Positions 1 to 54,655 of a stretch of DNA of 54,655 bases are shown piece by piece. This DNA is from Candidatus Microgenomates bacterium (GTDB lineage Bacteria; Patescibacteriota; Microgenomatia; UBA1406; GWC2-37-13), in contig JAHFKS010000003.1 of NCBI GenBank assembly GCA_023245215.1, positions 1 through 54,655 of the forward strand, written 5' to 3'. A model generated the notes under the pieces. The model saw nothing but the letters and a program-made list of their open reading frames with translations, had not been told where the DNA came from and ran no database searches. The stretch's first letter is position 1; every line of letters starts with the position of its first letter. A program made the position numbers and the translations under genes.

Positions 1-428
1 ATTTGAGTTCTTGGATTTAAGATTTTTAAGAAGTAATATAGTGACAAAGTTAAAAACATCGTTGCCAGCATGTACATTCTTGCCTCCTGCGAATAGTAAA
101 CCACCAGCGGATTAAACAGGAAAAAAACCGCACCCCAAATTCCGGCAATTAAATAGACTGTATAACCCGCGGCCAAGCTGAGCAAAACCGACGGCATCCT
201 CAAAGCAATTTCCGAATAGCCGAAAATATTTGTCCAGAATTTCATGAGCAGGTAGTAAAGGGGCGGGTGAAAATCAGAAGGGGAAAACTTGGCAATTATT
301 CCTGAATAACTGTATTGCTGAACCACCTTTGCCGTCGTTGCTTCGTCCAGCCAAAGTGATTGGTTCAAAGCTATTAAGCGGATTAAAAATGCGAAGAGAA
401 AAACGAAGAAAACTATTTTAATCTTCAT
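1..428 (-). CDS. Glycosyltransferase family 39 (PMT/ArnT-like) membrane protein, N-terminal part, runs off the window edge
   Basis: Manual translation from 428: MKIKIVFFVFLFAFLIRLIALNQSLWLDEATTAKVVQQYSYSGIIAKFSPSDFHPPLYYLLMKFW...; LDE and DFHPPLYY motifs of GT39. Absent from the ORF track because it is open at the window edge. Confidence 0.8.
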   Translation of the reverse strand, partial: MKIKIVFFVFLFAFLIRLIALNQSLWLDEATTAKVVQQYSYSGIIAKFSPSDFHPPLYYLLMKFWTNIFGYSEIALRMPSVLLSLAAGYTVYLIAGIWGAVFFLFNPLVVYYSQEARMYMLATMFLTLSLYYFLKILNPRTQ

Positions 429-429
429 C

Positions 430-503
430 TGGAGCGGGATACGGGAATCGAACCCGTCCTATCTGATTGGAAATCAGATGTTCTACCGATGAACTAATCC
501 CGC
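430..503 (-). tRNA. tRNA-Gly(TCC), CCA encoded
   Basis: Reverse complement GCGGGATTAGTTCATCGGTAGAACATCTGATTTCCAATCAGATAGGACGGGTTCGATTCCCGTATCCCGCTCCA folds as a cloverleaf; anticodon loop TTTCCAA. Confidence 0.95.
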
Positions 504-518
504 GGTTTAATAATTATA

Positions 519-1529
519 TCATTTCTCCCATCCCTGCGGGTGATTTTTATACCAGACTAGAAGCGATTTGACTGAATCTTCGATGGTTTTTCTCGGCTTC
601 CAACCCAATACTTGTCCGGCTTTTTTTATATCGGCGATTTTTTTGGCGTCGTCGCCCTGCCTGGTATTGGCTTTCTCAATGGGAATATCTTTTCCCGTCA
701 ATTTTTTCACCTGCTCGACTACTTCCAAGACAGAACTCCCTGTTCCTGTCCCGAGATTTACTATTTCGCTTTTACCCGTTGAGACAAGATATTCCAACGC
801 CTTGATGTGGGCTTCGTTCAGATCGACGACGTCAACATAGTCCCTTATCGGCGTTTTATCGGGAGTGTCAACTTCGGGGCTGGTAAGATAGAATTTTTCT
901 ATCCCAAGGGCGCCGCGGATTGCGTTCTGGACGAGCAGGGAAGAAGGTTTCTTAGAATCGCCTATGGTTCCCTCTTCATTGGCTCCGCAGACATTAAAAT
1001 AACGAAGGATAATATAATGGAAGCCTTTCAGCTTGGCAAACCATTGGATTACTTCTTCCGCCATTTTTTTCGAAGCCCCGTAAGGCGTCGTCGGCTTTAA
1101 CGGATGCTTCTCGTCAATCGGAAAGTATTCAGCCTCGCCATACACGGCGCAGGTCGACGAAAAAATAATATTTTTGATGTTGGCTTTATCCATCGCCTGC
1201 AGCAGGTTGGCTGTTAGCGAAACGTTGTTTTTGAAATACTTTCCCGGATTCTGCATCGATTCATCAACCAAACAGGAAGCGGCATAATGGATGACGGCAG
1301 AAACACCCTGCTCTTTCTCAAAAATGGGGAAGAGGTCTTCTTTTAAATCAGACTGGTAAAATTTGAACTTGTCTCCGTATTTTTTTTGAAGCTCTTCTAC
1401 CGCCCCTTTATAGCCTGTCTGGAAATTATCAACGCCGACTACCTCATAGCCCTGACTCAAAAACAAGTCGGTGGAGATGGAGCCGATGTAGCCTGCACAG
1501 CCGGTAATTAAGATTTTAGACATACTCAT
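519..1529 (-). CDS. galE: UDP-glucose 4-epimerase (SDR family)
   Basis: ITGCAGYIGS Rossmann motif, YGASKKMAEE active site, GalE-like length (336 aa). Confidence 0.88.
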   Translation of the reverse strand: MSMSKILITGCAGYIGSISTDLFLSQGYEVVGVDNFQTGYKGAVEELQKKYGDKFKFYQSDLKEDLFPIFEKEQGVSAVIHYAASCLVDESMQNPGKYFKNNVSLTANLLQAMDKANIKNIIFSSTCAVYGEAEYFPIDEKHPLKPTTPYGASKKMAEEVIQWFAKLKGFHYIILRYFNVCGANEEGTIGDSKKPSSLLVQNAIRGALGIEKFYLTSPEVDTPDKTPIRDYVDVVDLNEAHIKALEYLVSTGKSEIVNLGTGTGSSVLEVVEQVKKLTGKDIPIEKANTRQGDDAKKIADIKKAGQVLGWKPRKTIEDSVKSLLVWYKNHPQGWEK

Positions 1530-2434
1530 ATTCTACCAATTTTTAACTTGTGGAACGGGTGCCAGTGGATTCTTCCTTCTGCTAAATAAATCCCTCCAAA
1601 AACAAGTAGACTTCCCAACAAATAGAATAAATTGGGAAATTCGTGGAGCAGGGGAATGGCAATGACAACGGCTGCAACCGGATCGATATAAGTAAAAATT
1701 CCGACGTCCCCCGCCTCTATTTTGGACAGGGCGTAGTAAAAAAGAGTATAAGCGATTGCCGATGAAAAAAACACTCCCCAGAAAATTCCAACTGCTCCAG
1801 CCGTATTAAGCATAGAAAAATTCCAAGTATTCATTTCTTTAAGAAAATAGGGGATAAAAAACAAACTACCGAAAAAAAAGGTAATTAGTGATGCTTGATA
1901 TGGATTTATTTTTTTCAGGCTGTCGCGGCCAAAGAGAGTCTGAAGAACCGCACCCATGGTGGCGACAAAAATAAAGACATTTCCCTTGACAGCTCCAAAC
2001 TCCAGACTTTTTCCTCCAAAAATAAACGGCGAAAAAACAATCACAGAAACCCCTAAAAGCCCTATAAACATACCGATTGATTTTCTCAAAGTCGGCTTCT
2101 CATGAAGAAACATCGTCGACAGAATATAAATGAAAACCGGACCTGAAGAGGCGATTATCGGCGCATTGATGCTTTCTGTTTCTTTCAACCCCAAAAAGTA
2201 AAAACTGATATTCAAGGAAATTCCGAAAAATGCGACCAAAAACAACTCAAGCCATTGCTGGAAAGATAGCCTCTGCCATTTCTTTATAGCCAATGGTAGA
2301 AAAATTAACCCGGCCAGAAAAAATCTTAAAAACGCCAAAGTAAACGGAGGAACATTTTCCAAAGCGAATTTAAATATCGGCGAAGCCGCACCCCAAATGG
2401 TATTGGCTATTATCAAAGCGAGAATCGGGTTCAT
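1526..2434 (-). CDS. EamA/DMT family transporter
   Basis: Multi-TM protein with two EamA-like repeats (ANTIWGAASPIFKFAL; AIAYTLFYYALSKIEAGDVGIFTYIDPV). Confidence 0.85.
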   Translation of the reverse strand: MNPILALIIANTIWGAASPIFKFALENVPPFTLAFLRFFLAGLIFLPLAIKKWQRLSFQQWLELFLVAFFGISLNISFYFLGLKETESINAPIIASSGPVFIYILSTMFLHEKPTLRKSIGMFIGLLGVSVIVFSPFIFGGKSLEFGAVKGNVFIFVATMGAVLQTLFGRDSLKKINPYQASLITFFFGSLFFIPYFLKEMNTWNFSMLNTAGAVGIFWGVFFSSAIAYTLFYYALSKIEAGDVGIFTYIDPVAAVVIAIPLLHEFPNLFYLLGSLLVFGGIYLAEGRIHWHPFHKLKIGRI

Positions 2435-2446
2435 TAAATCAGTTTA

Positions 2447-3325
2447 TCAATTTTTTTGCTTTTTATGAAGAAACACAATCAGCTCACCGATGATTCCCGT
2501 CATCCCTATCTGTATGCCGACGATAATGAGAAGAACTCCAAAGAGGAGCAGCGGCCTCCTGTAAAGCATCATGTGGAAAAAAACTCTCTGGATGACTAAG
2601 ATTACTGTTATTAGCGAACCTATAAGGAAAGCCGTACCCCCGATTATTCCAAAAAAATGCAGCGGCTTTTCAGAAAACTTGTAAAGAAAATAGGCGGTAA
2701 TAGTATCAAAAATGCCGATGATTAATTTGCTCGAGCCGAATTTTGACACTCCGTAAAGTCGTTTTCTGTTAGTAACTTCAACTTCAGTCACTCTGAAACC
2801 GTTGTAATAAACCGCCAGCGGAAAAAAACGGAAATTGTTTCCGTAAAAAGCAAAGTCTGTCAAAACTTCCCGCTTGAAGGCTTTGTAACCGCAGTTGATA
2901 TCGGTATAAGGGGAGCGGAGAAATATTTTCAGGAACTTCGACGCCAGAAACGAATAAGCTTTAACCAAAAAACTATCCTGCCTCTCTTTTCTTATGCCGT
3001 TGACCAGATCGTATCCTCCGTCGAGCTTTTTCAATAGTTTCGGAAGATCCTTAGGGTCATCCTGCAAATCCGCATCCATAAAAACTATTATTTCGCCCGC
3101 TGCATTTCTAATGCCTGTCAATAATGCCCGGCCTTTGCCTTTTTTCTTTTTATGCTTTATTAATTTGACATTTGATCCGCCAGCTGGCGGATGAAAATTG
3201 TCTGTAGATCCATCGTCAACAAGAATGATTTCGTATTCTTTTCCTGTTAATTGTTTATTCAACTGTCCGATTAAAACCGGCAGACTTTCTTTTTCGTTGT
3301 AAAACGGAATTATTATGGAAATCAT
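2447..3325 (-). CDS. Glycosyltransferase family 2 (DPM1-like) with C-terminal TM helices
   Basis: SIIIPFYNEKESLP, VDDGSTD, DADLQDDPKDLP motifs. Confidence 0.9.
   Translation of the reverse strand: MISIIIPFYNEKESLPVLIGQLNKQLTGKEYEIILVDDGSTDNFHPPAGGSNVKLIKHKKKKGKGRALLTGIRNAAGEIIVFMDADLQDDPKDLPKLLKKLDGGYDLVNGIRKERQDSFLVKAYSFLASKFLKIFLRSPYTDINCGYKAFKREVLTDFAFYGNNFRFFPLAVYYNGFRVTEVEVTNRKRLYGVSKFGSSKLIIGIFDTITAYFLYKFSEKPLHFFGIIGGTAFLIGSLITVILVIQRVFFHMMLYRRPLLLFGVLLIIVGIQIGMTGIIGELIVFLHKKQKN
3172..3195. repeat. GC-rich palindromic insert inside a GT2 coding sequence
   Basis: ttgATCCGCCAGCTGGCGGATgaa: 18-bp perfect palindrome (3175-3192), flanked by further pairing after one mismatch; encodes the HPPAGGS segment. 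Confidence 0.75.
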
Positions 3326-4581
3326 ATTTTTTTATAAACTTCAATGCTTTCGGCCCCTTGGTCATCGGAAAATATCATCTTGTATTTCTTGTCTGATGTA
3401 AAGTTCGTATAAAATTTTACCGCCAGCGTTCCTTTACCAATATCGCCTATCTCCGCCCTATCTATAATAACATAATCTGCCATTTTGTAGACATCTTGTT
3501 TGCTCGCGATAATGTCTTCATCTGTAAAACCCATTGAAGCATAAGCCGGGTCAAACAGAAAATTATAATAATATGTCCTCTCCGTAAAGTAAGGGGCGAG
3601 TATCGGAGTCGTGGCGACCTTTATGGCTGGATCCTTAAGTTTTTCTTCCCAATTTTCGACTGTTTTTAACTTTAAACTTGTTTGTTTTCTTAAAATCATC
3701 GGGTCCTTTAAAAATTTAAAAGGCAGGGGGCTATAGTAATAAGCTGATATTAGATTAAAAATAATAAAAACAGAAAGAATAGTTTTTTTAATAATTTTAT
3801 TTTTCAATTTTCCGTCCAAATATTTAAAACCCAATATTGAACTGTAAAAAACAAAGGGAACGATTATCGCATTGTAATGGAAGAATATCGACCTCATATT
3901 GTTGTTGAGACTAAAAATATTTATAGCCAGCTCCGGTAAAGCAATCAGGAAGGCCAATGGTGAAAATACCGAATAAAACATCGGCAGCATCAATCTTAAA
4001 ACATATGAATAGACATCTTTCATGAAAAAATACTTGACGGTAAACAAAGGATGACGGAACAGGTTAAGAATTACTGTTGTCGGGCTGTCGCCAAAATTCT
4101 GGAAATAACGGAGGGCAAAATGTGACTCCTGTCGGAAAAAGGGGATGATAAAATAAACTGTAGCAATAAAAAATACCAGACCGAGGAAAAAAGTAAGTGT
4201 TCCTATTTTCCTGTCTTTTCTGATAAAAAAAACATAAAGGCCCAAAAAAGCGACAATCAATCCGACATGCTCCTTTGTCAAAAGAGCTAATAATAAAAAA
4301 ACAAAATACCAAAGATTTTTTTTCTGCAGATTAAAATATAAAGCAAAAAGAAAAAATGTCGTTGCTAGGGTTACGGCGTGAAAATCAAAGAGGTTTGCCC
4401 GGGCAACCGGAAAATATAAAAGGTAAAAAACTGCGAAAATTAAAGACAACCATTTCTTTTTCAATATTTTTTCGCTAATCAAAAAAACAGCCCAGGCCCC
4501 CAAGGCAACAATAACTGCCTGGCTGACTAGGAGCGTTTCTGCTCCAGGGTAAATTTTATATAAAGGCGCAAATAATACCAA
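3322..4581 (-). CDS. DUF2079-like membrane protein, C-terminal part (frame-split from 4611-4802)
   Basis: Open frame extends upstream as NRLAIHFDPILVLFAPLYKIYPGAETLL; track start is a TTG inside the domain. Confidence 0.75.
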   Translation of the reverse strand: MVLFAPLYKIYPGAETLLVSQAVIVALGAWAVFLISEKILKKKWLSLIFAVFYLLYFPVARANLFDFHAVTLATTFFLFALYFNLQKKNLWYFVFLLLALLTKEHVGLIVAFLGLYVFFIRKDRKIGTLTFFLGLVFFIATVYFIIPFFRQESHFALRYFQNFGDSPTTVILNLFRHPLFTVKYFFMKDVYSYVLRLMLPMFYSVFSPLAFLIALPELAINIFSLNNNMRSIFFHYNAIIVPFVFYSSILGFKYLDGKLKNKIIKKTILSVFIIFNLISAYYYSPLPFKFLKDPMILRKQTSLKLKTVENWEEKLKDPAIKVATTPILAPYFTERTYYYNFLFDPAYASMGFTDEDIIASKQDVYKMADYVIIDRAEIGDIGKGTLAVKFYTNFTSDKKYKMIFSDDQGAESIEVYKKI

Positions 4582-4610
4582 TATCGGGTCAAAATGAATT
4601 GCCAGGCGGT

Positions 4611-4802
4611 TTATATTTTTTTTAGTGTTTGGTCTGTCATTTCCAAGAACTTCCCCTGTGAAGTGTTATAAACAACCTGGTTCATTATCCCAAGGTCATA
4701 ATAATGCGAGTTTAAAGTCCGGAAGCGTTCGATTGACAAATAAGAAAAGAAGACCGCGTATAAAATAATTAAAAACCAGAGAATGATTTGGGTTATTTTC
4801 AC
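4611..4802 (-). CDS. DUF2079-like membrane protein, N-terminal part (frame-split)
   Basis: SIERFRTLNSHYYDLGIMNQVVYNTSQGKFLEMT is a DUF2079-type N-terminus; ends at an A8 run, with the remainder in another frame. Confidence 0.7.
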   Translation of the reverse strand: MKITQIILWFLIILYAVFFSYLSIERFRTLNSHYYDLGIMNQVVYNTSQGKFLEMTDQTLKKI

Positions 4803-4845
4803 TGATTGAATATTTTACCTCAAAATAACTGATAAATAGCTGAAA

Positions 4846-5820
4846 TCAACGGTTGCCCGAATGGTATTTTTCATGGACCTGCCTCAATCTTAGATCAGTC
4901 ACGTGGGTATAGACTTGGGTGGTGGCGATATTTTTATGCCCGAGCATCTCCTGGACCGACCTCAAATCGGCTCCGTGGTTTAAAAGATCAGTGGCAAAGG
5001 AGTGGCGGAGGGCGTGGGGGCCGATCCTGAATAATATCCCAGCTACTTTCCGGTATTTGTCGATCATCCTCTCAACCGACCTGACAGAAAGCCTAAAGCC
5101 TTCATTGCTAAGGCCTGTTTTGACCTTTGGCCCTGAGTAGCGGATAAAAAGAGGTTGGTACGGGTCGGTGCGGCTGCCCAAGTACTTTTGCAGCCTTTCT
5201 TTGGCGTGTTTTGAGAGAAAAACCACTCGAGCCTTGCCACCTTTGCCGATGACGCCGAATTCGCCGCGGTCTAGATTAATTTGCTCCCGGTTTAGGGCGA
5301 CTAATTCAGATACACGAAGACCTGTAGAAAAGAGCACCTCCAAAATCGCCCTATCTCTGAGCCCGGCTTTGTCTTTTAGGTCCACAGAGGCGAAAAGTTT
5401 TTCTAATTCTATAGGCTGCAGAAACTTGAGATTCCTGTCGCGGCTCTTGCCCAGATCTATCATCTCCGGGGCGAGCACAGGCTGTTTCTGCCTTATCAAA
5501 TAGCGGAAGAAGCTCCTAAGTGCTACTAAAAAGTAATTTTGAGTTTGCCTTTTGAGTGAGCCTTTATAGGGGTTTTTATACTCGTGGGAAATATACAGAC
5601 GGAAGTCTCTAATAGTCTCATCGTTGATTTTTTCAACAGAAATATTTTTAACTTTTTGGCTTTGCATAAGCCATTGCTTGAAAAAATTCAAGTAATAGCC
5701 GTACATGCGCACCGTTTTTAAGGAAAGGTTCTTGTCGAGCTCGCAGTATTCCAAAAAACGCAAAATAGCTTCGTTTATATCCATTACTTTTATATTAAAC
5801 GACGCGGAAAGTATTATCAA
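4846..5820 (-). CDS. Tyrosine recombinase, XerC/XerD-like
   Basis: SAM-like N domain; LFSTGLRVSELVAL, HALRHSFATDLLNHGADLRSVQEMLGHKNIATTQVYTHV catalytic motifs. Confidence 0.93.
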   Translation of the reverse strand: MIILSASFNIKVMDINEAILRFLEYCELDKNLSLKTVRMYGYYLNFFKQWLMQSQKVKNISVEKINDETIRDFRLYISHEYKNPYKGSLKRQTQNYFLVALRSFFRYLIRQKQPVLAPEMIDLGKSRDRNLKFLQPIELEKLFASVDLKDKAGLRDRAILEVLFSTGLRVSELVALNREQINLDRGEFGVIGKGGKARVVFLSKHAKERLQKYLGSRTDPYQPLFIRYSGPKVKTGLSNEGFRLSVRSVERMIDKYRKVAGILFRIGPHALRHSFATDLLNHGADLRSVQEMLGHKNIATTQVYTHVTDLRLRQVHEKYHSGNR

Positions 5821-7034
5821 GAAGGATATTCATGGCTTTTTATCGCCGGTATGAAAAAAATAAAAAGCCCTAAAGCCAAAAATACCACTATCGAGCTTCC
5901 CAGATAGGGGAGGCTTTTGTGGAACTGGTATAGGAAAGCAGCTGTCAACGGCCCGGCAACCCGTGAGATGGCCATGACGCTTTGGTTTGCTCCACTGACC
6001 CGGCCCTGCTTCTTGGCCTCGACGGAACGGGAAATTAGACTGGACAGGGCAGGCTGGACCAAACCGTCTCCGATATTGAGCAAGATGATTACGCCGTAAG
6101 TAAATAGTATCGGGTGAAAAAAATACTGGGCGCCGACGAGCAGGATTCCCACGGCATTGAGTATCGCTCCACCAATCACCAGCTTGACATCCCCGAGAAC
6201 AGGCATCAGTTTGGCAGTTAAAAACCCCTGACTGAAGATATCGACAATCCCGACGACAAAAAGCAGCAGGCCGATGTCTTTGGGCCCCCAGGAAAGTACA
6301 TCTTTTGAAAAAACCGCCAGATTGCCCTGGAACATAGTTGCCGCAAAAAAATAAAGGAAGGTAACGGAAAAAAGTACTTTCAGGACTTTAATAGAGAGTA
6401 GGTGGGAAAAGGCGCCGAAAGGATTGAGGTGGGATAGTTCAAATTTATTCAACCTATGTTCTTCTTTAAGGCTTTCTTTCATGACAAATAAACCCCAAAT
6501 CGTATTCAGCGCCGTCACGGCTGCCGCAATAAAAAGAGGCGCCGTAAGATGTAATGAACCAGTGATGCCGCCTATGGCCGGGCCGACCATAAAACCAAGG
6601 CCGCCGACCGCTCCCAATAAGCCGAAAAATCTTCCCCGGTCTTTCGGCTCGGTGATATCAGCAACATAAGCGTAAACAGTGCTGATATTTCCTCCTGTCA
6701 GCCCATCGATAATCCTGCCCAAAAACAGCATCGCCAAAGAACCGCCTATACCCATGAAAATATAACCGATAACGGATCCCAACAAGCTTATTAAAAGAAT
6801 CGGCTTTCTGCCGAATCTGTCGCTCAACATTCCTAATACCGGCGCCGCCAGAAACTGGCAAAAAGCATAAGAAGACAGAATCAGGCCGACATAAAGGGCG
6901 ACCAGGCCGACATTTCCCTCATATTTCTGCACCAGAAACGGGATGACGGGAATAATTATGCTGAAACCCAGGAAGTTTAGGAAAGTCGTCACCAGGACAA
7001 ACATCCATTGCTGATTAGATGATTTTTTATCCAT
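5817..7034 (-). CDS. MFS transporter (TetA/Bcr-like)
   Basis: 12-TM pattern, GMLSDRFGRKPILLISLLGSVIGY motif. Confidence 0.9.
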   Translation of the reverse strand: MDKKSSNQQWMFVLVTTFLNFLGFSIIIPVIPFLVQKYEGNVGLVALYVGLILSSYAFCQFLAAPVLGMLSDRFGRKPILLISLLGSVIGYIFMGIGGSLAMLFLGRIIDGLTGGNISTVYAYVADITEPKDRGRFFGLLGAVGGLGFMVGPAIGGITGSLHLTAPLFIAAAVTALNTIWGLFVMKESLKEEHRLNKFELSHLNPFGAFSHLLSIKVLKVLFSVTFLYFFAATMFQGNLAVFSKDVLSWGPKDIGLLLFVVGIVDIFSQGFLTAKLMPVLGDVKLVIGGAILNAVGILLVGAQYFFHPILFTYGVIILLNIGDGLVQPALSSLISRSVEAKKQGRVSGANQSVMAISRVAGPLTAAFLYQFHKSLPYLGSSIVVFLALGLFIFFIPAIKSHEYPS

Positions 7035-7059
7035 TCAGAAATGATATCATATATAATTC

Positions 7060-7872
7060 ATGAAAAAACTGATCTCTACAGACAGCGTCGGGTTTCTGGG
7101 CAGCCCAAACCAGTTTGTCTACCTTTACGAAGATTATTTCAAAGACGGCACTTTCGACGGCGTGGAAATGATTGCTTTTAAACCGATTAACAGGCTGAAA
7201 AAATTTATTTCGGTTTTAGAAAAACACAATATTCCGACGGTTTCTTTCCACAGCAAAACCGGGGGGGAGAACCGCCTGCCCGCCCAGTACGGCCTCATCA
7301 TGACAGTCGTTAATTCTTTTATCTTCGGCGTTGAAGACCTTATTAAAAATTTCAAGGATAAGGAATTTTTGTCCCATACGCCGTACCTGGAAAACGAGCA
7401 GGTCAAAAAATTCATCTTTGCCAACAAGCCAAAAACCCTCTGGGTGGAAAACCACCTTTACGGTCAAAAGGGGATTGAAGATGCAAAAAAACTGATCAGC
7501 GAATACCGGAAAAACGGCGTCAATACTCACGGCATGCTCGACGTCTACCATTTCCTGGCGAAGATACCGACTGCCAATATGGTAGAAGATTGGGTGAAAA
7601 TAATCGGAGAAATTGAAACTTATCTTGAATGGTTTTCCGGAATCCATTTTCCCATAGGTACGCGAACGGACGACTCGCTTCCCATCGAAAAAATGACCGA
7701 CCAGATGCTGGACTTTTTCGGAAAAAAAATCGTCTCCCGCCTCGACCGGGTGGTGATTGAGAATCAGCAGAAATATTTCGGGCTAATTTGTTCAACCAAA
7801 AAAATGCTTGACAGCCAAAAAGAAAGAAACCGCGTCAATTTTCTCCGCTTGCGGAAATTTGGCATACTTTGA
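7060..7872 (+). CDS. Conserved hypothetical, possible AP-endonuclease-2/sugar-isomerase-like TIM barrel
   Basis: VENHLYGQKGIEDAKKLISEYRKNGVNTHGMLDVYHFL pattern; family assignment tentative. Confidence 0.6.
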   Translation: MKKLISTDSVGFLGSPNQFVYLYEDYFKDGTFDGVEMIAFKPINRLKKFISVLEKHNIPTVSFHSKTGGENRLPAQYGLIMTVVNSFIFGVEDLIKNFKDKEFLSHTPYLENEQVKKFIFANKPKTLWVENHLYGQKGIEDAKKLISEYRKNGVNTHGMLDVYHFLAKIPTANMVEDWVKIIGEIETYLEWFSGIHFPIGTRTDDSLPIEKMTDQMLDFFGKKIVSRLDRVVIENQQKYFGLICSTKKMLDSQKERNRVNFLRLRKFGIL

Positions 7873-7951
7873 CCAACTTTGACTGCTTTATTGCTACTTG
7901 ATTGTTAAATTATTATTTTTTATACTAAAAATTATCATTTTTATTATAAAA

Positions 7952-9394
7952 ATGGATAAAAATCCCGATTCTCTCAGAAATTTCTTAGAAATTCCCTACG
8001 ACCGGCTCGAAGAACTGAACCTTGAATCGAAAAAGAAACGCGTCTCGAATGCAAGTGACGAAGAGTTGAGAAAATTCTACCTAACCTACCTGAAAAAGGA
8101 AAAACGCCTCAAGGCCGTCACTATCGGCTTTTCCGACATCGAGGGCAGATTCCACATGCTAGATTACGACAAGAAATTCTTCCTGACAAGTTACGACAAT
8201 CTTACTTTTGACGGGTCATCAATCCGCGGCTTCTCCCGCCAGGCCGAATCCGACCTAAGGCTGAAAGTGGATTGGCGGGCTTTTTGGTGGCTCCCTTCAG
8301 ACGTTTTCGGATCGGGGAAAGTTTTGATGATGGGGGAGATTTTTTCGCAGGAAAATAAGCCTTATGAAATGGATGCCCGCGGGCTGCTCAAAACCTTCGC
8401 CAAAAAACTCAAGTCAGAAAAAGAATTCACGATTTATGCTTCAAATGAAGTGGAAGGTTTTTTGGTCAAGGGCGAAGACGCCGAGAAAAATTTTAATGAA
8501 AAAACCGGTTTCCAGGTTGCCTCTTTCGGCGGCTATTACCATTCCCTTCCCAACGACGTTCTTAAATTATTCATCGACCGGACAGCCGAGGCCCAGCGGG
8601 CAATGGGTTTTGAAAATGAAAAAGACCACCCCGAAGTGGCGCCGGCCCAGTTTGAACTGAACTATTCTTATTCGGAAGTTGTCAACGCCGCCGACCAGAT
8701 CCAGATTTACAAGCTGACTGCCAGGCAGATTGCCCGAAATCTCGGGATGACCGCAACATTCCTGCCGAAGCCGGTGGTCGGCATCAACGGCAGCGGTATG
8801 CACACCAATCTTTCCATTTCCAAAAACGGAAAAAATTTATTTTACGATAAAAAAGGCCGCGCCCAGCTTTCTAAATTCGGCTGGGAGGTCGTCAACCGGA
8901 TTTTATCAAGTGCCAACGACGTCTGTCTGGTGTTAAACAGTAGCGTCAATGCCTACCGCCGGCTCGACCCCCATTTTGAGGCGCCCAATGAAATCAAAGT
9001 TTCCGAGGTCGACCGCGGGGCAATGATAAGAATTCCGCTTTTTAACGAAAAATCCAGCCGGATTGAGGTAAGGAGCGTCGGGCCCGACGCGAACCCGTAT
9101 CTGATGATGTATGTCCTGGCCAAAGTCGCCCTTGAGGGGCCGATTAAAAAAGAATCTGACGACAAAAGACCGAGAATCAGCTACCTCCCGAGCAACATCG
9201 ACGTCGCCATGCAGAGGTTCCGCAACAGTGACACGATGACAAAAGTCTTAGGCGAAGAGTTCAAGAAAAAATTTCTGGATTTGAAACAGGCTGCGGCCGC
9301 GCGCAGCCCGCTTGACCTGGGAACCAGGGTGAAAAACGGCGAAGTCCTTTACCATCACGAAGTCTACAACCAGATTCTCTGGAACGGGTTTTAA
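7952..9394 (+). CDS. Glutamine synthetase family protein
   Basis: FDGSSIRGF, EVAPAQFEL, GINGSGMHTNLSI, RGAMIRIP, RIEVRSVGPDANPYLMM; start moved from 7898 to the ATG at 7952. Confidence 0.9.
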   Translation: MDKNPDSLRNFLEIPYDRLEELNLESKKKRVSNASDEELRKFYLTYLKKEKRLKAVTIGFSDIEGRFHMLDYDKKFFLTSYDNLTFDGSSIRGFSRQAESDLRLKVDWRAFWWLPSDVFGSGKVLMMGEIFSQENKPYEMDARGLLKTFAKKLKSEKEFTIYASNEVEGFLVKGEDAEKNFNEKTGFQVASFGGYYHSLPNDVLKLFIDRTAEAQRAMGFENEKDHPEVAPAQFELNYSYSEVVNAADQIQIYKLTARQIARNLGMTATFLPKPVVGINGSGMHTNLSISKNGKNLFYDKKGRAQLSKFGWEVVNRILSSANDVCLVLNSSVNAYRRLDPHFEAPNEIKVSEVDRGAMIRIPLFNEKSSRIEVRSVGPDANPYLMMYVLAKVALEGPIKKESDDKRPRISYLPSNIDVAMQRFRNSDTMTKVLGEEFKKKFLDLKQAAAARSPLDLGTRVKNGEVLYHHEVYNQILWNGF

Positions 9395-9437
9395 TTAGTT
9401 GATATTTTCGCTTTCCCGCGCTATTATAGGACATTAA

Positions 9438-10226
9438 ATGAAGCGCGAACACTACCGGAGCATAAAATTAAAAGACCTAAGGAGCTTTGTTACTAAAGCA
9501 TTATTAAGCACTGCTGTAGCTTATTTATTTTTTGCCGTCGGACCTTATAACCAAACATTTGGGATCTTGATAGAAGCTGTCAAAGAAAAAATGCATCCGA
9601 CCGCTCCTGAATTTTTGACTCAAGAAAATATACCTCATGCTGGCGTATTGGCTGTATTGGGAGGAGGCATCTATCCTGTTGGAACAACCTATGATATTAG
9701 TACATTCCAAAAAAGAAGGGAAAGAGCTGCGGCTATCGGCATCGTTGATCTCCATATGGCAGATAAAGTTCTTTTGCTCGACGGCGTGACACCTGATGGA
9801 GTGGATGGAGACCTTACTAAAAAATTTTTTATCTCCCAAGAACAGTCATTGGCGAATGGCGGCGATTATTTGCCTGCTGAAAAAATAATGGTTGAAAAAG
9901 AATCAACCAGTACTGCGACCAACCTCGATGGATTAAAGAAATATATGAAAGAAAATAATATTAATACCGCCATAGTCGTCACCGATGAATTTCATAGAAT
10001 AAGGACGGAAGCACTAATAAAAATCAAGAAAATTAAAGCTGTTGTTGTAACGGTCGAACAACTAGCAAGAATGCATAATCACTATGAAATGTTAGCTGTA
10101 GTAAGGCAAAACGCTAGTCCTGGCATGAAATGGAGAAATACAAGCGAAACTGTAAAACTATTTACTTTGTTTTTAGATCCTGAAGGTGAAGCTTCCGGCC
10201 AGCTGGAGAGTTTATTTGTGAAATAA
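9438..10226 (+). CDS. YdcF/SanA/ElyC-like DUF218 protein with N-terminal TM
   Basis: VLGGGI...R...A, ESTSTATNLDGLKKYMKENNINTAIVVTDEFHRIRTEAL motifs. Confidence 0.8.
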   Translation: MKREHYRSIKLKDLRSFVTKALLSTAVAYLFFAVGPYNQTFGILIEAVKEKMHPTAPEFLTQENIPHAGVLAVLGGGIYPVGTTYDISTFQKRRERAAAIGIVDLHMADKVLLLDGVTPDGVDGDLTKKFFISQEQSLANGGDYLPAEKIMVEKESTSTATNLDGLKKYMKENNINTAIVVTDEFHRIRTEALIKIKKIKAVVVTVEQLARMHNHYEMLAVVRQNASPGMKWRNTSETVKLFTLFLDPEGEASGQLESLFVK

Positions 10227-10240
10227 AGTACCTGTCGATA

Positions 10241-11413
10241 TTATTCCGAGAGCGTCAAAGCAATTCCAGATTTTTCAGCTCTTCCTGTCCGGCCTATTCT
10301 GTGAATATAGTCTTCATAAGTCATCGGGGTGTCAAAGTTGATGACGTGGGAGATATTGGCGACATCCAGCCCGCGGGCAGCGACATCAGTCGCAACCATA
10401 ATCGGAACGACGTCTTCTTTAAACATGCGGATTGCCTGCTGACGCTGGCGCTGGGGTTTGTTTCCATGAATCGCCGTAACCTTGAATCCTTTTTGGAATA
10501 AAGCTCTTGAGACATTGTCGACGCCCCGTTTTGTCCGGCCGAAAACAAGAACCTTTTTGAATTCTTCTTTTTTCAACAGCATCAAAAGAGTATCGAGCTT
10601 AGTCTTTCCGTGTTCAACTTTGATTATGTCCTGTTTTATATGTTCAAGTGTTTCGTGTTTTTTCACTGAAATGGTGACGGGATTTTTCACAAACGATTGG
10701 ATGAGTGTTTGTATTTTTGGCGATACGGTTGCTGAAAAAAATAAGGATTGGCGGTTTTTAGGAAGGAAGGAAACAATATATCTGATGTCGTGGATAAATC
10801 CCATATCAAGCATCTGGTCCGCTTCGTCAAGGACGATCATGCGGAATGTTTCCAGCTTGAGGATTCTCCGTTCAATGAGATCCTTCAGCCGGCCGGGCGT
10901 ACCGACAACGATGTTGGGATTACCTCGCAGCTCACGGATTTGTGCATATATAGATGATTGGCCTATGCAAAATGAATTGCTTATGGCCATACCCGACGAA
11001 AAATTCCTTAGTTCTTCCAGTATCTGGAGAGCTAATTCCCGGGTAGGAGTAATAATTAAGGCCCGGTATGTACGATCCTTAAGAATTTTTTCAATTAGCG
11101 GTATTAAAAATGCCGCCGTCTTACCTGTTCCCGTATTGGCAATACCAATCACGTCTTTTCCATCGCGAATCGAGGGAATACCTGTCGCCTGAATAGGCGT
11201 AAGTGTGGTATACCCGTGACGTAAAACCGTCTGTTGTAATTGTTGCGGTAGGTCAAGAGAGTCAAATCTTATCTCCGGCGCTGGTGCTTCTTTAACTGAA
11301 TTAGTTTTCACCGTAGCCCGGGAAATGTATTCATGGATAGAACCATTAGGTTTTTGAAACCGCCTGGGCCTCCACCTTCCAAATGATTGACTTTGTCTGT
11401 GATTTGTATACAT
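10241..11413 (-). CDS. DEAD-box RNA helicase (RhlE/DeaD-like)
   Basis: Q motif, ANTGTGKT, PTRELALQ, VLDEADQML, SAT, HRIGRTGRA. Confidence 0.95.
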   Translation of the reverse strand: MYTNHRQSQSFGRWRPRRFQKPNGSIHEYISRATVKTNSVKEAPAPEIRFDSLDLPQQLQQTVLRHGYTTLTPIQATGIPSIRDGKDVIGIANTGTGKTAAFLIPLIEKILKDRTYRALIITPTRELALQILEELRNFSSGMAISNSFCIGQSSIYAQIRELRGNPNIVVGTPGRLKDLIERRILKLETFRMIVLDEADQMLDMGFIHDIRYIVSFLPKNRQSLFFSATVSPKIQTLIQSFVKNPVTISVKKHETLEHIKQDIIKVEHGKTKLDTLLMLLKKEEFKKVLVFGRTKRGVDNVSRALFQKGFKVTAIHGNKPQRQRQQAIRMFKEDVVPIMVATDVAARGLDVANISHVINFDTPMTYEDYIHRIGRTGRAEKSGIALTLSE

Positions 11414-11446
11414 ACGACAATAGGAAACAAATAATAATGAAGATGT

Positions 11447-11464
11447 AAGAGCTCAAAAGCTCTT
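11447..11464. other. Hairpin in the long 5' leader of the DEAD-box helicase gene
   Basis: AAGAGCT CAAA AGCTCTT, 7-bp perfect stem. Confidence 0.45.
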
Positions 11465-11586
11465 CAAAAAAATTTAGATTAAGAAGAACTTAAAAAGTAT
11501 TAAAAAATACAAAATTAAGCAGAACTTACTATCTCTGACTAGAATTATATAAGTTAGGTATTACAATTGCAAGTGCAAATTTGTTT

Positions 11587-12216
11587 TTATTCCAAGAACT
11601 TGTCAATATAAGGCTTAACTAAGTCAAACATTTTTTCGTGGCCTGAAGAATTCGGATGCAGTCCGTCGTAAATATATTTCAAATAGTCTTCTGATCCAAA
11701 AACAGAATACAAATCCAAGAAGGGGATAGCGTTTTCTTTACAGACTGATTTGACGATATTGTCAAATTTCTTAATTCTTTCATTCAGGTATGCAACATCA
11801 TACCAGGGATTAGTTCTTTTTTCGTCAACCGGCGTATAACCGACAAACATAACTTTATCAGAAAAGTTTTTGGCTATTTTAATAATTTTATTTACGTTGT
11901 CTTTGAATTGTTCGTCTGAAATGAGCGTTTTTTTGTCGCTAAAATTTATTTTTGAGTCGTTGGTGCCGGCGCTGATTAAAATAATGGTCTCAGGATAAAA
12001 AAGCCTGGCTTTAATCTCCGGCTCAATCCTTTTTAATAAATCTGACGTTAAGTCTCCAGGGACTCCCAAATTAAATACATGGCCGTGCAGCTTGCTGGGA
12101 TTATCAAATATTTTTTTAATTACGTAGAGCCTGATTCTATTTGCCCAACCGCCTTGCTCATCCCAGTTACCGTGTGTAGTACTGGCTCCAAAAATCAATA
12201 CCTGGAATTTTTTCAT
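11587..12216 (-). CDS. SGNH/GDSL hydrolase
   Basis: IFGASTTHG, SAGTNDS, DGLHPNSSGH blocks. Confidence 0.9.
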   Translation of the reverse strand: MKKFQVLIFGASTTHGNWDEQGGWANRIRLYVIKKIFDNPSKLHGHVFNLGVPGDLTSDLLKRIEPEIKARLFYPETIILISAGTNDSKINFSDKKTLISDEQFKDNVNKIIKIAKNFSDKVMFVGYTPVDEKRTNPWYDVAYLNERIKKFDNIVKSVCKENAIPFLDLYSVFGSEDYLKYIYDGLHPNSSGHEKMFDLVKPYIDKFLE

Positions 12217-12228
12217 TAATTTATTATA

Positions 12229-12353
12229 TCAAAGTAAGCTCTTTTTTAATTTTTCCGGAGAAACAAAAAGCAGGGTTTTCATTCCTTAATGAATTTTTTC
12301 GCTCCGTTTGTAAAAAGTACGCCTCCCAAATCAAAAACAACCGCTTTAATCAT
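12229..12353 (-). pseudogene. Internally deleted HAD-superfamily hydrolase remnant
   Basis: Frame 1: MIKAVVFDLGGVLFTNGAKKFIKE* (HAD motif I); overlapping frame: GMKTLLFVSPEKLKKSLL* (HAD C-terminus-like). Confidence 0.7.
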
Positions 12354-12444
12354 GAAAAAAGTATAACAAACTAATCAGTAGGTCGAAGAGCGTGGTACGA
12401 AGTTGGGACTTTTTATTCTTATTGTTTTAGATTGGTAAGATAAT

Positions 12445-13167
12445 TTAGTAGCTTAAACTATGGATAATTTTAACTGCAATTTGAACGTCTTCTAATTCGA
12501 AATAATCTTTGTAATTTAACTTTTGTTGAGATGAATAACTAGGAAAGTGACCTTCGAAGACTATAAATTTTGACAGATTATTTTTACTTTTAATATAAGA
12601 ATTAAACCCAACTCCACCACCTGCTATTACGGCATAATTAGAATTTTCCACATCGCTTAAATATACTGCTTTGTAACTATCGTTTTTAAGATTAAGACTC
12701 ATTTTTAACTGGCCGTTTATAAGATATAAAGTTTTCCAATTTTTAATAAAGACAGGTGTACTATTGTAATTGGTTATATTAGGACACGCGTCTGTCCTAC
12801 TTTTACATATAGAAGGACCTCCTTGGACCACGGTATAAAGATACTGTAATTCAAATCCATTCGGGCTGGTAAAAAATAAGTCTTCAGAATATTTATCTTG
12901 AGAAATCGCTTTTATTTTCCAATCGGAAGGATAATTGAAAGTTGGACCATCTGAACTTGATTGATATGTCTTCCACTCAATATTTCTTTGCTGTGTTGTT
13001 GGATTTAAATAAGAATAAGTATCTATTAACTTATCTTCTGAAGAAATTACACTTTGATAATACCTACCAAACATAAAACTAACAATAGGAAGTAAAATAA
13101 AAAGGCTCAAAGCTAAGTATTTTGAAAACGGTGTTACTGTTGATAAATATTTAGGAAGTTTCTTCAT
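12445..13167 (-). CDS. Hypothetical membrane-anchored exported protein
   Basis: N-terminal TM (KYLALSLFILLPIVSFMFGRYYQ), TFNYPSDWKI segment. Confidence 0.7.
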   Translation of the reverse strand: MKKLPKYLSTVTPFSKYLALSLFILLPIVSFMFGRYYQSVISSEDKLIDTYSYLNPTTQQRNIEWKTYQSSSDGPTFNYPSDWKIKAISQDKYSEDLFFTSPNGFELQYLYTVVQGGPSICKSRTDACPNITNYNSTPVFIKNWKTLYLINGQLKMSLNLKNDSYKAVYLSDVENSNYAVIAGGGVGFNSYIKSKNNLSKFIVFEGHFPSYSSQQKLNYKDYFELEDVQIAVKIIHSLSY

Positions 13168-13226
13168 AGTTTGATGATAACAGAAAAGCGGAGCACCCGG
13201 GTCTGGAACTTTTTAGGCCTTATAGT

Positions 13227-13559
13227 TTAATGTTTTTTAGGCGATTTTCTACTATTGATATATTTTAAAATTATTTTGAGCAAAAAGAAAATAATTATGG
13301 AATTTAGTAATAAGGAAATACTAAAATAAATGTCTCTGTTTAAATAGTCATAGATTCCTGAAAGAACTAGAGATGATGGAAATAATAGGTTCTTATACAG
13401 AGAATCAAAGAAAAAACAATGAAGCGTAAATGGACCATACTGCCACATTGGAGATTTGGTAAAACATTCTCTATTTTCAAACAAATTCGATAGTAACTTC
13501 ATCACAATAACAAACGATGCATAAAAAACAGTTACAAAAAATAAAATATTCTTCTTCAT
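13227..13559 (-). CDS. Hypothetical membrane protein
   Basis: 110-aa ORF with several hydrophobic segments, no overlapping gene. Confidence 0.55.
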   Translation of the reverse strand: MKKNILFFVTVFYASFVIVMKLLSNLFENRECFTKSPMWQYGPFTLHCFFFDSLYKNLLFPSSLVLSGIYDYLNRDIYFSISLLLNSIIIFFLLKIILKYINSRKSPKKH

Positions 13560-13591
13560 ATATAAATCATGTTGTCTAATCCTCCAGGATG

Positions 13592-13678
13592 CGGAGAGGG
13601 GGGGATTCGAACCCCCGAAGACCTTTCAGCCTTATACGCTTTCCAAGCGTACGCATTCGGCCACTCTGCCACCTCTCC
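13592..13678 (-). tRNA. tRNA-Ser(GGA)
   Basis: Reverse complement GGAGAGGTGGCAGAGTGGCCGAATGCGTACGCTTGGAAAGCGTATAAGGC...GGGGGTTCGAATCCCCCCCTCTCCG; long variable arm. Confidence 0.95.
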
Positions 13679-13752
13679 AGGATATCCTTATTATACAACC
13701 TAAGCTTATTTTTAATTTGAAAATTTACTAAGAGATGTTATATGATTAGATT

Positions 13753-14202
13753 ATGAACGTAGGTATTTTTTATGCTACTTATTCCGGAGGCACTCAGGCA
13801 GCTTGTGAATTCTTATCACAAACATTAACTACCGCAGGCCACACAGTAACAATGAAGACGATAAACGAAGTCACATTTGAAGACACCCTGAATTACGACC
13901 TGCGCATTTTTGCCTCTCCCAGCTGGGATTTTGAAGGAAAAGAAGGCCAACCGCACCAGGACTTCATAACCTTTTTGGCGAATTCGGCGGTAAAAAAGTT
14001 CGCCGGAAAAAAATGCGCCGTCCTCGGGCTGGGCGACTCCTCATACGCCCATTTCTGCGGAGCTGTCGATATCCTTGAAGCTTTTATTAAGGCCGGCGAC
14101 GGGGTACTGGCGACAGAATCTTTGAAAATCGACGGCTATCTTTTTGACATGGAAAAAAATAACGGTTTAGTCTCCGAGTGGGCAAAAAAGCTGACTTCTT
14201 GA
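13753..14202 (+). CDS. Flavodoxin domain protein
   Basis: FYATYSGGTQAAC FMN-phosphate loop, SPSWDFEGKEGQPHQDF, GLGDSSYAHFCGA. Confidence 0.88.
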   Translation: MNVGIFYATYSGGTQAACEFLSQTLTTAGHTVTMKTINEVTFEDTLNYDLRIFASPSWDFEGKEGQPHQDFITFLANSAVKKFAGKKCAVLGLGDSSYAHFCGAVDILEAFIKAGDGVLATESLKIDGYLFDMEKNNGLVSEWAKKLTS

Positions 14203-14222
14203 TATAATTCTACTTATAAACA

Positions 14223-14306
14223 GGGCGAGTGGCGGAACTGGCAGACGCGCAAGGTTTAGGACCTTGTGTCCGCAAGGACGTGGGGGTTCAACTCCTCTCT
14301 CGCCCA
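14223..14306 (+). tRNA. tRNA-Leu(TAG)
   Basis: GGGCGAGTGGCGGAACTGGCAGACGCGCAAGGTTTAGGACCTTGTGTCCGCAAGGACGTGGGGGTTCAACTCCTCTCTCGCCCA; long variable arm. Confidence 0.95.
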
Positions 14307-14313
14307 CATTTTT

Positions 14314-15099
14314 ATGAAAAACTACCAAAAAGAATTGGACTTCGCAAAAAAGATAGCTCTAAAAGCCGGCAAAATAATTCTCAAGAACTTTCTCCATTCA
14401 AAAATAGCCATCAAGTCTAACTGGTCACCGGTCACTGAGACTGATTTTGCAGTCAGCAAAATGGTTATTCAAGAAGTAAAAAAATCTTTTCCAAATCACG
14501 AGGTATTAGACGAAGAACTGCAAAACAAAAAAAAGGACGCAGAATACCTTTGGGTCTGCGACCCGGTCGACGGAACGATACCTTTTTCACATAATGTTCC
14601 TACTTGTGCATTCTCTCTAGCACTTTGCCGAAACGGCAAGCCGGTTGTCGGAGTCATTTATGATCCGTTTATGAAAAGACTTTTATATACTACTGAAAAT
14701 TATCCGTCTTATTTAAACGGAAAAGTAATAAACGTTAAAAAAGAAAAATTAAAAATTGGCGATAATATATTCGGAATACCTTATTGGAACGAAAAATTTA
14801 ATGCAAATAAATACTTTGAACTTTTGTTTGCTAAAAAGATAAGGCCGACCTATGTTGAATCGATTGTCTACCAGTGCATGCTCGTAGCAACCGGGGTTAC
14901 AAAAGTAACGGTAAGCATCCCGGCAATGCCGTGGGATCGGGCGGCTGCCATAATCATTGTTGAAAACGCTGGCGGATTAGTAACTAATGAGGCCGGAAAA
15001 AAAGTAACCCCCTTTGGAAATTACGAGTATATGATTGCATCAAACGGAACTGTTCATGAAGAAATCCTAAACATAGTTAAACAGTGTTTAAAAAAATAA
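14314..15099 (+). CDS. Inositol monophosphatase family protein
   Basis: VTETDFAVSK, DEELQ, WVCDPVDGT, MPWDRAAAIIIVENAGG; start moved from 14266 (inside the tRNA) to ATG 14314. Confidence 0.9.
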   Translation: MKNYQKELDFAKKIALKAGKIILKNFLHSKIAIKSNWSPVTETDFAVSKMVIQEVKKSFPNHEVLDEELQNKKKDAEYLWVCDPVDGTIPFSHNVPTCAFSLALCRNGKPVVGVIYDPFMKRLLYTTENYPSYLNGKVINVKKEKLKIGDNIFGIPYWNEKFNANKYFELLFAKKIRPTYVESIVYQCMLVATGVTKVTVSIPAMPWDRAAAIIIVENAGGLVTNEAGKKVTPFGNYEYMIASNGTVHEEILNIVKQCLKK

Positions 15100-15101
15100 A
15101 T

Positions 15102-15374
15102 ATGAAAACAACTATAGAAGAACTATCTAAAGAAATAGAGTTAATAAAAAACCGTAATAAAAAAGTTGAGGCCGATAAAAATTGGGAAACGAGCTGGACG
15201 CGAAAAATTCTTTTGTTTGTTTTTACCTATTTGGCAATCGGATTGTATATCAACGCCATCGGAGTAGAGAAGCCATGGCTGAATGCCGTCATACCAAGCA
15301 TAGGATTTCTCCTCTCAACTTTAACGTTACCCTTCTTTAAGAATCTTTGGAAGAAATATTTTTTTAAGAGATAA
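15102..15374 (+). CDS. Small hypothetical membrane protein
   Basis: 90 aa from ATG 15102, two TM segments, charged N-terminus. Confidence 0.65.
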   Translation: MKTTIEELSKEIELIKNRNKKVEADKNWETSWTRKILLFVFTYLAIGLYINAIGVEKPWLNAVIPSIGFLLSTLTLPFFKNLWKKYFFKR

Positions 15375-15390
15375 ACCACTTTAATTAAAG

Positions 15391-15996
15391 TCAATCAACT
15401 TCCAAACTCTCCCATAAAATAAGCGAGGCGTAGGTTTTATAAGGAGACCATTTTTTGATGATTTTTTCGACCTTTTTTATTCCCGGGTCTTTTTTGAAGC
15501 CGTAAATTTTTTTGATGCCTTTTCTCAAACCCAGGTCCCCATGAGAGAAAACATCCGGTCGGCCGAGCGTGAACATGAGAAACATCTCTGCTGTCCAGGG
15601 GCCGATACCCTTGACCTGGACCAGCTGCTTTATGACTTCGATATCGCTCAATGAATCTAACGAGGCTAATCGGAGCTTATTGGAAAACACTGCTTGGGCT
15701 AAATTTTTCAGATACTTTGCTTTGGCGTTTGACATCCCCGCTCCTCTTAATTTTTCATGCCTTGTCTTCAAAACCGCCCCAGGAGTCAGACCTTTTGGGT
15801 AAAGCCTCATGAAACGGCTGAAAATCGCATCAGCGGCTTTGCCCGACAACTGCTGACCGGCAATCGTGTCGCAAAGCTTTAAAAAATAATTTTCCGGTTT
15901 TTCTTTTTTGAGAACTTTAAACTCTCCTATTCTCAAAGAAAAAGCGTGGAGAAGGGGATCGTTTTTTTTAAAATGGTTTAGGATTTTTTTGTCCAT
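15391..15996 (-). CDS. DNA-3-methyladenine glycosylase II-like (HhH-GPD)
   Basis: LCDTIAGQQLSGKAADAIF, VKGIGPWTAEMFLMFTLGRPDVFSHGDLGLRKGI. Confidence 0.93.
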   Translation of the reverse strand: MDKKILNHFKKNDPLLHAFSLRIGEFKVLKKEKPENYFLKLCDTIAGQQLSGKAADAIFSRFMRLYPKGLTPGAVLKTRHEKLRGAGMSNAKAKYLKNLAQAVFSNKLRLASLDSLSDIEVIKQLVQVKGIGPWTAEMFLMFTLGRPDVFSHGDLGLRKGIKKIYGFKKDPGIKKVEKIIKKWSPYKTYASLILWESLEVD

Positions 15997-16858
15997 GCGG
16001 ATGTCTTTCCTGAAATTCTTTATGAAAAATAACCATATCCAATAATAAATGCATTTTATATTTCTTTATTAACTTTTTTATTTTTTCTTCAAGTTCTTGG
16101 CGGTAGCTTTTAGACTGAGAAGAATAAAACTTTTCCAAAACTTCCTTATCCTCGCCTTTCATTTCTACAGACAACCTGTTCCTGATATATTTCGCCAAAT
16201 TAAGATGTTCTATAAAAATGTCTTTCGTACCTGTCTCTGCCAAAGCTTTGAACAGTTTTTCCAGTTCATCGGTCTGGGCGACAAAGTGGGGGAGGAGCGG
16301 ACCGATAAACGCATAGGTTTTGATTTTGTTTTCGTTTAATGTTTTTAAGGCCTTCAACCTGACGGAGACGGCTGGCGCGTTTTTTTCGAAATAGTGGGAA
16401 ATCTTGTCGTCGGTCGAAGTGACGGTTAGCCCGACGACTACGTTCTTCAATTTCTTAAAAACATCGATGTCCCTCGTCACCATGTTTGACTTGGTAAGTA
16501 TCGAAACTACTCCTTCAAATCCGTATTCAGCCAATATCTCCAGACACTGCCTTGTCAATTTATATTTCGCTTCTGACTGCTGGTAGGGGTCTGTCACCGA
16601 GCTCAAAAATATTTCTTTTCCGCGCCCTTTATTCTTTAATTTTTTTATTTCTTTATTTAATAATTCCGGTGCATTGACTTTTGCATAAACATATTCTCCC
16701 CAGTCATAGATAGTTTTACCCACAAACCGCCCCATGAACGAGGCGTAGCAGTATTTGCAGGCGAACCTGCAGCCGATGTAAGGATTAATAACGTAGTCTA
16801 TCCCGGGAATTCCGCAAGGATTCAAAATCGACTTGGCTTCCACTTCTTTAAATTCCAT
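15968..16858 (-). CDS. SplB-like radical SAM protein (COG1533-type)
   Basis: NPYIGCRFACKYCYA cluster motif, SSVTDPYQQSEAKYKLTRQCLE. Confidence 0.9.
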   Translation of the reverse strand: MEFKEVEAKSILNPCGIPGIDYVINPYIGCRFACKYCYASFMGRFVGKTIYDWGEYVYAKVNAPELLNKEIKKLKNKGRGKEIFLSSVTDPYQQSEAKYKLTRQCLEILAEYGFEGVVSILTKSNMVTRDIDVFKKLKNVVVGLTVTSTDDKISHYFEKNAPAVSVRLKALKTLNENKIKTYAFIGPLLPHFVAQTDELEKLFKALAETGTKDIFIEHLNLAKYIRNRLSVEMKGEDKEVLEKFYSSQSKSYRQELEEKIKKLIKKYKMHLLLDMVIFHKEFQERHPHGQKNPKPF

Positions 16859-16930
16859 GATTTATATCATAATTGAACAATTGTTCACTGTCAAGGTAGA
16901 AAAAAAGGGCTAATTGGTATAATTAGACAA

Positions 16931-18556
16931 ATGGTATTTAAGAAAATACTTCTTATATTTTTTTTCTTATTTATTTTCCCAGTTTCTTCTTTTGCCAAAG
17001 ACAAGCCGCAGGTAGTTTTTATCAACCAGGTCAGGGGAGAGGAGTGCTGTTCAAAAGGAACTCTTGATAATCTTAAAAAACAAATCGATGCTTTTGTCCA
17101 AAATAAGATTCCGGCATATTTCGCCATCAGGTACGATGCCTTAACGGATGACAACTATGCTGGATTCTTAAAACAACAGGCAGCTGAAAATCCTGACCTG
17201 ATCAAGCTCGCCTTGATGATCGAAATCACGCCCCGATTAGCCAAAGACTCCGGCGTTATTTATAACGATACCGAGGAAAGATGGTTTGAGGCGCAAAATT
17301 CTTTTACCATCGGTTATCAGATTGACGACAGAAAAAAAATCATCGATAAATTGTTTTCTGCATTTAAAAAAGACTTTGGCTTTTATCCCGGTTTAACATC
17401 CGCCTGGATGGTCGACACTAATTCTTTAAACTACATGCATGATAAATACAAGGTTCTAGCCCATCAGATAACGCGTGAACAGTGGGGGCAGGATACTTAT
17501 ACACTTTATGGAGGCCCGCCCCATTATCCTTACCCAGCTTCAAGAAACTGGGTTTTCATTCCTGACTTTGACCAGAAAGACCCGGTTTTAATGTTAAGGC
17601 AGACTGTAACCGATCCTTTATACAACTACGGTGAAACAAAAAAAGCTTACACGTCACAAACCAATGACTATCTCAACGCCGGGCTGGATTTCGAATATTT
17701 TAAAAAGTTGGCCAATCAAGCCTTGTTTGAACAGAAAACCACCGGTTTTGCTTTGCTTGGTTTGGAAAACGCCAATGACGAAAAATACCAGGATGAATTT
17801 TTGAAACAAATTGAATATGTCAACCAATTGAAAGATAAAATAATTTTTCCTGATCTGCAGCAGCTGGCCGGATATTGGCCGAAGCAAAAAAATACTTCTT
17901 ATTCAGGCAGGGACCTTTTCAACAACACAGACAACCGGGCAGAATTCATTACTGGCCCCGGCAGCCGGCAGAGGATAAGAATTTATAAAGGCAAAACTTT
18001 TATAACCGACTACCGTTATTATGACAAAAATCTGACCGACCCTTACAACGGCTATGTCGCCAAAAAATACGGCTACTGGATAGCCCCTTATGCAATAGAC
18101 TATTCCCACGTTTATAAACCCGGCTCTATTTTCGCGGATACCCAAAGCGATCTTGTTATTGAAAAGCTATTGGATAATAAAATCAAAAAACTCGACGCAG
18201 AAAAATTCAACAAAAACAGACTGGACGACTACCCTTATTTTATGCCCGAGCCGGTCGACCGCAACATCGACCGTATAAGAAGCAGGGTAGAGATAAACTA
18301 CGGAAAGACAATCGAAATTAAGTTTTCCGCCAAAGACCGATTGGGTTATCCCGTAAGCATCAACAAGCCTTTGACAATCAAAACCGATCCAAAAATTGAA
18401 GACATCGTCAGCCAGACTGATTCTGCCGAACATTTTTTCTATCTGCTTAATAATAAAGAAATTATACTCGTAATCACTCTTACTTCAGACAAAAAAACGG
18501 TTAAGCAGATCTTTCTTTTTCCGAAGCTTTTTCCTTTTGTCAAACTGTCATTTTGA
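16931..18556 (+). CDS. Secreted hypothetical protein with possible polysaccharide-deacetylase-like fold
   Basis: Signal peptide MVFKKILLIFFFLFIFPVSSFAK; (beta/alpha) barrel-like pattern; fold call tentative. Confidence 0.65.
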   Translation: MVFKKILLIFFFLFIFPVSSFAKDKPQVVFINQVRGEECCSKGTLDNLKKQIDAFVQNKIPAYFAIRYDALTDDNYAGFLKQQAAENPDLIKLALMIEITPRLAKDSGVIYNDTEERWFEAQNSFTIGYQIDDRKKIIDKLFSAFKKDFGFYPGLTSAWMVDTNSLNYMHDKYKVLAHQITREQWGQDTYTLYGGPPHYPYPASRNWVFIPDFDQKDPVLMLRQTVTDPLYNYGETKKAYTSQTNDYLNAGLDFEYFKKLANQALFEQKTTGFALLGLENANDEKYQDEFLKQIEYVNQLKDKIIFPDLQQLAGYWPKQKNTSYSGRDLFNNTDNRAEFITGPGSRQRIRIYKGKTFITDYRYYDKNLTDPYNGYVAKKYGYWIAPYAIDYSHVYKPGSIFADTQSDLVIEKLLDNKIKKLDAEKFNKNRLDDYPYFMPEPVDRNIDRIRSRVEINYGKTIEIKFSAKDRLGYPVSINKPLTIKTDPKIEDIVSQTDSAEHFFYLLNNKEIILVITLTSDKKTVKQIFLFPKLFPFVKLSF

Positions 18557-18615
18557 TCTAAATGACTCTTACATGATTTTCAGCTGATATTCAGCTTTTG
18601 ATCTATAATTAATTT

Positions 18616-19131
18616 ATGGTAAACATAATCAAGAAATTATTAGTTTCGCTTTTTATAATCGTTGCTTTCGTTATTTATACAAGCTTTAAAAACGAAAACC
18701 AGCAGGAAATCGCCGTTTTACCTCCGCCAAAAAATAATCAGATAATTCCAGCCGTTCCAACTACTACATCAACACGCGAACCAGTAACTTCAGCTCCGGT
18801 TTCGGCATCTACCCCGACTCCGGCGCCGACAAAACCCGTCAACAACGGCCAATATAAAGACGGCAGTTATACCGGGCCTGCAGCTGATGCTTTTTACGGA
18901 AATATCCAGGTCCAGGCAGTCATTTCCGGCGGTAAAATCACCGCAGTCAACTTCCTCCAGTACCCAAATGACAGAGAAACATCAATAATGATAAACACCC
19001 AGGCCATGCCGTATTTGCAGCAGGAGGCAATCCAGGCCCAATCCGGCAATGTCAATATTGTATCGGGCGCCACCGACACCAGCCGCGCTTTTATAGAATC
19101 TTTAAATTCTGCTTTAACCCAGGCCAAATAA
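18616..19131 (+). CDS. Membrane-anchored FMN-binding (FMN_bind) domain protein, predicted covalently flavinylated
   Basis: N-terminal TM, Pro/Thr-rich linker, GQYKDGSYTG...VSGATDTSRAFIESLNSAL; SGAT flavinylation motif. Confidence 0.9.
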   Translation: MVNIIKKLLVSLFIIVAFVIYTSFKNENQQEIAVLPPPKNNQIIPAVPTTTSTREPVTSAPVSASTPTPAPTKPVNNGQYKDGSYTGPAADAFYGNIQVQAVISGGKITAVNFLQYPNDRETSIMINTQAMPYLQQEAIQAQSGNVNIVSGATDTSRAFIESLNSALTQAK

Positions 19132-19132
19132 A

Positions 19133-19891
19133 ATGAAACAGACTCGTCTTATAATGGGGATGCCCGTAACCGTTGAAATAGTTGACAAAAACGTCCATCC
19201 TGACTCAATCGAAAAAGTTTTTGACTACTTTCAATATGTCGACGGTAAATTCAGCACTTATAAAAACACCAGCGAAATAACAAAAATCAACCTTGGAGAA
19301 ATCAAGAAGAAAGACTGGAGTCCTGACATGAAAAAAATTTTTAAACTAAGCGCTGAGACCAAAAAACAAACTAATGGTTATTTTAATATAGAACAAGCCG
19401 GCTTTTTTGACCCGTCGGGCATCGTCAAAGGCTGGGCGATTTTAAACGCGGCTGAACTTTTAAAAAAGATGGGCTACAAAAATTATTATGTCGAAGCCGG
19501 AGGAGACATCCAGGTCTCAGGAAAAAACAATAAAAACCAATACTGGCGGATTGGCATCAGAAACCCTTTCAACCGGTACCAAAATGTAAAAATAGTCAGT
19601 TTAAAAAACCGGGGCATCGCCACTTCAGGAACTTATATCCGCGGGCAGCACGTATACAACCCTTACCTTCCTAAACAATCAATAACCGATGTCGTCAGTC
19701 TGACCATCATCGGCCCGAATGTCTACGAAGCTGACCGCTACGCCACAGCCGCTTTTGCCATGGGAAAAAACGGAATTGCGTTTATCGGGAAAATAAAAGG
19801 CTTGGAAGGATATATGATTGATAATAAGGGACAGGCTACTTTTACGGGCGGTTTTAATAATTACGTTGTCCATAAAAATGAAAATAATTGA
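19133..19891 (+). CDS. apbE: ApbE-like FAD:protein FMN transferase
   Basis: MGMPVTVEI, DPSGIVKGWA, VEAGGDIQVSG, GIATSGTY, TDVVSLTIIGPN. Confidence 0.92.
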   Translation: MKQTRLIMGMPVTVEIVDKNVHPDSIEKVFDYFQYVDGKFSTYKNTSEITKINLGEIKKKDWSPDMKKIFKLSAETKKQTNGYFNIEQAGFFDPSGIVKGWAILNAAELLKKMGYKNYYVEAGGDIQVSGKNNKNQYWRIGIRNPFNRYQNVKIVSLKNRGIATSGTYIRGQHVYNPYLPKQSITDVVSLTIIGPNVYEADRYATAAFAMGKNGIAFIGKIKGLEGYMIDNKGQATFTGGFNNYVVHKNENN

Positions 19892-21398
19892 CGACTTTTT
19901 AAATCAGATCACCATGTACCGCCTCGTTCTTTATTATCTGATCGGCCTCGTTATCGTAGCAGTAATTTACAGCGCTTTTAACCTCCTGCCTTATGACCCG
20001 ATAAATATTATTTACTCTTCGTTATTTTTGGTTATATTCAGCGACTTCGTCAACGATTTATTGGCTAAGATTTTTGACGCGCCGACCAATATCGAATCAG
20101 TATATATAACCGCCCTAATCCTTGTGCTGATTATCAACCCGGTCAAGATTGTCGCCGACTTTTTATTTTTAGCCTGGGCAGCTGTTTTATCGATGGCTTC
20201 TAAATATATTTTTACGATTAACAAAAAACACGTTTTCAACCCGGCGGCTATCGCCGTTGTTCTGACGGCTTTTTTTCTTAAGCAATCTGCCAGCTGGTGG
20301 GTAAGCAATCTATCTCTTCTTCCTTATGTCATTATCGGAGGACTGTTGATAATCCGGAAAACCCAGAGAGAGAAAGTAATTTTGACTTTTATTTCCGCGG
20401 CAGTTTTGACGCTAATCGCGTTTAATTTATTAAAAGGTCCTTTTTCTTTCCCCAGCATTTTATCAAGAATGTTTTTCCATTCATCGCTTTTTTTCTTTGC
20501 CTTTGCCATGCTGACCGAGCCTTTAACCATGCCCAACACTTTGAACCTGCAGATGATTTTTGCCGCAATCGTCGGATTTTTGTTTGTCCCTAACGTTCAT
20601 GTCTTTAGCATTTATTCAACGCCGGAGCTGGCGCTAGTTGCTGGAAATATTTTTGCTTATTTCGTCAACCCAAAGCAAAAATTGGTCATCCGCCTCAAAG
20701 AAAAAATAAAACTGACAGCGGACACTTATGATTTTATTTTTCCTTTGGAGAAAAAACTGGATTTTACACCCGGACAGTATATGGAATGGACCCTTGCTCA
20801 TGAAAAAGCCGACGTCCGCGGTAACCGACGTTATTTCACCATCGCCTCATCGCCGACAGAGAACGAACTTCGAATCGGTATAAAATTCTACGAACCTGGA
20901 AGCAGCTATAAAAAAACCATGCTGGCAATGGATGAAAAAATACCAATCGTCGCCTCACAGATAACCGGCGATTTCACCTTGCCGAAAGATAAAAACAAGA
21001 AGCTTGTTTTTGTCGCCGGAGGGATAGGAGTAACTCCATTCAGAAGCATTATTAAATATTTAATTGACACGAACGAACTCCGCGACATAATAATTTTATA
21101 TTCAAACAGATATAAGTCAGAAATTGTTTATCAGGATATTTTTGCCGAAGCGCAGATAAAATTGGGAGTAAAAACCATCTATACCTTAACCGATATCACC
21201 CAAGTGCCTGCTGAATGGATGGGGGAAAAAGGAAGAATCAATGAGGAAATGATAAAAAAAGAAGTTCCTGATTTTAAAGAAAGGATTTATTATCTGTCCG
21301 GACCCCACAATATGGTTGTCGGATTCGAGAAGGCTTTAAAAAATTCCGGAATAAGCAAAAAAAATATAAAGATTGATTTTTTTCCCGGCTTCGTCTAA
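19878..21398 (+). CDS. NqrB/RnfD-like membrane domain fused to ferredoxin-NAD(P)+ reductase domain
   Basis: Multi-TM N-half with KYIFTINKKHVFNPAA and SASWWV; C-half with RRYFTIASSP, FVAGGIGVTPFRSI, YYLSGPHNMV. Confidence 0.87.
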   Translation: MKIIDDFLNQITMYRLVLYYLIGLVIVAVIYSAFNLLPYDPINIIYSSLFLVIFSDFVNDLLAKIFDAPTNIESVYITALILVLIINPVKIVADFLFLAWAAVLSMASKYIFTINKKHVFNPAAIAVVLTAFFLKQSASWWVSNLSLLPYVIIGGLLIIRKTQREKVILTFISAAVLTLIAFNLLKGPFSFPSILSRMFFHSSLFFFAFAMLTEPLTMPNTLNLQMIFAAIVGFLFVPNVHVFSIYSTPELALVAGNIFAYFVNPKQKLVIRLKEKIKLTADTYDFIFPLEKKLDFTPGQYMEWTLAHEKADVRGNRRYFTIASSPTENELRIGIKFYEPGSSYKKTMLAMDEKIPIVASQITGDFTLPKDKNKKLVFVAGGIGVTPFRSIIKYLIDTNELRDIIILYSNRYKSEIVYQDIFAEAQIKLGVKTIYTLTDITQVPAEWMGEKGRINEEMIKKEVPDFKERIYYLSGPHNMVVGFEKALKNSGISKKNIKIDFFPGFV

Positions 21399-22924
21399 TC
21401 AAAAATATAATAGGCGGATTTTTTAAAGTAATATATTTTTGAATAATTTTTTTTATCTAAGTCTTTCTTCGTCAAGGCAGTCAGACAGGTTTCGTCTATT
21501 ATTGTTTCATTGAGATTCTCCGGAACAACTGCTTCGTTAGCATAGCACGCCTCGAATCTATTTTTGTTGAAAAAGTAGCGGTCATAATTTTTTTTGAGCA
21601 TTTTGGGCAAAGTTCCCAGCTTTTCTTTTGTCAAATCGGACATAAACAGATAACTAAGAAATGTTGAGTACGGCAGGGGAGACCTGACGAGGTATTTTTT
21701 AGTGGAACCGTTTAAAAAAACCGAAAGCTCTTTGTCTTTTTCATTAAAAATATTCGCATAGAGCTGCGGCCTGATGGAAAAATAATTGTAAAAAAATGTT
21801 CCCGCCTCAAAAACAATTGCTGCCAGAAAAATAAGAATAATTGAGTATTTTAAATATTTATTATATTTTTTCAGTTTTTCATATCCAAAAATCATTCCTT
21901 CGGCGATCAGGGCCGAAAGTCCTACTGCAGCCAAAGACGAACGGATGGAAAAAGTCAAAGAATAACTATTGATGACCGATGGAATCATTCCCAGAACTGC
22001 CAACCCTATCAAAAAATAACCGCCCAGCGTCTTTTTATTCAGAGAAACTATCCCTAAAAAATAGAATAAAAAAAATGAGGCGAAAAACTGTCCGGCGACT
22101 CCGTTATTGTATTGGGGAATATAATCACCGGATTTAAACAAATAAGACAGTCCCAGGCCTTTTAGTAAACTATTAAAGATATGTGTAAACTGCCCTAACA
22201 ATGTTTTTCCGCTGAAGAAAATTATCTCGTTCATAGACCTTGACTTCAAATTATTTTCTATAAAAAAACTGATTATTATCGAAAATAAAAATAGCAAAAA
22301 ATAATATGTCGAAGAAACCAGGTATTTCTTTAAGGAAAATTTCTTTGAAATCTGTTCGTATAACTCAAAGTAAAAAGGAACAATAATGATTAACGGCCGA
22401 AAACCCTGATAGGAAAAAAAGGCAAAAAAATAAAACAGACAGGAAAGAATTTTTTTTCTGCGCAGCTGAAGTATTACCGCCGTCAGTAAAAAAGGCAGAG
22501 CCAGATTTATTTCCAAACCCATCCGGCTTATGTTGAAAATCCAGGGGCTGAAGCAAAAAACTAGAGCCGTCAAATAAGAAATGTTTTTTTTCTTTGTCAA
22601 TAAAAAAACCAGTTCAAATATCAATAAAGGAAGGAGAGACGCCGGCAGGACAAAAGCCAGGCGGGAGTTAAAGACATTTCTAACTATGGGCAGCTTCCAC
22701 CATAAAACGTCATAGTACATGGGAATCAACGGTGAATTGGGTGAGATTCTTTCGAATTTAAGAGGCATATAATTTCCAAAAAGGTCGTGGCCGGTCTTGG
22801 ATATCGAATACCCTGTCAATGACAGATCACGTTCATCCGGAAGAAGAAAGCTTTGGTCAAGAAAGACTATCCTTAATATAAGGAACAAAAAACTGACGCC
22901 GATAATGATTTTGAACCGGTCCAT
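21395..22924 (-). CDS. GT39-like/polytopic membrane glycosyltransferase
   Basis: LLPDERDLSLTGYSISKTG... and many TM helices. Confidence 0.75.
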   Translation of the reverse strand: MDRFKIIIGVSFLFLILRIVFLDQSFLLPDERDLSLTGYSISKTGHDLFGNYMPLKFERISPNSPLIPMYYDVLWWKLPIVRNVFNSRLAFVLPASLLPLLIFELVFLLTKKKNISYLTALVFCFSPWIFNISRMGLEINLALPFLLTAVILQLRRKKILSCLFYFFAFFSYQGFRPLIIIVPFYFELYEQISKKFSLKKYLVSSTYYFLLFLFSIIISFFIENNLKSRSMNEIIFFSGKTLLGQFTHIFNSLLKGLGLSYLFKSGDYIPQYNNGVAGQFFASFFLFYFLGIVSLNKKTLGGYFLIGLAVLGMIPSVINSYSLTFSIRSSLAAVGLSALIAEGMIFGYEKLKKYNKYLKYSIILIFLAAIVFEAGTFFYNYFSIRPQLYANIFNEKDKELSVFLNGSTKKYLVRSPLPYSTFLSYLFMSDLTKEKLGTLPKMLKKNYDRYFFNKNRFEACYANEAVVPENLNETIIDETCLTALTKKDLDKKNYSKIYYFKKSAYYIFD

Positions 22925-22953
22925 CTTAGGGCTATTATAGTATAATATCCTTT

Positions 22954-23601
22954 ATGAATAACAAAAATATACTGATTGGCGCAGTTTCAGTTGTCGGCAC
23001 CTTTATCCTTCTGTTTATCGTCTATTCCCTGGTCAACACTCCCCAAAAAACCGACTTTCCCGAAATCAATCAAGTGAGAAGCAGCGACCATACTTCCTGG
23101 TCAAAAGATAACAAAAACCTACTAGTAGAATACAGTGACATCCAGTGCCCGGCCTGCAAAAGCTTCCACGACCTTTTCCGGACTTTTGAAGCTTCATCCA
23201 GCCCTGACTTTAAAATCACCCAAAAAACTACTTTGGTTTTCCGTCACTTCCCGCTATTTCAGATTCATCAGAATTCGCTGGTTGCCGCTTATGCAGCTGA
23301 AGCAGCTTCTCTCCAAGGCAAGTTCTGGGAAATGACTAATGCTTTATATGACAAGCAGGTCCAATGGTCAACTCTTGGAAACCCAAGGGATTTTTTCACC
23401 GGCGTCGCCAAAGAATTAAAGCTCGATACGGATAAGTTCAAAAAAGATATGGATTCTCAGGCTGTCAAAAACCGCGTCCAAGCCAACTTAACCGAAGGTA
23501 ACAATATTGGCGTCAACTCAACTCCAACTTTTTTCCTCAATGGAAAAAAGGTTGATGTCAATTCTATCAATGATTTTAAAAAATTGCTCAACTCCCAATG
23601 A
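22954..23601 (+). CDS. DsbA-family thioredoxin-fold protein, membrane anchored
   Basis: N-terminal TM, YSDIQCPACKSFHD (CPAC), NNIGVNSTPTFFLNGKKV. Confidence 0.92.
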   Translation: MNNKNILIGAVSVVGTFILLFIVYSLVNTPQKTDFPEINQVRSSDHTSWSKDNKNLLVEYSDIQCPACKSFHDLFRTFEASSSPDFKITQKTTLVFRHFPLFQIHQNSLVAAYAAEAASLQGKFWEMTNALYDKQVQWSTLGNPRDFFTGVAKELKLDTDKFKKDMDSQAVKNRVQANLTEGNNIGVNSTPTFFLNGKKVDVNSINDFKKLLNSQ

Positions 23602-24704
23602 AGAAAAAAATCAACGTCGGCCTTGTTTTTGGCGGAAGAAGCGGTGAACACGAAGTCTCGCTCTTATCTGCCAAGTCAATCTTTAACGCCCTGGACAAAA
23701 ATAAATATAACGTCTTTCTAATAGGTGTTGATAAACAGGGCCACTGGCTTCTGGGTAACCCGGCAAACTATCTGCTCCACTCGGAAAATCCAAAATTAAT
23801 CGCCCTGAATAAATCCGCGGCAAAAACCATCACCCCTGTCAGCAAAGCGGAAAAAGGGGAAATAATCGCTGTAGAAACAGGAAAAGAATTGGGCAAAATC
23901 GACGTCTTTTTTCCAATTATTCACGGAACATACGGCGAAGACGGAACTTTGCAGGGAATGTTCGAGATGATTAACGTCGCTTATGTCGGAGCCGGCGTCA
24001 CCGGATCGGCCATTGGCATGGATAAGGATTTTCAAAAAAAACTTCTCAAGCAGGCCGGCTTAAATGTCGCCGATTTTTTTACCGTGAAAAAAAGCGCTTA
24101 CAGCGATAATACGATCGGCGAAGTTGAAAAAAAATTCAAGTATCCGGTGTTCGTCAAACCGGCAAACCTGGGCTCGTCTGTCGGAATATCAAAAGCCCAT
24201 AACCGGAAGGAATTAATTGAGTCTATAAAAGACGCCTACAAATACGACACAAAAATAATGGTCGAAGAATATATTAAAGGAAGGGAGATAGAATGTTCGG
24301 TGCTGGGCAATGACAACCCCGTAGCTTCTGTACCCGGTGAAGTAAAACCCCACCATGAATTTTACTCCTATGAAGCAAAATACATCGACGAGAACGGAGC
24401 CGGCCTGATTATCCCGGCTGACCTCCCTAAAGAATTGACGTTAGAGATCCAAAAAGCCGCCGTCAAAACCTTTACTTCGCTCGACTGCGCCGGCTTTGCC
24501 CGGGTTGATTTCTTTTTGACTCCGGAGAATAAAGTATATGTCAATGAAATCAACACGCTGCCGGGTTTTACCAAAATCAGCATGTTTCCCAAACTTTTCG
24601 GCGCGACGGGAATTCCATACGCTGAACTTTTGGATAGGTTGATAAATCTGGCTTTGGATAAAAAGAGAGAAAAAGATAAGCTCGCCCGCAGTTATACTCC
24701 CTGA
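23598..24704 (+). CDS. ddl: D-alanine--D-alanine ligase
   Basis: VFGGRSGEHEVSLLSAKS, HGTYGEDGTLQG, EINTLPGFTKISMFPKL. Confidence 0.96.
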   Translation: MKKKINVGLVFGGRSGEHEVSLLSAKSIFNALDKNKYNVFLIGVDKQGHWLLGNPANYLLHSENPKLIALNKSAAKTITPVSKAEKGEIIAVETGKELGKIDVFFPIIHGTYGEDGTLQGMFEMINVAYVGAGVTGSAIGMDKDFQKKLLKQAGLNVADFFTVKKSAYSDNTIGEVEKKFKYPVFVKPANLGSSVGISKAHNRKELIESIKDAYKYDTKIMVEEYIKGREIECSVLGNDNPVASVPGEVKPHHEFYSYEAKYIDENGAGLIIPADLPKELTLEIQKAAVKTFTSLDCAGFARVDFFLTPENKVYVNEINTLPGFTKISMFPKLFGATGIPYAELLDRLINLALDKKREKDKLARSYTP

Positions 24705-26017
24705 AAAAATTCGTTTTTTTTCTTCAGCCAAAAACCGTTCTGGCGGCAAAGTTTTCTGGCATCTGATTTTTCTTTGAGAATTTTTTTTACGGCTTCTTCC
24801 AAAAATATTTCATTTTGCGATCCCTTGACCAGGATAACGGCCCGGTAGGGGAGAGACTTTCGCAGAAAATCTCCGACCTCAACCGCCGACTTGAACCATC
24901 TGCCTTTAATTTTAGGAACAATATATTTTTTCATGTTTGGCCCGACGCAAAAAACCTGGTCGGTTTTCAAATCAATAATTTTTTCGGCGACCGCCTCGTG
25001 CTCCATCTTTGTTTCCTGCCCTAGCTCCCTCATGTCGCCTAATATCAAAACAAGCGGCCGGTTTTCTTTTTCAGACAGCTCTTCAGCCATCTCCAGGAAG
25101 GTCAAAACCGAGGCCTTGGAGGCATTGTACGATGAATCAATAATAATCGACGAGTTTACGCCGGCGAAAATACTGCTGCGTCCGGCAGGCACAGTAAAGT
25201 TCTTTTCCAAGCCGTTGGCAATCTGTTTGTCAGTTAATTCCAGGCTTTTCCCGACCGCTATCGTTGCCGCAAAAACCTCAAGATAACCCTTAGGCAGTGC
25301 GAAGTTTTTTATATTTATTTCCAATTCATTATTTGTTTCTGTCAGAAAATATTTGAAGGAAGTTTTTTTCAGGTCGACTTCGTAACCGGTAAACTTAATG
25401 TCCGCCTCATCATTTTTCCCAAACGAAATGAGATTTGCTTGCGGGGAGATTTGAGATTTGAGATTTTCATTATATATTCCTACAACCGGATTGACTTTAT
25501 TAATAATCTTGAGCTTCTCTTTGGCGATTCTTTTGACAATATATTCGAGCCTTTTGTCTTCGCTCAAATCCTGCTTGAACAGTTCGTCAAACTGAAGGGT
25601 GTGGACCGGGTAGACATTTAAAACCACGGAAATATCAGGATGGACAATCGACAATAAGTAGTCCATGTTTTTCGGGGGAAGGGGGGAGTCAATCCCCATT
25701 TCGACAACCAGGTGGCTTATTCCTTTTAAGTGATTGATTTTAAAGGGGGCGGAGAAAACTATTCTCAGCCAATCGGAAAATTCATAATGGCCCGGGTCAA
25801 TTCCCAAAATGCCCAGGGGAATGCCCGTCTCGGAATTACCTTCCTTGATGACCTGGACTTTAAAATAATCTTCCATCATGGCATGGACGGCATTTCTCGT
25901 CGAGGACTTCCCGACCGAACCGGTAATGCCGATTACTTTCGGTTTGTGCAAAAAAAGGGAAAGCCTGGCAAAAAAACGCAGGTAATAAAGTAAAATCCAG
26001 GCAAAAATATTTTTCAT
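24692..26017 (-). CDS. MurF-like UDP-N-acetylmuramoyl-tripeptide--D-alanyl-D-alanine ligase
   Basis: GITGSVGKSSTRNAVHAMM P-loop, Mur ligase blocks, LILGDMRELGQE. Confidence 0.88.
   Translation of the reverse strand: MKNIFAWILLYYLRFFARLSLFLHKPKVIGITGSVGKSSTRNAVHAMMEDYFKVQVIKEGNSETGIPLGILGIDPGHYEFSDWLRIVFSAPFKINHLKGISHLVVEMGIDSPLPPKNMDYLLSIVHPDISVVLNVYPVHTLQFDELFKQDLSEDKRLEYIVKRIAKEKLKIINKVNPVVGIYNENLKSQISPQANLISFGKNDEADIKFTGYEVDLKKTSFKYFLTETNNELEINIKNFALPKGYLEVFAATIAVGKSLELTDKQIANGLEKNFTVPAGRSSIFAGVNSSIIIDSSYNASKASVLTFLEMAEELSEKENRPLVLILGDMRELGQETKMEHEAVAEKIIDLKTDQVFCVGPNMKKYIVPKIKGRWFKSAVEVGDFLRKSLPYRAVILVKGSQNEIFLEEAVKKILKEKSDARKLCRQNGFWLKKKNEFFQGV
25446..25466. repeat. Heptamer tandem repeat (GAGATTT)x3 inside murF-like CDS
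   Basis: gagatttgagatttgagattt; further single copy at 25430-25436; encodes LKSQISP-type peptide. Confidence 0.8.
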
Positions 26018-26018
26018 A

Positions 26019-26846
26019 TTAATATACTTTGACTAAACCTTTTTGCAAAACTTTCTTAAAACTCGAATATAGAAATAGAATAGATAAAATCAGATAAAAC
26101 AAATTAATCACAAAACTTATATAAAACTTTCCCGGGTCAGTATAGCCTTTAGAGATAATTTCCCTGGCGCCTTCGAAAACATAGCTGGCTGGAATAAACA
26201 AGGCAATTTTTTGCGCCCAGCCGGGGAGCGTTGAAACCGGGTAATAAATAGCGGCAAACGGCCCTATAAGCCAAGCAAAAGTCCAAGCCAAAGTCTGGAC
26301 TTTGGTGCCGAATCTTAATATTAATCCAGAAACCAAAAAACCGACCCACCACCCGGTCATAAACATTAAAAATATGATCGGAATAAAATACCAGCTGAAA
26401 AAAAACATCTGTATTTTATAAGCCAGGTAGATAACCAGCATGGCAAAAGGAAAGCTCATCGCCGCCTTGGTGATGCCGACAATGATAAACGACGTCACCC
26501 ACTCGCTGAAATTAATCGGCGAAACAAAGATATTAATCATATTTCTGTTCCAGAGCTCCTCAAGCAGATTGACGGTTATCTCGTACTGGGCCCGCCAGAC
26601 AATGAGCCAGAACATATGGCCGGACAGAATAATGAGAATGATCGGCGGCGCGTTCGGAGCAAATGACTTGAAAAAAGTACTCGTCAATCCCCAAATCATC
26701 AAATCAATTGTCGGCCAATAAAAGGCATCTCCGATCCTGTCCCAGCTGTGTCTGAACAGATAGTAAAACCGCAACACCAAAGCATAAATTCTGTTAAATT
26801 TCATCTTTTGCTTTCTTCGGGGCAACTTGTAAAAAATAATCTTCAA
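26019..26846 (-). CDS. ABC-2 type transporter permease
   Basis: Six-TM ABC-2 permease pattern, adjacent to an ATPase gene. Confidence 0.85.
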   Translation of the reverse strand: MKIIFYKLPRRKQKMKFNRIYALVLRFYYLFRHSWDRIGDAFYWPTIDLMIWGLTSTFFKSFAPNAPPIILIILSGHMFWLIVWRAQYEITVNLLEELWNRNMINIFVSPINFSEWVTSFIIVGITKAAMSFPFAMLVIYLAYKIQMFFFSWYFIPIIFLMFMTGWWVGFLVSGLILRFGTKVQTLAWTFAWLIGPFAAIYYPVSTLPGWAQKIALFIPASYVFEGAREIISKGYTDPGKFYISFVINLFYLILSILFLYSSFKKVLQKGLVKVY

Positions 26847-27717
26847 GAGTCGGTTTGTCTATGCTTATCTGGTCATACACAACCCCTCTGTCCATCAACT
26901 CTCTCAAAAAACCCGGGATGTCTTTTTCTTTTAAGTCGACGACGATATTCCTCGCTTCTAATTTATAATGCACCTTTTTGTTCTGGCAGATTTCGATTGT
27001 CCTTTTGAGTCCGTCAGGAACGTTGAGGGCGACGTGGCAGATCTCAATCGTCTTGGCTAATTTTTCCGGAGTGTCGTTGGCGATTACTTTTCCGTGGTTG
27101 ATAAAAACGACGCGGTCGCAGACTTCCTCGACTTCACCCATATTATGCGACGTCCAGATAATTGAAACATTAAACATGTTTCTTTCTTTTACCAAAATCT
27201 TTCTTATGTAGTCGGAGGTCTCCGGATCCAAAGAGGCAGTCGGTTCGTCGAGAAGCAAAACCTTCGGGTGATTGATAAAAGCTTTTGCCAGATTGACCCG
27301 CGTCACTTCGCCCGACGATAGTTCTTTCATCTGTTCTTTAAACAATTTATTCAGCCGGAAAACCTCGACTAATTTTCTAACTCTTTCTTTTCTGTTTTTA
27401 ATTTCATAAAGATAAGAAGTATAGGTGAGATTTTCCTCGACGGTCAAAAGCCAGGGCAGCTGGGTATAAGTCGAGGAAAAATTGACTTGCTCCAGAATCT
27501 CCTCCCGGTTTTCCAGCAGGTTTTTGCCAAAATACCTGACTTCGCCGTTGGTCGGAGTCAAAACACCCAGAAGCATCTGGATAGTCGTGGTTTTACCGGC
27601 TCCGTTGGCTCCTAAAAGACCCAATATCTCGCCTTCCTTCAAAGAAAAGGAAACATTGTTTACCGCAGTAAACTTGCCGAATTTTTTCGTCAGGCTCATA
27701 GCCTGTAGGATGTCCAT
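26794..27717 (-). CDS. ABC transporter ATP-binding protein
   Basis: LLGANGAGKTTTIQMLLG, LSSGEVTRVNLAKA, LLLDEPTASLDPE. Confidence 0.96.
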   Translation of the reverse strand: MDILQAMSLTKKFGKFTAVNNVSFSLKEGEILGLLGANGAGKTTTIQMLLGVLTPTNGEVRYFGKNLLENREEILEQVNFSSTYTQLPWLLTVEENLTYTSYLYEIKNRKERVRKLVEVFRLNKLFKEQMKELSSGEVTRVNLAKAFINHPKVLLLDEPTASLDPETSDYIRKILVKERNMFNVSIIWTSHNMGEVEEVCDRVVFINHGKVIANDTPEKLAKTIEICHVALNVPDGLKRTIEICQNKKVHYKLEARNIVVDLKEKDIPGFLRELMDRGVVYDQISIDKPTLEDYFLQVAPKKAKDEI

Positions 27718-27811
27718 ATTCTGATTATAGCAGTTTGCTTGCCAAACTTAAAAAAGAGCCTAGTAGTAATATAAAATTGATTTTTTTATTATTTATAGTA
27801 AAATATTGCCA

Positions 27812-29041
27812 ATGGCCAAACCAGAGTTAAGCGCGCTTCTTTCACAAAAAGTAGCTGGAACGAAATCTAGCCCTATTCGAGATATCCTTAAATTGACAGA
27901 AAATAAAAACGTAATATCACTCAATGGAGGTTATCCCGCTCCTGAAAGTTTTCCTATCGAAACAATACGTAAATTGACTGGAATCGTCATTGATAAGGGT
28001 CCTGATATATTCCAATACCAAAAAACTGAAGGTTATCAGCCGTTATTAGACGTTTTACCATCTTTCTTATCTCGAAAGAACCGTCAAGTAATTTCTACTT
28101 CAGAAAATATCGCTATTACCGCTGGTTCACAACAAGCTTTAGATATTATTGGCAGATTATTTATAGATCCTGGAGACAAAATAGCCGTTGAGTCGCCAAC
28201 TTATTTAGGAGCTCTTCAAGCTTTTAATCCGAATCATCCGCAATATATTGAAATCGCTACAGACAGCGACGGCATAATTCCAGCAAGCCTCGAACAAGCT
28301 TTCATTGACCATCCCGATATTAAATTCCTTTATACAATACCAACTTTTCAAAATCCAACCGGTAAGACGATACCACTTAGTAGAAGAACAGAAATTGCTG
28401 ATATCTTAAAAAAATACGGGAAACTAGCCATTGAGGACGACCCTTATAGTGAAACTCGATTTGAAGGTGAAGATATTCCTTCGTTACAATCGATGGCCCC
28501 TGATAATGTTATACATCTTTTTACTTTCTCAAAAACCTTTGCTCCCGGATTTAGAATAGGCGGAATAGTTGCTCCAAAAGATTATATTGATGAAATCAAT
28601 AAACTTAAACAGGGAATGGAATTATTTACAGGAGGCTTTGATCAAGCCCTGGTCGCGGAATATATTAAGGGCGGATATCTAGATGAACATGTTAAAAGAA
28701 TTGCTGAAATTTATCGACCAAGAAGAGATATGATGGCTCAAGCAATAACAGAACATTTTCCTGATATTTTTGATTTTACCGTTTCTCAAGGAGGTTTATT
28801 TATTTGGGTTTCCTTGAAAAAAGACGCCCAGCAATTAGCCAGTAAAATAAACATGAAGGAACTTTTGGATGAAGCAATAAAAGCCGGAGTAAGTTTTGTT
28901 CCCGGGGCAGCTTTCTTTGCTAATAGTAAAGGAAATGAAATTGCAATGAGATTAAACTTTAGTAATCAATCTGAAGAAAATATTGTTAAAGGTATAAGAA
29001 TTATTGGAGAACTTATTAATGGTAAACTTTCACTCGCCTAA
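27812..29041 (+). CDS. PLP-dependent aminotransferase (2-aminoadipate/MocR-like, class I/II)
   Basis: SLNGGYPAPESFP, TAGSQQALDIIGRLF, EDDPYSETRFEG, FSKTFAPGFRIGGIV; start taken at ATG 27812. Confidence 0.92.
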   Translation: MAKPELSALLSQKVAGTKSSPIRDILKLTENKNVISLNGGYPAPESFPIETIRKLTGIVIDKGPDIFQYQKTEGYQPLLDVLPSFLSRKNRQVISTSENIAITAGSQQALDIIGRLFIDPGDKIAVESPTYLGALQAFNPNHPQYIEIATDSDGIIPASLEQAFIDHPDIKFLYTIPTFQNPTGKTIPLSRRTEIADILKKYGKLAIEDDPYSETRFEGEDIPSLQSMAPDNVIHLFTFSKTFAPGFRIGGIVAPKDYIDEINKLKQGMELFTGGFDQALVAEYIKGGYLDEHVKRIAEIYRPRRDMMAQAITEHFPDIFDFTVSQGGLFIWVSLKKDAQQLASKINMKELLDEAIKAGVSFVPGAAFFANSKGNEIAMRLNFSNQSEENIVKGIRIIGELINGKLSLA

Positions 29042-29092
29042 CGGGTATTTATCCAGGGAATAGGGGATAAATAGAGCTTCATAACAGTAAAA

Positions 29093-29176
29093 ATGGCATG
29101 GTTCTTGCGGGAATTCTTATCCGAGTTCGAGCCTGACCAGGCACAGGCGTTGGAGAGGATAAATGGGTACAAATAA
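29093..29176 (+). other. Candidate micro-ORF, 27 aa: MAWFLREFLSEFEPDQAQALERINGYK
   Basis: Reads like a natural amphipathic peptide; no Shine-Dalgarno; may be a gene remnant. Confidence 0.3.
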
Positions 29177-29195
29177 GAGGGAATAAACCAGAGAT

Positions 29196-29232
29196 ATTAA
29201 TAATTAATCACTAATTATTAATTTTAATTTTT
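29196..29232 (+). terminator. Candidate rho-independent terminator (AT-rich)
   Basis: ATTAATAATTA ATCAC TAATTATTAAT 11-bp stem followed by TTTAATTTTT. Confidence 0.45.
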
Positions 29233-29509
29233 GCACAAATCCCACCACTTCTCCTGTTCCAGCCACGGTAGACATCGTAAAAGGTTCAATTTACGACGTT
29301 ATATGCGTTTATTCCTCCAACCAGAGATATCCCTAATTTGCCATTTCCTTCCTTGGATTTTTTTGTCCATAAATCCCGGAGAATAAGATCCTATCTCCTC
29401 CCGAATACCTCTCTTATAACTCTTCTTTTAACCGCTCTTTGACCAATCAATTGAGTCCTTTATTATTAAAGATAAACGCTTCTCTTATACACAGCTACGT
29501 CTATTAATT

Positions 29510-29533
29510 TTTAGAGCATATTTTTGCTCTAAA
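29510..29533. other. Hairpin, 9-bp stem
   Basis: TTTAGAGCA TATTTT TGCTCTAAA. Confidence 0.5.
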
Positions 29534-29737
29534 CCCTCTCTTTTGAGGCTAAATATATAAGAAATGGCATTAGCGTTTGCAAGAGAAACGAGCGCTAAGC
29601 CAATTTAGATTGTTGTGATAACCTAAGTATTAAATTTTGAGGCTAAATTCTAAAGCTTATCCACAAAACTCTTACATACTGCTTGGAGTATAGTGACGGT
29701 CTAAATATATCAAAACAGCCTCGTCTGTAAATTTAAT

Positions 29738-29789
29738 TAATTATCCTATAGTTATTTAACGTCTCAGCATATTTACTATAGGATAATTA
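29738..29789. repeat. 15-bp perfect inverted repeat with 22-nt loop
   Basis: TAATTATCCTATAGT (29738-29752) ... ACTATAGGATAATTA (29775-29789). Confidence 0.8.
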
Positions 29790-29835
29790 TTCACGTTCGT
29801 GAAGATTGCCTCTTCCCTCTTCCCTGCTTCGGGTG

Positions 29836-30660
29836 TCACCAACTAATCGACAGCACGGTGATTATTAATACGAAGATTAATACGAATACGTATTCACGGA
29901 TAGTTTCTTTAAATAGTTTTTCGTCAATGTAATTATAGACAACGCCTCCGAGGCTGTAATAAGAAGCGGTTATGAAAAGCGAGGCGATGGTCGACCGCAA
30001 AGGAATGAAGCTGATTAAGGCGGTCAATTCAGCCATCAGAATTGAGATAAACCAGGCATAGTGCAGTACTTGGCTTTCCAGGTGTTTTTTCAGCCTGATC
30101 GTCCAAAATAGATGGAGAGCCAAAAGAAAGCTCGCCCCCCCGACCACGACCACGTTAATCAAAAAAAATCCTTTTAAGGAAAAAAGAATATTAAAAATAA
30201 GAAAGGCGACTACGGCCTGATAGAAGAAGTTGATGGAAAACCCTGCCCGGTAAAGCTGGAGGTTCTTCTCTACCCCAACATTAAAAATATTGGCGCATAA
30301 AAGTACGGCGTATAAAGAAACCGCATAAATGAACATAAATGACAGTCTGGTCAGCCAGCGGCCGGGAAAAAGAAAATAAAACATGTAAAAAAAGACGGTC
30401 AGAGTTACCGGCATAAAGAAAAGTCCGAACCAACCCATTTTTTCAATTCCTTCAAGAAGCGAAAAATATGTCAAAAGATAGGAGACTAAAAAAAGGACCG
30501 GAATGAAGATTAAGGCTTTGTCAAAATAAAAAAACGTTGAAAAAAGCATCAAAAAACTCAAAACAACGACTGAAATCACCAACCTCAACCTCTTCTCTAT
30601 CTTGATGGCTCTCTTTTCAAAAGATTTAAGCAATGTTTGTAAATACTTTTTGTACATCAT
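29836..30660 (-). CDS. Hypothetical polytopic membrane protein
   Basis: 274 aa, about 8 hydrophobic segments, overlaps the yebC 3' end. Confidence 0.7.
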   Translation of the reverse strand: MMYKKYLQTLLKSFEKRAIKIEKRLRLVISVVVLSFLMLFSTFFYFDKALIFIPVLFLVSYLLTYFSLLEGIEKMGWFGLFFMPVTLTVFFYMFYFLFPGRWLTRLSFMFIYAVSLYAVLLCANIFNVGVEKNLQLYRAGFSINFFYQAVVAFLIFNILFSLKGFFLINVVVVGGASFLLALHLFWTIRLKKHLESQVLHYAWFISILMAELTALISFIPLRSTIASLFITASYYSLGGVVYNYIDEKLFKETIREYVFVLIFVLIITVLSISW

Positions 30661-31342
30661 CCAAATCCTCCAATAAATTAACTAGTTCGGAAATTCTTTT
30701 TATTTTTTCGTCTTCCTCCAGGGGAATTGTTGTTTGAGGCTTAAAATCAATCTCGGCAGAATCGTATTTGATGTCATTGAGAATATTTTTAATATGCCCA
30801 AGCTGCTCATAAGGAAAATAGATGTAGTATTTTTGGTCGTCTTCGGTAATATCAAAAGCCCCCAACTGGTCGCCGATGGCGAGGATCTTATCCTGGTTCA
30901 TTTCGGATTTTTCAAAAATTATCAAGCCGCACTTTTTAAAAAGATAAGCCACAGAACCCATGCTTCCCAGCTTGCCCTGATGTTTTTCTAAAATATTCCT
31001 GATTTCACTCATGGTCCTGTTTGGATTGTCTGTAGTGCCGTGAATAATCATAGATACACCGTAAGGAGCAAAGGCTTCATAGATAATCTCTTTTAACTGG
31101 CTTTTATCAGGCCCCGAGCCTTTTTCAATCGCCTTCTTGATATTATCTTTGGGCATATTGGACGCGTGGGCTTTTTCTATTGCGAGTCTAAGTTTGACGT
31201 TATTTCCTGGTTCGACAATGCCGCCGCCTTCCAAAACTGCCAGAGTGATAATCCTTGAAAGTTTGGAAAAAACATTTCCCTTGACTTTGTCGTTGGCCAT
31301 TTTTGTTCTTTTGATGTTAGCCCATTTGGAGTGACCTGACAT
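30626..31342 (-). CDS. yebC: YebC/PmpR family protein
   Basis: MSGHSKWANIKRTKMANDKVKGNVFSKLSR signature. Confidence 0.96.
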   Translation of the reverse strand: MSGHSKWANIKRTKMANDKVKGNVFSKLSRIITLAVLEGGGIVEPGNNVKLRLAIEKAHASNMPKDNIKKAIEKGSGPDKSQLKEIIYEAFAPYGVSMIIHGTTDNPNRTMSEIRNILEKHQGKLGSMGSVAYLFKKCGLIIFEKSEMNQDKILAIGDQLGAFDITEDDQKYYIYFPYEQLGHIKNILNDIKYDSAEIDFKPQTTIPLEEDEKIKRISELVNLLEDLDDVQKVFTNIA

Positions 31343-31401
31343 ATTGAGATAATTATACTTGACAAATAATTAATTTGAAATATACTAATCCTTAATCCCT
31401 T

Positions 31402-32187
31402 ATGGAAAATGTCCACGTCCTCGAACAAACAGCCATCAATGCCGCGATCAATTCTGACTGGGAACAAGCCGTTAAATCCAACGAAAAAATCATCTCCCAC
31501 GACAAAAAAAATGTCGACGCCTATCTCAGACTGGGATTCGCCTATCTGCAAAAAGGCAAGATTAAGAAGGCCAAAAATATTTACCGCAAGGCGCAAAAAC
31601 TCCAACCTGGTAACTATCTTATTGACGAAAACCTGGAAAGAATTAAAATTCTCGAGTCAAAAAGAGTTTCCCGCCTCCCTCCCACCAACCTGAATCCTTA
31701 TGCATTCATTGAAATCCCCGGAAAAACTAAAACCGTCACCTTGGTCAAAAGCGGCCAAAAAATCGTGCTGGCAAGCCTTTCCATCGGACAAGAGGTTTTT
31801 TTGCTGCCAAAAAAAAGACGTGTAGAAATCAGGTCCAAAACCAAAGAATACATCGGCTGCCTCCCTGATGACATTTCAAAACGACTGACCATTTTTATGA
31901 AAGCCGGAAGCCATTTCAGCTGTTTTATAAAAGAAGCCAATTTGAAAACGGTTGCCGTGTTTCTCAAAGAAGAAAAAAGAGGCAAGAGAGTCGCCCGCTA
32001 TGCTTCTTTTCCCATCAACACCCAGTCTGACTTAGCCAATATCAATTTAAGCGACGAGGAAAGCAAAGATGACGACGCTGAGGAGATATCCGACAACGAT
32101 CTGGAAAAATTGGCCGAGACTCTTTCCAACGACGAAAAAGAATACCTTCCTTACGAGCCGGAAGAACGGGAAGAAGGAGAAGAATAA
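31402..32187 (+). CDS. Hypothetical protein with N-terminal TPR-like repeat
   Basis: VDAYLRLGFAYLQKGKIKKAKNIYRKAQKLQPGN TPR pattern; acidic C-terminus. Confidence 0.8.
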   Translation: MENVHVLEQTAINAAINSDWEQAVKSNEKIISHDKKNVDAYLRLGFAYLQKGKIKKAKNIYRKAQKLQPGNYLIDENLERIKILESKRVSRLPPTNLNPYAFIEIPGKTKTVTLVKSGQKIVLASLSIGQEVFLLPKKRRVEIRSKTKEYIGCLPDDISKRLTIFMKAGSHFSCFIKEANLKTVAVFLKEEKRGKRVARYASFPINTQSDLANINLSDEESKDDDAEEISDNDLEKLAETLSNDEKEYLPYEPEEREEGEE

Positions 32188-32339
32188 TGCTTGGTCCTGC
32201 CTTTGAGAAACAGAATTGTTCCTTTTATTTTTCTCGATAATAACAGTTGCTTAATCTCTTTTGGAATCCCAAAATCCTTCATAGACCTGGCTGCCAAAAA
32301 TAAAGCTAGAGCAAAAATTAAAACAAAAGAGTAAAACAT
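32151..32339 (-). CDS. Small hypothetical protein with N-terminal hydrophobic segment
   Basis: 62-aa ORF directly following 32341-33192, overlaps the convergent TPR gene end. Confidence 0.45.
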   Translation of the reverse strand: MFYSFVLIFALALFLAARSMKDFGIPKEIKQLLLSRKIKGTILFLKGRTKHYSSPSSRSSGS

Positions 32340-32340
32340 A

Positions 32341-33192
32341 TTATTTTACTGCCCAATCTTTTTCTAAACTGCCTACTTCTAATATTATATCAGAGATGGT
32401 TGTTTCTCCTGTTTTGACCGGGCAACCAAAAAAATCCGACAAAGCTCTGCCGACAACATCTATTTTTTTAGCAATAATCCGGCAGTTGGCAGTATCCGAA
32501 TCCGACTGACTTATATCGACCACCTTAATCCCCTCTCCATCAATAATTTGACTCAAAAAATTGGCCGTTGAATAGCTTTTTGTATAGATTATTTGAACAT
32601 TCGTGCCAATATTTCTATAGGACTTTTTGTAAAAACTTCCCTGAAAATCCCTGCCGAACTGACTTTGGTCAAATAGAGCCTTAGTGAGGGAAATAATTTT
32701 ATAGTTGGATTGGTTTCTGTCAAATAATTTACCCAGCAAAAAAAGCCTGTCGATAAAATTAGCGTTTGATTTTGAGAGAAAAACCTCGCTAAAACCCGGA
32801 AAGTTTGGCGAGTCAAAATTATCATAGTAAATTTCTGTTTTTACTGGATAAAAATAGAGGTCGATGAAAGAAGAAGTCGCCCCGGAGAAAACCTTTTTTA
32901 AGAGTACCGGCTTGTCTTCCAAAGAGACTAATTTCCCGAGGGCGCCGACTTTATAATTGCCATAACCTCCCGGCACCAAAACTTCAGCCGAAGAAGGAAA
33001 ACTAAAAAGATAGTTGACGTCGTGTTGCGAAAGAGAAAAAAATGTCGTGTTTTTAGAGTAAAAAACTACATTGATCCTTTCTTTATTTTTCAAAAAAACC
33101 GACGTAGTGAGATTCTTTATTAGCCAATAAATCAAAAAAAGAAATAAGAATAAGAAAATTGGAAAATTTTTGACTTTATTAGGCGATGCCAT
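32341..33192 (-). CDS. Hypothetical membrane-anchored protein with LytR_C-like C-terminal region
   Basis: N-terminal TM; VQIIYTKSYSTANFLSQIIDGEGIKVVDI...DIILEVG pattern resembles LytR_C; tentative. Confidence 0.6.
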   Translation of the reverse strand: MASPNKVKNFPIFLFLFLFLIYWLIKNLTTSVFLKNKERINVVFYSKNTTFFSLSQHDVNYLFSFPSSAEVLVPGGYGNYKVGALGKLVSLEDKPVLLKKVFSGATSSFIDLYFYPVKTEIYYDNFDSPNFPGFSEVFLSKSNANFIDRLFLLGKLFDRNQSNYKIISLTKALFDQSQFGRDFQGSFYKKSYRNIGTNVQIIYTKSYSTANFLSQIIDGEGIKVVDISQSDSDTANCRIIAKKIDVVGRALSDFFGCPVKTGETTISDIILEVGSLEKDWAVK

Positions 33193-34909
33193 GTTCGATT
33201 TTCAAGCGACGAATTTTATTAATAATTTCGCCTTTATCCAAACGGTGCCAGAGGTAGATTTTCTTGATAATCGAAAGCGAAGCTTCAAATTCGGGCTGAA
33301 CTACTATGTTTACCCCAAGATCTTTCATCCTTGTCTGGTCAGATTCCCGGTGCACGCGACTGATAATAAAAATGTTTTTATTAAGTTTCTTGGCGTTGAG
33401 TACTATGGCTTCCTGGGTATACCTTTCCGGCAGAGCAAGAACCAATATAATCGCTTCGTCTACCTGGGCGTAATCAAGGATGTCAAGATCTGAAGGGTCG
33501 CCATAAATTATATTCACTCCCTGTTTCTTGGCTTTTTCGACGATATAGAGATTATAATCTATGGCAATATAGGGAATATTAGCCATCATCAGCGACCGCC
33601 CAATGTAGCTCCCGATCCGGCCGTAACCGCAGATAACAATATGGTTTTTTATCTGTAATTCGTCTATCGGCGATTGATTGGTATCGAGCCGGTACGTAAT
33701 AAAGTTATCCAGGAATGGTACGTATTTTTTAGTAAAAGACCGGATACCTTTATAAAAAGTGTCTTTGTTTTTTATCATTATCGGGGTGATTATCAGTGTA
33801 ATCAATACGCCGGTAATGACAAAAAGATACTCCTGCATAGGAATCAATTTATTTGCCAGGGCGGTTGACATCAAAATAAAAGCATTTTCGTCTATTTGGA
33901 ATAGATAGAGGGAAAGATTAAAACTGGTTCTCGTGTGGAATTTAAGCCAAAGAAACACAAACATAATAATTATGGCTTTGGCTAAAATTACAAGTAGAGT
34001 AAAGAAAAAAATTTGCGGTAGAACGGAAAAAATCATGGTTAATTTGATATTGGTGCCGATATAAACAAAAAAAATCACTGCCAAAAGATCGCGCAGAGGT
34101 CTGACTTCGGTAAAGATATGGTGGTGCTCCAAAGTCTGGGCTAAAAGAATTCCTGCTATAAAAATGCCGATTAAAGTGGGAATTTTCAAAAATAAGGAAA
34201 GCGCTGTTACAAAAAAAATAAAGAGAATAATGAATAAATTAAACAGTTCCCGGGAAGAACGGGCGATCCTGTTAAAAACGTAGGGAATAATTTTCTGGCC
34301 GAGGTAAAAAAGGCTGGCGATAATCAAAGTCGACTTAACCAGACTCAAAAATATCTCGCCTATTATTTTTATCGTTGAAGTTTCCGCTCCGGCCGTTATC
34401 GAAGAAAAAATTATCAGGTAAGGAATAAAGGCTATGTCCTGAAAAAGAAGCATGCCCATTGCCACTTCACCCACAAATGACGACTCCTCTCCCCTATCCT
34501 GGATAATCTTGGCAACCAGAGTGGTCGATGACGTCGATAAGGCAATTCCGATTAAAAATGAAGTCAATAAAGAAAAATGAAAAAGAAGGGAAATTGAAAA
34601 AATAAAAATAATTGACAAGAGGATTTGTAAAGAACCGCCGAACAAAATAATTTTTTTCAATGACAAAATCCGTGAAAAATTTGTTTCCAGAGCGACGGTG
34701 AAAATGAGCAATAATATACCGAAATAGGCAAAGTTCTTTATTGCCTCCTGGGCTGGGATGCTGCTAACGATATTTCCAAACACCAGACCACCGACCGTAT
34801 AACCGACTAAAGGAGGCAGCTTGATTTTTTTAAAAAGGGCGGCAAATAGAAATGGCAGGCTCAAAAAAATAAAGAAGTTAAAAACCAAAGATAGTGGAAT
34901 CTCACCCAT
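33179..34909 (-). CDS. Cation:proton antiporter, KefB/C-like, with TrkA-N domain
   Basis: Na/H exchanger TM pattern; HIVICGYGRIGSYIGRSL NAD-binding motif. Confidence 0.93.
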   Translation of the reverse strand: MGEIPLSLVFNFFIFLSLPFLFAALFKKIKLPPLVGYTVGGLVFGNIVSSIPAQEAIKNFAYFGILLLIFTVALETNFSRILSLKKIILFGGSLQILLSIIFIFSISLLFHFSLLTSFLIGIALSTSSTTLVAKIIQDRGEESSFVGEVAMGMLLFQDIAFIPYLIIFSSITAGAETSTIKIIGEIFLSLVKSTLIIASLFYLGQKIIPYVFNRIARSSRELFNLFIILFIFFVTALSLFLKIPTLIGIFIAGILLAQTLEHHHIFTEVRPLRDLLAVIFFVYIGTNIKLTMIFSVLPQIFFFTLLVILAKAIIIMFVFLWLKFHTRTSFNLSLYLFQIDENAFILMSTALANKLIPMQEYLFVITGVLITLIITPIMIKNKDTFYKGIRSFTKKYVPFLDNFITYRLDTNQSPIDELQIKNHIVICGYGRIGSYIGRSLMMANIPYIAIDYNLYIVEKAKKQGVNIIYGDPSDLDILDYAQVDEAIILVLALPERYTQEAIVLNAKKLNKNIFIISRVHRESDQTRMKDLGVNIVVQPEFEASLSIIKKIYLWHRLDKGEIINKIRRLKIEHGIA

Positions 34910-34934
34910 AATAATTTAGTATAAGGAGTCTGGC

Positions 34935-35300
34935 TTATTTTCTCAACTTCTTCTCGCAGTCGATGTCGTAGGCGGCTTCAGGGATCAGTTTAAGGCGGGC
35001 CTGCGGGATGGTTTTTTTGCAGCGCTCGCAGATGCCGTACTGGTTTTTTGAAATCTTTCTAAGGGCGACCTCAATCTCTCCAATTCTTCTTTCCATGTCT
35101 TTAATCTCAGCTTCAATCGTATCGTGGCCGACCTGCTCTCTGACGTCAGTATCAACGGCGGCATTGTCTGAAGCGTGCTCAGGATCAGCAAAGGGGTCTT
35201 CTTTTTTAAATTCTACCACTTGAAGGAGGCTTTTATTTTTTTCTTTCTCCAGTTTTTCCTTTTGCTCCAAGATGAATTTTTTTGGTAATCTTTTGTCCAT
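34935..35300 (-). CDS. TraR/DksA-like protein
   Basis: YGICERCKKTIPQARLKLIPEAAYDIDCEKK zinc-finger-like C-terminus. Confidence 0.88.
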   Translation of the reverse strand: MDKRLPKKFILEQKEKLEKEKNKSLLQVVEFKKEDPFADPEHASDNAAVDTDVREQVGHDTIEAEIKDMERRIGEIEVALRKISKNQYGICERCKKTIPQARLKLIPEAAYDIDCEKKLRK

Positions 35301-36066
35301 ATTTTTTTAAAAACTCTATGACGCTGCTCCTAAAATAATAGATAAAGTAAACGGTAATTGTCAAGAGCAGAATGGCCGATACCACTCTGTTAAAACTGTA
35401 ACCTTGAAAGTATAGATGATTGGCCTTAATTTTGTCAAACACAAAATAAGTCAGGGAAAAATACCACAGAGAAAGGTAAAAAAGAAACCCGGGAAAGTAT
35501 TTTTCTTTTCTTATTTCCAAGAGGACTTTCTGAGCTAAAAAAGCAATCGCGATAAAGACCAATCCTTCGTATAGTGGCGTTAAATGACGAAAACCGTCAA
35601 AACCCAGATACTTGGTTTTTAGAATAAAGTTGGTTTTTTCACCGACTTCAGCGCCGGAAAAAAAACTACCGAGTTTTCCAAAAACTGCGGCAATAAATAA
35701 CGGAGTCATAAAATAGTCGATTGCGGCAAAAAAATTTACTTTTTTAGAAGAGAAAAACAAATATAAACTTAGGAAAAGTCCGAATAGTACACCCCAAATA
35801 GAAAAACCAGGGTAGCCGTTAACGAGTATAAATTTAAAAAAATCGAAGCCAAATTTATCAAAATTCAGCACTACATAAACCAGGCGGCCAAAAAAAAGGC
35901 CGGACGCGATAGATAAGAACAGCCCGTCAAAAACTTCTTCTTCTTTATAAGACGTCAGCCTGATATTGCGCCAAAGAATAAAAGTTGACCAAAAAAAACC
36001 CAAAACCAAAAAGATACCATAAGTATAGATTTTGATGAATTTTAGATCCAAAAGAACAGGCAGCAT
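35233..36066 (-). CDS. Prolipoprotein diacylglyceryl transferase (Lgt)-like membrane protein, divergent
   Basis: GLFFGRLVYVVLNF, GKLGSFFSGAEVGEKT, HLTPLYEGL aligned by eye to Lgt; start moved to ATG at 36066. Confidence 0.75.
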   Translation of the reverse strand: MLPVLLDLKFIKIYTYGIFLVLGFFWSTFILWRNIRLTSYKEEEVFDGLFLSIASGLFFGRLVYVVLNFDKFGFDFFKFILVNGYPGFSIWGVLFGLFLSLYLFFSSKKVNFFAAIDYFMTPLFIAAVFGKLGSFFSGAEVGEKTNFILKTKYLGFDGFRHLTPLYEGLVFIAIAFLAQKVLLEIRKEKYFPGFLFYLSLWYFSLTYFVFDKIKANHLYFQGYSFNRVVSAILLLTITVYFIYYFRSSVIEFLKKYGQKITKKIHLGAKGKTGERKK

Positions 36067-36088
36067 AATTACTTTATAATATAACATT

Positions 36089-37660
36089 ATGGTCGAAATG
36101 GCAATTCTCCTACTGGTCGCTTTTCTGCTCCGCGCATATGGAATCAACTGGGACCAGGGCTTCCACCTCCATCCCGATGAAAGGATGCTCATAATGGTAG
36201 GCGACAAAATCGATTTCTTCAAAAATTTAAACCCTGATTTTTTTAATTACGGGTCTCTGCCCATTTATATTCTGAAAGGGGCGGCGCAGCTGATAGATTT
36301 CATTTTAAAAACCCGGGTCGCCGGCTATGACGGAATGCTCTACTTGGGAAGATGGCTGTCAATCGGTTTTGACTTATTGACGATCATCTTTATATACAAA
36401 ATCTCTAAATTGTTGTTTAAAAATGAAAAAGTTGCTTTATTTGCTTCTTTTTTTTACTCGGTGGCATTTTTCCCGATTCAAAACTCACATTTTTTTGTCG
36501 TCGACGTCTTTCTGACGGCTTTAACGACTATCCTGGTTTATCTTCTGCTTTTATATCTGAAAACACCAACCAAAAAAAAGATTGTCTTGATTGCAGTCAT
36601 CTTTTCAGCAATGCTGGCCACAAAATTTACGGCAATAATTTTCTTTCCTGTGGTGATTGGAGTAATCATTTGGAAAGCAATAAAACAATGGAATAATTTA
36701 ATAAGTTCTCTATTTACTTTTGCCATTTCACTTTTAACTTTTCACTTTTTATTTATGCCATATGCTTATATTGATTTCCCTAAGTTTTTATCCGATATCA
36801 AACTTCAGCTGGAAATGAATTCCAACCCTTATATTTTCCCTTTTACACTCCAATATGTTGGAACAACGCCTTATTTTTATTATTTAAAGAATATTTTTTT
36901 GTGGGGATTGGGGCCATTCATATCTATCATAAGTCTCATAGGTCTAATTAGCCTTATTAGACTCATGAGAAATAAAAAAAATAACAATATGTTATTCCTT
37001 TTCGTCTTTTATTTTTTTTATTTCTTAATAGTCGGGCGCTCCAGCGTCAAGTTTATGCGCTATATGCTTCCTTTATACCCTTTTTTTGCCGTTTTAGCAG
37101 GCTATTGTATGTCTAAAATTAAAAAGCATTTGGCTACTGTCTTTTTATTTTTATCTTTATTATGGTGCTTTATATTTGTTAACATTTATTCCCATCCCAA
37201 TACGCGCACTTCGGCGACTGACTGGATATTGAAAAATATTCCTGCAGGATCGACGCTGGCTGTCGAGCACTGGGACGACAGACTTCCGGTTGTCGGCGGA
37301 GAAAACTACAAGTATGAAGAACTGCCATTATATGAGAGGCCGGACGATGATATAAAATGGCAGGACATAAATGAAAAACTGAAAAAAAGCGACTATTTGA
37401 TTATTGCTTCAAACAGGCTTTACGTACCTTTGCAGAAACTCTTTGACTGCAATAAATACAAATCCTGTTACCCTAAAACTTCTGAATATTACAAAAAACT
37501 TTTCAGCAATAAACTGTCTTTTAGAAAAGCCGCCGAGTTCTCTGTTTCACCAAAATTGGAAATTGGAAATTGGAAATTGGAAATTCGCGACGAAGCCGCC
37601 GACGAATCATTCACGGTCTACGACCATCCGAAGGTAATGATCTATAAAAATCTACATTAG
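36089..37660 (+). CDS. Glycosyltransferase family 39-like membrane protein
   Basis: LRAYGINWDQGFHLHPDERMLI, multi-TM. Confidence 0.85.
   Translation: MVEMAILLLVAFLLRAYGINWDQGFHLHPDERMLIMVGDKIDFFKNLNPDFFNYGSLPIYILKGAAQLIDFILKTRVAGYDGMLYLGRWLSIGFDLLTIIFIYKISKLLFKNEKVALFASFFYSVAFFPIQNSHFFVVDVFLTALTTILVYLLLLYLKTPTKKKIVLIAVIFSAMLATKFTAIIFFPVVIGVIIWKAIKQWNNLISSLFTFAISLLTFHFLFMPYAYIDFPKFLSDIKLQLEMNSNPYIFPFTLQYVGTTPYFYYLKNIFLWGLGPFISIISLIGLISLIRLMRNKKNNNMLFLFVFYFFYFLIVGRSSVKFMRYMLPLYPFFAVLAGYCMSKIKKHLATVFLFLSLLWCFIFVNIYSHPNTRTSATDWILKNIPAGSTLAVEHWDDRLPVVGGENYKYEELPLYERPDDDIKWQDINEKLKKSDYLIIASNRLYVPLQKLFDCNKYKSCYPKTSEYYKKLFSNKLSFRKAAEFSVSPKLEIGNWKLEIRDEAADESFTVYDHPKVMIYKNLH
37553..37587. repeat. Heptamer tandem repeat (AAATTGG)x4 plus degenerate copy, inside CDS
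   Basis: aaattggaaattggaaattggaaattggaaattcg; encodes KLEIGNWKLEI. Confidence 0.9.
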
Positions 37661-38698
37661 TTTTTTGACGAGAGCCAGTATCCCCTGTTTCCAGCCGACG
37701 GTGTGAGTCACGCCGCTCCCGCGCGATTTGATTTCCGAATAGTTTTTGAAATACCACTTGTAGGATTTTATGAGTGCATCGGAGTTTGAATAGCGCGGCT
37801 GCCAATTTAACACAGTTGTCAATTTATCTATAGAAACAAAAGAATCTTTGTCGGCTGTGTCGTATACCCACTGATACAACGGAGATAGTTTAAATTTCTC
37901 AAAGAACCATAAAGCTTTCTTGACGAAAAAGGCCGGAGTCGGAAAAACTCTTGATTTTGAATTGATTGCTTTAAACATAGTTATAAAATCGTTTTTTACT
38001 GTGGTAAATTTCCCGGCGCCGATGTTAAAAGCATCGTTGTATTTATCTGATTTATTTAAAGTAAATAAATAGACTGCCTCAACCAGGTCGTCGACATCCA
38101 AAAGCTGATAGCGATTATTGCCGTTTCCGACAACCGGAATTTTTTTTCCGTCGTGTATCCAGTCAAACAGTATTTCAAAAACGCCCAAACGGTATGTACC
38201 GAGGAAAGTTTTCGGCCGTATAATGGTAACATTCAAGCCTTTGCCCATAAACTTAAGACATAGCTTTTCTGCATCAATTTTTGACTGGCCGTAGGGCCCG
38301 ACACCCACCAATGGATCGTTTTCTTCAATGGGATGCTTTTTCGGAACTCCGTAAACCGCTGTCGAGGAAATATAGACCAAGCGTTTAACTTTATTTTTAA
38401 AAGCAGCCTGTAATACATTTTTCGTACCCTTTACGTTTATTTCAAAAATGTCCTTGGTTTTCCATAAAGGCAAGGCGGCGGCGGCGTGGATCACATAATC
38501 AATCTTATTTTTTTTGATTATGGAATTAAGCGACTGCGAATTCCGAATGTCGCATTTGATAAATCGGCATTCTTCCGGATATTCTTTCTTGTCAAAATAA
38601 GCAATATCAATGAGGACGACTTCGAACTTTTTATTTGCGAAAAACTTGGCTAAATGCAGTCCTAAAAATCCGGCTCCGCCTGTGATGAGTACTTTCAT
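37652..38698 (-). CDS. NAD-dependent epimerase/dehydratase
   Basis: ITGGAGFLGLHLAKFF, YISSTAVYG, YGQSKIDAEKL. Confidence 0.92.
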   Translation of the reverse strand: MKVLITGGAGFLGLHLAKFFANKKFEVVLIDIAYFDKKEYPEECRFIKCDIRNSQSLNSIIKKNKIDYVIHAAAALPLWKTKDIFEINVKGTKNVLQAAFKNKVKRLVYISSTAVYGVPKKHPIEENDPLVGVGPYGQSKIDAEKLCLKFMGKGLNVTIIRPKTFLGTYRLGVFEILFDWIHDGKKIPVVGNGNNRYQLLDVDDLVEAVYLFTLNKSDKYNDAFNIGAGKFTTVKNDFITMFKAINSKSRVFPTPAFFVKKALWFFEKFKLSPLYQWVYDTADKDSFVSIDKLTTVLNWQPRYSNSDALIKSYKWYFKNYSEIKSRGSGVTHTVGWKQGILALVKKLM

Positions 38699-38721
38699 GA
38701 TGTATAATTATACAAATATTT

Positions 38722-39297
38722 ATGGCAAAAACTCTAAAAGTCGGCTTTGATTTGGACGGTGTAATTTTGTATAACCCGATAAGAATCCTCCGCCCTTTTG
38801 CCAAGAATTTTTTGAAACCAATAAAAGCCGTCCTCTTTCACCAGGAAAAATCTTCGTTTTATATGCCTCAAACAAATTTGGAAAAATTTCTCTGGAGGCT
38901 GATCCATCTGACAAGTTTTAAAACCAATTCCGGCCTGGATGACTTAAAAAAACTGGCGAAGAATAAAAAATTCGAATTTTATCTCATCACCAGCCGTTAT
39001 GAATTTTTAAAGGATGATTATTTCCGCTGGCTGAAAAAAATAGATTCGGAAAAAATCTTCAAAAAATGCTACTACAATAAAAAAAACCTCCAGCCCAACC
39101 AGTTCAAAGAAATCATGATAAAAAAATTAAAATTAAATATTTATGTTGAAGACAACTTTGACATAATCGAAAAACTGAACCACCATACCAATGCCCGCAT
39201 TCTGTGGCTGAGCAATATTCTGGACAGGTACATTCCCTACCAATTTAAGTATTTTTCCTTGAAAGAAGTCTGCCAATACTTGAAGACACTTGCTTAA
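38722..39297 (+). CDS. HAD-superfamily protein
   Basis: VGFDLDGVILYNP motif I; LITSRYE; IYVEDNFDI motif IV. Confidence 0.8.
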   Translation: MAKTLKVGFDLDGVILYNPIRILRPFAKNFLKPIKAVLFHQEKSSFYMPQTNLEKFLWRLIHLTSFKTNSGLDDLKKLAKNKKFEFYLITSRYEFLKDDYFRWLKKIDSEKIFKKCYYNKKNLQPNQFKEIMIKKLKLNIYVEDNFDIIEKLNHHTNARILWLSNILDRYIPYQFKYFSLKEVCQYLKTLA

Positions 39298-40111
39298 ACA
39301 AGCCGCCCTTTTCCTGATTGATATAAAAAGTGAGTAAATCCCGGCTGGTTATGATGTCTATGGGACGGCGGTCTTTATCAATGATAATGACGCTGCCGAT
39401 TTTTTTGCTGATGATTGTATCAATGACTTCAGCCAGCTGTCTTTCTTTACCAAAGGTTAAGACATAGCTTTTGGCAAAAGTCTTTACCTGCAGGTTATAA
39501 AAACGGTCCTTATTGCCGACTCTCTCTCCCCTGCCTTCTTTTGACTTGGGGCCGACGACCAGGTTGACGATGTCATAATAGCTCAATATTCCCTTGAGTT
39601 TGTTTTCGTGATCGACCACAACTAACTTAGAAAATTTTTTGCTTTTAAAAACATGGAAGGCTTCGTTTATATTAGCGTCCTGTTTAATTGTCACTAACGG
39701 GCGCCAGCGGTTTTTTAATATCTCCCCTATCTTGCTTTTAAAAATCGGCAGGTTTCTGAAATGGGAAAGGACCCGGCGGACCGAGACTATCCCTAAAAAT
39801 TTTTCGTCCTGGCTGAATACCGGTAGGTAATGGATTTTCGACTGGATGAAAAGCTCGCAAACTCTGGCAATCGGATAGTTTAGATATATTTTTGGCGGAT
39901 GAGTAAGGCAATGGGCTACCTTGGTGCTGCCTGGGTGGGAAGATCTTATCACAGTATAATACGGACTGATTAATCCTAAAAACTTTCCTTCGTCGTCAAA
40001 AACAAAACCGGCGTCGTGAGAAGTTGATAATTTGGCTAAAACATGGGCGAGGTGGTCTTCGGGCGAGACTTTGATGATGTTTTCCTCCTTGAGAAGATTC
40101 AACAGTCTCAT
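39245..40111 (-). CDS. CBS-domain protein (four CBS motifs)
   Basis: Repeated CBS pattern (GFVFDDEGKFLGLISPYYTV; LPVFSQDEKFLGIVSVRRVL; KLVVVDHENKLKGILSYYDIV; SVIIIDKDRRPIDIITSRDLL). Confidence 0.9.
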   Translation of the reverse strand: MRLLNLLKEENIIKVSPEDHLAHVLAKLSTSHDAGFVFDDEGKFLGLISPYYTVIRSSHPGSTKVAHCLTHPPKIYLNYPIARVCELFIQSKIHYLPVFSQDEKFLGIVSVRRVLSHFRNLPIFKSKIGEILKNRWRPLVTIKQDANINEAFHVFKSKKFSKLVVVDHENKLKGILSYYDIVNLVVGPKSKEGRGERVGNKDRFYNLQVKTFAKSYVLTFGKERQLAEVIDTIISKKIGSVIIIDKDRRPIDIITSRDLLTFYINQEKGGLFKQVSSSIGRLLSRKNT

Positions 40112-40118
40112 AAATTAG

Positions 40119-41318
40119 TTATATCACAAATAATCCATCTTTATATATGATTTTTTTTGTTCCGTCTTTCATAATCGCTTCGACTGTTTTCGGGTTGGTA
40201 TTTATTATGTCACAATGCTCTATAGACTCGTTAAATCCCAGTTTTTCCCAATCTTTATCCGACATCGACTTTACGTCGCCGGAATAACAATCATGATAGG
40301 AAGTGCCTACGGCCAGATGGGAGTTGCCGTTATCCCCTCCGAAATTTTCATCGTATAGAGTATTGGCCATAAAACGCGAGATTTTTGAGAATCTCTTGTC
40401 TGTCAAGGAAAATTCTCCGATTTTATCGGCATTCTTTTGTTTAACCATCTCTTTAAGAAGTTTTTCATTTTTTTCAGCCGTCGCCTTAACCACTTTCCCG
40501 TCCTTAAATTCCAACTGAATATCTTTTATGATATTGCCGTATCGGTATAAAGGAAAATTAAAAAATATTTTCCCATTTACTCCTCTCCAGTCCGGAGAAG
40601 TAAAAATTTCAAATGAAGGAATATTAGCTCCCCTGCCTCCTTGCCAGATTCTCTTCTCTCCCAACTCGATATATAAATCGGTCTTTTCCGAAATCATATG
40701 GAATTTTTCAACCGGCATTAAATTGAGTTTTTTTCTTAAATTATTTATCTGATCAAACGTAGACTGCCAGGTTTTTATCGGATTATTCTGATCCAAATAA
40801 CAGGCTTTGATTATCTGCTCCCAAAAAACTTCCAGCGATAAGCCCGACTCTTTTGCCATTCCTTCGGTGCCATAGAGGCAGAGCGTCCAGGTGAGTTTGC
40901 CCTTGTCTTCTTTTTCGAATAACCATTTGCGCAGCGCCTGTTTCTGGCTGTTTGCCATAATAATTTTTTTCGGGTCGACATCCTTGAGTAAAAACGGATC
41001 GGTCGGCGCGATGAGGTAAATTCTGTGGTCAATCGTATCAATCAAGGACCGGGAATATTTTTCAGGAAAAAATTTAAGCTGATCGTCAGAGGCAGTTTCA
41101 AACATAACTTTTTCGAAACTTTCTTCCGAACCTCTGACCATCGGGTAGCCGCCCTTTTCCAAAATTCTCTTGAAAACCGCGAGCGCCAAAGGCAAGGCTT
41201 CAGCGTCGTACTGAAGATAAACGACTTCCTTCGGCTTGACACCCTTTCCCTTCCCCAGGGCAAAATCGACCATCACCTTGGCATAGTTTTCTAATACTTT
41301 TTTTTGAGGAATATACAT
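40119..41318 (-). CDS. M29-family aminopeptidase
   Basis: FGGDNGNSHLAVGTSYHDCYSGD, IEHCDIINTNP, EFKDGKVVKATAEKNEKLL. Confidence 0.85.
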   Translation of the reverse strand: MYIPQKKVLENYAKVMVDFALGKGKGVKPKEVVYLQYDAEALPLALAVFKRILEKGGYPMVRGSEESFEKVMFETASDDQLKFFPEKYSRSLIDTIDHRIYLIAPTDPFLLKDVDPKKIIMANSQKQALRKWLFEKEDKGKLTWTLCLYGTEGMAKESGLSLEVFWEQIIKACYLDQNNPIKTWQSTFDQINNLRKKLNLMPVEKFHMISEKTDLYIELGEKRIWQGGRGANIPSFEIFTSPDWRGVNGKIFFNFPLYRYGNIIKDIQLEFKDGKVVKATAEKNEKLLKEMVKQKNADKIGEFSLTDKRFSKISRFMANTLYDENFGGDNGNSHLAVGTSYHDCYSGDVKSMSDKDWEKLGFNESIEHCDIINTNPKTVEAIMKDGTKKIIYKDGLFVI

Positions 41319-41328
41319 AGGAAATAAA

Positions 41329-42522
41329 TTATAGCATTATTTCTTCAGGGATATCCTTGAGCAAAACTCCGTAGCCGAATTCCCTTGTCCAGCGCCTTTT
41401 AGCTGAAAAAACCACCTCGGAATATTTTTTTGATCTGTTGCGATTATTATAGTAATGATAATAAGCTCTCATCAGATACCCGCCATTACTCAAAAAGATA
41501 AGGTGCTGATTTTCAGACTCGTCATATTCTGTCGGGAAAAATTTACCATTATTTTCACCGCCATGGGCATCAGCACGGTAATCATTCCAGGGAGCGATAA
41601 TGGGAACGCCTTTCTCTCCTCTTTCAGGAATAATTTTGCCAAACTCTCCCATGTCTCCAACCACTTGTTTCCCTTGAAGAGCAGAAAATTCTTTCTTCCT
41701 TTTAGGAAATAGGCTTCTTAATTCTTTTATTAGAGCATTAGGATAAGTAATATAATTAGCATGCTCATAACCTATCTCTCTTTTAAATCCTTCTGACAGT
41801 CCAAAAGCCAAATAGCCAACATTTAATTCGATATTAATTCCGTTATTCTGGGCAAATTTTTTTAAGAGAAAAATCCCCTGGGCAGTTGCCACCGCCACAT
41901 CAATTGTGACCTTGCCTAAATTTTTTTCCAGTTTAGACCTGGCTGCCAACATCCTTATTACCCCAGGCAGAGTATCTCCCGAAGCCAGACAGTCCTCGAC
42001 TATCCTCAGAGGCGCATCTGTAGGTGTTTTAACCATAGGTTCAACAATATGCGATAGATTATCCTGATAATGCAGCCTTCTTTCCGGAGAATCTGTTCCT
42101 TCGGCAGCGTGATGTGATATTCTCAATGCGTATTGATTGGTCGAGCCGTGAAAAACCTTCAAACTAAAATTGTTTTCCTCGGCTGTAAAGGCAAAGTCGC
42201 CGTCTTTATAAATATGGTCGCCTAATAATTTACTTTTTTCGCTTTTTTCCGGCTCTTTTTTAAGAAAATTCCCCATAAAAATGTCCGGAGAAATATAACT
42301 CCCGGGCAAAGTGTGAGCTACTGTTTCCGGAAGCTTTATGAAAAATCGCCCGTCTTCTGAAGTTTCCTTTCCGTCGGCAAAAAAATGTACTTTTAGAGCA
42401 CTTTGAGGGTCTTCTGTTAACGTAAGTTTATCAAAATGAAAAGGAGCAGACGCATCATGCAAGGTTCTTAAAAATTCTCCACCCTTTTTTGCTGCTTCTG
42501 AAGGCATATTTAATTTGGCCAT
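41329..42522 (-). CDS. Hypothetical protein with phosphoribosyltransferase-like motif
   Basis: PLRIVEDCLASGDTLPGVIRML resembles the type I PRTase PRPP loop; remainder unassigned. Confidence 0.6.
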   Translation of the reverse strand: MAKLNMPSEAAKKGGEFLRTLHDASAPFHFDKLTLTEDPQSALKVHFFADGKETSEDGRFFIKLPETVAHTLPGSYISPDIFMGNFLKKEPEKSEKSKLLGDHIYKDGDFAFTAEENNFSLKVFHGSTNQYALRISHHAAEGTDSPERRLHYQDNLSHIVEPMVKTPTDAPLRIVEDCLASGDTLPGVIRMLAARSKLEKNLGKVTIDVAVATAQGIFLLKKFAQNNGINIELNVGYLAFGLSEGFKREIGYEHANYITYPNALIKELRSLFPKRKKEFSALQGKQVVGDMGEFGKIIPERGEKGVPIIAPWNDYRADAHGGENNGKFFPTEYDESENQHLIFLSNGGYLMRAYYHYYNNRNRSKKYSEVVFSAKRRWTREFGYGVLLKDIPEEIML

Positions 42523-42588
42523 TTTATCTGATTTATCGCTCTATGTCAACAATAATTCCTTTAATTATATATAATACAAAGATATAAA

Positions 42589-42813
42589 ATGCCAACAGTT
42601 TATCGACGTTTAACAAACAGCGCCGTCAGAGTAGAAGGAAGAGTTGACGAAAATCATGTCAATTGTTCAATAATTAGCCCATCTGGTGATATTTTGCGGA
42701 TGCTTTTATGGCCCGCTGGTCTTCTAAAACTATTCAGAAAACATGTAAAAGAAGGTGAAGTTCGCGTTGTAACCTGTAGAGGAATGGTAACTTCTGTCGG
42801 AAGGAAAAAATAA
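42589..42813 (+). CDS. Small hypothetical protein (74 aa)
   Basis: Isolated + strand ORF in a gap between minus-strand genes, with an AT-rich TATATAATA upstream. Confidence 0.55.
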   Translation: MPTVYRRLTNSAVRVEGRVDENHVNCSIISPSGDILRMLLWPAGLLKLFRKHVKEGEVRVVTCRGMVTSVGRKK

Positions 42814-42816
42814 GCT

Positions 42817-43602
42817 TTATCGATACCGGTTGATTGCTTCTTTTAGTTTTTTTGCTTCGTCCCTGGAGTTCTCAGCAAAAATGATGCCGCGGGAGGAATT
42901 TATTATCAAACCGGTCTTCTTTTTATTCAGCCCTGCTTTTAACGTGGCTTCCAGATCACCCCCCTGGGCGCCAATGCCGGGAACAAGAAAGCACATTTCC
43001 TGGCCAACTATCTTTCTTACTTCTTTTAATTCTTCAGGATATGTAGCCCCAACCACCAAAAGGCAGTTTTTATTCCTATTCCATCTTTTGGCGACGTTTT
43101 TAGCAACGATTTTGTACAAAGGTATGTCTTTTGCCTGCAAATCCTGGAACTCCCCGGCCCCCGGGTTGGAAGTACGGCATAAAATGATGATGCCCTTGTC
43201 TTTCTGTTCAAGGAAAGGGCCTATAGCCTCTTCGCCTAAGTATGGATGGACTGTGACGGCATCGGCTCCAAGGTATGTAAAAATAAATTGAACATAGCCT
43301 TTATTTGTATTGCCTATATCAGCTCTTTTAGCATCAATGATGATCGCAACTTCTGGATATTTTCTTCTTAAATAGTCGCAGGTGTCTTTGAGAGCTTTTA
43401 CACCTTTATGTCCTATAGATTCATAGAAGGCAGTGTTCAACTTATAAGAACAAACCAGGTCGTGAGTGGCTTCAATGATAGTCTTATTGAACAAAAACTG
43501 CGACTTTTTCCCGAGGATTTTTTCTATATCGCTGTCCAACCCTACACACACAAGCGAGTTATTCTTTTTTACTATTCTATCAAGCTTTTCCTGAAAGGTC
43601 AT
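42817..43602 (-). CDS. pyrF: Orotidine 5'-phosphate decarboxylase
   Basis: LVCVGLDSD, IIDAKRADIGNT, LVPGIGAQGGD. Confidence 0.95.
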   Translation of the reverse strand: MTFQEKLDRIVKKNNSLVCVGLDSDIEKILGKKSQFLFNKTIIEATHDLVCSYKLNTAFYESIGHKGVKALKDTCDYLRRKYPEVAIIIDAKRADIGNTNKGYVQFIFTYLGADAVTVHPYLGEEAIGPFLEQKDKGIIILCRTSNPGAGEFQDLQAKDIPLYKIVAKNVAKRWNRNKNCLLVVGATYPEELKEVRKIVGQEMCFLVPGIGAQGGDLEATLKAGLNKKKTGLIINSSRGIIFAENSRDEAKKLKEAINRYR

Positions 43603-43609
43603 AGTTAAA

Positions 43610-44224
43610 TTATATAGAAGAAGTGATTCTTTTGTTCTGAAAATATTTTTTAGCTTGATTCAGCTGGTCCGGAGATATCTTTCCCGTCTCAAAAAGGCGA
43701 ACAAATATGTCATTTAAAGTAATCATCGCTTCGCATTTGAACCCTTTGCTTTTGATTGCCTCTATTGCGCCAAGGCCGCGGTCTACCAAAACATATATAC
43801 CGACTATATTTAAACCGCTGCCCTCGAGCCTGCCCAAAAGCTGCAAAGTATCGGCCGGGTCCCTGACTTCTTCATCAACGACTATGACTTTCTGGTCAGT
43901 GCTGTAATTACCTTCGATTAGCTTTCCCATACCGTGGTCTTTTCTCTCGCCTCTTATAAAAATCATTGGCCAGTTATATTCAAGAGCAATGGTGGTTGCC
44001 AAAGGAATGTCTGTGTATGGCCCGGCTACTAAATCAAATGTCTCTTTTTTAATGACAGACCAAAGTAGTTTGGCGGTAAAATGGAGTATTTTAGGCTGCG
44101 AGGTCAAATATTGAAGTTTTATTTCATAAGGAAGGTTCGCGGAAGCTTTGGCTTTAGGAAAATTGATCGCGCCCGATGAAAATAACAAATCAATAAGTTT
44201 TTGTTTAGATTTGATGTCTAACAT
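43610..44224 (-). CDS. Orotate phosphoribosyltransferase-like paralog with degenerate PRPP loop
   Basis: IRGERKDHGMGKLIEG loop retained; PRPP motif position reads VIVVDEEVRDPADTL. Confidence 0.75.
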   Translation of the reverse strand: MLDIKSKQKLIDLLFSSGAINFPKAKASANLPYEIKLQYLTSQPKILHFTAKLLWSVIKKETFDLVAGPYTDIPLATTIALEYNWPMIFIRGERKDHGMGKLIEGNYSTDQKVIVVDEEVRDPADTLQLLGRLEGSGLNIVGIYVLVDRGLGAIEAIKSKGFKCEAMITLNDIFVRLFETGKISPDQLNQAKKYFQNKRITSSI

Positions 44225-44227
44225 AAT

Positions 44228-44902
44228 TTATTTAGCAGCGGGCCGGCCTCGCTTATGGGAACTTTTATCCTTTTTGACAGAGACATTTGACGAAGTTTTT
44301 ATAATAAACTTTTGGCATTCCATCAGCTGTTCGTAGTTGATTCTTCCGTGCTTGTATAATACTTCTAAGACTTCATCCATATTAGTAATCGCAGTACAGT
44401 CATAACCTTTGTCTCTGACTGTTTGGGGTCCGCCCTGACCGCGGTCTAAAAGAACTACCACTTGGCTGACTTCAAGGCCGACCTCTTCGATTGGTTTGAT
44501 AGTTTCAAACTTGCTGGCACCGTCTGATATAACGTCATCAATAATAACAACGTGCTGGCCTTTGTGGAAAATGCCTTCGATCATTTTTCCTTTGCCATAG
44601 TCTTTTTTTTCTTTTCTTAAGAAAATCATCGGACGGTTATAACGAATAGATATCGCCGTTGACATAGGAAGAGCCGCATAAGGAATACCGGCAATCAAAT
44701 CAAATGGTTTCAGTCTGATTTTTTCCCAAAGCACGTCGCTCACTAGTTCCAATAAATGTGGAAAAGTAACAAGAAGACGGAGGTCGATGTAGTAAGGACT
44801 CATTATTCCGGATTTGAGCTTGAATTGGCCGAAATCAATAATACGAACTTCGTGAAGATCAAGGATCATCTTTTCTTTCATCTTAGAGTCAAAGATGTTC
44901 AT
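44228..44902 (-). CDS. pyrE: Orotate phosphoribosyltransferase
   Basis: FGQFKLKSGIMSPYYIDLR, LRKEKKDYGKGKMIEG, VVIIDDVISDGASKFETI. Confidence 0.93.
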   Translation of the reverse strand: MNIFDSKMKEKMILDLHEVRIIDFGQFKLKSGIMSPYYIDLRLLVTFPHLLELVSDVLWEKIRLKPFDLIAGIPYAALPMSTAISIRYNRPMIFLRKEKKDYGKGKMIEGIFHKGQHVVIIDDVISDGASKFETIKPIEEVGLEVSQVVVLLDRGQGGPQTVRDKGYDCTAITNMDEVLEVLYKHGRINYEQLMECQKFIIKTSSNVSVKKDKSSHKRGRPAAK

Positions 44903-44952
44903 ATTTTTTCAGTTAGCGTATTTTAACACTATAATTTCTCTTTTTCAAGTAC

Positions 44953-45582
44953 TTATCCTTTAAAACTGCCGGTCTTCATAAAATCTGTAGACTGTTTTTC
45001 TTGACGAGATGAAATACAGCCGTGTTTATGTAAAATTTTCAAAACATCAGACATATTATAAATGGCAGTCAATTTGCAGCCGTAAATTTCGCTTTTCTTG
45101 TCCGTTTGCTTTCTCCTGTCAAGCAAAACCAAAACGTCGTTTACTTTTAAGCCGTCATTTTTCAGAACCAATAATGTCTCTTCTTTACTTTTTCCGTCGG
45201 AGATGACATCATCCAATAATACAGCTGTCTGTCCTTGGCGGGAAACTCCCTCAATCCGTTTCTTTTTACCGTAATCTTTTTGTTCTTTTCGGACAAAGAC
45301 CATCGGCCGGTTATATTTGTAGGAAATGATTGTCGCCAAAGGAATAGCTGCATAAGGGACGCCGACCAACAAATCAAACTGCATGAGGCGGAGCTCTTCC
45401 CAAAAAACATCGGCCACTACTTCCAAAAGGTAAGGATAGGAAACCAAGAGCCTTAGATCTAAATAATAAGGCGAGATCGCGCCCGATTTTAATTTAAACC
45501 TACCAAACTCAATCGCTTTGATGCGGAATAATTCCAAAATCAACCGCTCTTTTGAAGGTAAAGACTGATAAGTGGTCTTCAT
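44953..45582 (-). CDS. pyrE: Orotate phosphoribosyltransferase, paralog
   Basis: FGRFKLKSGAISPYYLDLR, VRKEQKDYGKKKRIEG, AVLLDDVISDGKSKEETL. Confidence 0.93.
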   Translation of the reverse strand: MKTTYQSLPSKERLILELFRIKAIEFGRFKLKSGAISPYYLDLRLLVSYPYLLEVVADVFWEELRLMQFDLLVGVPYAAIPLATIISYKYNRPMVFVRKEQKDYGKKKRIEGVSRQGQTAVLLDDVISDGKSKEETLLVLKNDGLKVNDVLVLLDRRKQTDKKSEIYGCKLTAIYNMSDVLKILHKHGCISSRQEKQSTDFMKTGSFKG

Positions 45583-45612
45583 ATTATTTTAATAAATTAT
45601 AATAAACAAAAA

Positions 45613-45891
45613 TTATTTTATTGATCCAAATATTAAACCATAAAATAAATCCTTATTACTTACGATTGAATTCATGTCAGGTACGCATTTATCACAGTGA
45701 TAAACTGGCCCAAAAAATCCTTCTACCTCTCGCTTTGGCGATAAAAACAATGTTTTGAATACAGCCTTTTGACCGCATCCTCCACATTTATACGGATAGC
45801 CTTCCTTTTGATAAAACCTTTGCACCGGATTTCTTTCTCCGCATTGAGCAACAAAAACAACTTCTCTCTGAAAAACCTCCCCGTTAGCCAT
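45613..45891 (-). CDS. Small Cys-rich (zinc-ribbon-like) hypothetical protein
   Basis: YKCGGCGQKA ... YHCDKC CxxC pairs; in operon position. Confidence 0.65.
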   Translation of the reverse strand: MANGEVFQREVVFVAQCGERNPVQRFYQKEGYPYKCGGCGQKAVFKTLFLSPKREVEGFFGPVYHCDKCVPDMNSIVSNKDLFYGLIFGSIK

Positions 45892-46792
45892 TTTTCTTCA
45901 AATAATCTTTAATTATTTCTTTAGTTTTTTCGGCGATCGTTTTTATTGATGCGTCTGTATAAAAAGCAATATGGGGCGTTATAACAATATTATTGTATTT
46001 TAAAAGAGGATTTTCCCTGGAAAAACTTTTTTCATTTTCAATAACATCCAAACAGACAGCTTTGAATTTTTTAACATTTTTAATGAGGGCTTTTTCATCA
46101 ATTATTTCTCCCCTGGCAGTATTGACTAAAATAACGTACTTTTTCATTAATTTTATTTCCTTCTCCCCTATCAAATGCTGCGTTGATTTCAACAAAGGAA
46201 CATGAATAGAAATAAAATCGGACTTTTTCATAAGAAAATCCAAAGAAACGTAGGAAAAATTTAAATCATTTTTTGCCTTTTCATTCTTTAAAACGTCGAA
46301 GCAGATTATTTTCATGCCGAAATTTTTAACCAATTTAATGAATTCCAATCCGATTCTTCCCGTCCCGACTACTCCCAATGTTTTTCCCTGAAAAGAAGTT
46401 CCTAAAAAATTCTCATAAAAAAACCTGCCTTTATGCACTTCTTTATCGGCCTGGACTATACCTCTTGCTCCGGCAAGAAGTAATGCTAAAGTTTGTTCGG
46501 CTACATTAGCGGCACCGTAATCCGGAATGTTTTTTACTTGGATATGTTTGTCACGACAAGCTTGGAGATCAATATTGTCGACTCCGACCGTCCTGGCGAT
46601 TATTAATTTGAGCTCAGGAAAAGATTTAAGAACTTTTTTGTCGATAGTTGACTGGGATTTCAGAGAAATTATTTTTATCTTTTCTTTATTCGGGATTTTT
46701 TTTAAATTTAGTGGAGTCAGCGGAAAGGAATAGAAGATGCCTTTTAGATATTTCTTGATTTTCCCATCAACGTCAAAATGAACCGTCTTCAT
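45884..46792 (-). CDS. D-2-hydroxyacid dehydrogenase, NAD-binding
   Basis: GVVGTGRIGLEFIKLVKNFGMKIICFD, VNTARGEIIDEKAL, ITPHIAFYT. Confidence 0.92.
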   Translation of the reverse strand: MKTVHFDVDGKIKKYLKGIFYSFPLTPLNLKKIPNKEKIKIISLKSQSTIDKKVLKSFPELKLIIARTVGVDNIDLQACRDKHIQVKNIPDYGAANVAEQTLALLLAGARGIVQADKEVHKGRFFYENFLGTSFQGKTLGVVGTGRIGLEFIKLVKNFGMKIICFDVLKNEKAKNDLNFSYVSLDFLMKKSDFISIHVPLLKSTQHLIGEKEIKLMKKYVILVNTARGEIIDEKALIKNVKKFKAVCLDVIENEKSFSRENPLLKYNNIVITPHIAFYTDASIKTIAEKTKEIIKDYLKKNG

Positions 46793-47517
46793 AATAGGAC
46801 TTTACCGTCAAATACCGGCCCTTCGCGGCAGACGATTAGACCGTTAAAGCAGCATTCTCCGCAGATGCCAAAACCTCCGCATTTGAAAAAACTTTCTACG
46901 CTGACCTGGCAGAAGATTTTTTTAGCGTGAGATATCTGAGCAATTTTCCTCATCATTACCATTGGCCCGCAGGAATAAACAGCGGAAAATTTTTCTTTGT
47001 CGAGAAGTTTTTCTGCCAGCTGGGTTGTAAAACCTTTGAAACCGGAAGACCCGTCGTCGGTCGTCAGCAAAACCTTGCATCCCAACCTCTTAAACTTGGC
47101 TGCAAAAGGCAGTTCTTTTTTTGTCCTCGCGCCGATGATAACCGTTATTTTGCTTCTTTTTTTCGCTGGAATTGATGAAGCCAAAAAATAAAGAGGCACG
47201 ACCCCGTATCCACCGCCAACCAGAAGAATTTTTCCGCTGATGATTGTAAACGGCTGGCCGTAAGGTCCCCTGAAGGTTATTTTGTCTCCGATCTTTAACT
47301 TATGTATAAGTTCTGTTGTCGGGCCGACTTTGGCAATAGATAATGTTAAAGGTAAAGACTGAACAACTCCAAAAGGTTTTTCATTCAATCCCGGAATCCA
47401 AACCATAACATACTGTCCAGGAAATGCCTTAACTTTTGTATCGAGAATAAAATTCTTTACCTTACTCGTTTCTACCTCTACTTTAGTTATTTTTGCTGTT
47501 CTGTAAATATTATCCAT
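46789..47517 (-). CDS. pyrK: Dihydroorotate dehydrogenase electron transfer subunit
   Basis: FNR-like fold; GPYGQPF, LLVGGGYGVVPLYFL, CGGFGICGECCFNGLIVC 2Fe-2S motif. Confidence 0.93.
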   Translation of the reverse strand: MDNIYRTAKITKVEVETSKVKNFILDTKVKAFPGQYVMVWIPGLNEKPFGVVQSLPLTLSIAKVGPTTELIHKLKIGDKITFRGPYGQPFTIISGKILLVGGGYGVVPLYFLASSIPAKKRSKITVIIGARTKKELPFAAKFKRLGCKVLLTTDDGSSGFKGFTTQLAEKLLDKEKFSAVYSCGPMVMMRKIAQISHAKKIFCQVSVESFFKCGGFGICGECCFNGLIVCREGPVFDGKVLL

Positions 47518-48431
47518 TATTGGTGAACGATTCCTTTTAAACTTCTAAGGTCTTTAAATTTATTTTTCTTCAACCAATCTTCAACCTCCCGGCAGACTTT
47601 TTTGAAAACTGTCAAACCGCGGTAATAAATTCCCGTCCCGATTCCAACAGCCGTTGCACCGGCCATGACCGCTTCAATCACGTCTTCACCTGTCATAATC
47701 CCGCCTGTCGCAATGATTGGAATTTTGACGGCCTTATAAAGGTCGAAGACTGATCTTATGGTAATTGGCTTGATTGCCGGGCCGCTCATTCCTCCAATTT
47801 TAAAAGCTAGAGTGGGAGAAGCGCGATTAATGTCTATTCTCATACCTGGCCCCAAAGTATTACCCATATTGACTATGTCGGCTCCGGCTGATTCAGCTGC
47901 TTTGGCAACTTCGCCAATCGCCTCGATTGAAGGGGAAAGTTTAACTGAAAGAGGCAGTTTGGTTTTTTTCCTGACGGCTTTAGTTATTTCAAACGTCGCC
48001 TTAGGGCTACCTTGACCAGCTAATAACCCGTAGCCAGGTGTATGCGGACAGGAAAGAACTATCTCTAAGGCTTCTATAGGTGTTTCCTGGATTTTTTCCG
48101 CCAAAACGGCAAATTCTTTGGCGTCGGCGGCGACGATGCTACCAATAAGAGGCATTTTTTCATCCCATTTCTTAAATTCTTCGATGCCATGGTCTATTCC
48201 TTTATTGGCGTAGCCGACCGCGTTCATGAAGGCGCCTTCGGCGGCCTCAATAAAGATAGGATTGTTGTGGCCTTTTCTCGGTTCGCTGGTTAATGACTTG
48301 ATTGTTACAGCTCCTGCACCTCCATTGACGATTCTTTTTAAAGTCGCTACATCCAAACCCAATATTCCAGAAGCTAGAATAGTTGGATTCTTTAGCTTTA
48401 TCCCAGCGAGATTAACTGATAAATCTACCAT
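47517..48431 (-). CDS. pyrD: Dihydroorotate dehydrogenase, class 1B catalytic subunit
   Basis: NPTILASGILG, LSCPHTPGYG, PLSVKLSPS, ATGGIMTGEDVIEAVMAGATAVGIGTG. Confidence 0.95.
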   Translation of the reverse strand: MVDLSVNLAGIKLKNPTILASGILGLDVATLKRIVNGGAGAVTIKSLTSEPRKGHNNPIFIEAAEGAFMNAVGYANKGIDHGIEEFKKWDEKMPLIGSIVAADAKEFAVLAEKIQETPIEALEIVLSCPHTPGYGLLAGQGSPKATFEITKAVRKKTKLPLSVKLSPSIEAIGEVAKAAESAGADIVNMGNTLGPGMRIDINRASPTLAFKIGGMSGPAIKPITIRSVFDLYKAVKIPIIATGGIMTGEDVIEAVMAGATAVGIGTGIYYRGLTVFKKVCREVEDWLKKNKFKDLRSLKGIVHQ

Positions 48432-49458
48432 ATCCTGGTTTAACTAATAATCTTCCATTATCATAAACTTTTTTTCCTCTAATAAATACTCTTTTCACCC
48501 TTCCTTTTACTTTCCAACCGTTGAAGGGCGACCAACCGCATTTCGTAAATAACTTTTTATTGTCAATAATATACTCTTCTCTTTCGTCAATTTCCACATA
48601 AGTATTTTTGTCGGTTATTATATTGAATATTTTTTTAGGATTTTCATAGCATAGTTCAATCAACCGTTTCATTGTCAATTTTTTTTCGGAAACAGCCGTC
48701 AATAAAAGCGATAAGGTTGTCTCCAACCCGGGAACGCCAAATGGCGGAGTGGCTGATTTTTTTTCTTCAATAGTATGGGGTGCGTGATCGGATTCTACAA
48801 AGTCAATATATTTGAGATTTTTCCACAAATAATTCTGGTCTTTTCTTGTTCCCAGCGGCGGTTTCATCAAACCAAATGAGCCAAGATTTTTTACGTCATT
48901 TTTTGTAAGAAATAAATAATGCGGAGTAACGCCGACTGTTACCGGAAGTTGTTTTTTTTTGGCGCTGATGATTTTTTTTAAGTCATCTGTTAATCCAACG
49001 TGGCAGAAATGGACGCGCTGGCCGGTTTCTTCAACTATTTTTAAAACCTGATTGACTGATTCTCCTTCAGCGTGGAGTAAAATAGGTTTACTATCATTCC
49101 AAGTTTGGAAAATATTCTTTAATTTTTTTTTATCAACCAGAAAGTTACCTGTGGTCTGGTCAAGATACAGCTTCAATCCGAAAACGAGATTTTTTACTTT
49201 TTTAAATTCATCAAGATTATCCCCTATCGAACCGAAATAAAAACCAATGTCGCAGACTGCTTTTTTTTTGACGAGATTTATTTTTTCCTTTAACGCCTTT
49301 AAAGTGAATATTGGTTTTTTATTATTCGGCATGTCAAAAATATAAGCAAACCCGCCGGATACAGCCGCTGATGTTCCCGTAAAAAAATCCTCTTTATAAG
49401 TCTGCTCCGGATCGCGTAAATGTACGTGAATATCTATTAACCCAGGCAATTTAATCAT
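48412..49458 (-). CDS. pyrC: Dihydroorotase
   Basis: LPGLIDIHVHLRDPEQTYKEDF, SDHAPHT, GVPGLETTLSLLL. Confidence 0.95.
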   Translation of the reverse strand: MIKLPGLIDIHVHLRDPEQTYKEDFFTGTSAAVSGGFAYIFDMPNNKKPIFTLKALKEKINLVKKKAVCDIGFYFGSIGDNLDEFKKVKNLVFGLKLYLDQTTGNFLVDKKKLKNIFQTWNDSKPILLHAEGESVNQVLKIVEETGQRVHFCHVGLTDDLKKIISAKKKQLPVTVGVTPHYLFLTKNDVKNLGSFGLMKPPLGTRKDQNYLWKNLKYIDFVESDHAPHTIEEKKSATPPFGVPGLETTLSLLLTAVSEKKLTMKRLIELCYENPKKIFNIITDKNTYVEIDEREEYIIDNKKLFTKCGWSPFNGWKVKGRVKRVFIRGKKVYDNGRLLVKPGYGRFIS

Positions 49459-52400
49459 AGGTACTCATCCCAACTTTTTATCTGTAAATCTTCGACTTTG
49501 TATTTATCAAGCGCGTTGACAAAAAGGCGGGCCGAGTTTAAATCTGTCAAAAGCGGAATGTTATTGTCGACTGCTGCCCGGCGGATCAGATAGCCATCGG
49601 TTTTTCTTTCTGTCTGGCTGCCGTATTCGCTTATATTGATAACTAATGAAACTTTTCTCGTTTCAATCAAGTCGACTACATTCGGCCTTCTTCCTTCGTA
49701 AACCTTGCTCACCAATTTGGTTTTTACGCCTTTACTCTTTAAAAATTTATTTGTGTGGTTCGTCGCATAAAGCTTGAAGCCAAGATTTTTTAAGCGCCAG
49801 ACCGACTCGGCAAATTTTAACTTATTTTCTTCCCCGCCGACAGTCACCAAAGCGGTTTTTTTCTTTAAAGACATGCCCGTCGCAATCAGGGATTTGAAAA
49901 AAGCCTCTTCGGCGGTCTCACCAAAACAAGCCACTTCGCCGGTCGACGCCATTTCAACACGAAGAACAGGGTCGGCTCCCTCCAGCCTGGCGAATGAAAA
50001 CTGCGGCGCTTTGACGCTGACATAAGGCGGATAGTTGATTTTATACTCCTGGCTTTTGTTGAAAAAAGAATCAACTACAACTTTGGCAAAGTTGACGCCT
50101 GTGACTTTGGAAATAAAAGGGAATGTCCGCGAAGCCCGCAAATTTAACTCAATTACATAAACTTTGTTTTCTTTGACCATAAATTGGATGTTAAAAGGAC
50201 CGCTAATTTTTAACTTTTCTGCCAGCTGATTGGTAATTTCCAAAATTCTTAATCCCGAACCAAATCTGACTCTTTCCGCCGGATAGACAATTGACGCGTC
50301 GCCAGAGTGGACGCCGGCGTGTTCGATATGATTGGCTATCGCATAAACCATTAGCCGGCCGTTTTGCGCGACGCCATCGAGTTCAACTTCGCGCGCATTG
50401 GTGATGAACTTTGAAATCGTTACCGGGTGTTTCTTGTTGATTTCGATAGCCCTTTTCATAAAATATTTAAGCTCGCTCTCATCATAGCTCAGATTCATCG
50501 CCAAACCCGATAAGACGTAAGAAGGACGAATCAAAACAGGATAACCGACTCTTCTGGCAAATTTTAAGGCCGATTCCATGTCAGAAAAATTTTTCCAGAC
50601 CGGTTGGAGAACTTTTAGTTTATCGAGAAGATCTGAAAATTTATTTCTGTTTTCCGCCATGTCAATATCTTTGACCTTTGTCCCCAGAATTTTTACCCCA
50701 TATTTATCAAGACGGCTGCTCAAATTATTCGGCGTCTGCCCCCCTACCGATATTACCACCGAAGAGGACTTTTCAAATTCATAGATATCAGCCACCCGCT
50801 CAAACGTCAGCTCTTCAAAATACAACCGGTCGCTCATGTCGTAGTCTGTCGAGACTGTTTCCGGATTGCAGTTTATAATGATGGATTTTTTGCGGTACTT
50901 TTTCAAGTTGAGGGCGACATTTACGCAGCTCCAGTCAAATTCGACCGAGCTGCCTATCCTGTATGGACCCGACCCCAAGACCATTACTCCATCGCCTTTG
51001 AGCGGCTGGACGTCATTATGGCTGCCCCAGTAAGTAGTATATAAATAGTTGGTTTTGGCGGGAAACTCCCCTGCCAGGGTATCGATGGAGAAAACAGATG
51101 GAATGATACTGTGTTTTTTTCGGAGTGCCCTAACCCCTAGCTCGCTAATCCCTAATCCCTCGCCTATCCTTCGGTCGGAAAAACCAAGTTTCTTTAATTT
51201 TAAGAGAACATCTTTTGACATGGCTTTGGACGACATCAACTGTTCTGCGTCGACAATATTTTTCAACCGGTACAAAAACCACCTGTCTATTCCTGTCTCC
51301 TGGTAAATTTTATTGATTGAGAAGCCTTTTTTTAATCCCGAGGCGATGGCGAAAAGTCTTTTCGGCGTCGGGATTTTAATATAGTGCCAGATTTCTTTTT
51401 CGTCGATGAATTTGTTTTCAATTACTCCATGGACTCCGATGTCGAGCATCCTGACAGCTTTTTGAATTGCTTCTTCAAATGTCCTTCCGATTGCCATCAC
51501 CTCCCCAACCGACTTCATCGAACTGCCGATTTTTTCTTCGGCGCCCCGGAACTTTTCCATATCCCACCTGGGAATCTTGGCGACAATGTAATCCAAGGAC
51601 GGTTCAAAAGCCGCCTGAGTTACTTTGGTGACTTCGTTTATTATTGAAGTCAGGGGTTTGCCCAAAATTAATTTGGCGGCAACGTAAGCCAAAGGGTAGC
51701 CGGTCGCCTTGGAAGCCAAAGCTGAAGAACGGGACAGGCGCGCGTTGACTTCGATGACGTAATAGCCGTTTGATTTGGGATCGAGGGCAAACTGGACATT
51801 GCACTCTCCGACGATTTTCAAACTGCGGACTATTTTTATCGAGGCCGAACGCAAAAGATGATATTGATAGTTGTTTAAAGTCTGGCTTGGCGCGACTACT
51901 ATCGATTCTCCCGTGTGAATGCCTAAAGGATCAAAGTTCTCCATATTGCAGACGGTGACGCAGTTGTCCTGGGCGTCGCGGACGACTTCGTATTCGATTT
52001 CTTTAAAGTGGTGCAGATATTTTTCCACTAATATCTGCGGTGAAAAAGACAGAGCCGCCTCGCTGATTTCCCTGAATTCTTTTTCATCGTGAGCGACTCC
52101 TGATTTCTGCCCTCCGAGAGCAAACCCCGCCCTGATCATAACCGGAAATTTTATTTTTCTGGCGATTGCCAAACCTTCATTAATTGACGATACGGCATGG
52201 CTGGCCGGAATGGGTATTTTAATTTTCTGCAGATGGTCGGCAAATTTTTGTCTGTCCTCGCTGGCGATAATCGAGGAAACCGGCGTCCCCAAAACTTCGA
52301 CTCCGTATTTTTTTAAAATGCCTTTTTTGTAAAGGTCCATCCCGCAGTTTAAAGCCGTCTGCCCTCCAAAAGATAGGGCGATAGCATCTGGTTTTTCTTT

Positions 52401-52625
52401 TTCGATTAATCTGGTGACAAATTCCGCAGTCACCGGAAGGAAATAAACCTTATCGGCTAAATTTTCCGAAGTCTGGATGGTAGCGATGTTGGGATTAATC
52501 AAAATTGTTTTGATCCCCTCTTCTTTAAAGGCTTTTATAGCCTGGCTTCCGGAGTAATCAAACTCTCCCGCCTGGCCGATTTTTAGAGCGCCTGAGCCCA
52601 GTAATAATATTTTTTTCATAAACAT
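49455..52625 (-). CDS. carB: Carbamoyl-phosphate synthase large subunit
   Basis: Duplicated ATP-grasp architecture, MGS-like C-terminus, 1056 aa; likely start MKKILLLGSGALKIGQAGEFDYSG. Confidence 0.97.
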   Translation of the reverse strand: MFMKKILLLGSGALKIGQAGEFDYSGSQAIKAFKEEGIKTILINPNIATIQTSENLADKVYFLPVTAEFVTRLIEKEKPDAIALSFGGQTALNCGMDLYKKGILKKYGVEVLGTPVSSIIASEDRQKFADHLQKIKIPIPASHAVSSINEGLAIARKIKFPVMIRAGFALGGQKSGVAHDEKEFREISEAALSFSPQILVEKYLHHFKEIEYEVVRDAQDNCVTVCNMENFDPLGIHTGESIVVAPSQTLNNYQYHLLRSASIKIVRSLKIVGECNVQFALDPKSNGYYVIEVNARLSRSSALASKATGYPLAYVAAKLILGKPLTSIINEVTKVTQAAFEPSLDYIVAKIPRWDMEKFRGAEEKIGSSMKSVGEVMAIGRTFEEAIQKAVRMLDIGVHGVIENKFIDEKEIWHYIKIPTPKRLFAIASGLKKGFSINKIYQETGIDRWFLYRLKNIVDAEQLMSSKAMSKDVLLKLKKLGFSDRRIGEGLGISELGVRALRKKHSIIPSVFSIDTLAGEFPAKTNYLYTTYWGSHNDVQPLKGDGVMVLGSGPYRIGSSVEFDWSCVNVALNLKKYRKKSIIINCNPETVSTDYDMSDRLYFEELTFERVADIYEFEKSSSVVISVGGQTPNNLSSRLDKYGVKILGTKVKDIDMAENRNKFSDLLDKLKVLQPVWKNFSDMESALKFARRVGYPVLIRPSYVLSGLAMNLSYDESELKYFMKRAIEINKKHPVTISKFITNAREVELDGVAQNGRLMVYAIANHIEHAGVHSGDASIVYPAERVRFGSGLRILEITNQLAEKLKISGPFNIQFMVKENKVYVIELNLRASRTFPFISKVTGVNFAKVVVDSFFNKSQEYKINYPPYVSVKAPQFSFARLEGADPVLRVEMASTGEVACFGETAEEAFFKSLIATGMSLKKKTALVTVGGEENKLKFAESVWRLKNLGFKLYATNHTNKFLKSKGVKTKLVSKVYEGRRPNVVDLIETRKVSLVINISEYGSQTERKTDGYLIRRAAVDNNIPLLTDLNSARLFVNALDKYKVEDLQIKSWDEYL

Positions 52626-53647
52626 TTAAAAAACTTATCAAATATCCATTCTGTGTCGACCGGTCCCGGTGTCGCTTCCGGGTGGAACTGGACCGACATA
52701 AACGGCAGATTTTTATGGATTATCCCTTCATTTGTCTGGTCATTGGCATTGACAAACCAGGGCCTGAAACCTGACGGAATCTTACCGATGGCAAAACCGT
52801 GGTTCTGGGTAGTAATGTAACAGCGCTTTGAATCCTGATCGATGCACGGCTGGTTCTGGCCGCGGTGACCAAACTTCATCTTGTAAGTGTCGCCGCCCGC
52901 GGCAAGGGCGAGGATCTGGTTGCCGAGACAGATGCCAAGAAGTGGTATCTTTTTTGCCATAATCACTTTAGCAGTTTTAATCGTCAGGTCGGCCATCTTC
53001 GGATCTCCCGGGCCGTTGGAAATTATTACTCCGTCGATCTTTTCTTTGAGAACAAAAATATCGCAATCCCAGGGAACGGTAATCAACCTCACTCCTCTTT
53101 TTAACAAATTCCGCCTGATATTTTCTTTGACGCCACAGTCAATCAAGGCAACTGTTTTACTGCCTTTACCGTCGATAATGATTTTTTTAACAGAAACATT
53201 ATTTAATAGATTTTCCTTATTAGGGTCGTAAAAATCTATCTCCCTGTCAATCACTATCTTTGCCACCTGGGCGCCTTTATCCCGCAAAAGCTGGGTTAAT
53301 AATCTGGTATCGTCGATTTCCAACGCCGGAATTCTTTCTTTTTTTAGCCACTGGGAAAGAGTCATTTTGCTTTCAAAATGAGAAGGGGTATCGATGTATT
53401 GGGAAACTATCAATCCGGAAATATGAATGCGGGAAGACTCCCAGAATTTTCTGTCGGGAACGCCGTAGCTGCCAAAGATTGGATAAGTGGCGACAAGAAT
53501 CTGGCCTTCGTAAGAAGGGTCGGTCAAGGACTCTGGATAGCCGGCCATTCCTGTCGAAAAAACCAATTCACCGGCGCGGCTGTCTTCGAAACCAAAACTA
53601 TTGCCCTTAAACGTAGAGCCATCTTTAAGAATTAATCTTGCCAGCAT
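52616..53647 (-). CDS. carA: Carbamoyl-phosphate synthase small subunit
   Basis: FSTGMAGYPESLTDPSYEGQI, GICLGNQILALAAGG, VQFHPEATPGP. Confidence 0.97.
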   Translation of the reverse strand: MLARLILKDGSTFKGNSFGFEDSRAGELVFSTGMAGYPESLTDPSYEGQILVATYPIFGSYGVPDRKFWESSRIHISGLIVSQYIDTPSHFESKMTLSQWLKKERIPALEIDDTRLLTQLLRDKGAQVAKIVIDREIDFYDPNKENLLNNVSVKKIIIDGKGSKTVALIDCGVKENIRRNLLKRGVRLITVPWDCDIFVLKEKIDGVIISNGPGDPKMADLTIKTAKVIMAKKIPLLGICLGNQILALAAGGDTYKMKFGHRGQNQPCIDQDSKRCYITTQNHGFAIGKIPSGFRPWFVNANDQTNEGIIHKNLPFMSVQFHPEATPGPVDTEWIFDKFFKCL

Positions 53648-53648
53648 T

Positions 53649-54599
53649 TCACCCTTTCAAAATTAAACTAAATAATGCCATTCTCACAAACATTCCGTTT
53701 CTTGCTTCGGTAGTCAAATAGAGGGAGCGAGGATCTTTATCAACCGCCAATTCTATCTCACCCACTCTCGGCAGCGGATGCATAAAAATCGTTTTTTTGC
53801 CGGCTTTTTCCGTCACCAATTTTTTCGTCAGGATAAAACTAAGTTTTAGCTTCTCGTAAACTTTTTTGTCGGCGAATCTTTCTTTCTGCACGCGGGTCCA
53901 GTACCAAAAATGACAGTCAGGCGGTATCTGTTTCAGCGATTCTATCTCGACTAGCTTTATCCCTCGTTTTGTATATAGCTGAAACTCTTCCCTTGACAAA
54001 CGGAGCTGTTTTGGCGACAGAAGGTAAATAGTGTTGCCAGGAAAAATTGACAACCCCCTGATTAATGAATGGACTGTCCGGCCGTTCAACATATCGCCGG
54101 CCATTAATCCTTTAATACCAGTTAACTTGGCAAACTTTTCCCAAATAGTAAACATGTCTAAAAGCGCCTGCGTCGGGTGCTCCCCGATTCCGTCGCCGGC
54201 GTTTATCACGGGGATATCGGCGACATCGGCTACCCGCGCCAGCGTACCCTTAACCGGATGGCGGATAACTAAAATATCGCAGTATTGCTGCATCATCATC
54301 GCGGTATCTTCTATTGTCTCGCCTTTGACGGCTGAAGAAGTCACCAAAGGATTTTGGTGTTCGACTGTGGCACCTCCCAATCTTTTGAATGCAGCCGAGT
54401 TTGAGGAGAATGTCCGAGTCGACGGCTCAAAAAACATCAGCCCGGCGACTCTGCCTGGTAATGTTCTAAGAAGCTCTTTTGCTTTGGATTTTTTAATTCG
54501 GGCCGCTTCTTTAAACAAGACCTTAATTGACTTTTGGTCAAACTGGTCGAGCGAAACGACGTCTTTTCCCTTGAAGCTGCCTTTGATTGGTTTTAACAT
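53649..54599 (-). CDS. pyrB: Aspartate carbamoyltransferase catalytic subunit
   Basis: FFEPSTRTFSSN, EHPTQALLDMFT, MHPLPRVGEI. Confidence 0.96.
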   Translation of the reverse strand: MLKPIKGSFKGKDVVSLDQFDQKSIKVLFKEAARIKKSKAKELLRTLPGRVAGLMFFEPSTRTFSSNSAAFKRLGGATVEHQNPLVTSSAVKGETIEDTAMMMQQYCDILVIRHPVKGTLARVADVADIPVINAGDGIGEHPTQALLDMFTIWEKFAKLTGIKGLMAGDMLNGRTVHSLIRGLSIFPGNTIYLLSPKQLRLSREEFQLYTKRGIKLVEIESLKQIPPDCHFWYWTRVQKERFADKKVYEKLKLSFILTKKLVTEKAGKKTIFMHPLPRVGEIELAVDKDPRSLYLTTEARNGMFVRMALFSLILKG

Positions 54600-54615
54600 A
54601 GGATTAAAAAATTAT

Positions 54616-54640
54616 AAAAAAAATCCCCGCCTGGGCGGGG
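54616..54640 (-). terminator. Rho-independent terminator-like hairpin in the pyrB upstream region
   Basis: Minus strand CCCCGC CCAG GCGGGG A TTTTTTTT, about 17-40 nt upstream of the pyrB ATG. Confidence 0.85.
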
Positions 54641-54655
54641 TAAAAATCATTTGCT

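Follow-up and report, generated by a model that had tools for sequence, protein, structure and literature searches.

The window, a stretch of 54,655 nucleotides, is contig C24 of a Microgenomates genome of 0.82 Mb that is about 91% complete; the genomes of its phylum mates are small (mostly 0.5–2 Mb). It carries three adjacent genes, all on the + strand, whose open reading frames and Pfam matches bear out the FMN_bind, ApbE and NqrB/RnfD-FNR fusion set proposed in an earlier note on this DNA. The first gene (18616..19131) encodes a 171-aa protein made of an N-terminal transmembrane anchor, a Pro/Thr-rich linker and an FMN_bind domain (aa 94–167; PF04205, 38.7 bits for a cutoff of 22). Its nearest solved relative by sequence is 8p2a; PDB matches of the FMN_bind profile to designed armadillo proteins were discarded as artefacts, no stretch passing by itself. 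The codons at 19063..19074 read SGAT, a flavinylation motif in which Thr153 is the predicted FMN attachment site, so the anchored protein does carry the motif ascribed to it. The second gene (19133..19891) encodes a 252-aa ApbE, an FAD:protein FMN transferase (PF02424, 137.8 bits for a cutoff of 25.6), the core of which is conserved, including GGD, H173, D201 and T205, and the profile of which matches solved ApbEs at E 5e-32. A genome-wide search places the sole FMN_bind and the sole ApbE of this genome within the cluster. The third gene (19878..21398) encodes a 506-aa fusion protein in which profiles, fold and alignment identify an NqrB/RnfD-like membrane domain followed by an FNR-type NAD(P)H reductase. 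Its likely start is the ATG at 19878, conserved in an alignment of 18 homologues, the listed TTG at 19818 being too early; the overlap with ApbE is therefore exactly the 14 bp reported earlier.

A TATAAT sequence read as a candidate -10 box (18604..18609, + strand) ends 6 nt before the ATG of the FMN_bind gene, a position that suggests a leaderless or nearly leaderless transcript. Between it and the gene directly upstream (16931-18556) lies an inverted repeat with a T run (18582-18603); that gene encodes a 541-aa, probably secreted protein without any Pfam match. It also adjoins the three genes in L038, the nearest relative, but with a frame that is interrupted close to its 3' end. Farther upstream, a tRNA-Leu (14223-14307) overlaps the mechanical GTG start (14266) of an inositol-monophosphatase ORF, the true start of which must therefore lie downstream.

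The membrane half of the fusion (aa 1–264, 19878..20669) is predicted to form about ten transmembrane helices with an RnfD/NqrB fold. PF03116 (NQR2_RnfD_RnfE) scores 25.2 bits on the window protein, just below the cutoff of 27.7, and is matched by all 18 homologues at E ≤ 0.01 (best E 2e-11), 12 of which also match TIGR01946 rnfD at E ≤ 0.1. A profile of this half searched against PDB sequences has RnfD (8ahx_D) as its sole match. An AlphaFold model of the whole fusion (pLDDT 86.2) retrieves NqrF-type reductases with Foldseek; as this search is swamped by the reductase half, the membrane half was modelled separately (pLDDT 89.5, pTM 0.87) and then retrieves RnfD/NqrB chains only (prob 1.00, TM 0.57–0.71). 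The cytosolic half (20670..21395) has a clear NAD_binding_1 domain (PF00175, 57.3 bits for a cutoff of 22) and a FAD_binding_6 score of 19.1 bits, below the cutoff of 21.1; its fold resembles those of NqrF and flavohaemoglobin reductases. It carries an FAD motif, RRYFT.AS (aa 317–324), and an NAD(P) motif, GGIG.TP (aa 381–387), of which R317/R318, G381, G382, G384, T386 and P387 are nearly invariant across fusions. As the earlier note remarked, the NqrB-like half of the window protein contains no [ST]GA[TS] motif, and just three of the 77 homologues have a match. The same genome also encodes a 237-aa stand-alone NqrB/RnfD-like protein (L120:8466-9179, - strand, contig C34; PF03116, 30.3 bits) without reductase domain, and similar proteins are present in 14 other sampled genomes.

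The earlier note set two refuting conditions, neither of which holds: the fusion does match NqrB/RnfD, by profile and by fold, and the gene order is conserved, FMN_bind-ApbE-fusion recurring in 41 of the 77 fusion loci; 19 others have one partner or a variant order, and 17 have neither FMN_bind nor ApbE. Within the order, the full fusion is found in 6 of 83 genomes, one of them with two copies. An even sample of the phylum gives 62 of 380 Patescibacteria (about 16%), a hand count of strong, mostly full-length matches; 76 genomes matched in all, and the 14 excluded had only weaker, stand-alone NqrB-like proteins. Related records that bear an organism name come mostly from CPR bacteria (Gottesmanbacteria, Microgenomates, Levyibacteriota, Staskawiczbacteria and Doudnabacteria). 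One family of Chloroflexi has six strong copies in 100 genomes, which form a single clade nested among CPR sequences on the tree, a topology compatible with transfer.

Clusters known as NQR/RNF-like have been defined by an NqrB/RnfD-like-PF00175 fusion lying beside flavinylation genes; Actinobacteria and CPR account for most of the 127 reported (Meheust et al. 2021, PMC8238504). The three genes of the window fit this definition and therefore belong to that system, a device that is known but almost unstudied. They share with it the two subunits (an extracytosolic FMN_bind protein and the fusion itself), an ApbE in the cluster, the lack of a covalent-flavin Thr in the membrane half and the occurrence in CPR and Actinobacteria. 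The same architecture has been modelled with AlphaFold-multimer, the flavinylation Thr being absent from the membrane half there too (Huang et al. 2024, PMC11334425). Relative to the passages of these two papers that deal with the system, what is added here is the frequency of the fusion in Patescibacteria and its presence in a Chloroflexi family, an ApbE devoid of secretion signal, and the persistence of the fusion beside a cupredoxin where FMN_bind and ApbE are missing. MsrQ-like and PepSY-like flavinylation systems also use a membrane protein with an NAD-binding domain that feeds external flavinylated proteins, but their membrane domains bind haem whereas that of the window has the NqrB/RnfD fold.

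Taken together, the three genes very probably make up a minimal NQR/RNF-like wire that takes electrons across the membrane, from NAD(P)H to an external covalent FMN and on to an external acceptor. Its operation can be pictured as follows. NAD(P)H would donate a hydride to the FAD of the cytosolic FNR half; the NqrB/RnfD-like half would then carry the electrons across the membrane by way of a non-covalently bound flavin and hand them to the FMN esterified by ApbE to Thr153 of the anchored protein outside the cell, from which they would finally pass to an extracellular acceptor encoded outside the cluster. Homology supports the wire model well; electron flow, its direction and the flavin of the membrane half are inferred. 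The chain, already sketched in the earlier note, agrees with the unidirectional transfer from NAD(P)H to external FMN proposed for NQR/RNF-like clusters in the published model (PMC8238504; PMC11334425). No acceptor gene is conserved beside the FMN-type clusters. CPR bacteria are mostly regarded as fermenters that lack respiratory chains. A dedicated outlet for NAD(P)H electrons in about one-sixth of the sampled genomes therefore bears on their lifestyle.

The earlier note overlooked that ApbE has no export signal. By hydropathy reading of N-termini, on which all signal and anchor calls are based, the window ApbE begins seven residues before its core, has no hydrophobic segment and shows neither a secretion nor a lipoprotein signal, a point absent from the published passages on the system. 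In the window, as in the 13 relatives looked at first, the ApbE start lies at the catalytic core; in the wider set, 44 of the 46 scorable ApbEs found beside fusions begin at most nine residues from the core motif, and in two open frames a hydrophobic stretch precedes this start. The other readable ApbE N-termini of the order (L054, L056, L058) are likewise devoid of signal. Such signal-less enzymes in fusion loci fit the remark that extracytosolic flavinylation genes, when filtered by signal peptides, appear underrepresented in CPR (PMC8238504). A review names signal-less ApbEs that act on cytosolic targets; that of Klebsiella pneumoniae, which also has no signal peptide, modifies a cytosolic fumarate reductase (PMC12052999), whereas the substrate in the window is membrane-anchored and predicted to be external. 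A signal-less ApbE together with an external substrate conflicts with the usual scheme in which ApbE works in the periplasm. It appears that the flavin is attached by a cytosolic ApbE before or during export of the substrate. If so, cofactor attachment would precede Sec export, unlike in the accepted periplasmic scheme, and the cell would be spared exporting FAD.

The 17 loci with neither partner include one (L150) that ends at a contig end; the other 16 were kept. FMN_bind and ApbE have no match anywhere in these 16 genomes, 14 of which are at least 90% complete. In eight of the 16 (L032, L034, L155, L160, L169, L173, L178 and L179), the fusion is accompanied by the gene of a cupredoxin that begins with a hydrophobic segment, at distances of 1, 3, 34, 130, 151, 226, 237 and 1302 bp (seven of the eight thus within 240 bp). 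The same cupredoxin profiles have no match in the stretch examined at the other 60 loci, where FMN_bind and/or ApbE is present (8/16 versus 0/60; Fisher p 7e-7 with loci treated as independent). These genomes encode about two cupredoxins each, so chance adjacency to the fusion would be about 0.3% per locus. The subgroup is post hoc, spotted during inspection of the loci, and both the genome-wide absence test and the cupredoxin baseline were made afterwards. One type of cupredoxin has type-1-like copper ligands (C-x4-H-x4-M); the other, Cys-less and His-rich, may bind copper yet not serve as an electron carrier in the classical sense. Mapping the cupredoxin on the fusion tree forces at least four changes, the presumed swap having arisen several times. 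Comparison of FMN-type with FMN-less fusions singled out P238 and position 505 alone as differing, too few residues to infer an interface.

We infer that the external carrier slot is exchangeable, being filled by covalent FMN in the window and by a cupredoxin in some relatives. A broader proposal is advanced tentatively, as one that may well not hold: the fusion would be a general-purpose outward wire of Patescibacteria with a modular carrier, mostly a flavinylated FMN_bind protein and, repeatedly in lineages without FMN_bind and ApbE, a membrane-anchored cupredoxin, ApbE acting in the cytosol and the flavin being added before or during export. The main text of the two papers on the system (PMC8238504; PMC11334425) does not mention cupredoxins, and a search of the available literature found no paper linking them to it. 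Swaps of flavin for cytochrome have already been described (PMC8238504); one of flavin for copper, if true, would add a third class of carrier. Elsewhere in the window genome (L185, contig C28), a copper-type cluster encodes a P-type ATPase, a cupredoxin and an HMA-DsbD_2-cupredoxin fusion protein.

Two other readings concern the wire itself. That the fusion is left over from an ion pump of the full Nqr/Rnf type is very improbable, even though its membrane half is homologous to NqrB/RnfD. Na+-NQR (NqrB, NqrC, NqrF) and RNF (RnfD, RnfG) do share with the window system the membrane fold, an FMN_bind subunit and an NqrF-type reductase domain, but the NqrD/E or RnfA/E partners (PF02508) have no match over the cutoff in the window genome or in 21 other fusion genomes, and the compact FMN_bind-ApbE-fusion order is kept across many families. 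At the roughly 91% completeness of this genome, the fusion therefore stands alone rather than being a piece of Nqr/Rnf, and a complete complex was rejected. With a single unidirectional path, ion pumping would not be expected, unlike in Na+-NQR/RNF. The other reading places the FMN_bind domain in the cytosol, where it would share the compartment of ApbE and the chain would stay inside the cell. It would account for the lack of a signal sequence in nearly all fusion-adjacent ApbEs with a judgeable start; it is nonetheless improbable, since 33 FMN_bind homologues have an MKK-[hydrophobic]-type anchor with a mean net charge of +2.2 before the transmembrane segment and +0.6 after it, which together with the Pro/Thr/Ser-rich linker indicates an N-in, C-out topology. 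NqrC/RnfG and the modelled NQR/RNF-like partner (PMC11334425) are extracytosolic. An SGAT, SGAS or TGAT motif is present in 53 of the 56 FMN_bind homologues located beside fusions.

The remaining alternatives bear on what an outward wire would serve. The strongest rival on the role, though not on the wire itself, is metal reduction, the same chain acting as a ferric or cupric reductase with Fe(III) or Cu(II) as acceptor, for metal assimilation or homeostasis. A VIT1 iron transporter occurs in six published NQR/RNF-like clusters (PMC8238504), and cupredoxins adjoin FMN-less fusions; CsoR-type metal-sensing repressors lie near two FMN-less fusions without an adjacent cupredoxin (L157, 8823-9113; L158, 5773-6042), while genes identified by eye as copper-type P-ATPase-like are found near four fusions and FTR1 iron permease-like ones upstream in L027 and L028. 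The window cluster, however, adjoins no metal transporter and these neighbours mostly belong to FMN-less relatives, leaving metal reduction a possible but doubtful role. That the wire supplies extracytosolic proteins with thiol or methionine-sulfoxide reducing power, via the DsbA-like protein encoded at 22954, seems unlikely. A DsbA-like gene does lie within 4 kb of five of the 77 fusions, and in L166 it is 18 bp from the fusion and followed by a VKOR-like gene; but DsbA with VKOR forms an oxidising pathway, the association is rare, and in the window an opposite-strand gene stands between the cluster and the DsbA-like gene. Of the two neighbours cited in the earlier note, this gene and that of a flavodoxin (13753), both are real; adjacency of the flavodoxin to the fusion is not conserved in relatives, and it was rejected as a partner, as was the DsbA-like protein as acceptor given its rarity. 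Other neighbours, named by eye, include two-component systems at about 11 loci, MFS pumps at eight and HlyD/MacB-type exporters at up to six; they gave no acceptor and suggest a shared regulation or stress context. Loci with such neighbours include L042, L033, L159, L142 and L039.
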